A stretch of 38,467 nucleotides of DNA from Gammaproteobacteria bacterium (GTDB taxonomy: Bacteria > Pseudomonadota > Gammaproteobacteria > GCA-002705445 > GCA-002716945), in NCBI GenBank assembly GCA_002698665.1, contig NZZP01000003.1, forward strand, positions 1-38,467, read 5' to 3'. Below are positions 1 to 38,467 of this stretch, piece after piece. The position numbers and the translations under genes are program-made. The notes under the pieces were generated by a model, which saw nothing but the letters and a program-made list of their open reading frames with translations, was not told the DNA's origin and made no database searches. Every line of letters begins with the position of its first letter. Within the stretch, counting starts at the first letter, position 1.

Positions 1-75
1 AACAAATGTTGGATACTCTGCTATAGCAAGTAATGATATTATTGGGAGCACTATGATGATATATAGCTTAAACAT
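1..75 (-). CDS. Partial CDS (5' end only), N-terminus MFKLYIIIVLPIISLLAIAEYPTFV..., putative exported/membrane protein
   Basis: Reverse complement of 1-75 reads ATG TTT AAG CTA TAT ATC ATC... open to the window edge; hydrophobic signal-peptide-like N-terminus; divergent to the gene at 147. Absent from the ORF track. Confidence 0.5.
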   Translation of the reverse strand, partial: MFKLYIIIVLPIISLLAIAEYPTFV

Positions 76-110
76 ATTTATAACCGATAAGTTGTTGACG
101 CAATACTGTC

Positions 111-140
111 ATGTTATTATCACTACTCATATAATAACAT
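111..140. repeat. Perfect inverted repeat ATGTTATTAT-N10-ATAATAACAT upstream of the gene at 147
   Basis: 10-bp arms 111-120 and 131-140, 10-nt spacer, ending 6 nt before the ATG. Confidence 0.8.
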
Positions 141-146
141 AAATTT

Positions 147-1304
147 ATGGCCGATATATTAATTCATAAATCTGCAAAATATATAGAAGAAGACTTAGAT
201 TATTACTGTTCTGATATCAGAGATAAACATAATATGATTAAGCCTAAGGATGGTATTATAAGTTTATCATGTGACTCAAACCTATATAAGGCCTCTCCTA
301 CTAATTCAGATATTTGTTCGCCGTACTATCCATTTGCTCATGGCAGTTTTGATAGAATTTATCTGGGTATTAGTTTCCCACTTTTTGCAAATAATTGGGG
401 TGCAGCATTTTTACGTCACTTAATGTATCTTGTAAATACCGATGGTGCGGTTATATTGCCCGTATATGCTGAAAGACAAGGAGTTGAAAAAAATTACTGG
501 TCACGAAGTTCGCTAGAAGTAATGTTTCAAAGCAGACAGAAATGGTGGGGCATGAGTAATATTTGGGCAGAAAATGATGGCGTGATGTCTATGAGAATAG
601 GTAAAAAAGAACCTCCAAAACAAAATAGTACATTTAATTATTTATTCGATAATGTAAGTTTTGATGGAACAAATAATTCGGATGAAACAATAGCTAGTGA
701 AATAAACAGACATCATTGCAACGGAACCATTAGCGCTATAGTGGAGCAAATTATAATAAACTTCTTCGGAAGAACTAGACCTGTAACATTTTGTGATATA
801 AAAGGGAGCGGGTTACTAACATCCGAAATTCTTATGAGTGATTATATTAATATCAAACATGCCACCCAACACATTGATGAGAATGGAGATGTCAATGATG
901 TTAAAAAATATATCTCGAATAATTTTGAAAAAAATTTTAGTGTTAACTCATATCCAAATTTTAGTTTAGATTTAGGTAAAAAATTCGATGTAATTACCAT
1001 TATTGATTCTCTCAATGATTGTGCTGATTTGGATAAGAGCAAATATTATAATGCAATGCTAAATAATCTTAACGATAAAGGTATATTGATTGTAAGGGAT
1101 AAAGTTTTTAATGATGATGTATTTATTGAAGATCTCATCAAAAATGTATCGTTTACTATAGAGCACAGTCAGTACTCATCCATTGTCGCCACAAAACATA
1201 ACAATAAAACTGATATCGCTCATTATTCAGACATTATTTTTAATGAATTACAAACAGAAAATAAAGAAAGAAATAATGTTTTTAATATATTATATAAAAA
1301 ATGA
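147..1304 (+). CDS. Methyltransferase-like protein of unknown function, possibly two degenerate Rossmann/SAM-methyltransferase-like domains
   Basis: 385-aa ORF. C-terminal half has 'KFDVITIIDSLNDC...LNDKGILIVRD', N-terminal half has 'SFDRIYLGISFPLF...LVNTDGAVILPVY'; both resemble the post-motif I region of SAM methyltransferases. Stop overlaps the next ATG. Confidence 0.5.
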   Translation: MADILIHKSAKYIEEDLDYYCSDIRDKHNMIKPKDGIISLSCDSNLYKASPTNSDICSPYYPFAHGSFDRIYLGISFPLFANNWGAAFLRHLMYLVNTDGAVILPVYAERQGVEKNYWSRSSLEVMFQSRQKWWGMSNIWAENDGVMSMRIGKKEPPKQNSTFNYLFDNVSFDGTNNSDETIASEINRHHCNGTISAIVEQIIINFFGRTRPVTFCDIKGSGLLTSEILMSDYINIKHATQHIDENGDVNDVKKYISNNFEKNFSVNSYPNFSLDLGKKFDVITIIDSLNDCADLDKSKYYNAMLNNLNDKGILIVRDKVFNDDVFIEDLIKNVSFTIEHSQYSSIVATKHNNKTDIAHYSDIIFNELQTENKERNNVFNILYKK

Positions 1305-2656
1305 ATATAGAAAATATACTTAATCAAATTAGTTCACATGTATGGGGGCCTATAACATTATCTCTTCTACTTGGTGTCGGTATATATTTAATGTTTTTAC
1401 TCAAAGGTTTCCCATTATTGAAGATTAACATAGGGCTCCAATCTCTATTTAAAAAATCAGATAACAAAAATGATGGTGATATATCACCATTTGAGTCTTT
1501 AATGACAGCTTTATCTGGAACTGTTGGAACAGGTAATATAGCTGGTGTTGCGACTGCAATATTTCTTGGTGGGCCTGGTGCAATCTTTTGGATGTGGGTT
1601 ACAGCATTATTCGGTATGGCAACAAAATATGGTGAAGCTTTCCTTGCTGTGCATTATAGAGAAAAAAATCCATCTGGTAATATTGTTGGGGGGCCGATGT
1701 ATTATATTAAGAATGGATTAGACAAGAAGTATCATTTTCTAGCTTATCTATTTGCATTTTTTGGCATGGTAGCTGCTTTTGGTATCGGTAATAGTGTTCA
1801 GTCTAATTCTGTTGCTCAAGTTTTAAAAATTGAGTTAGGACTTTCTACAATAATTTCTGGTCTGGTGTTGGCGTTGCTAGTAACACTAGTAATTATAGGT
1901 GGTATCAGCAGTATAGGAAAAGCTGCGTCTAAGTTAGTACCAACTATGTCTCTGTTGTATGTCTTTGGTGGTCTATATATAATTTTTGCAAATTTGGATG
2001 AAATACCTGAAATATTTAACATGATTATATCATCTGCTTTCTCACCAGTTGCTGCTTCGGGTGGATTTGCTGGTGCATCAATATGGATGGCTATTAGATT
2101 CGGTGTTTCAAGAGGTGTATTTTCAAATGAAGCCGGGCTTGGCAGTTCACCAATTGCTCATGCCGCATCAAAAACCAATAATCCTGTTATGCAGGGTACT
2201 ATATCAATGTTAGAACCATTAATAGATACATTACTAATATGTACAATTACTTCTTTTGTAATTTTAATTGGTGATAATTGGTTATCTGGTGTAAACGGCG
2301 CAGCTTTAACAAGTTTAGCATTCAACTCTGGTATGCCTATAGTCGGAAAATACATTGTGATTTTAGGTCTTGTCTTATTTGCTTTCAGCACAATTATCGG
2401 TTGGAGTTATTATGGTGAGAAATGTGCTGAGTTTTTATTTGGCAATAAAATAATTAAAACTTATAGATTATTATGGATCTTAATAATACCAATAGGTGCA
2501 ACAACTGATTTAAATTTAATTTGGCTTATAGCTGATATAATGAATGGCTTAATGGCGATACCAAACTTGATTGCTCTCTTACTACTGAGTCCTATCATAT
2601 ATAAAACGACAAATAGTTATTTAATTAAAAAAAATGATGCTCGACAATCAAGATAA
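1301..2656 (+). CDS. Sodium:alanine/glycine symporter, AGCS family
   Basis: 'ALSGTVGTGNIAGVATAIFLGGPGAIFWMWVTALFGMATKYGEAFLAVHYRE' and 'FSNEAGLGSSPIAHAA' are AGCS signatures. Confidence 0.93.
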   Translation: MNIENILNQISSHVWGPITLSLLLGVGIYLMFLLKGFPLLKINIGLQSLFKKSDNKNDGDISPFESLMTALSGTVGTGNIAGVATAIFLGGPGAIFWMWVTALFGMATKYGEAFLAVHYREKNPSGNIVGGPMYYIKNGLDKKYHFLAYLFAFFGMVAAFGIGNSVQSNSVAQVLKIELGLSTIISGLVLALLVTLVIIGGISSIGKAASKLVPTMSLLYVFGGLYIIFANLDEIPEIFNMIISSAFSPVAASGGFAGASIWMAIRFGVSRGVFSNEAGLGSSPIAHAASKTNNPVMQGTISMLEPLIDTLLICTITSFVILIGDNWLSGVNGAALTSLAFNSGMPIVGKYIVILGLVLFAFSTIIGWSYYGEKCAEFLFGNKIIKTYRLLWILIIPIGATTDLNLIWLIADIMNGLMAIPNLIALLLLSPIIYKTTNSYLIKKNDARQSR

Positions 2657-3464
2657 GATATTACTAACTAATCATGTCAAAAATGCATTAAAAGAAGATG
2701 CTATTGATAAAGATGTAACAACAAAATCTTTGTCTCTTAACAAAATAGTGACTGCTCAAATAATTTCAAAACAAACAGGTGTATTATGTGGGACTTACTG
2801 GGTCAATGAAGTATTCAGACAGATAGATAAAAGAGTAAAAATTAAATGGAATAAAAAAGATTCATCATTAATTCAAAATAATCAAACAATAGCATCTATA
2901 ACCGGAAACTCATCTTCTATTTTAACAGGTGAGAGAGTAGCTCTTAATTTTTTGCAAACACTATCTGGTATATCTAATAAAATATTAAAATATAAAAAAA
3001 AATTGAACACGAGAAAAGTCAAAATCTTACACACAAGAAAAACTTTACCTGGATGGAGATATGCAACAATCTATGCTGCTAAAATCATGGGATGTAATCC
3101 ACATCGAACAGATCTTTCTGAGTCAATTTTAATTAAAGAGAACCACCTATGTTTGAATAATAATCTAACAGCAATTGTTAGAAATGCGAAAAAAATGAAA
3201 AAATCTATTATAGTTGAGATAAAAAACATTGGTGAATTAAAAAAGATTAACGGGCTGGATATAGATAGAATTTTATTAGATAACTTTAAGCCATCAGATA
3301 TTAAAAAAATAGTTAAAAGAATAAATAATATACCGATAGAGGTATCTGGAAATATCAACATTAAAAATATTTATAAATATAATATTCCGGGAGTTTCGTT
3401 CATTTCTATAGGTGATCTAACTAAAAATATCACGGCCCATGATTTCTCTTTACTTATGTTGTGA
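2634..3464 (+). CDS. nadC: Nicotinate-nucleotide pyrophosphorylase (quinolinate phosphoribosyltransferase) family; variant active-site motif
   Basis: 'TRKTLPGWR', 'PHRTDLSESILIKENH', C-terminal 'VSGNINIKNI...GVSFISIGDLTKN' are NadC family. Overlaps the upstream gene by 23 nt. Confidence 0.82.
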   Translation: MMLDNQDKILLTNHVKNALKEDAIDKDVTTKSLSLNKIVTAQIISKQTGVLCGTYWVNEVFRQIDKRVKIKWNKKDSSLIQNNQTIASITGNSSSILTGERVALNFLQTLSGISNKILKYKKKLNTRKVKILHTRKTLPGWRYATIYAAKIMGCNPHRTDLSESILIKENHLCLNNNLTAIVRNAKKMKKSIIVEIKNIGELKKINGLDIDRILLDNFKPSDIKKIVKRINNIPIEVSGNINIKNIYKYNIPGVSFISIGDLTKNITAHDFSLLML

Positions 3465-3501
3465 GCATGGAGAAAGTGCATTATTCTATATATAATAGGA
3501 T

Positions 3502-4035
3502 ATGGACGACAAACTAAAGCGATATAATAAAAAGAACCATTTATTAAAAATATTTCTAGTTATTCTACTATTTTGGCTAATTCTCTCAGGTATTTTCAGC
3601 ATGCCACTGATCATCTTGGGTCTCGCCTCTACTGTATTCGTGCTATATATAGTCAATCGGATGGATTTAGTAGACCATGAAGTCAGTCTGCATAATTTCA
3701 ATGCGATTGCATTAATTTCATATTTTTTCTGGCTTATAAAAGAAATAATAATATCAAATTTAAAAGTATGCATATGCATACTAACGCCAGGCAATACAAC
3801 CAAGCCTGAGACTATGAGTATAAAATCTTCACAGAAGTCTGAGCTTGCTCATACCATCTATGCTAACTCAATTACGCTAACACCAGGTACTGTTACAATA
3901 GATATTAAGGATAATATACTTGTTGTTCATACGCTAGACAAAAAATTTAAAGATTCACTTGAATCAGGCGAGATGGATAAAAAACTTTATAAAACTGAAA
4001 TATTAATAGAAGACAAAGAGAATAAAATTGATTAA
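3502..4035 (+). CDS. mnhE: Mrp/Mnh-type Na+/H+ antiporter subunit E
   Basis: N-terminal TM region plus 'ILTPGNTTKPETMSI...YANSITLTPGTVTIDI' typical of MrpE. Confidence 0.9.
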   Translation: MDDKLKRYNKKNHLLKIFLVILLFWLILSGIFSMPLIILGLASTVFVLYIVNRMDLVDHEVSLHNFNAIALISYFFWLIKEIIISNLKVCICILTPGNTTKPETMSIKSSQKSELAHTIYANSITLTPGTVTIDIKDNILVVHTLDKKFKDSLESGEMDKKLYKTEILIEDKENKID

Positions 4036-4294
4036 TTTAATTACACTAATAATAGCCGTACTTTGCTTAGCAATATTTATCTCAATTATAAGATTTATTA
4101 CCGCCGATGATATTTATACCAAAATTTTAACCGTTAATCTAATAGGAACTAAAATTATCTTACTAGTATTGCTGTTTGGTGCCTTATCAGTGAAAAAAGA
4201 CTTTACTGATATTGCTATGATTTATGCTTTAATTAATTTCATATCGACAATAGTAATTCTAAAATATTATGAAGACAAAGAGGAGTATAAATGA
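4028..4294 (+). CDS. mnhF: Antiporter subunit F (TTG start overlapping mnhE stop)
   Basis: 88-aa 3-TM protein between E and G; 'ITADDIYTKILTVNLIGTKIILLVLLFGAL' is MrpF-like. Confidence 0.85.
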   Translation: MINLITLIIAVLCLAIFISIIRFITADDIYTKILTVNLIGTKIILLVLLFGALSVKKDFTDIAMIYALINFISTIVILKYYEDKEEYK

Positions 4295-4581
4295 ATATAA
4301 TCTCATCAGTCTTACTAGTATTAGGTGCTTTGGTGCTATTAGTTGGTACTATAGGTACATTTAAATTTAAAGATTTTTTATCAAGAACACATGCAGTATC
4401 TGTAGTTGATACCTTTGCTACATTATTAATAATAATTGCATTAATGGTAAACTACGGTTTCACGCTATTTAGTTTAAAATTATTATTAATATTAATTTTT
4501 TTATACATAACTGGCAGCACTGCTATCCATGCATTAACACAAGCATATCTAAAGAGTAAATCCAAAGGAGAATTAAAATAG
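4291..4581 (+). CDS. mnhG: Antiporter subunit G
   Basis: 'VLLVGTIGTFKFKDFLSRTHAVSVVDTFATLL' and 'GSTAIHALTQAYLKS' are MrpG signatures. Confidence 0.92.
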   Translation: MNIISSVLLVLGALVLLVGTIGTFKFKDFLSRTHAVSVVDTFATLLIIIALMVNYGFTLFSLKLLLILIFLYITGSTAIHALTQAYLKSKSKGELK

Positions 4582-5108
4582 ATATATCAGTTCTATATTT
4601 CTTAATTACTATACTTTTAGTTATATCGTTTTATATAATGATTACTAGAAATCTATTTGCAGCAATCATGTCAACAACAATATTTAGTTTATTGTGTGCA
4701 TTAATATTTTTATTAATGGATGGTGTAGATGTCTCGTTAACTGAAGCGGCTGTGGGTGCTGGTATATCAACAATACTATACCTAAGCGCGCTAAAGCATA
4801 CGCATATAATAATTAAACCATCAAAACATGCAGCTGCTCCATTGGTCGTAATTTTCATTTTGATGTTAATACTTCTAGGGGCAATGACATATGATATACC
4901 AAATGTAGGCGAACCAAATAGTGCCTCTAATTCCAGAGTAACCCAACATTATATAGATAGGTCTAATAAAGAAATGGGGATACCAAATATGGTGACATCT
5001 ATTTTAGCCAGCTACAGGGGGTTTGATACTCTGGGCGAGGTAGTAGTTATATTTATTGCTGGAATATCCGTAATAGGAATACTTAGAAATAAAAAAGCAA
5101 AATCATGA
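4578..5108 (+). CDS. MrpA C-terminal-like / MbhD-MbhE-like (DUF4040) subunit; probable ATA start at 4578, track begins at internal ATG 4638
   Basis: In-frame upstream sequence IDISVLYFLITILLVISFYI completes the first TM helix of a DUF4040 protein ('TEAAVGAGISTILYLSAL'); AAAGGAG 7 nt upstream of ATA; C-terminal 'ASYRGFDTLGEVVVIFIAGISVIGIL' matches MbhE/MrpA-C. Confidence 0.75.
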   Translation: MDISVLYFLITILLVISFYIMITRNLFAAIMSTTIFSLLCALIFLLMDGVDVSLTEAAVGAGISTILYLSALKHTHIIIKPSKHAAAPLVVIFILMLILLGAMTYDIPNVGEPNSASNSRVTQHYIDRSNKEMGIPNMVTSILASYRGFDTLGEVVVIFIAGISVIGILRNKKAKS

Positions 5109-5527
5109 AACAACATACCATACCAAGAATAATTACAAAGTTAATAGTACCATTTATATTATTATTTGGCTTATATGTTCAGTTTCATGGTGAAATTTCT
5201 GCTGGCGGTGGGTTTCAGGCTGGAGTGATCTTTGCGTCTGGATTTATTCTTTATAATGTTATATTTGGCATAAATGTTGGAGAGAAAATCTTGCCAATAG
5301 GATTAACAATAAGCATTATGGCTTTTGGAATATTTTTATACATTTTTGTCGGATTATTAGGAATTTTAATGGGGGGTAATTATCTAGATTACAACTTACT
5401 TGGGGAATCAAAAGTTCAAGGTCAGATAATTGGTATATTTCTTGTTGAATTGGGCGTCGGTATTACCGTTAGTAGTGTCATGATATTGATATACTATTCA
5501 TTTAATAAGTTCGAGGATAATAAATGA
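5105..5527 (+). CDS. mnhB: Antiporter subunit B
   Basis: 'FGLYVQFHGEISAGGGFQAGVIFASGFILY' is the MrpB signature. Confidence 0.93.
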   Translation: MKQHTIPRIITKLIVPFILLFGLYVQFHGEISAGGGFQAGVIFASGFILYNVIFGINVGEKILPIGLTISIMAFGIFLYIFVGLLGILMGGNYLDYNLLGESKVQGQIIGIFLVELGVGITVSSVMILIYYSFNKFEDNK

Positions 5528-5850
5528 CGATTTATTTATTAAACATGGCATTATTTTCATTAGGATTAATTATTATCATACGTGAATCTAATCTAATAAA
5601 GAAAATAATAGGGCTTAATATCTTTCAGTCATCTGTCTTTATTTTCTATTTGTTAATTAGTAAAGTTGAAAATGGATTACCGCCAGTTTTCATCGATGCT
5701 ACATCAGTGTACTCTAATCCATTGCCGCATGTCTTGATTCTAACTGCTATCGTCGTTAGTATCGCAACAACGAGCTTGGCCCTTGCACTTGTAATAAAAA
5801 TTAAAAATATCTATAAAACTATCGAAGAAGATGAATTAGATGAGACGTAA
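5524..5850 (+). CDS. mnhC: Antiporter subunit C (NuoK-like)
   Basis: 108 aa, 'NPLPHVLILTAIVVSIATTSLALALVIKI' is the MrpC/NuoK signature. Confidence 0.92.
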   Translation: MTIYLLNMALFSLGLIIIIRESNLIKKIIGLNIFQSSVFIFYLLISKVENGLPPVFIDATSVYSNPLPHVLILTAIVVSIATTSLALALVIKIKNIYKTIEEDELDET

Positions 5851-5853
5851 AAC

Positions 5854-7326
5854 ATGAGTCAAATTCCTATTCTAATAATTATTTTACCGCTCATTATAGT
5901 ACCAATAATTTTGTTACTTAGAAATAATTTATATTCATATATATTGAGTATTGCCGTGTCGCTAATTAATTTAGTACTTACAATATTATTATTACAATAT
6001 GTATTGAAATCCGGAAACTTATATTATGAGTTAGGGTCATGGAGTGCTCCTATTGGGATAAGGCTAAATGCAGATTTATTAGCCTGTTATTTTTTATTGT
6101 TAATTAATCTAATGAGTTTTATTTGTTTAGCGGCTGGTAAAAAAATTATAGATGATACAGTTCAAGAAAATAATATTTTTTTATTCTACATAGCTTGGCT
6201 ATTATGTAACATCGGGTTTTGTGGAATCATTCTAACAGATGATATATTTAACTTATTCGTCTTTTTAGAAATATCGTCCCTATCTAGCTATTTTTTAATT
6301 TCACAAGGTACACATAAAGCCTCTCCAATTGCTGCTATACAATATTTGTTTATAGGAAGTATAGGGGCAGTATTTATTTTGCTAGCTATAGGTATGTTAT
6401 ATGTAAACACTGGTACTTTAAATATGACTGATATATCACAATCTATTAGTATAGGTAATATATCTTTGCCTATTGTTTTATCAATAGGGCTATTCTTTGT
6501 AGGTATTGGCATTAAATCTGCATTATTTCCATTACATGGATGGCTTGTAAAAACTTACTCTTATGCCCCATCTATTGTAGTCACATATTTTTCAGGAACT
6601 TCTACAAAAGTAGGCATTTATATTCTATTAAGAGTTTTTCTGGATATATTCCATACCATAGAACCTCTTGAATACTATGATCTAGCAAGCTTTATCTTAT
6701 TCTTGTCATTATTAGGAGTATTCTTGTCAACATTCTTTGCTATCAGGCAAAATGAAGTAAACAAGATGTTGGCTTATTCCAGTATTGCTCAATTAAGTTA
6801 TATTCTTATAGCCATTATGTTAATGACACCGGAAGGTCTCTCGGCTGCACTGATACATATTTTTAATCATTCTATTATAAAGACAGGTCTATTTTTAACG
6901 ATTGCTGTTCTATTTGTAAATCAATCTAATATTACAATTAGTGATCTCTCAGGATATGGCAAAAATTTTCCAGTATTAATGTTATCTTTTTTGATTCTGA
7001 TATTAAGTTTAATTGGCTTGCCGTTAACTTCAGGGTTTATAAGTAAATGGTACTTAGTATCATCAATTTTAGATTCTAATGTTTGGTATATAAGTATTAT
7101 GGTATTAGTTACTTCTTTTATGACAGTATTTTATGCTTGGTTATTAATTGAGAAAATTTATTTTAGTGACCTAGTTGACTCAAAAAAATATTCACATTTT
7201 GAATTTAGATATTCCTTCGTAATATTATTAGCAATTGCAAGTATATTTTTAGGGATAGATACTACTTTAACAGTTGATTTATCTGAAGAGATATCAAATC
7301 AATTTTACATGGTTTTAGATAAATGA
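5854..7326 (+). CDS. mnhD: Antiporter subunit D (NuoN/NuoM-like)
   Basis: 'FVFLEISSLSSYFLISQG', 'KSALFPLHGWLVKTYSYAPS', 'LAYSSIAQLSYILIA' proton-translocating antiporter motifs. Confidence 0.92.
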   Translation: MSQIPILIIILPLIIVPIILLLRNNLYSYILSIAVSLINLVLTILLLQYVLKSGNLYYELGSWSAPIGIRLNADLLACYFLLLINLMSFICLAAGKKIIDDTVQENNIFLFYIAWLLCNIGFCGIILTDDIFNLFVFLEISSLSSYFLISQGTHKASPIAAIQYLFIGSIGAVFILLAIGMLYVNTGTLNMTDISQSISIGNISLPIVLSIGLFFVGIGIKSALFPLHGWLVKTYSYAPSIVVTYFSGTSTKVGIYILLRVFLDIFHTIEPLEYYDLASFILFLSLLGVFLSTFFAIRQNEVNKMLAYSSIAQLSYILIAIMLMTPEGLSAALIHIFNHSIIKTGLFLTIAVLFVNQSNITISDLSGYGKNFPVLMLSFLILILSLIGLPLTSGFISKWYLVSSILDSNVWYISIMVLVTSFMTVFYAWLLIEKIYFSDLVDSKKYSHFEFRYSFVILLAIASIFLGIDTTLTVDLSEEISNQFYMVLDK

Positions 7327-8759
7327 ATTTAATATTACTGCATTTAATTTTTTTATTAGTAGGTATGTTTGTTTTATATGCCTCTAGAAATAATAATCTT
7401 AATCAAGTTTTCTATATAATGATATGTTTTGTATCTCTAATTTTTGCTATATTAATATCTAATACCATAGATGTAGCAAAACCCAATTCCATTGATGTTT
7501 ACAATATTATTCAAGATATACCAATATCTTTTGGCTTAGACTTTTTAGGAATAATATTTTTATTTATTTCAAATTCATTATGGTTAATGGTTTCTCTATT
7601 TTCACTGAGTTACTTAAAGCTAAACTCTTATCAGGAAAAGTATAAATTTTACTTTTTCTTTACATTAGCAATGTTTTCAACAAATGCTATAATTTATTCA
7701 TCTAATATTCTAACAACATTTATTTTCTATGAAATTTTAACACTATCTACCTATCCGCTAGTTACATTTAAAAATAATGAAGAGTCTCTTAAGAAGGGAA
7801 AAATATATTTATATTATTTATTGGGTACATCAATTATATTTTTTCTACCCGCTATGATTATAACATATCTAATTTCAGGTACATTGGATTATACTAATGG
7901 AGGATTTTTACAAAACCAAGATCACAGCATCTTATTTTTATTATTTATTCTCTATTTGTTTGGAGTTGCAAAGTCTGCATTAATGCCTTTTCATAAATGG
8001 CTGCCTTCAGCTATGGTAGCGCCCACACCCGTCAGCGCATTGCTACATGCTGTTGCAGTTGTAAAATCAGGGGTATTTATATTGATGAAAATAATATTAT
8101 TAGTTTTTGGATCGACTACCCTGCTAAGTACAGGACTTGATACTGTTTTAATAACTCTAGCATCATTGACTATAATCATTTCTTCTATAATTGCAATCTA
8201 TCAAGACAACATTAAACTGCGTTTAGCTTATTCAACAATAGGACAACTATCATATATCTTGCTGGCAACTGCCATTATGTCCTCTTATTCTATTTTAGCC
8301 GCGGTTCTTCATCTAATATTTCATGCATTAGGGAAAGTAATGTTATTTCTTAGTGCTGGTATCATAACTACACAAACAGGAATAAAAAAAGTTAGTGAAA
8401 TGGATAATCTGTCAGCTAAGTTACCATATACATGTTTAGTAATATTAGTAGGTGCATTTATTATGATTGGCTTGCCACCTACTATAGGGTTCATTAGCAA
8501 ATGGTATCTTATAAGTGGCATTATAGATTCAGGAAAGATTAATATCTTAATTATTATTCTTGTCAGCACATTACTTAATGCTGGGTACTACTTTCCAATG
8601 ATTTATCGATCTTATTTTAAAACTGCCCCCATAAGCAATGTGTCATCTGTAGAGAATATTGGCCTTATTTTACCGGTTCTACTCATAGCTGTAGTATCAG
8701 TGCTATTATTTTTTAATGTAGATTTTATAATTAACTTTATTAATAGGTATATATTTTAA
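7323..8759 (+). CDS. Second MrpD/NuoN-like antiporter subunit
   Basis: 'FGVAKSALMPFHKWLPSAMVAPTPVSALLHAVAVVKSGVFI', 'LAYSTIGQLSYILLA'. Confidence 0.9.
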   Translation: MNLILLHLIFLLVGMFVLYASRNNNLNQVFYIMICFVSLIFAILISNTIDVAKPNSIDVYNIIQDIPISFGLDFLGIIFLFISNSLWLMVSLFSLSYLKLNSYQEKYKFYFFFTLAMFSTNAIIYSSNILTTFIFYEILTLSTYPLVTFKNNEESLKKGKIYLYYLLGTSIIFFLPAMIITYLISGTLDYTNGGFLQNQDHSILFLLFILYLFGVAKSALMPFHKWLPSAMVAPTPVSALLHAVAVVKSGVFILMKIILLVFGSTTLLSTGLDTVLITLASLTIIISSIIAIYQDNIKLRLAYSTIGQLSYILLATAIMSSYSILAAVLHLIFHALGKVMLFLSAGIITTQTGIKKVSEMDNLSAKLPYTCLVILVGAFIMIGLPPTIGFISKWYLISGIIDSGKINILIIILVSTLLNAGYYFPMIYRSYFKTAPISNVSSVENIGLILPVLLIAVVSVLLFFNVDFIINFINRYIF

Positions 8760-8760
8760 A

Positions 8761-8979
8761 ATGAATGATAGAAACAAAATATTTTATACTCTACTGTTGC
8801 TGATTAACTTAGCACCATACTTATATGGATTCTATGATTTTGATAAAGTTAATTTTGGTATAGATAATTTTATTGGTTTCTATGCGATTTTTGGATTTAT
8901 AGCATGCTTGGCATTAATTATATTAGCCAAATTACTAGCAATATTTTTAAAGAAAGGGGAGACATACTATGATGAATAG
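8761..8979 (+). CDS. Small 2-TM membrane protein embedded in the antiporter operon
   Basis: 72 aa, two hydrophobic segments, C-term 'GFIACLALIILAKLLAIFLKKGETYYDE'; overlaps the next start. Confidence 0.75.
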   Translation: MNDRNKIFYTLLLLINLAPYLYGFYDFDKVNFGIDNFIGFYAIFGFIACLALIILAKLLAIFLKKGETYYDE

Positions 8980-10636
8980 TCTCTTGATGCATCCCGGAGT
9001 ACCTTTAATTATTGCATCGATATTAATATTAATTTTTAAAGGAAAAGCAAATATTCTGTCTCTAGGAGCAATATTGGTATCCTTTGTTTTACTAATATTA
9101 TTCTTACCTGCTAATAATCTCGAATTTATTTTTCTTGACTATAACTTTATCTTTTTTGATTACAGTAAACTTTCATTTCTGTTTTGTTTAGTATTTCTAC
9201 TGATAGCTTTACTTGGAAAGATATTTTCAATATATAGAGATTGTTATAAAGAAAAAGCATTAATTTTACTCTATATTGCATCTTCAATTACAGTCATATT
9301 TTCTGGTGATTTTATAACTCTTTATATCTTTTGGGAGATAATGGCTATTTCATCTTCAATGATAATATGGTCGTCAGGAACCAAACAAGCAAGTAAAGCA
9401 GGAATACGATATTTACAAGTACATTTGTTTGGCGGTGTTATTTTATTAATGGGCATAATTGGCTTATATATGGATACCGGCAACCTGCAAATAAGACATT
9501 TAGATTTATACTCTTGGTACAACTGGCTGATGCTGACCGGTTTTTTATTGAATGCAGGCGCACCTCCTTTCTCGCATTGGTTGCCAGATGCATATCCTGA
9601 AGGAAGTTATTCTTCAACAATATTCTTATCGGCATACACAACTAAAACATCAGTATTTATTTTAATAATGACTTTTGCTGGTGAAGAAATATTAATATAT
9701 TTTGGATTGTACATGATTATGTATGGAATTATCTATGCCCTTTTAGAAAATGATATTAGAAAAATTTTATCCTATAGCATTGTTAATCAAGTAGGTTTCA
9801 TGATCGTAGGAATTGGAATAGGGACAGAATTAGCTATTAATGGAGCTTCTGCACACGCATTTTCACATATAATCTACAAGGGGTTGTTATTAATGTCAGC
9901 CGGAAGTGTGATTTATATGATTAATAAACGAAAATGTACAGATGTAGGCGGTCTATATAAAACTATGCCAATTACAGCAACATGTGGAATTATTGGTGCT
10001 CTTGCAATCTCAGCGTTTCCTCTAACATCTGGATTTATTTCTAAGTCTATGATTTTGGATTCAAGTATTAATCAGAATCTGATATATGTCTGGGTGCTTT
10101 TACTCATAGGTTCTGCTGGAGTTTTTCTTCATGCAGGAATAAAGTTTCCTTGGTTTGTATTCTTTCATAGAGATAAAAATATAATTACAACCGATCCTCC
10201 AATGTATATGAAACTATCGATGATTACAGCATCCATAATATGTATTGGAATTGGAATATTCCCTGCTATATTGTATGACATTCTTCCTTATGCAACAAAC
10301 TATGTACCGTATACTGGCAATCATGTTATTAGTCAACTTCATCTGTTGATATTTTCTGGACTAGCATTTTTTATCTCTCTTAAATATTTAGAAAGGACGT
10401 TAACAATAACTCTAGACTTTGATTGGGTATATAGAGATAAAGGCAGGTACATTAATAAGCTTGTTGTTTTAATGCAAACTTTATTAAATAATTTAATGCT
10501 TAAAATGAGTTTAAAAAATATTAAAGGTAAATTTTTAGTATTTGAAAACTATGTCATGAGGCAGGCTACAGTTTCAGTCATGGTTACATTAGTATTAATT
10601 ACACTAACAGTATTCCTTTTACTTAATATTATTTAG
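8969..10636 (+). CDS. Third large antiporter subunit (NuoL/MrpA-N/MrpD-like)
   Basis: 'LYIFWEIMAISSSMIIWSSG', 'NAGAPPFSHWLPDAYPEGSYSSTIFLSAYTTKTSVFIL', 'ILSYSIVNQVGFMIVGIGIG'. Confidence 0.9.
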   Translation: MMNSLLMHPGVPLIIASILILIFKGKANILSLGAILVSFVLLILFLPANNLEFIFLDYNFIFFDYSKLSFLFCLVFLLIALLGKIFSIYRDCYKEKALILLYIASSITVIFSGDFITLYIFWEIMAISSSMIIWSSGTKQASKAGIRYLQVHLFGGVILLMGIIGLYMDTGNLQIRHLDLYSWYNWLMLTGFLLNAGAPPFSHWLPDAYPEGSYSSTIFLSAYTTKTSVFILIMTFAGEEILIYFGLYMIMYGIIYALLENDIRKILSYSIVNQVGFMIVGIGIGTELAINGASAHAFSHIIYKGLLLMSAGSVIYMINKRKCTDVGGLYKTMPITATCGIIGALAISAFPLTSGFISKSMILDSSINQNLIYVWVLLLIGSAGVFLHAGIKFPWFVFFHRDKNIITTDPPMYMKLSMITASIICIGIGIFPAILYDILPYATNYVPYTGNHVISQLHLLIFSGLAFFISLKYLERTLTITLDFDWVYRDKGRYINKLVVLMQTLLNNLMLKMSLKNIKGKFLVFENYVMRQATVSVMVTLVLITLTVFLLLNII

Positions 10637-11957
10637 TACCCCCAATTGTGATATCCTTGATGAGTATTGAACCTGTTCGTATACGCCCTCTTATATCTAT
10701 GTCATCACCTAGTGCTACAATATTTTTAAACATTTTTAATAAATTTGATGCTACTGTGATTTCGGTTACAGGATGTTTTATTTCTCCATCCTTAATAAGA
10801 TACCCAAAGGCTCCACGCGAATAGTCGCCTGTTAATGTATTAGCTCCACTGCCCATCATATCAGTAATAAATATACCATCTTCCATTGTAGAAATTATAT
10901 TTTTTGTAAGTGATCTATCGGTATCTATTATAATATTAGTCAATGAACCATTTCCCGTACATTCCATTTTTAATTTTCTTGAAGAATAAGTATCCAACAA
11001 ATAGGTTTTCAATATACCTTTAGATATAATATCTTTTTTACATGTCAAGACCCCATCAATATCATAGGGTCTTGTTGCAGGCCCACCCTCAAGGAGAGGT
11101 TCTTCTCTTATGTTGAGAAAATTAGGGAATATTGTTTCTTCAAGTTTGTTTAAAAGAAAACTTGATTTTTTATAAATTGAAGAACCATCAATAGCTCCCA
11201 AAAAGTTTGATATAATAGACTGAGCCATTTCTGGTGAAAATAAAACCGGACACGCGCGCGTCTTAATTGTTTTGGCGCCCAGTCTAGAGACTGCTCTTCT
11301 AGCAGCTATTCTACCAATATCTTTAGCATTCTCTATGCTATCAAGGTCTCTTGTAGAAGAATACCAGTAGTCTCTTTCCATTAATTTATCCTGCTCTGCT
11401 AAAGCAATGCAGGATAGCGAATAATCAGTTGATTTATACGAGCCATAAGCCCCATTAGAATTCAAGATAATATTTTTTTGATTGGAATATGAAAATGTTG
11501 ATCCCTCAGAATTTGTTATTCTGTTATCAAAACTGAAAGCTTCACTTTCACATTCAATTGTTTTATCGATAATTTCATTAATATCTAGTTTCTCTGGGTA
11601 ATAAATCCCTAAGTCAGTCCAATCATTTTTTGTATAGTTGGACTCAGGCAAGCCCTGACATTCATCCTGTTGAGTGTTGGTAGAAATATACTCAGCTTTC
11701 TCTATTGTTTTTTGTATACTCTCTAAGGATAGATTATTGGTTGAAGCAGTCCCTTTTTTATAATTATTATATACAGCTACCGCCAACCCAGTGTCTTGAT
11801 GATGTTCAATACTTTCTACTGATTTCGATCTAGATGTTACCGTAAAACCATCAGATAATGATAAAGAAAATACATATTGATAATCTGTCTTTAATTTAGA
11901 AAGTAAGTTTTGTATCAGATTTTTATATTTGTCAGCATCCGGTGTATTTGATGTCAA
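10629..11957 (-). CDS. pmbA: Metalloprotease PmbA/TldE (TTG start)
   Basis: TldE/PmbA family protein with paired tldD upstream; 'LTGDYSRGAFGYLIKDGEIKHPVTEITVASNLLKMF'. Confidence 0.93.
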   Translation of the reverse strand: MTSNTPDADKYKNLIQNLLSKLKTDYQYVFSLSLSDGFTVTSRSKSVESIEHHQDTGLAVAVYNNYKKGTASTNNLSLESIQKTIEKAEYISTNTQQDECQGLPESNYTKNDWTDLGIYYPEKLDINEIIDKTIECESEAFSFDNRITNSEGSTFSYSNQKNIILNSNGAYGSYKSTDYSLSCIALAEQDKLMERDYWYSSTRDLDSIENAKDIGRIAARRAVSRLGAKTIKTRACPVLFSPEMAQSIISNFLGAIDGSSIYKKSSFLLNKLEETIFPNFLNIREEPLLEGGPATRPYDIDGVLTCKKDIISKGILKTYLLDTYSSRKLKMECTGNGSLTNIIIDTDRSLTKNIISTMEDGIFITDMMGSGANTLTGDYSRGAFGYLIKDGEIKHPVTEITVASNLLKMFKNIVALGDDIDIRGRIRTGSILIKDITIGGTK

Positions 11958-13384
11958 ATTTTTGTTCCCCCAACTGTAATATCATCTATTTTTAGAGTGG
12001 GCTGACCTACGCCAACAGGTACACTTTGACCATCTTTTCCGCATGTGCCTACACCATCATCTAACTTAAGATCATTTCCGACCATAGAAACTTTTTTGAG
12101 CACTTCCGGTCCATTTCCAATTAATGTCATACCTTTTATCGCATGACTAATTTTACCATTAGCTATTTTATAAGCTTCCGAAGCCGTAAAAACAAACTGC
12201 CCATTCGTTATGTCAACCTGTCCACCGGAGAAATTTACAGCATAAATACCATTTTGAACTGATTCAATAATTTCACTAGGATTATATTTTCCAGGCCTCA
12301 TAAATGTATTTGTCATTCTTGGCATTGGCAAACATGAATAGTTTTCTCTTCTACCATTTCCAGTTGGTCCCGTCTTCATAAGTTTTGCATTTACTTTATC
12401 CTGCATATAACCTTTCAACACACCATTTTCTATAAGGGTATTGCATTGTGTCTCGCATCCTTCATCATCAAAAGACAGTGATCCTCGTCTTTTCGATATT
12501 GTTCCGTCATCAACAATAGTACATTGCGATGATGCGACTTTTTTTCCAATTAAGTTAGAAAATGCTGAAGTTTTTTTTCTATTAAAATCACCTTCTAATC
12601 CGTGTCCAATAGCCTCATGGAGAAGTACGCCAGGCCAACCTGGTCCAAGGACAACCGTCATGGCTCCAGCTTTTGCTTCTTGTGCAGACAAATTTACATC
12701 AGCTTGCCTGAGAGCCTCTTCTGCATATGTATATGCAATATCAGAATCAATTATATGGTCATATGAATATCTACCGCCTCCACCAGCTGATCCTCTCTCT
12801 CTTCTATCTCCTTTCTTTAGAATAACCATGACACTAAATCTTACTAGTGGTCTATCATCAAAAGCTTTAATTCCATCTGTGTTAGCAACAAATATTGAAT
12901 CGTAACTTCCTGCAAGACTAATAATCACTTGCTCGACCCTAGAATCTTTAGCTCTAATATGATTATCAATTTTTTTAAGAAACTTAACCTTTAAATCATC
13001 TTTTATACCGTCTATTGGTGATACTGGCTCATAAAGTTTTCTAATATTCTGTTCCTCACCTATTTTTATGAGTTTTTCTTTTCCAGATTTTGCTATACAT
13101 CTCGAGGTATTTGCTGCAGACATTAAATTATCGAACTCAAAATTATTGCTATATGCAAAACCAGACTTATCAGAGACAACCGATCTAATGCCGACTCCAC
13201 TATCTATACTAGAAGAACCATGTTTAACAATACCATCTTCTAGTTGCCAACTTTCGGATAATGTATGTTGAAAATATATATCAGCAAAATCTATATTTTT
13301 TGAACATGCAACTGATAATATCTTTGCTAATTTATCATCATTTAAATCATAATTATCAAGAATCAGGGTTTGTATAGTATTCAT
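11954..13384 (-). CDS. tldD: Metalloprotease TldD
   Basis: 'GVLLHEAIGHGLEGDFNRKKTSAFS' (HExxxH-type motif), 'PMPRMTNTFM'. Confidence 0.96.
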   Translation of the reverse strand: MNTIQTLILDNYDLNDDKLAKILSVACSKNIDFADIYFQHTLSESWQLEDGIVKHGSSSIDSGVGIRSVVSDKSGFAYSNNFEFDNLMSAANTSRCIAKSGKEKLIKIGEEQNIRKLYEPVSPIDGIKDDLKVKFLKKIDNHIRAKDSRVEQVIISLAGSYDSIFVANTDGIKAFDDRPLVRFSVMVILKKGDRRERGSAGGGGRYSYDHIIDSDIAYTYAEEALRQADVNLSAQEAKAGAMTVVLGPGWPGVLLHEAIGHGLEGDFNRKKTSAFSNLIGKKVASSQCTIVDDGTISKRRGSLSFDDEGCETQCNTLIENGVLKGYMQDKVNAKLMKTGPTGNGRRENYSCLPMPRMTNTFMRPGKYNPSEIIESVQNGIYAVNFSGGQVDITNGQFVFTASEAYKIANGKISHAIKGMTLIGNGPEVLKKVSMVGNDLKLDDGVGTCGKDGQSVPVGVGQPTLKIDDITVGGTKI

Positions 13385-14199
13385 TTTTTACCTATTAAGT
13401 TTATATGTGATAGAACAGGAAATTTTTCTCTAATTGAGTGTAACTGTTTTAAATTAACATCCGCCTCAATAAAACCGCTACCAGAATCTATTCTTGATAG
13501 AACTTGTCCCCATGGGTTAACAATCATGCTATTTCCATAAGTTTGTCTACCACTTATATGATATCCTCCCTGACAAGCTGTGACAACATAACATAAATTT
13601 TCTATAGCTCTAGCTTTTACTAATGTTTCCCAGTGCACCTTTCCTGTTTGATGAGTAAAGGCTGCAGGCAAGACCATTATTTCTACCCCATGATCATGCT
13701 GTAATCTGTAAAGCTCAGGAAATCTCAAGTCATAGCAAATGGATAGCCCTATAATGCCTATGGGTGTCTGAATAACTTTAATTTCTTTCCCAGGTTTAAA
13801 GACCTTAGATTCAGCATATGACTCATTTGAATTAGGTAGTTGGACATCAAATAGGTGTATTTTATCATATCTACAGACAACATCGCCTGAATCATTATAT
13901 ACGAGTGTAGTCGAAGATACTTTACTGGATTGATTTGTCTTTAGAGGGATAGTGCCTGCTATAATCCATAATTTATATTTTTCTGAGCACTGAGAGAGAA
14001 AATCTTGTAATGGCCCACTTCCTTCAATTTCAGCATGCTCGATGAATTCCTGATCATTTTCAGGCATCAGAGCAAAATTCTCAGGTAGAACAACCATTTT
14101 TACATTTGTTTTTGATATATCTTTCAGATAACGTGAGACTTCAAGTAAGTTAGCTTGAATATTTGGCCCAGAAGTTAATTGAATAGATGCTATTGTCAT
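13381..14199 (-). CDS. Carbon-nitrogen hydrolase (nitrilase superfamily; deaminated-glutathione amidase/omega-amidase-like)
   Basis: Glu-Lys-Cys triad contexts 'LPENFALMP', 'RYDKIHLFD', 'LSICYDLRFPELYR'. Confidence 0.92.
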   Translation of the reverse strand: MTIASIQLTSGPNIQANLLEVSRYLKDISKTNVKMVVLPENFALMPENDQEFIEHAEIEGSGPLQDFLSQCSEKYKLWIIAGTIPLKTNQSSKVSSTTLVYNDSGDVVCRYDKIHLFDVQLPNSNESYAESKVFKPGKEIKVIQTPIGIIGLSICYDLRFPELYRLQHDHGVEIMVLPAAFTHQTGKVHWETLVKARAIENLCYVVTACQGGYHISGRQTYGNSMIVNPWGQVLSRIDSGSGFIEADVNLKQLHSIREKFPVLSHINLIGKK

Positions 14200-14234
14200 T
14201 ATTTCTCTCCAATACTATGTGTTCTTAGAATATA

Positions 14235-17200
14235 TTAATTTTCGATTGGTTTAAACGATTCAATTACGTTTATCTCAGGATTGTCCCATGATCCTTTTAT
14301 GGAATATTCAACAGCTGCTAACTGATTTGTATTAATACCCATCTCTTTTAATACTTTATCATAAAAGATGGATGCTACAGCACCTATAGGGCCTCCTAAA
14401 AGAGTCCCTGAAATAAGACTCATAGAAGATAAATCAGGTATGTAAATTAGTTCTTGGTCATGTGTCCTTTTTTTCAGACTAGATGATCCATTAATTCTCA
14501 TTTCACCAAAAGTACCCTTCAATACTAAATTATTGACTTCGGCTGATGAATCTAAGAAAATAAATTCCCCATTCATTGTCTCAAAAGATAAACCACTTGA
14601 AAAAAAATCACTGAAATCTAAAGTTAACCTCTTCTGAAGAGACGAGATACTAAATAAGCCTAGTAGTTGACCGATTGCCTTGGTTTGTTTAGTAACTTGT
14701 AAGAATTCACCATCCTTTAAGTCTAATATAATTTTTCCATCGAAAGTATCCAATGAAAAAATATCAGGTGAGCCTCTCCATTGGCCTATCAACTGAGATT
14801 TTAACTTTCCTTTCTTTATAACATCAGAGTAACCTAAATTACCTAAAGAAGTCCCAAAATTACCACTGGAAAAACTTGCGTCAAAAAATGTTAGTTGTCC
14901 ATTAGAGGAATTAATCCACTTTCCTGTACCTAGCATAGAAAGATGATTATTGTCAAAGCTGAGTCTTTCTATTACCATACCATCTGAAGCAGGGGCAGTC
15001 CTAATGACGAAATTATTAAAATAATATTTATTAATTTTAGCCTGATATATCTCTAAATTTAAAAATGGATAAACCATAGGGTCAGCTACACCCTCAAATT
15101 TATTTAAATCAAAATAATCTAATTTAGCATTAATCCTGTTTTCAGTATCAATGCTATCCGGCAGAGATAAATTACCTTTAATTGAGGGTGAATTTATTGC
15201 TATTAATAATCCATTTGAATTTGGTAATATCTTTAGCTTATATTCCTCAAAAATAATATTTAATGGGTTCTCTTTGTTATTATTGAGTTTAAAAGATATG
15301 TCAATATTTTTTTTTGTTTGTGCGACTTTTTTAAAAGGACTAATCATGTTAAATGACATTCCTTGCATATCAGATTTTAATCTAATATTTATGTCATCAA
15401 TATTTCTATATGTAAGCATCATATGAGTCTTTGACTCACCAGTGAATGACTGGAATAAATTATAGTTAGATATATGCTTTATCAAATCTGCAGTAACAGT
15501 ACCTTTGCTTTTCATGGAATAGCTAACTTGATTTTTTCTAATTTTGGTATCAAGAGACAACTGAAATGGAAGATTATTGATATAATATTCTGCCTCATTT
15601 ATATAGATATATTTATCATAGAAACCAATTCTAAGATTATTAGAATTAAAAGATAGATCCGGATTTTTATTACCCAAAACTAATTTATTTAAATTCAGAA
15701 TACCATAAGAATTTCTTTTTTTCTTTGAGGATACACTAATATATTTTAGATCATATTGAGAGTTAACTGATAAGCCAGATTCTTTAATATATTCTTTATA
15801 ATGAGAAGGTAAGTTTTTAAATATTGTTTTAAAATCACCACGAATATTAAATTTATATTTTTTATTCTGTTTAGATATATTTCCATATACTTTAATCGCT
15901 TGATTTTGATTGAAATATATATCTTGTGAACTCAATATTAAATTGCCATCTTTACTCCTATAGTTAATATTTCCAATTAGCGAATCAATTTTAAAATTAT
16001 CTTCACTCAGAGACATATCAATATTTTTACTATCAATAAGTATCGTGCCAAAATAAGATTCGCCAATAATTCTACCAGTCAAGTTATTCAAAGAAAAATC
16101 ATTAGATTCTTGATAATTCAATGATTTAAAATTCACTTGGTATCGCCTTTTCCTATTATCATTAATATCTCTGATTACTAAATCAGATAAAACTCCACCT
16201 TGGAATGGCTTGATACTAGAAAATAGTAGTGTCTTAGAAAAGTTAGGGAAAATCCTAGTCAGGTAATTAATATCATCAAGATTTATCTCGTCAACTGCTA
16301 TATCTGCTAAGCTAGCATCTTTTATAGTCATTAATATATTATTACTATCATAATCATTGTTCTTAGTCTTAAAATTCAATTTTCCTAAATGAATTTTTTT
16401 TATATTATTTATATTTTGATAGTCTATTTCAGTACTTAATTTTTCTATGTGATATTTTTCTTTAGTGAGGAGATTTTCAAGTTTTCCACTATCAATATTC
16501 AATAATCCCTTAACATCAATAAATGCATTATCCTGAATTTTTGCCCATAATGAATAATCAATACTATCTAATGATGCCGTAAGTTTGCTAGGAAGAATTG
16601 ATAAATCAGATGTATTAACATTTATACCTCGACTAAATATTATGCCATCAAATTTATTAGAAGAATTTATTTTAAATACGGAGGCTAAATGAATGACCTC
16701 AGTTGTATCTTGATGATTAAATGTTGAAAATATTTTTATATTGTCCAGTTCATTAAACACTACCATATTGATATTAAGCAGCTTATGGGTTATTTCTTTA
16801 TCTAAATCGTTGATCTGTATATTTGAATCTGAAATACGAAACTTAGTTGTATCTAATATAGTTTCATTAGCATTATCACCAGGTCTATAAGTATCTAATA
16901 AATCATAATCCTTCATATAAAGTTTATCATTTATATAGTCAAGAGTAATATCAGAATTAACGAGGTTTATTTCATAAGGAATAAATCTTTGACTATACAA
17001 AAGACTCATTAAATTAAATTGTAAAAGGATTCTTTCACCTTCAATTAAAATATCACTTGAATCTTTTTTGTATAATGAAAAATCTTTGAGAGCAATATGT
17101 ACATTGAGTCCATGCCATCTAGTTTCTAAATTATTGATATTTAAGTTGAGTCCAGATTTTTTTTCTACGATTGAAATTAAAGGTTTCGTATATGTGTTAG

Positions 17201-17297
17201 AAATATAATTTGTATTTTCTGTTATAAATACAAGTAATGCAAGAGTAATAATAATAAACGAAATAAAGTATATTATTAATGATAATATTTTTTGCAT
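14235..17297 (-). CDS. yhdP: YhdP family large AsmA-like (DUF3971) envelope protein
   Basis: 1020 aa, N-terminal TM, AsmA-like C-term ('GQWRGSPDIFSLDTFDGKIILDLKDGEFLQV', 'LLGLFSISSLQKRLTLDFSDFFSSGLSFE'); upstream of nit-tldD. Confidence 0.9.
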   Translation of the reverse strand: MQKILSLIIYFISFIIITLALLVFITENTNYISNTYTKPLISIVEKKSGLNLNINNLETRWHGLNVHIALKDFSLYKKDSSDILIEGERILLQFNLMSLLYSQRFIPYEINLVNSDITLDYINDKLYMKDYDLLDTYRPGDNANETILDTTKFRISDSNIQINDLDKEITHKLLNINMVVFNELDNIKIFSTFNHQDTTEVIHLASVFKINSSNKFDGIIFSRGINVNTSDLSILPSKLTASLDSIDYSLWAKIQDNAFIDVKGLLNIDSGKLENLLTKEKYHIEKLSTEIDYQNINNIKKIHLGKLNFKTKNNDYDSNNILMTIKDASLADIAVDEINLDDINYLTRIFPNFSKTLLFSSIKPFQGGVLSDLVIRDINDNRKRRYQVNFKSLNYQESNDFSLNNLTGRIIGESYFGTILIDSKNIDMSLSEDNFKIDSLIGNINYRSKDGNLILSSQDIYFNQNQAIKVYGNISKQNKKYKFNIRGDFKTIFKNLPSHYKEYIKESGLSVNSQYDLKYISVSSKKKRNSYGILNLNKLVLGNKNPDLSFNSNNLRIGFYDKYIYINEAEYYINNLPFQLSLDTKIRKNQVSYSMKSKGTVTADLIKHISNYNLFQSFTGESKTHMMLTYRNIDDINIRLKSDMQGMSFNMISPFKKVAQTKKNIDISFKLNNNKENPLNIIFEEYKLKILPNSNGLLIAINSPSIKGNLSLPDSIDTENRINAKLDYFDLNKFEGVADPMVYPFLNLEIYQAKINKYYFNNFVIRTAPASDGMVIERLSFDNNHLSMLGTGKWINSSNGQLTFFDASFSSGNFGTSLGNLGYSDVIKKGKLKSQLIGQWRGSPDIFSLDTFDGKIILDLKDGEFLQVTKQTKAIGQLLGLFSISSLQKRLTLDFSDFFSSGLSFETMNGEFIFLDSSAEVNNLVLKGTFGEMRINGSSSLKKRTHDQELIYIPDLSSMSLISGTLLGGPIGAVASIFYDKVLKEMGINTNQLAAVEYSIKGSWDNPEINVIESFKPIEN

Positions 17298-17301
17298 AGG
17301 A

Positions 17302-17646
17302 CTATTTGTATGTAAAATTCTGAGTATCTATACTCTCATCCCATAATTTTTCTAATGAGTAGAATTCACGAGTTTCAGGATGCATTACATGAACTAATAA
17401 ATCACCATAATCTATTAATATCCACTCAGATCTATTGTATCCTTCAACACCAAGTGGTTTAATTTTATTTTTCTTAAGTTTTGTAACCAAGTTGTCTGCT
17501 ATTGCTTTGACATGTCGTGTCGATCTTCCAGATGCAATGAACATTAAATCCGTTACAGAAGACTTGTTTGTCACATCAACTAATGTAATATCCTGAGCTT
17601 TATTATCCTCTAAGACATTTAAGATATATTTTTTTATCTTTTCCAT
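17302..17646 (-). CDS. rsfS: Ribosome silencing factor RsfS
   Basis: 'DLMFIASGRSTRHVKAIADNL', 'GYNRSEWILIDYGDLLVHVMHPETREFYSLEKLW'. Confidence 0.97.
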   Translation of the reverse strand: MEKIKKYILNVLEDNKAQDITLVDVTNKSSVTDLMFIASGRSTRHVKAIADNLVTKLKKNKIKPLGVEGYNRSEWILIDYGDLLVHVMHPETREFYSLEKLWDESIDTQNFTYK

Positions 17647-17648
17647 TA

Positions 17649-18284
17649 CTAGTAAATCTTATTATCTAGCAACCATTTTGCAAGTTCTGGCTTAATATCA
17701 TTTGAAATATCTTGATCCTTTATTAATCTTTTTCTCACTTCAGATGATGAAATATCAATCAATGATGTTTCTTCTAAATATATTTTACCATATGAAGTAC
17801 TATGAAATATAGTTAGATCTTCACAAATAAACGACTTCAAGCTATGTTCTACTTTGCCAGGGTGATTATTTGATATACGTGCTGTGACAATGATGTTACA
17901 TATCTCTAAAATTTCAGTATATTTTTTCCATTGCGGAAATAACTCTAAGGTATCGCTGCCCATAATTAAATAAATATTATCACCAGGATATTCTTCTGAA
18001 ATTGATTTTATGGTATCTATCATAAAAGAGGTTCCGCCTCTAATTATTTCCCGATTATCAATAATGTAATTTGGGTTAGTAATACTCTTTTCAAGCATCT
18101 TTATTCTATCTGTTGTCGACGCTATTATTTGTTTTGATGAATTAGATTTACATGTTGGAATAAAATGTATTTTATCTAAATTATGTATTTTGTGAAGTTG
18201 ATTAATTGGCTTCAAGTGTCCATTATGAATTGGATCAAAAGCACCGCCATATACTCCTATTCTTCTTTTTGAATTATTATTAAT
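17649..18284 (-). CDS. nadD: Nicotinate-nucleotide adenylyltransferase; probable non-canonical start (ATT 18284-18282, alternatively ATA 18260-18258); track ORF begins at internal TTG 18215
   Basis: Upstream in-frame translation NNNSKRRIGVYGGAFDPIHNGHLKP supplies the GGxFDPxHxGH nucleotidyltransferase motif missing from the track ORF. In-frame TAA at 18290-18288 with no ATG/GTG/TTG between it and this motif. Confidence 0.85.
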   Translation of the reverse strand: MNNNSKRRIGVYGGAFDPIHNGHLKPINQLHKIHNLDKIHFIPTCKSNSSKQIIASTTDRIKMLEKSITNPNYIIDNREIIRGGTSFMIDTIKSISEEYPGDNIYLIMGSDTLELFPQWKKYTEILEICNIIVTARISNNHPGKVEHSLKSFICEDLTIFHSTSYGKIYLEETSLIDISSSEVRKRLIKDQDISNDIKPELAKWLLDNKIY

Positions 18285-19551
18285 TTTTTATTTTCCCTGA
18301 ACTTTTAACAATATATTTCATATTTGTAAGACCATCTAATCCTACAGGTCCTCTGGCATGGAGCTTATCTGTGCTAATTCCAATTTCAGCACCTAAACCA
18401 TATTCGAAACCATCAGCAAATCTTGTAGATGTATTAACCATTACAGAACTAGAGTTAACAAACTTTAAAAATTTTTCGATTGAATTTTTATCAGATGAGA
18501 TTATTGCATCAGTATGCATAGAGCCGTATTTCTCAATATGGCTAATTGCTTCATCAATACTTTCTACAATTTTGACAGCAACTATAGGTGCTAGGAATTC
18601 TTGATACCAGTCTTCTTCTTTTGCTATCTTAATATTATTGTCATACATTCTTGAATTTTTACATCCTCTTATTTCAACACCAAGTGATACATATTTAGCT
18701 AATATTTTTTTTAGACATGACTTTGAAAAATTTTTGTGAACCAACAATGTCTCCATTGCATTACAAACTCCATAACGCTGTGTTTTAGAATTAATACTTA
18801 CATTATATGCATTAATTTTATCTGCAGACTTATCTATGTAAACATGGCAGTTGCCATCTAAATGTTTAATCATTGGAATAGTAGAACATGACATTACCTT
18901 TTCTATTAGACCTTTCCCTCCTCTGGGTATAATTACATCTATATATTCATTCATCTTTAATAATGAAGTTACTGCGGTCCGATCAGTAATACCAACAAGT
19001 TGAACAGCATGAGAATCGAAAGAACATAAGATGAGGGCATTCTTAATATATTTCATAAGGATTTTATTAGTGTTTATTGACTCAGATCCTCCTCTTAAAA
19101 TGACGCTATTACCAGATTTAATACATAATCCAGCAGCATCTATTGTTACGTTAGGTCTGGACTCATAAATCATACCTATAACGCCTAATGGCACTCTCAT
19201 TTTAGAAACAGTTATTCCTGTTTTTTGTTTTTTTCCATCAGAAATAGTAAATAACGTATCTTTTATTTTTATTATCTTAGATAATCCATCTACCATATTT
19301 TGAATCCTTCCTTTGTCTAATAAAAGCCTATCAATCATGCTATTTTGTATTTTATTTTTTTTTGCATTCCTTACGTCTATCAGATTGGCTTTTATAATTT
19401 CCTCTGAGTTTTCTAAAAGAGATTTTGAGAGGACACTCAATACTTTATTCTTAGATGCAGCTGAATAATTACCTGCCATCTTAGATGCTTTATAAGCTTG
19501 CTTACATAACTTCAAAATATATTTATTTGTATCCATTAATATTCCTATCAT
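18280..19551 (-). CDS. proA: Gamma-glutamyl phosphate reductase (start probably internal Met, MDTNKYI)
   Basis: 'RVPLGVIGMIYESRPNVTIDAAGLCIKSGNSVILRGGSE', 'SKTQRYGVCNAMETLLVHK'. Confidence 0.97.
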   Translation of the reverse strand: MIGILMDTNKYILKLCKQAYKASKMAGNYSAASKNKVLSVLSKSLLENSEEIIKANLIDVRNAKKNKIQNSMIDRLLLDKGRIQNMVDGLSKIIKIKDTLFTISDGKKQKTGITVSKMRVPLGVIGMIYESRPNVTIDAAGLCIKSGNSVILRGGSESINTNKILMKYIKNALILCSFDSHAVQLVGITDRTAVTSLLKMNEYIDVIIPRGGKGLIEKVMSCSTIPMIKHLDGNCHVYIDKSADKINAYNVSINSKTQRYGVCNAMETLLVHKNFSKSCLKKILAKYVSLGVEIRGCKNSRMYDNNIKIAKEEDWYQEFLAPIVAVKIVESIDEAISHIEKYGSMHTDAIISSDKNSIEKFLKFVNSSSVMVNTSTRFADGFEYGLGAEIGISTDKLHARGPVGLDGLTNMKYIVKSSGKIKN

Positions 19552-20533
19552 TTATGAATGAATATGGTGATTTATTAAGTATAAAAGAAGAGATTAACAA
19601 TTCAAGTTTATGCCAAACATCAGTATGTGAATAACTAGTTTTAATAGACAAATCTATTTCATGGCAGTACTCCATCAATCTCTTTAATAAAGGCTTATCC
19701 AAACTATCGTAAATCTGATAATAGAGATTTTTTCTGAAACTAGGTATATATGGCATAGGTGATACTTCATGATGCAGGCTATATATTTTTTTTAATTCTA
19801 AATTTATTAAGAACAAAATATATACCTCGGGTATTTTAATTGTATGAAGATATTTGAGTATCTTTATGGTTTTAGCAAGATTTTTCTCAAGTAAACAATT
19901 TACGAGATCATATTCATTATACTTATACTCTTTCTGAAGAAGATTAAAATAATCATCAAGATCTTGAACTTCTAGTAAAGACATCTTATATAGTTCTTGA
20001 GATATCGCAGATGTATTGCCTTCATTTTTTTCCATCAATTTTTGAAATTGATTTTCAGAAAAATTAATTTTATTTTTTTGAAATTTTGCCTTCACCCAGT
20101 TTTTTAAATCTAAGCCCTTAAGTTCTGTTACTTCAATAATGTGGCCCGTATTATCAATAATTTTAAACAGGTTAGTTTTCTTGAAAGCTGAAGTTTGTGG
20201 CCCAAGCTTCAAAATAATCTTCAAGTCATCAGGTAAAACAACTGTCTGCAAGAAATCTGTAAGACACTTAGGTATTGAATTAGAAACCACTGCTAATATT
20301 AGAATTTTTTTTTCATTAAATAAAGATAAACTATTAAAATCATCAGATATTATTGAAATATCAAAATCTGAATCTACCACAACTCGTTTAACGAGAGTTT
20401 CATCATGTCTTAACATTCTTTCTAATCTAGATTGAACCTCATTTAACAGATGATATGGATTCCCAAATACGAGATAAATGGGTGAAACCGGTATATTGTT
20501 GTTAACAATGAATTGTTTATAAGTTATTTTCAT
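19523..20533 (-). CDS. holA: DNA polymerase III delta subunit
   Basis: 336 aa, N-term 'PVSPIYLVFGNPYHLLNEVQSRL' and HolA-like architecture; next to proA-nadD-rsfS. Confidence 0.85.
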   Translation of the reverse strand: MKITYKQFIVNNNIPVSPIYLVFGNPYHLLNEVQSRLERMLRHDETLVKRVVVDSDFDISIISDDFNSLSLFNEKKILILAVVSNSIPKCLTDFLQTVVLPDDLKIILKLGPQTSAFKKTNLFKIIDNTGHIIEVTELKGLDLKNWVKAKFQKNKINFSENQFQKLMEKNEGNTSAISQELYKMSLLEVQDLDDYFNLLQKEYKYNEYDLVNCLLEKNLAKTIKILKYLHTIKIPEVYILFLINLELKKIYSLHHEVSPMPYIPSFRKNLYYQIYDSLDKPLLKRLMEYCHEIDLSIKTSYSHTDVWHKLELLISSFILNKSPYSFINDRNINGYK

Positions 20534-20566
20534 ATGATAAATGTCTTAGATTCTATACAATATATC

Positions 20567-21457
20567 ATGGATATCAAAAAAGCTCATAAAGAAATTGGAT
20601 TTATCGGTCTTGGTATTATGGGAAAACCCATGGCTGATAATCTAGTAAAGGCTGGCTTTAATGTTAGTTTTTATGCAAGGCGTAAATTAATAATTGAAGA
20701 TATGATCGCAAAAGGAAGTAAATTTCTACCTAGCGTTTCTGATGTTTCTAAATCATGTAAAATAATTTTTTTAAATTTACCTGAAAGTAAAGATGTTAAG
20801 AATGTTGTGCTTGGAAGAAATGGTTTATATAAAGGGCTTCAGAAAAATACGATTATAATTGATATGAGCACAATATGTCCAAACGTAACTCAAGAGTTAT
20901 CTAATACCCTACTGAAAAAAAATTGTTACTTGATAGATGCACCAGTTTCAGGTGGTGAGATAGGTGCAATAAAAGGTACTTTGTCCATAATGGTAGGAGG
21001 TGACAGACAAAAGTTTCTAAAAATTAAAAGCTTACTAAATACTTTAGGAAAAGATATTACTTACATAGGTAAGTCAGGGTCTGGACAAATAGCTAAAGCA
21101 TGTAATCAAATTTTAGTTGCAGGGACCATGTCGGCTGTTAGTGAAATACTAATATTAGCTGACAAATTAAAATGTGATAAAACTCTTATTAAGAAGGCTT
21201 TAATGGGGGGTTTTGCTAAGAGTAAAATATTAGAAGTACATGGCGAAAGAATGATTAAAAATAATTACAAGCCAGGATTCACCTCTAAACTACACCTTAA
21301 AGATATGATTATAGCTCGTAATTTAGCTCGAAAAGTTGGATTAAAACTAATGGGTGCAAATAGATCGCTTCAGCTTTTAAAACAAGTTAAGAAATCAAAA
21401 CTATCAAATAAAGATTCTTCGATTATACATAAAATGATTATAAAGAAATCAAAATAA
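20567..21457 (+). CDS. 3-hydroxyisobutyrate dehydrogenase/tartronate semialdehyde reductase family oxidoreductase (track start 20513; Met at 20567 preferred)
   Basis: 'IGFIGLGIMGKPMADNLVKAGF', 'IDAPVSGGEIGAIKGTLSIMVGG', 'GSGQIAKACNQILV' are HIBADH family motifs. Confidence 0.92.
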   Translation: MDIKKAHKEIGFIGLGIMGKPMADNLVKAGFNVSFYARRKLIIEDMIAKGSKFLPSVSDVSKSCKIIFLNLPESKDVKNVVLGRNGLYKGLQKNTIIIDMSTICPNVTQELSNTLLKKNCYLIDAPVSGGEIGAIKGTLSIMVGGDRQKFLKIKSLLNTLGKDITYIGKSGSGQIAKACNQILVAGTMSAVSEILILADKLKCDKTLIKKALMGGFAKSKILEVHGERMIKNNYKPGFTSKLHLKDMIIARNLARKVGLKLMGANRSLQLLKQVKKSKLSNKDSSIIHKMIIKKSK

Positions 21458-21496
21458 AGTATTTAAAATATAATCACTATTTTATATAATATCACT

Positions 21497-21898
21497 ATGT
21501 TAGGAAAAAATTTTGAAAATCTACTAAAAAGCAATGGTATCACGCCTACAAAGCAAAGGTTGGAAATAGCTGATTTAATATTTGTTAAGAATCAACATTT
21601 CAACGCAAGTGATTTGATAGATAAAGTCAAAAATGCTGGACTGCCAATATCACAAGCTACAATATACAATACCTTGTGTTTGTTTGAACAAAAAGGTTTG
21701 CTCAAAACTATTAATCTAAATAATGATCACAAATTTTTTGATACAAATTTAGAGCCACATCATCACATGTATAATACTAGCAACAACACACTTACTGATA
21801 TAAGTAATGAAAAAATAAGTTTTTCTAAACTACCTGATATTCCAAAGAACCTTTCAGTTGAACAAACTGAAGTATTAATCAAAGTCAAAAATAAGTAA
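21497..21898 (+). CDS. Fur-superfamily regulator, Irr-like (HHH motif, no CxxC zinc site)
   Basis: 'GITPTKQRLEIADLIF...HFNASDLIDKV...PISQATIYNTLCLFEQKGLL' Fur winged helix; 'EPHHHMY' followed by no CxxC; a single Cys in the whole protein. Confidence 0.85.
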   Translation: MLGKNFENLLKSNGITPTKQRLEIADLIFVKNQHFNASDLIDKVKNAGLPISQATIYNTLCLFEQKGLLKTINLNNDHKFFDTNLEPHHHMYNTSNNTLTDISNEKISFSKLPDIPKNLSVEQTEVLIKVKNK

Positions 21899-21900
21899 TA

Positions 21901-22482
21901 TTAGCTGAAATCATCAGACAACGTCTCAATTACTTTTAGAGACAACTCAGTATGCTTATCATACTGACTATGATCAGTGCCTATTGAGACATTATTTGAA
22001 TCTTTGAATTTACTTACACTAATATCGTCAAGTTCAAATCGAAGAAAATGAACCGCAGAAGTTTTTTCGTCTCTGCTCCTTTCAAGATCCTCATCTGCTA
22101 TAGCAAATATCCGTTTACCATTGTCAATTGATAACCATATATTATTTTCTATATCATGTAGTTTGTTTAGCATAGTTTTACGCTCCGCTACATTTGGGTA
22201 CATAATAAGCATCGTAGCTTTTAAGTTACTGCCATCAGGAATTAATGCACTGTATGCTGATATTTCCTCATCTATTTCTTTGTCATTAAAAATCTTCTCT
22301 ATTCGCAACATTTCCTGAATTTGATACTTAATTGTCTTAAAATCTTCAAATAATAATAATATGTTTTCTCCTATTTTTACTGATCTATGTTCCTTGTGTT
22401 TAATAATTTGTAATTTAATATCATCTCTTTTTTTATCATATTCTTCTAGAGAGAGTAGTTCATCTTTTATTAACTTATTCAT
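21901..22482 (-). CDS. DUF3501 family protein
   Basis: 'LLSLEEYDKKRDDIKLQIIKHKEHRSVKIGENILLLFEDFKTIKYQIQEMLRIEKI' and 'VHFLRFELDD' match DUF3501 as I recall it; adjacent to the Fe-S protein and rubrerythrin. Confidence 0.8.
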   Translation of the reverse strand: MNKLIKDELLSLEEYDKKRDDIKLQIIKHKEHRSVKIGENILLLFEDFKTIKYQIQEMLRIEKIFNDKEIDEEISAYSALIPDGSNLKATMLIMYPNVAERKTMLNKLHDIENNIWLSIDNGKRIFAIADEDLERSRDEKTSAVHFLRFELDDISVSKFKDSNNVSIGTDHSQYDKHTELSLKVIETLSDDFS

Positions 22483-22494
22483 ATATATACCTCC

Positions 22495-23796
22495 TTATAG
22501 CCCATATGCACGTTTAATAAGTGAAATTGGGTGAGTTGCGTTTATTTTTTTGCCAATTGCATTCACTACATGATGAGCCGCTAATGTGCAGTCACTTGTA
22601 ACAAAATCAGACTCTGTTTTCTCAAATTCTCGTACGATAGGCTTTGCAATTTTTATAGCTATCTCATGAGTTTCTTGCTTTACACCATATGTACCGTCAT
22701 GACCGGAGCATCGCTCAATAGAATTAATGGTAGTATTAGGTATCAGCTCAAGTATTTTCTTTGTCAGGGGCCCCATATTCTGGACTCTCTGATGGCATGC
22801 TACTTGGTAAAAAACACTCCCTAAATGATTTTTAAAATCAGTATCCAATAACCCTTTGTTGTGCAATAAAGCAAGATATTCAAATGGATCAAAAATAGAT
22901 TTAGAAATTAGAGATACATCTTTATTTTCTGGAAATAGTAGTGGCAATTCTTGTTTAAACATAAGTATACATGAGGGAACAGGTGCTATGATTTTGTACC
23001 CATCATTTACATATTTCTTAAATATATTGATATTAGACTGCATCATTTTTTCAACTTGAAGCAGATCCCCTAATTCTAATTTAGGCATGCCACAACAATT
23101 ATCTTCTTGTATGACTTTTACGTGAACCTGGTTATGTTCTAAAACAGAAACCAAATCATCTACAACATTTGGCTCATTGTAATTATGGTAACAAGTTGTA
23201 TAAATAGCTACTTTTTGATTAGTTTCAAATGTACTATTCATATTTAAATACTTTGATTTAGCTGTCACACTGGCAAATTTTGGCAATGAAGCATTTCGAT
23301 GGATATGAAGTACTTTCTCAAGAATTAATCTAAAAATCTTTGTATTATTAAAAAAGTTCACAATAGGTGCGATAATTTTCTTAGACGCAAATCTTCCTAA
23401 GTAATCTGTAGATGAAATGATTTTATTTCTAATTGATGCACCTTTTTTATGGTGATTGATAGCTTTAGCACGTAGCATTAAGTGTGGAAAATCTATTTCC
23501 CATTCATGTGGAGGAATGTATGGGCATTTGGTTAGGAAACATAAATCGCATAAGTAGCAATGATCCACTACATCTTGAAATTGCTCATACCGCACACCAT
23601 CAACTTCAAATGTATCTGATTCATCAATCAAATCAAACAGAGTTGGAAATGAGTTACACAAACTGACACATCTTCTACATCCATGGCAGGCGTCAGCAAC
23701 TCTTCTCAATTCTTTCTCAAAAAGCTCTTCGTTAAGATAATCTTTATTCTTCCAATCGACGGCATATCGCGTCGGAGCTTGAAGGCCACCTTCCAT
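22495..23796 (-). CDS. GlpC/HdrD-like (Fe-S)-binding oxidoreductase with two N-terminal 4Fe-4S motifs and CCG-type domains
   Basis: 'CHGCRRCVSLCNSFP', 'CYLCDLCFLTKCPYIPPHEW', 'DNCCGMPKLELGD', 'RCSGHDGTYG'. Confidence 0.9.
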   Translation of the reverse strand: MEGGLQAPTRYAVDWKNKDYLNEELFEKELRRVADACHGCRRCVSLCNSFPTLFDLIDESDTFEVDGVRYEQFQDVVDHCYLCDLCFLTKCPYIPPHEWEIDFPHLMLRAKAINHHKKGASIRNKIISSTDYLGRFASKKIIAPIVNFFNNTKIFRLILEKVLHIHRNASLPKFASVTAKSKYLNMNSTFETNQKVAIYTTCYHNYNEPNVVDDLVSVLEHNQVHVKVIQEDNCCGMPKLELGDLLQVEKMMQSNINIFKKYVNDGYKIIAPVPSCILMFKQELPLLFPENKDVSLISKSIFDPFEYLALLHNKGLLDTDFKNHLGSVFYQVACHQRVQNMGPLTKKILELIPNTTINSIERCSGHDGTYGVKQETHEIAIKIAKPIVREFEKTESDFVTSDCTLAAHHVVNAIGKKINATHPISLIKRAYGL

Positions 23797-23818
23797 AATG
23801 TTTCTCCGGTTAAAAATA

Positions 23819-23844
23819 AACCTCTTATTTAGAAATAAGAGGTT
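23819..23844 (-). terminator. Strong hairpin AACCTCTTATTT-AG-AAATAAGAGGTT with T-rich tail on the minus strand, between rubrerythrin and Fe-S gene
   Basis: Perfect 12-bp arms (23819-23830 / 23833-23844); minus-strand sequence after the stem is TTATTTTTA. Confidence 0.75.
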
Positions 23845-23855
23845 ATAATTTTAGA

Positions 23856-24275
23856 TTAGGAAATAGCTTCCAGTGCTTTTGTGAATCTATTTGCATGAGA
23901 CCTTTCTGCTTTGGCAAGTGTTTCAAACCAATCCGCAATCTCATCAAAACCTTCATCGCGAGCTGTTTTAGCCATGCCAGGATACATATCAGTGTATTCA
24001 TGGGTCTCACCAGCTATCGCAGCTTTAAGATTCATCTCGCTATTACCTATAGGTTCTCCAGTCGCAGGGTCACCGCATTCTTTTTCTAGGTATTCTAAGT
24101 GGCCATGGGCATGACCAGTTTCACCTTCAGCAGTTGATCTAAAAACAGTTGCAACATCGTTTTGTCCTTCAACATCTGCTTTAGCAGCAAAATATAGGTA
24201 TCTTCTGTTGGCTTGTGACTCTCCTGCAAAAGCATCTTTTAGATTTTTTTCAGTTTCTGAACCTTTTAAACTCAT
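23856..24275 (-). CDS. Rubrerythrin, diiron domain only (no C-terminal rubredoxin domain)
   Basis: '[27 protein letters not shown]', '[18 protein letters not shown]', '[26 protein letters not shown]', '[15 protein letters not shown]'; ends with no CxxC pair. Confidence 0.96.
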
Positions 24276-24332
24276 TTTCTTTCTCCTTATGTGTTCATAA
24301 ACAAATTATATAATCATTGAATGTATGACTAT

Positions 24333-24347
24333 TTAGAATCATTCTAA
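24333..24347. promoter_or_regulatory. ICE/Irr-box-like (also PerR-box-like) palindrome TTAGAAT-C-ATTCTAA
   Basis: Perfect 7-1-7 palindrome. 24332-24348 matches TTTAGAA-N3-TTCTAAA at 13 of 14 defined positions. Overlaps the -10 of the rubrerythrin promoter. Confidence 0.7.
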
Positions 24348-24369
24348 TTTCATATATAATGTTTGTCAA
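24341..24369 (-). promoter_or_regulatory. Putative sigma-70-type promoter of rubrerythrin: TTGACA-N17-TAGAAT
   Basis: Minus strand TTGACA (24369-24364), 17-nt spacer, TAGAAT (24346-24341); AAGGAG SD at 24288-24283. Confidence 0.75.
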
Positions 24370-24392
24370 TACTAATGTGTTAAACTTATAAA
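24363..24392 (+). promoter_or_regulatory. Putative sigma-70-type promoter toward pyrD: TTGTCA-N17/18-TTATAA/TATAAA
   Basis: TTGTCA 24363-24368; TTATAA 24386-24391 or TATAAA 24387-24392; shares its -35 bases with the opposite promoter. Confidence 0.5.
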
Positions 24393-24398
24393 TATAAC

Positions 24399-24411
24399 AA
24401 TGATTATCATT
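24399..24411. promoter_or_regulatory. Fur-box-like palindrome AATGAT-T-ATCATT
   Basis: Perfect 6-1-6 palindrome matching the core of the classical Fur box; lies at the predicted start of pyrD transcription, 13 nt before its ATG. Confidence 0.6.
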
Positions 24412-24424
24412 CTTAATAGCAGCT

Positions 24425-25453
24425 ATGAACTTATCTAAAAATGTATTTGAAATATACAAAAAGATAATATTTTTATTACCACCTGAAACAGCTCATGTAA
24501 TTAGCTTAAATTTAGCTGAAATAGTATTTAAACTATGGCGCAAAAATCAAAGAAAAGAAAATGAGGTCATGCGATCAAAAAAATTTATGGGTATTGAATT
24601 TCCAAATCAATTGGGTTTAGCAGCTGGGTTTGATAAAAACGGAGATTATATAAATTTCATCAGCAACATAGGTCTCGGTTTTATTGAAATAGGCACAGTG
24701 ACGCCTAAACCACAATATGGAAATCCTAAGCCTAGGATTTTTAGATTAATTCAAGATGAAGCAATAATAAATAGTTTAGGTTTTAATAATAAAGGGGTTA
24801 AATATCTTAAAAAAAAATTATCTAAAGTAGAACGAAATCAACCCATCGGTATTAATATAGGAAAAAATAGTACTACGCCTATAATTGATGCTCATAATGA
24901 CTATAAATATTGTATGGATGAAATTTATCATTTAGCTGATTACATCACACTAAATATATCATCACCTAACACTAAGGATCTAAGACAATTACAAGCTGAA
25001 TCATATTTTGATAATTTTTTATATAATATTAAAAACCATCATCAGAAACTCGTCAGTAAATTTAAAAAAAATATTCCATTAATTGTTAAAATATCTCCGG
25101 ATATAGAGGATAATGACTTACAATCTTTATGCAAATTATTGATACGATATGAAGTTGAAGGAATCATTGCAACAAACACGACAATTTCAAAACCTAAAAA
25201 TCTTATCAGCAAGGCTAAACTTCAAAGTGGAGGACTTAGCGGAAAACCCCTACTTGAAAAATCTAATAATCTCATTAAAAAAGTAAAAAATTTAGTTGAT
25301 GATAATATTACTATAATCGGAGCAGGTGGAGTTACCTCTTCAATATCAGCAAATACTAAATTAGAATCTGGCGCAGATTTACTCCAGTTGTATACCGGGT
25401 TAGTTTTTCATGGGACAGACTTAATAAAGGAAATAACTAGAAGTTTTAGATAA
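24425..25453 (+). CDS. pyrD: Dihydroorotate dehydrogenase (quinone), class 2
   Basis: 'GIEFPNQLGLAAGFDKNGDYINFISNIGLGFIEIGTVTPKPQYGNPKPRIFRL', 'NINIGKNSTTP' context, 'LNISSPNTKDLRQLQ', 'NTTISKP...QSGGLSGKPL'. Confidence 0.97.
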   Translation: MNLSKNVFEIYKKIIFLLPPETAHVISLNLAEIVFKLWRKNQRKENEVMRSKKFMGIEFPNQLGLAAGFDKNGDYINFISNIGLGFIEIGTVTPKPQYGNPKPRIFRLIQDEAIINSLGFNNKGVKYLKKKLSKVERNQPIGINIGKNSTTPIIDAHNDYKYCMDEIYHLADYITLNISSPNTKDLRQLQAESYFDNFLYNIKNHHQKLVSKFKKNIPLIVKISPDIEDNDLQSLCKLLIRYEVEGIIATNTTISKPKNLISKAKLQSGGLSGKPLLEKSNNLIKKVKNLVDDNITIIGAGGVTSSISANTKLESGADLLQLYTGLVFHGTDLIKEITRSFR

Positions 25454-25744
25454 TTACTTTGGTTCCCATTTACCAAAAGCCTCTTGGCTTTCAGCCGTAT
25501 TCTTATTTGATGTATCGTTCACAGCTTTAGTTTGCTGATCATATACATATCTAATAAAGTCAATCAATTGATCAAGGATTTCTTTTTGTGCATCTTTAGG
25601 TATTCCAGAAGTAGCAACAATTGACCCTACCACGGCAGATAGATATTGAGCGGCTAATACCGGATCTTCATTAGCCTTATCATAATCTACAAGTACTTTT
25701 TGTAGGCCCTTTATTAATTCTGGTTTTAAAACAATTTCTGCCAT
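25454..25744 (-). CDS. Conserved-looking hypothetical protein, 96 aa
   Basis: Good ORF with upstream intergenic region; no recognised domain. Confidence 0.6.
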   Translation of the reverse strand: MAEIVLKPELIKGLQKVLVDYDKANEDPVLAAQYLSAVVGSIVATSGIPKDAQKEILDQLIDFIRYVYDQQTKAVNDTSNKNTAESQEAFGKWEPK

Positions 25745-25795
25745 AATGTATAATAATCTTAATTATTCGACTAAGTTATTATATAATTATCTATT

Positions 25796-26494
25796 ATGCA
25801 ACAAATAAAAGATACATATAAAATTAAATCTTTTGATGTAGGTCCTATGCAGAATCTTATCTATTTAATAATAGACACTGAAACAAAGTATTCTGCTATA
25901 GTCGATCCTGCCTGGAATCTGACAGAAGTAACAAAATATATTAATGAACATGGACTAATCCTGAAAAAGATTTTACTTACACATAGCCATAATGATCATG
26001 TAAATGCTATAGATGAAATTTTGAAAAGCATAGATGTCCAAATTCATATAAATCAGAAAGAATCACAATTTTGGGGGAAAAAATATGATGTATTCTCCTT
26101 AAATTATGGAGGTGATATTATTTCACTAGGTAATACAGAAATTAAATCTTTGCATACCCCTGGGCATACACCAGGGTCAACTTGTTACTATGTGGGCAAC
26201 AAACTCATAGCTGGGGACACTTTGTTTGTTTTCGGGTGTGGCAGATGTGATCTTCATGGTGGGAATCCTGAGGAAATGTATCATACTCTAAAAGATATTA
26301 AGAATAATCTCAATAACGATACTATAATACTTCCAGGACATGATTATTCAGTAAAAAAGACATGTACCATGCATGAGCAGATTACTGGCAATCCTTTTAT
26401 GCATTTTGAAAATAAAAAAGATTTTATAAATTATAGAATGGTTACACATGATAGAATTCGTCAATCACCCTATGATGCAATTATTAAACCTTAG
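25796..26494 (+). CDS. MBL-fold metallo-hydrolase (glyoxalase II-like)
   Basis: 'LLTHSHNDHVNAIDE' (THxHxDH), 'LHTPGHTPGSTCYYVGNKLIAGDTLFVFGCGRCDL', 'ILPGHDYS'. Confidence 0.92.
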   Translation: MQQIKDTYKIKSFDVGPMQNLIYLIIDTETKYSAIVDPAWNLTEVTKYINEHGLILKKILLTHSHNDHVNAIDEILKSIDVQIHINQKESQFWGKKYDVFSLNYGGDIISLGNTEIKSLHTPGHTPGSTCYYVGNKLIAGDTLFVFGCGRCDLHGGNPEEMYHTLKDIKNNLNNDTIILPGHDYSVKKTCTMHEQITGNPFMHFENKKDFINYRMVTHDRIRQSPYDAIIKP

Positions 26495-26988
26495 TCACTC
26501 ATTCTACCAAACGCTTTTAATTTATTGAAAATCATAGATGCTGCAGCTGAGACCATTTCATTTTTGATTGAATCTTCTCGGTCTGAATTTCCCATGACAT
26601 TGTTCTCACTGAACGAATAATCCCTATATAAAGTAATGCGATCTGATGAAGATTTTTTGTTTGGAGGATTTAATTCATACCTTACATCATAAATTAATTC
26701 ATATTCATTAACCCTTCCGGTAGTGCTAATAGTAAGTTGCCTTCTGTTGAAAGATTCATTTAAAATAACGATTCTAAATAATGACATATCATTATTTTGG
26801 GTAATTTTAATATTTGAATTTTCTAAGCTACGACTGAGCGTATTAACAATATTACTATAATTATCCGAGACAATAGATACCTCTTTTATTGATGAGGGAA
26901 TATCTATAGTTCCTCTCATGGTATAGCCACATGAGGACAACAAAATTAATAATATTAAAAGTAAACTATTTTTCATTTTGTATAACAT
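26491..26988 (-). CDS. lptE: LPS-assembly lipoprotein LptE
   Basis: Lipobox 'LILLSSCGYTMRGTIDIPSSIKEVSI', follows leuS with overlap. Confidence 0.88.
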   Translation of the reverse strand: MLYKMKNSLLLILLILLSSCGYTMRGTIDIPSSIKEVSIVSDNYSNIVNTLSRSLENSNIKITQNNDMSLFRIVILNESFNRRQLTISTTGRVNEYELIYDVRYELNPPNKKSSSDRITLYRDYSFSENNVMGNSDREDSIKNEMVSAAASMIFNKLKAFGRMSD

Positions 26989-29404
26989 AATTTATCAAAC
27001 GATCTTTAACATAGATAACATTGATAATTTCACAGCCATCTATATATTTACGAATATTACTGTTAGATTCTACCATACTTTTTATTTCGTCTTCACTTTG
27101 ATTGCTTTCAATTGAAATTTTTCCACGTAATTTTCCATTAACTTGAACCACTATTTCTTTACGACTTTCATTAATTATCTCTTCGTCCACTTCAGGCCAA
27201 CTAACATCCATAAGATTTGTTTTAAATCCCAGTTGAAACCATAATTCTTGAGTAATGTGGGGCGTGATAGGAGACAGCATTTTGACAATAGTAGTAATCC
27301 CAGATAAAAGTAATTCTCTATTTATATTATTGCTTTGACTATATTTTGATAAATCATTAAAAAATTCCATTATTGACGCAATAGCAGTATTGAAATTATT
27401 TCTTTTAAAAATATCATTCGATACCTTTTTTATAGTCATATGGAGTTTAATATTAATGCTATTTGAATCAGAGCTATCGTTTGTTACAACTTCTTTCATA
27501 TTGATAATCTTATGGGTCAAAATCCATAATCTTTTCAGAAACTTATAGGATCCTTCAATTGCCTGATCTGACCATTCTAAATTTTGTTCAGGTGGCGCAG
27601 AAAACATTATAAATAATCTAATAGTATCCGCGCCATACTTTTTAACAATATCATCAGGGTCTATTGTATTACCCTTTGATTTAGACATTTTGTGTCCATC
27701 TTTTAATACCATTCCTTGAGATAAAAGAGATGAAAATGGCTCATCTGAATCTATAATACCTTCATCTCTAAATAATTTATGAAAAAAACGAGCATATAAT
27801 AAATGTAATATCGCATGTTCAATGCCACCTATGTACTGGTCAACGGGTAACCAATGATTTTTGTTATGATTGAATATTTCTTTTTTTGAATCTGATGATA
27901 AGAATCTTAGATAGTACCAAGAAGATTCAAAAAAAGTATCAAAGGTATCTGTTTCTCTAATGGCATCTTTTCCTGTATATGGACATTTTATATATTTCCA
28001 AGTCGGATGATTATCTAATGGGTTTCCATCTAGATTAAAATCTATATCTTCTGGTAGCTTGACAGGCAGATCTTCATCCGGAACTGGATATACAGACCCG
28101 TCATTATGATAAAAAACCGGTATCGGACACCCCCAATATCGCTGTCTGGATATACCCCAATCTCTCAATCTATAATTTATTTTTTGCATACCTAAATTTT
28201 GTTTTTTTAGACTTTCTAATATTGCATTTGTTGCAGTTGTATAATCCATGTTGTCATATTCACCAGAATTAATAAGAATACCTTTTTCAGTAAATGCATC
28301 ATCTGTATCAGATTTGATTACTTTTTTAGTTGGTAAATTATATTTTTTAGCAAATTCATTATCTCTTGTATCATGTGCTGGAACTGACATTACTGATCCA
28401 GTTCCATAATCTGATAGAACATAATTAGCTACCCAAACAGGAATTTCTTTTTTTGTAATTGGATTTATAACTCTAATGCCTGTATCAACTCCTTCTTTGG
28501 TAATTGTACTTAAAGTCTCCTCTGATATTTTCAATGAATTACATTTTTCTATAAATTTGACAACATTATCAGATAAATTGTTAGTATTTTTTACAATCTC
28601 ATGGCTAGGAGAGACTGCAAGAAAAGTCACACCACAAATTGTATCTAATCTAGTTGTATAAGTCTCTATGAAATATTTTGAATCTGAACTACTAGATATT
28701 GGAAATTTCACAAGAGCTCCTTGAGATTTCCCTATCCAATTCTTTTGCATCATTTTTACCGATGACGGCCAATCGCTAAGTTGATTAATATCATCTAGTA
28801 AACTTTCAGCATAATCTGTAATTTTTAGGAACCATTGAGCTATCTCTCTTCTCTCAATGTTTGCGCCAGAGCGCCAGCCCTTGCCATCTATAACTTGTTC
28901 ATTAGCCAAAACTGTTTTATCTACAGGATCCCAATTCACCTCAGATAACTTTTTATAGACAAGTTTCTTTTTAAGTAGTTTTAAAAAAAACCATTGTTCC
29001 CATTTATAATAGTCCGGATCTGAAGTTGATATTTCTTTACTCCAATCATAGGCATAGCCCAATCTCTTCAATTGAGACTTCATGTGAATGATGTTATTTC
29101 TGGTCCATTCTGATGGGTGTATATCATTAGCAATAGCAGCATTTTCTGCAGGTAGCCCAAAAGAGTCCCATCCCATTGGCTGGAAAACATTCTTCCCAAG
29201 CATACGGTTTGATCTTGCTATAACATCCCCAATCGTATAATTCCTGACATGCCCAATGTGTAATTTTCCACTTGGATAAGGAAACATTGACAAGCAATAA
29301 AATTTTTCTGAGGGATTATCTAGTTTACAGACAAACGAATTATTATCATCCCAATATTTTTGAATATTGGCCTCTATATTGTTTGGATTATATTCTTTAT
29401 CCAT
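26966..29404 (-). CDS. leuS: Leucyl-tRNA synthetase
   Basis: 'PYPSGKLHIGHVRNYTIGD', 'KMSKSKGNTIDPDD', editing-domain 'TTRLDTICGVTFLAVSP'. Confidence 0.99.
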   Translation of the reverse strand: MDKEYNPNNIEANIQKYWDDNNSFVCKLDNPSEKFYCLSMFPYPSGKLHIGHVRNYTIGDVIARSNRMLGKNVFQPMGWDSFGLPAENAAIANDIHPSEWTRNNIIHMKSQLKRLGYAYDWSKEISTSDPDYYKWEQWFFLKLLKKKLVYKKLSEVNWDPVDKTVLANEQVIDGKGWRSGANIERREIAQWFLKITDYAESLLDDINQLSDWPSSVKMMQKNWIGKSQGALVKFPISSSSDSKYFIETYTTRLDTICGVTFLAVSPSHEIVKNTNNLSDNVVKFIEKCNSLKISEETLSTITKEGVDTGIRVINPITKKEIPVWVANYVLSDYGTGSVMSVPAHDTRDNEFAKKYNLPTKKVIKSDTDDAFTEKGILINSGEYDNMDYTTATNAILESLKKQNLGMQKINYRLRDWGISRQRYWGCPIPVFYHNDGSVYPVPDEDLPVKLPEDIDFNLDGNPLDNHPTWKYIKCPYTGKDAIRETDTFDTFFESSWYYLRFLSSDSKKEIFNHNKNHWLPVDQYIGGIEHAILHLLYARFFHKLFRDEGIIDSDEPFSSLLSQGMVLKDGHKMSKSKGNTIDPDDIVKKYGADTIRLFIMFSAPPEQNLEWSDQAIEGSYKFLKRLWILTHKIINMKEVVTNDSSDSNSINIKLHMTIKKVSNDIFKRNNFNTAIASIMEFFNDLSKYSQSNNINRELLLSGITTIVKMLSPITPHITQELWFQLGFKTNLMDVSWPEVDEEIINESRKEIVVQVNGKLRGKISIESNQSEDEIKSMVESNSNIRKYIDGCEIINVIYVKDRLINYVIQNEK

Positions 29405-30872
29405 GTCTTCTTAAATAAAACGTATGTAACAGTATTAATGAGAATAGTAACATCAAAACTGGATAATCTCCAAAATACATATAAAATGTATTTCCCTTAA
29501 CAGGTTTTATTGATGTATGAATATATCCTTCAGTATTAAAAGCTAAGCTATCAATAATCTTCCCATTACTGTTAATAATAGCAGTAATACCTGTATTGGC
29601 TGACCTTATGATAGGATAACCAGTCTCTAAAGCCCTAGATTGAGCTATCTGTAAATGTTGGTAAGGTGCTAAGGAATCTCCAAACCATCCATCATTGCTT
29701 ACATTAACAATAAATCCATATTTATTATAATCAAGTTTAAGTAAATTTGGGTAAGCAGCTTCATAACATATAATAGGATAAATATTTATATCAAGTAATT
29801 TAATGTCACTCTGATTTGGACTGCCATGACTGAGATTGGACATCGGTATATTCAGAACATCAGAAATAGGCTTAAAAATGTTACTGAACGGGGTATATTC
29901 TCCAAATGGCACAAGCTGTCTTTTATCGTAGTATTGTTCAAAGTCATTTATTAAAACCATACTATTATAAATTTTTCCGTCTGAGTCTTGCCTGAAAATA
30001 CCTGATAGTATTTCAACATTATATTTACTAATAATTTTTCTATAAAAATCTTTATCATAATTATAAATAATGGGTATAGCAGTCTCAGGAAATATTATTA
30101 GTTCCTCATCGGTTTTATTAGATAATAATTGTCGATATTTTTGTTTTATTATATCTATTTTTTCATTGTCGTATTTTAGACTGATATCAATATTAGGCTG
30201 TATTACACCTATCCTGATTAATTTATTGGAAACAATCACATTATTTAAGTTCAGGAATAAAGAAAGAAATAAGAATAAACATATAAGCGAAACATGTATA
30301 TACAAATATCTAGGTCTTACAAAAAGAAATGAAAAAATAATGGAAATATAAATAATAATAAAGCTAACAAACTTTGTCCCATAAAGTGGATATAGGTAAT
30401 CAAAAAAGGTGTTGATTTGGCTTGTTCCAACCAAAAGCCAAGGAAAACCTCCAAAGATATTAGATCTTATAAATTCAAGAACTACCCATATGGTAGGCAA
30501 CATAATTGGGAAAAGAGGATAATTTATTTTAGAGTCCTTATTAAGGAAATAGCCAATTGGAATAAACAATAATGATATTAATAATACAAATAATATAGTT
30601 AAAGAAAATGATATTATAATGTCTTGTATCGCATAATTATAAATACTGTTATATATCCAAGACACTCCACTACCAAAGACCGATATACCAAAAATATAAG
30701 CCAACAATATATTATTTTTTCGGTGTCCTTTTAATAAAATTATATGGAATATAATTAATGATAAAAACATTCCAAATTTAAAGTCTATTGGAGAGAATGA
30801 GCTAGTGTAAAGTACTCCACAAGAAACTGTTAGAGCATATATAATAATTTTATTTGAGAATGATGAAAACAA
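29397..30872 (-). CDS. lnt: Apolipoprotein N-acyltransferase
   Basis: N-terminal multi-TM plus nitrilase-type domain ('IFPETAIPI', 'YDKRQLVPFGEYTPF', 'YPIICYEAAYPNLL'). Confidence 0.95.
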   Translation of the reverse strand: MFSSFSNKIIIYALTVSCGVLYTSSFSPIDFKFGMFLSLIIFHIILLKGHRKNNILLAYIFGISVFGSGVSWIYNSIYNYAIQDIIISFSLTILFVLLISLLFIPIGYFLNKDSKINYPLFPIMLPTIWVVLEFIRSNIFGGFPWLLVGTSQINTFFDYLYPLYGTKFVSFIIIYISIIFSFLFVRPRYLYIHVSLICLFLFLSLFLNLNNVIVSNKLIRIGVIQPNIDISLKYDNEKIDIIKQKYRQLLSNKTDEELIIFPETAIPIIYNYDKDFYRKIISKYNVEILSGIFRQDSDGKIYNSMVLINDFEQYYDKRQLVPFGEYTPFSNIFKPISDVLNIPMSNLSHGSPNQSDIKLLDINIYPIICYEAAYPNLLKLDYNKYGFIVNVSNDGWFGDSLAPYQHLQIAQSRALETGYPIIRSANTGITAIINSNGKIIDSLAFNTEGYIHTSIKPVKGNTFYMYFGDYPVLMLLFSLILLHTFYLRRHG

Positions 30873-30877
30873 ATTTT

Positions 30878-31702
30878 TTATTGTAATTTTTTTATCAACT
30901 TGATTCTCTTAATAGTACGGGAATCTGCTGACAAAATTTTAAAAGATAATTTTTCAATAACTATAGTCTCGCCTTTTTTTGGAACTCTTTCAAATTTATT
31001 GACAAGATAACCTCCTATAGTTTCTATATCATCATCTAGAAAATTTGTTAAAAAATAAGAATTAAATTCTTCAATCTCAGTTAGTGCATCAACTATATAC
31101 TCTCTATCGCTCTGAGCTATTATGCGTGATTCCGTTTTTTTATCATGTTCATCATCTATTTCTCCAACAATTTCTTCTATTACATCTTCTATTGTTACTA
31201 AACCCGATACACCGCCATGTTCATCAATAACTATAGCAAGATGATTTTTACTTGATTTAAATTCATTAAGCAGAATATTAAGTCTTTTGCTTTCTGGGAT
31301 GAAGACCGCAGGACGTAGCAACTCATGAAGATCAACATCGTCATTTCCTTCCTCCATTAAATGTTTGAGTAAATCTTTTGCCATAAGCACACCTATGATC
31401 TCATCACGATTATCATCAATAACCGGAAATCGGGAATGTCCTGAATTGGTAACTTTCTTCGTAATATCCTCAATTTGATCAGATATATCTACAACAGTCA
31501 TATGGGGCCTAGGTATCATTATATCTCGTACCTGAACTTCAGATACTTTAAATACTCCTTGAATCATCCTTAATGATTCATTATCAAGAAGACCATCTAG
31601 TACTGCATTTTCCAAAATTTTAACTAAATCTGTTTTTGCTTTTGGTGAATCTTTAAGGATATCAAGTATCTTGTCTATCCATTTCTTTTTATTAGTTTGC
31701 AT
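30878..31702 (-). CDS. corC: CorC/HlyC-type CBS-domain transporter-associated protein
   Basis: 'VRDIMIPRPHMTVVDI', 'HSRFPVIDDNRDEIIGVLMAKDLL', 'HLAIVIDEHGGVSGLVTIEDVIEEIVGEIDDE'. Confidence 0.96.
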   Translation of the reverse strand: MQTNKKKWIDKILDILKDSPKAKTDLVKILENAVLDGLLDNESLRMIQGVFKVSEVQVRDIMIPRPHMTVVDISDQIEDITKKVTNSGHSRFPVIDDNRDEIIGVLMAKDLLKHLMEEGNDDVDLHELLRPAVFIPESKRLNILLNEFKSSKNHLAIVIDEHGGVSGLVTIEDVIEEIVGEIDDEHDKKTESRIIAQSDREYIVDALTEIEEFNSYFLTNFLDDDIETIGGYLVNKFERVPKKGETIVIEKLSFKILSADSRTIKRIKLIKKLQ

Positions 31703-32162
31703 AATATGGGTCTGAAAATCCTAAGGTATACATTAATTCTTTTTCTTTTTTTTCCATTATTATTTGTTTTTGTTTAGATTTATGAGTGAATCCTTGTAGA
31801 TGTAACATAGAATGTATAATCATATGAGCCCATCTATTTTTCTTCTTTAGACCATAGAATCTTGATTCTTCATCTACTATATCTGGACAAATAACAATAT
31901 CACCCAAGATAAATTCACCAGTAGATATATTTTCATTACAAGGAAAAGATAAAACATTACAACTCTTGTTTTTATTGAAATATTTTTTATTTAATAATCG
32001 AATCTCACTCTTACTTGCTAATTTTATTGTAACAAAACAATCTTTGCTATTATTCAAAGCTATAGATGCCCATTTGTTTATCAGATAATCTGTCGGGGTA
32101 TATACATCATAAACAGATTTAATAATCTTAATGGATAAATTGCTATTTTTCTCTTTTCTCAT
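31692..32162 (-). CDS. ybeY: Endoribonuclease YbeY
   Basis: 'LNKKYFNKNKSCNVLSFP', 'LGDIVICPDIV', 'HMIIHSMLHLQGFTHKS' (HGxxHLxGyDH-like). Confidence 0.93.
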   Translation of the reverse strand: MRKEKNSNLSIKIIKSVYDVYTPTDYLINKWASIALNNSKDCFVTIKLASKSEIRLLNKKYFNKNKSCNVLSFPCNENISTGEFILGDIVICPDIVDEESRFYGLKKKNRWAHMIIHSMLHLQGFTHKSKQKQIIMEKKEKELMYTLGFSDPYYAN

Positions 32163-33117
32163 ACTCTTTAATTATGTCTTTGACTATCTTATGTCTCATA
32201 ACATCTCGAGAGCCAAATTTAGTAATATGCGTGCCATCAACTTTATCAATAAACTCAAGGCAATCTTTAAGGCCAGACTTAGCTTCTTTAGGTAAATCTA
32301 TCTGACTAGTATCACCAGTAACAACTGTCTTAGAACCAAAACCAACTCTAGTTAAAAACATCTTCATTTGAGCTATGGTAGTATTTTGTGCTTCATCAAG
32401 TATTATAAATGCATCGTTGAGTGTCCTACCCCTCATATACGCTAATGGGGCAATCTCAATAACTTTTTTTTCTATCATTTTTTCTACTCTATCGAAACCA
32501 ACCATTTCATATAACGCATCATATATTGGTTGTAAATATGGATTAACTTTTTCAGACAAATCACCAGGCAAGAAACCAAGTTTTTCACCCGCTTCAATAG
32601 CTGGTCTTGCTAGAAATATTTTTTTTACTATGTTATTTTCAAGGCAGTATACAGCAGCAGCAACAGCTAGATATGTTTTCCCAGTACCTGCGGATCCAAT
32701 ACCAAAAATTAAATCTTTTTCAAATATAGCCTTTATATATTCTTCTTGGGATTTCGACTTTGTTCTTATGCTAATCTTTTTACATTTAATTATGAAATCA
32801 TTTTCTGCGTTATATGGTGATTTTTTAATACCTTTGTTTAAATCATTTCTGGATGTATTCATATACATATGTACTTGTTTTGGAGTTAATAGCTCATCGG
32901 CAGAGATTGAATATAATTTCTCAATTAGAGCAGATGTCATTGGTACATTACTTTTACTGCCTTTGATTGTAAAAGCATTGCCTCTATTAGATATTTTGAC
33001 ATTCATATAAGATTCTATCTGTCTTATATTTTCATCAAGTAGACCGCATAAATTAGCAAGTCTCTTATTATCCTGTGGTTCCAGCAAAATGTTTTCTCTT
33101 GTTGTTTTATCTTCCAA
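32143..33117 (-). CDS. ybeZ: PhoH-like ATPase (YbeZ); TTG start
   Basis: 'GIGSAGTGKTYLAVAAAV', 'FLARPAIEAGEKLGFLPGDL', 'FIILDEAQNTTIAQMKMFLTRVGFGSKTVVTGDTSQIDLP'. Confidence 0.97.
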   Translation of the reverse strand: MEDKTTRENILLEPQDNKRLANLCGLLDENIRQIESYMNVKISNRGNAFTIKGSKSNVPMTSALIEKLYSISADELLTPKQVHMYMNTSRNDLNKGIKKSPYNAENDFIIKCKKISIRTKSKSQEEYIKAIFEKDLIFGIGSAGTGKTYLAVAAAVYCLENNIVKKIFLARPAIEAGEKLGFLPGDLSEKVNPYLQPIYDALYEMVGFDRVEKMIEKKVIEIAPLAYMRGRTLNDAFIILDEAQNTTIAQMKMFLTRVGFGSKTVVTGDTSQIDLPKEAKSGLKDCLEFIDKVDGTHITKFGSRDVMRHKIVKDIIKEYEKREK

Positions 33118-33135
33118 AATACCAAACTCTCATAA

Positions 33136-34482
33136 TTATTTACTTATCCCATCTCTTTCTAGATATGTTCCATGAAGTGTGTTTATCCTGAGCTCATCAA
33201 CCCTTACATTTACAAATTTACCAATTAAATTTCTATCACCTATAAAATTTATTATTTTATTGTTATCAGCTCTACCAAAAATTTCATTACTTCTTTTAAC
33301 TGATAGACCTTCGACTAAAACTTTTTGAATAGTTCCAATCATATTCTTTGAGAATCTTCTTGCTTGTAGCTTTATAAGATCCTGTAATTTTTTTAATCTA
33401 TCAATCTTTATATCCTGGCCTATATCATCATGTTCTATCGATGCAGGTGTTCCAGGTCTGGGGCTATAAATAAAACTGTATGCATCACTAAATTCTAAAT
33501 TTTTTACTAGATTCAGTGTATGATTAAAATCTTCATCAGATTCTCCTGGATAACCAACAATAAAGTCTGAAGAGACATTTATGTCTGGTCTAATTTCTCG
33601 GATTTTCTTTATTATATTTTTATACTCAAGCACTGTATGCTTCCTCTTCATTTTTGATAAAATAAAATCTGAGCCAGATTGAATGGGAAGATGAACATTA
33701 TTTGCAAGTATTGGATTATGATATTCTTCTATCAAATCATCTTGAAAGTCAATGGGATGAGATGTGGTATATCTAATTCTATCTATGCCTGGTATAAGCG
33801 ATATATATCTTATTAAATCAGAAAGTTTAACGTTTTCACCATTGAAATTTTTTGAACTATAAGAGTTTACATTCTGTCCCAGAAGAATAATTTCTTTAGT
33901 TCCATTCGTAGCAAGATTTTTAACTTCATACAGAATACTATCAAAACTTCTGCTAACTTCATCGCCTCTTGTATACGGGACAACACAAAATGTACAGTAT
34001 TTACTACAACCTTCCATAATCGATACATAAGCTGACGGTGATTGACTTTTTGATGATGGAAGATAATCAAATTTTTCAATAGCCGGGAAACTAATGTCAA
34101 CAGATGTCTTAGAATTACTATAAACATCTCTAATCATTTTAGGCAACCTATGTATAGTCTGTGGTCCAAAAATAATATCAACCTCAGGAGCTCTGGTACG
34201 GATATTTTTCCCCTCTTGTGATGCTACGCAGCCACCAACAGCAATCATTATTTCTGGACGTTTCTTTTTTAATTTTTTCCATCTACCTAACTGATGAAAT
34301 ACTTTCTCTTGTGCTTTTTCTCTAATAGAGCAAGTATTTAATAATAGAATATCAGCATCAGAAATTTTGGTTGTTTGCTTCATATTTAAATTGGATACAA
34401 GAACATCTGTCAGCTTATCAGAATCATATTCATTCATCTGACAGCCATGGGTTTTTATAAAGAATTTCTTATTGTCCAGCAT
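33136..34482 (-). CDS. miaB: tRNA-2-methylthio-N6-dimethylallyladenosine synthase
   Basis: 'KTHGCQMNEYDSDKL', radical SAM 'GCSKYCTFCVVPYTRG', C-terminal TRAM domain. Confidence 0.98.
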   Translation of the reverse strand: MLDNKKFFIKTHGCQMNEYDSDKLTDVLVSNLNMKQTTKISDADILLLNTCSIREKAQEKVFHQLGRWKKLKKKRPEIMIAVGGCVASQEGKNIRTRAPEVDIIFGPQTIHRLPKMIRDVYSNSKTSVDISFPAIEKFDYLPSSKSQSPSAYVSIMEGCSKYCTFCVVPYTRGDEVSRSFDSILYEVKNLATNGTKEIILLGQNVNSYSSKNFNGENVKLSDLIRYISLIPGIDRIRYTTSHPIDFQDDLIEEYHNPILANNVHLPIQSGSDFILSKMKRKHTVLEYKNIIKKIREIRPDINVSSDFIVGYPGESDEDFNHTLNLVKNLEFSDAYSFIYSPRPGTPASIEHDDIGQDIKIDRLKKLQDLIKLQARRFSKNMIGTIQKVLVEGLSVKRSNEIFGRADNNKIINFIGDRNLIGKFVNVRVDELRINTLHGTYLERDGISK

Positions 34483-34487
34483 TTAGT

Positions 34488-34928
34488 CTAGAACGGTACG
34501 TCATCATTATCCTGAAAGAACTCATTGTCCTTGGATGAGTTGGCTGGATTGTTGTCAGAAGATTGATTAAAGTCATTGCTTTGTGAATTTGAAGTTTTGC
34601 CACCACCGACAAATCTAAAATTCTCGGCTATTATATCTGTTGAATATCTCTCTATTCCTTCTTTATCGGTGTACTTTTGTGTCTGTATTCTACCTTCAAC
34701 ATACAGCTCTTTACCTTTTTGAGTATATTGGGCTATTGTCTCAGCTGACTTGCCAAAAAATACGACTCTATGCCATTCAGTTTGATCTTCCCAGTCCCCT
34801 GATTCTTTATTTTTCTTTCGATGATTAGTCGCCATGCTCAACTGTACTAGCTGCATTCCGCTTGGCATAGTTCTAAGCTCAGGATCTTTGCCTACTCGAC
34901 CTAGTAATATAGCTTTATTTACCGACAT
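34488..34928 (-). CDS. ssb: Single-stranded DNA-binding protein
   Basis: 'NKAILLGRVGKDPELRTMPSGMQLVQLSMATN', acidic C-terminal tip DDVPF. Confidence 0.98.
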   Translation of the reverse strand: MSVNKAILLGRVGKDPELRTMPSGMQLVQLSMATNHRKKNKESGDWEDQTEWHRVVFFGKSAETIAQYTQKGKELYVEGRIQTQKYTDKEGIERYSTDIIAENFRFVGGGKTSNSQSNDFNQSSDNNPANSSKDNEFFQDNDDVPF

Positions 34929-35060
34929 TTATACTCATATATAATTTAATTGTATGAGAATTAACTATAACTCAAATAATGTCCTACGGATAGTGATATT
35001 TAAAATAATGTTCAGATTTCATACAAATTTTTATTGGCCTAATGCTTGATCTTCATCATA

Positions 35061-35282
35061 CTAATTAAAGAATATAACAAGATAACCAACTACAAATAGG
35101 GGGATTTGTGGCGCAAAGTTTAACATCATAGACTTATCGTTTATTTGATAACTCAGAAATACCCATACTGCAGCACCAACAGACTGAAAATATATATTAA
35201 AGGGATATATATTTAAATTTGTACATAAAACCCCCGTCAATACACAAAAACTAGCGAAACCCTTAAGAAAAGTAATGTACAT
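35061..35282 (-). CDS. Small membrane protein, tentatively DUF6552-like
   Basis: 73 aa, 2-3 hydrophobic segments; 'YPFNIYFQSVGAAVWVFLSYQINDKSMMLNFAPQI' resembles 'PWNIYL..GLVGW..G..WNDKAIML' small membrane proteins from memory. Confidence 0.55.
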   Translation of the reverse strand: MYITFLKGFASFCVLTGVLCTNLNIYPFNIYFQSVGAAVWVFLSYQINDKSMMLNFAPQIPLFVVGYLVIFFN

Positions 35283-35292
35283 AATTTCTCCC

Positions 35293-35332
35293 AGAAATGA
35301 TTTATTTGATAGTATTTGATGATATCATTTCT
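35293..35332. repeat. Inverted repeat AGAAATGAT-N22-ATCATTTCT immediately upstream of uvrA
   Basis: Perfect 9-bp arms 35293-35301 and 35324-35332 in the divergent intergenic region; ends 5 nt before the uvrA ATG. Confidence 0.65.
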
Positions 35333-35337
35333 CTACC

Positions 35338-38178
35338 ATGAAAAAGAATATTTTTGTCAAAGGCGCAAGGACACATAATCTAAAAAATATAAATGTAGAA
35401 ATACCCCGGAATAAACTTGTAACAATTACAGGATTATCAGGATCTGGGAAATCATCTCTAGCTTTTGATACTATTTTTGCTGAAGGCCAAAGAAGGTACA
35501 TGGAGTCATTATCATCCTATGCCAGACAATTTCTTTCGATGATGGATAAACCTGATGTCGATGTAATAGAGGGTCTTTCACCAGCTATATCCATTGAACA
35601 AAAATCATCGTCACACAATCCTAGATCTACAGTAGGAACAGTTACAGAGATATATGACTATCTCAGATTATTGTATGCAAGAATTGGAATACCAAAGTGC
35701 CCAGAACATCAAATAGAACTTAAAGCAATGTCTGTGGATGATATGGCTAGAAGTATTTTTGAAAAATATAGTGATGCAAATATAATGATTCTAGCTCCTA
35801 TTGTGAAGAATCAAAAAGGTGAGCATATAAAACTACTAGAGAGCTTATCTCAACAAGGATATAGAAGGGTTAGAATAAATGATGAAATTATTGAAATTAT
35901 AGATATAACAAAAAACTTACTTAATCCGAAAGCAAAAAATAATATTGAACTTGTAATTGATAGATTGAAAGTATCAGAAGAGAATAAATTAAGAATAACA
36001 GAATCTATAGAAACAGCATCAAATGTCTCTAATGGGATAGTCTGTATTTATGATGCCAAGTCAAAAAAATTATCTGATACTTTTTCTACCAAACATTCTT
36101 GTCCAGTATGCGGTTTTTCAGTTTCAGAATTAGAGCCTAAACTTTTTTCATTCAATAGTCCGGCTGGAGCATGTGAAGCTTGTGATGGATTGGGTGTAAA
36201 AGAATATTTTGATCCTAATAAAATTATTGTTAATCAGGAATTAAGTCTATCAAAAGGAGCAATATATGGATGGGATGAGAAGAGCGCTTATTACAACCTG
36301 TTATTAAAAAGCTTATCTGAACATTATAAAGTTAATATAGACACTCCTTACCATAAATTATCTGAGAAATTTAAAAAAATATTATTTTTTGGTAGCGGCG
36401 ATGAAGTTATTAAGATGAAATATGTCAGAGGTTATAGAAAACGTGATCAAAGTGACTATGTGATTAAAGAGGAAATATGGGAAGGTGTCATAAAAAAATA
36501 TGAAAAACAATATGAGAATGGTTCTTACTCAACTAGGGATAGATTAGCTAAATACCTCAGTACAGATACATGTTCTGAGTGCTCCGGAACAAGATTAAAT
36601 GAAAAAAGCCGAAATGTAATAATATCTAATAAATCTATTAGTGACATCACATCACTAACTACAGAAGAGTGTTATGGATTTTTTAAAAACCTTAAATTAG
36701 AAGGGATGAAAAAAGAAATATCTAAAAAAATTATATTTGAGATTACAAGCAGACTGAGCTTTCTTGTAAATGTAGGATTGAATTATCTTACATTAGATAG
36801 AAGCGCTGAGACACTCTCTGGCGGAGAAGCTCAAAGAATAAGATTAGCAAGTCAAATAGGGTCTGGGTTGGTTGGTGTGATGTATATTCTAGATGAACCT
36901 TCAATTGGTCTTCATCAAAGGGATAATGATAAGTTGCTTCAAACTTTAGCTAATTTAAGGGAATTAGGTAATACAGTAATCGTTGTAGAGCATGATGAGG
37001 ACACAATACTTTCTTCAGACTATGTGGTTGATGTTGGACCAGGAGCGGGAAATCATGGAGGTCAAATTGTCTACTCTGGAATTCCTTCCAGTCTAACAAC
37101 AGCTAAAAATTCTCTAACTGGTGAGTATATTTCAGGTAAAAAATATATACCTGTACCGAAACATCGTACAAAGGCATCGAAGCAAAGAACATTGAAGATA
37201 TTTAATGCTACACATAACAATTTGAAAAATATTGATGTAGAGATTCCTATTGGTTTAATGACGTGTGTTACAGGTGTTTCTGGTTCAGGCAAATCAAGTT
37301 TGATAAATAATGTTTTATTTACATATATAGTTAATGATTTCCTTGGCAAAGATAATTCGCAATCTGGATGTAAACATATAACTGGTTTAGAGCATATAGA
37401 TAAAATCATTGAGATTGATCAAAGCCCAATAGGCAGGACTCCTCGATCAAATCCAGCAACATACACTGGAATTTTCTCACATATAAGAGATTTATTTACT
37501 CAGACACAAGAGGCAAGAGCGAGAGGATATAAAGCAGGAAGGTTCAGTTTTAATGTAAAGGGTGGTAGGTGTGATGCTTGTGATGGAGATGGTGTTATAA
37601 GAGTTGAAATGCATTTCTTATCCGATGTATATGTCAAATGCGATAAATGCGATGGAAAAAGATATAATGATCAAACACTGGAAATCCTTTTCAAAGGAAA
37701 AAATATAAATGATGTATTAAACTTTACTGTGAGTGAAGCATTAGAGTTCTTTGAAAATATTCCAATAATAAGTAAAAAACTTGAAATTTTAGATGAGGTT
37801 GGTCTGTCCTATATAAAATTAGGACAAAATGCTACAACATTATCCGGCGGGGAAGCCCAAAGAATAAAACTTGCCAAAGAACTCATAAAAAGAGATACCG
37901 GTAAAACGTTATATGTATTAGATGAACCTACAACCGGTTTGCACTTTCATGATGTATACAAATTACTTCAAGTACTAGATAAACTAAAAAGTAGAGGAAA
38001 TACATTAATTGTAATTGAACATAATTTGGAAGTAATAAAAACTGCAGACTGGATTATAGATTTAGGTCCTGAAGGTGGTATCAATGGGGGTGCTATAGTA
38101 ACTGAAGGCACACCAGAGTATATAGCACAACAAAAAAAATCACATACTGGTAGATTTTTAAAAACTAAACTAAAATAA
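35338..38178 (+). CDS. uvrA: Excinuclease ABC subunit A
   Basis: '[35 protein letters not shown]', '[19 protein letters not shown]', '[12 protein letters not shown]', zinc-finger CxxC motifs. Confidence 0.99.
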
Positions 38179-38183
38179 GGTTA

Positions 38184-38467
38184 TTATTTCTTGATTAATT
38201 CTACAAATGCTTGAGGTGAGGCATCACCTAAATTATATCCATATTTTAAAATCCTTAAATAACCACCCGGAGAATCTTTGAATCTTGGGCCTAGGTCCTC
38301 AAACAACTTTTTTACGAGCTTCTTATTTCTAATCTTAGAATATGCAAGTCTTCTTCTCATCAAGGAATCAGTTTTAGCTAATGTAATTAAAGGCTCCGCA
38401 TATCTTCTTAGTTCTTTAGCCTTTGGAAGAGAAGTCTTAATTTTTTCAAATTCTAGTAACGAGAGCG
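38184..38467 (-). CDS. rplQ: 50S ribosomal protein L17, C-terminal part (N-terminus beyond window)
   Basis: Minus-strand translation ...[88 protein letters not shown]. Not in the ORF track. Confidence 0.95.

Follow-up and report, generated by a model that had tools for sequence, protein, structure and literature searches.

A predicted Irr-type operator on the -10 element of a rubrerythrin promoter, conserved in a family of marine Gammaproteobacteria

Regulators of the Irr type have been described as restricted to the Alphaproteobacteria, either entirely or with few exceptions (PMC7762939, PMC8638967). Irr binds its operator, the ICE, in the absence of haem and acts as a repressor or as an activator according to the position of the ICE (PMC7762939), while its known targets include mbfA, encoding a rubrerythrin-like ferritin, the 5' end of which lies inside the Irr box in R. 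sphaeroides (PMC3413700). Noted features shared by Irr proteins are an Asp, common to PerR and Irr, an Asn, and the loss of the CxxC motif (PMC8638967); an N-terminal haem regulatory motif is not universal among them (PMC7762939). ‘Aerobic-type’ rubrerythrins are known from a cluster of three genes, RBR-RFO-DUF3501 (PMC5114695); neither Irr nor promoters or regulators came up in a search of its text.

The same three-gene set is present in the window, i.e., the whole 38,467-nucleotide stretch of gammaproteobacterial DNA analyzed here, together with a gene for an Irr-like regulator (Table 1). The preliminary description of this DNA had placed a near-consensus sigma-70 promoter on the minus strand ahead of rbr, with its -10 element inside a perfect palindrome and an Irr-like regulator gene about 2.4 kb away, and each of these observations holds. 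The TTGACA-N17-TAGAAT arrangement, located in the upstream region of rbr (minus strand, ...TTGACAAACATTATATATGAAATTAGAATGATTCTAAATAG...), agrees with the consensus at 11 of 12 positions and is the foremost of 23 promoter-like sites between positions 21300 and 24500; the palindrome that encloses TAGAAT is free of mismatches; and the distance in question runs from the rbr start at 24275 to the end of the regulator gene at 21898. As judged from its sequence, this is the promoter that drives rbr, the Fe-S oxidoreductase gene (RFO) and DUF3501, and the hairpin between the first two genes suggests partial termination, by which rbr mRNA would exceed RFO-DUF3501 mRNA.

Table 1. Features of the rubrerythrin locus, in coordinates of the window
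Feature	Position	Strand	Description
irr-like regulator gene	21497-21898	plus	133 aa; convergent with the rbr operon; proposed repressor
DUF3501 protein	21901-22482	minus	220.7 bits
RFO	22495-23796	minus	GlpC-like Fe-S oxidoreductase with CCG domains; name from PMC5114695
Terminator-like hairpin	23819-23844	minus	Strong, U-tailed; lies between rbr and RFO
rbr	23856-24275	minus	Rubrerythrin, 139 aa, without rubredoxin domain, ‘aerobic-type’ (PMC5114695)
ICE/Irr-box-like operator	24333-24347	.	TTAGAATgATTCTAA = TTAGAATCATTCTAA; perfect 7-1-7 palindrome, TTAGAAT-C-ATTCTAA, 0 mismatches
-10 element (TAGAAT)	24341-24346	minus	Wholly within the operator; register with -35 conserved
-35 element (TTGACA)	24364-24369	minus	17 bp from TAGAAT
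Fur-box-like element	24396-24414	minus	AAGAATGATAATCATTGTT; 15/19; located 67 bp upstream of the operator and 10 bp ahead of the start codon of pyrD

The likeness of the palindrome to the Irr box was also borne out, as the 17-mer TTTAGAATCATTCTAAT matches TTTAGAA-N3-TTCTAAA at 13 of its 14 defined positions, and at all 14 in most relatives. A further proposed likeness, to the PerR box TTATAAT-N-ATTATAA, stands only in part: the 7-1-7 layout and the five PerR-type ligands of the regulator agree with it, while the sequence departs from the PerR box at two positions, where G/C replaces T/A. G/C is kept at both positions in all rbr promoters of the family, and TTATAAT half-sites were encountered only among scattered one-mismatch matches.

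A genome-wide scan for the motif, as the preliminary description had proposed, gave different results at the two levels considered. In the single genome there was no enrichment: the window contains 18 loose matches (up to three mismatches) against 15.7 expected, and two-mismatch matches across the window genome (29) are not commoner than in a reversed control (36). The exact operator occurs once in this 1.19 Mb genome, with 0.08-0.10 copies expected, and such a count is weak proof since it rests on one copy. When 25 genomes of the family are taken together, on the other hand, there are 40 exact copies against approximately two expected, the latter being a first-order Markov estimate that uses the composition of the window. 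The significance of the operator thus rests on its conservation in the family and not on enrichment in the window genome, and the comparison with shuffled-sequence frequencies put forward as a refutation is misleading when applied to a single genome and needs to be applied to the family.

This conservation is centred on the operator itself. TTAGAAT[C/G]ATTCTAA lies on the rbr -10 element in 21 of the 21 family genomes that yielded an rbr promoter, with diverging flanks, and the TTGACA-to-TAGAAT spacing is 17 bp in 20 of these promoters and 16 bp in the remaining one. Among non-redundant rbr promoters, the information content per column is 1.93 bits in the operator, 1.66 in the -35 element and 1.09 in the spacer, compared to 0.85 bits upstream of the operator and 0.71 downstream of it.

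All 40 exact copies are situated in promoters of five genes, i.e., rbr (21), ftsH (11), a redoxin-family peroxiredoxin gene (6, in genus g6), katG (1) and iscR (1). The operator overlaps the -10 element in the same register at rbr, katG, all of the peroxiredoxin promoters and most of the ftsH promoters, those of genus g2 lacking a -35 element at that fixed distance from the operator. ftsH is a predicted target that was not found in a literature search; eight one-mismatch promoters add to its 11 exact ones, giving 19 family genomes. The window genome's own ftsH site (L003, G000:C44:14846) has one mismatch, so that this genome carries one exact site and one one-mismatch site at a defence-type promoter. 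Six one- or two-mismatch sites of this genome were inspected, of which only the one at ftsH recurs in relatives; a site immediately 5' of uvrB (TTAGAATATTTCTAA; L002, G000:C3:51692) was not seen to be conserved, and the others lie within or beside unrelated genes. One-mismatch matches inside coding sequence in relatives (e.g., L269, L270, L274) were attributed to chance or coding conservation. At the ftsH locus of the window genome and its relatives, a thiol peroxidase gene lies directly upstream of rlmE, and one peroxiredoxin gene (L260) is preceded by two ICE-like sites 20 bp apart (G020:C32:9449 and 9469).

In genome G017 (L065/L249; G017:C4:43243), the interval from pyrD to irr holds a catalase-peroxidase gene, katG, in place of the rbr operon, which this genome lacks, and the operator TTTAGAATGATTCTAAA is retained on the -10 element of the katG promoter; the encoded protein shares 76% identity with the KatG whose gene adjoins irr in SAR11. 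This exchange of rbr for katG under one operator represents a natural experiment that supports a role in peroxide defence. The irr gene was found in 23 of the 25 family genomes, and in the two without it (G003 and G011) no DUF3501 was found either, indicating that the whole locus has been lost or is missing from the assembly. In a 69%-complete genome (L053, G002:C5), irr contains an in-frame stop or frameshift and DUF3501 an in-frame TAA, with the operator intact.

The regulator scored 71.5 bits against Pfam FUR (cut-off 23.1), in keeping with a Fur-superfamily fold, and its best NCBIfam families are IrrA (114.7 bits) and Irr (114.3), well ahead of PerRA (78) and Fur (31). The curated IrrA and Irr equivalog cut-offs of 150 and 170 bits, respectively, were not reached, for which reason the protein is not filed here as a curated Irr equivalog. 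Phylogenetic analysis against Irr, PerR and Fur, which the preliminary description had suggested, placed it together with rhizobial Irr in a clade of 38 rows, supported at 99/99 (97/95 with an earlier sequence set) and separate from Fur and from B. subtilis PerR; the tree included the latter (a sequence identical to 2fe3), Fur/Mur and other Fur-family proteins. Based on its sequence we therefore regard the regulator as an Irr-clade protein. Inside the clade, SAR11 and a small number of other gammaproteobacterial Irr-like proteins form a group with it (91/95). Transfer of the gammaproteobacterial irr from SAR11 was considered, as the tree joins both (85/86), yet both are AT-rich and were flagged for odd composition, which makes the pairing uncertain, and a SAR11 origin is not claimed. 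The HxH haem-binding motif (H88-H89-H90) is invariant in the family, and the protein has an Asn in its DNA helix and an Asp in the PerR-type site, the ligands of which are His34, Asp82, His88, His90 and Asp101. It has no structural-zinc CxxC, and its N-terminal region contains no Cys such as a Bradyrhizobium-type haem regulatory motif would provide.

The association between operator and regulator extends outside the family. Among marine alphaproteobacteria, irr is followed by TTTAGAAT(C/T)ATTCTAA and then katG in SAR11 and at two Rhodobiaceae-like loci (L079, L080), and a further Rhodobiaceae locus (L083) has the arrangement irr - TTTAGAATTATTCTAAA - rbr-RFO-DUF3501. A phylum sample of 398 genomes contained 29 with DUF3501, 27 of which had a readable rbr promoter with the window left out. 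When an ICE was counted at up to two mismatches and within 350 bp of rbr, it was present in 7 of 12 Irr-bearing genomes, the other five having no clear ICE at rbr, and in none of 15 Irr-less ones (Fisher P = 0.0009, an optimistic value since the sampled genomes are related to one another). One of the seven is the gammaproteobacterium G230 (65% GC), in which the best ICE match of the genome is the rbr site; ICE scans of genomes G066, G311 and G073 revealed no enrichment over the reversed control.

Support for the Irr/ICE reading first put forward for this site comes from the 21 family rbr promoters, from the alphaproteobacterial loci in which the operator adjoins irr, from its co-occurrence with Irr and from the clade into which the regulator falls. 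Judging from this evidence, it is highly probable that the palindrome is the operator of the Irr-clade regulator, which would repress rbr-RFO-DUF3501 by covering the -10 element. A regulator dimer would bind the 7-1-7 palindrome, cover the hexamer and block RNA polymerase, keeping the operon off; inactivation of the regulator by haem or iron sufficiency and/or peroxide would then lift repression, with expression of the peroxide-reducing operon. Control by this regulator probably extends to ftsH and, in relatives, to katG, a peroxiredoxin gene and iscR, where it would act through identical sites, most of them overlapping the -10 element.

The most substantial alternative retains both regulator and operator but takes the protein for a PerR equivalent, i.e., a repressor that binds metal and loses its activity directly through oxidation by H2O2, rather than a haem sensor. 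All five regulatory ligands of B. subtilis PerR (H37, D85, H91, H93 and D104) are retained, including an Asp in place of the Glu of Fur, the predicted regulon consists mostly of peroxide-defence genes (rbr, katG and peroxiredoxin), and the nearest solved fold and sequence is that of Leptospira PerRA (5nl9), which together with Fur provides the top PDB matches of the structure model (pLDDT 84). The five ligands do not discriminate between the two types of protein, however, since they are conserved in every Irr compared, that of Bradyrhizobium included, and since the Asp is common to both (PMC8638967); moreover, the clade of the regulator is that of Irr and not that of B. subtilis PerR. We consider this alternative possible, though distinctly less probable than an Irr-type repressor, and at issue is whether such an Irr-clade regulator, its PerR-type site being intact, senses haem, peroxide or both.

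It is improbable that the regulator activates rather than represses. Irr can do either according to ICE position (PMC7762939), and in the alphaproteobacterial irr loci the ICE abuts the -35 element, just upstream of it and not on the -10, so that the regulatory sign could differ there; the site in the family, in contrast, covers the -10 element, a position expected to exclude polymerase.

The rbr promoter is predicted to contain a second regulatory site, a Fur-box-like element whose score was reached by none of 200 shuffles. Its distance to the operator is 64-67 bp in most relatives; G018 is an exception, and in some g6 genomes the element is found only with a different spacing. Its predicted centre, at about -71 relative to the predicted rbr start, may suit iron-dependent activation by Fur, in which case transcription from this promoter would require sufficient iron as well as an inactive Irr-like repressor. 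Since the window genome also encodes a canonical Fur (G000:C6, 144.5 bits) and Fur-family proteins can share targets, this Fur, instead of the Irr-like protein, might be thought to bind the palindrome. Such an arrangement is very doubtful: the same promoter has this separate Fur-box-like sequence 67 bp upstream, the presence of an ICE at rbr goes with that of Irr in the phylum sample, and the ICE adjoins irr in alphaproteobacteria. Finally, a chance palindrome conserved merely as a -10 element, to which the AT-rich genome and the unenriched loose motif in window and genome might point, is strongly disfavoured and the least credible reading of all, because a -10 element accounts for 6 bp and not for 15 conserved bp at the information content given above, and leaves unexplained the confinement of all 40 exact sites to five promoters, mostly of stress-defence genes.

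A predicted Irr-type repressor acting on the -10 element represents a conserved putative Irr/ICE circuit in small-genome marine Gammaproteobacteria, belonging to a little-known ocean family. More tentatively, an Irr lineage outside the Alphaproteobacteria might have come to be devoted to peroxide defence, as a repressor with a minimal regulon made up of rbr or katG, ftsH and peroxiredoxin, an operator merged with the -10 element, a swappable effector enzyme and, through the Fur box near -71, a gate at rbr that would require both iron sufficiency and peroxide.

Compared to B. subtilis PerR and its box, the system has the same 7-1-7 layout, the same five regulatory metal ligands and peroxide-defence targets, but differs in the G/C that replaces the T/A of the PerR box and in a regulator that is without structural Zn cysteines and belongs to the Irr clade, outside which PerR falls. 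The SAR11 and Rhodobiaceae loci (L079-L098, L083) share with it the regulator clade, the operator and interchangeable peroxide enzymes beside irr, while their genes are co-directional, as opposed to convergent in the window, and their ICE lies just upstream of the -35 element. With the alphaproteobacterial Irr/ICE systems of Bradyrhizobium, Rhizobium and Rhodobacter it has in common the operator consensus and a regulator of the Irr clade with an HxH motif and no zinc CxxC; it differs from them in that the regulator falls below the NCBIfam Irr cut-offs and outside the rhizobial Irr group of the tree. On the sequence evidence, the locus is accordingly a variation on the known Irr/ICE theme, distinguished by a gammaproteobacterial host, a reduced, very small and defence-centred predicted target set, and an operator that incorporates the -10 element.
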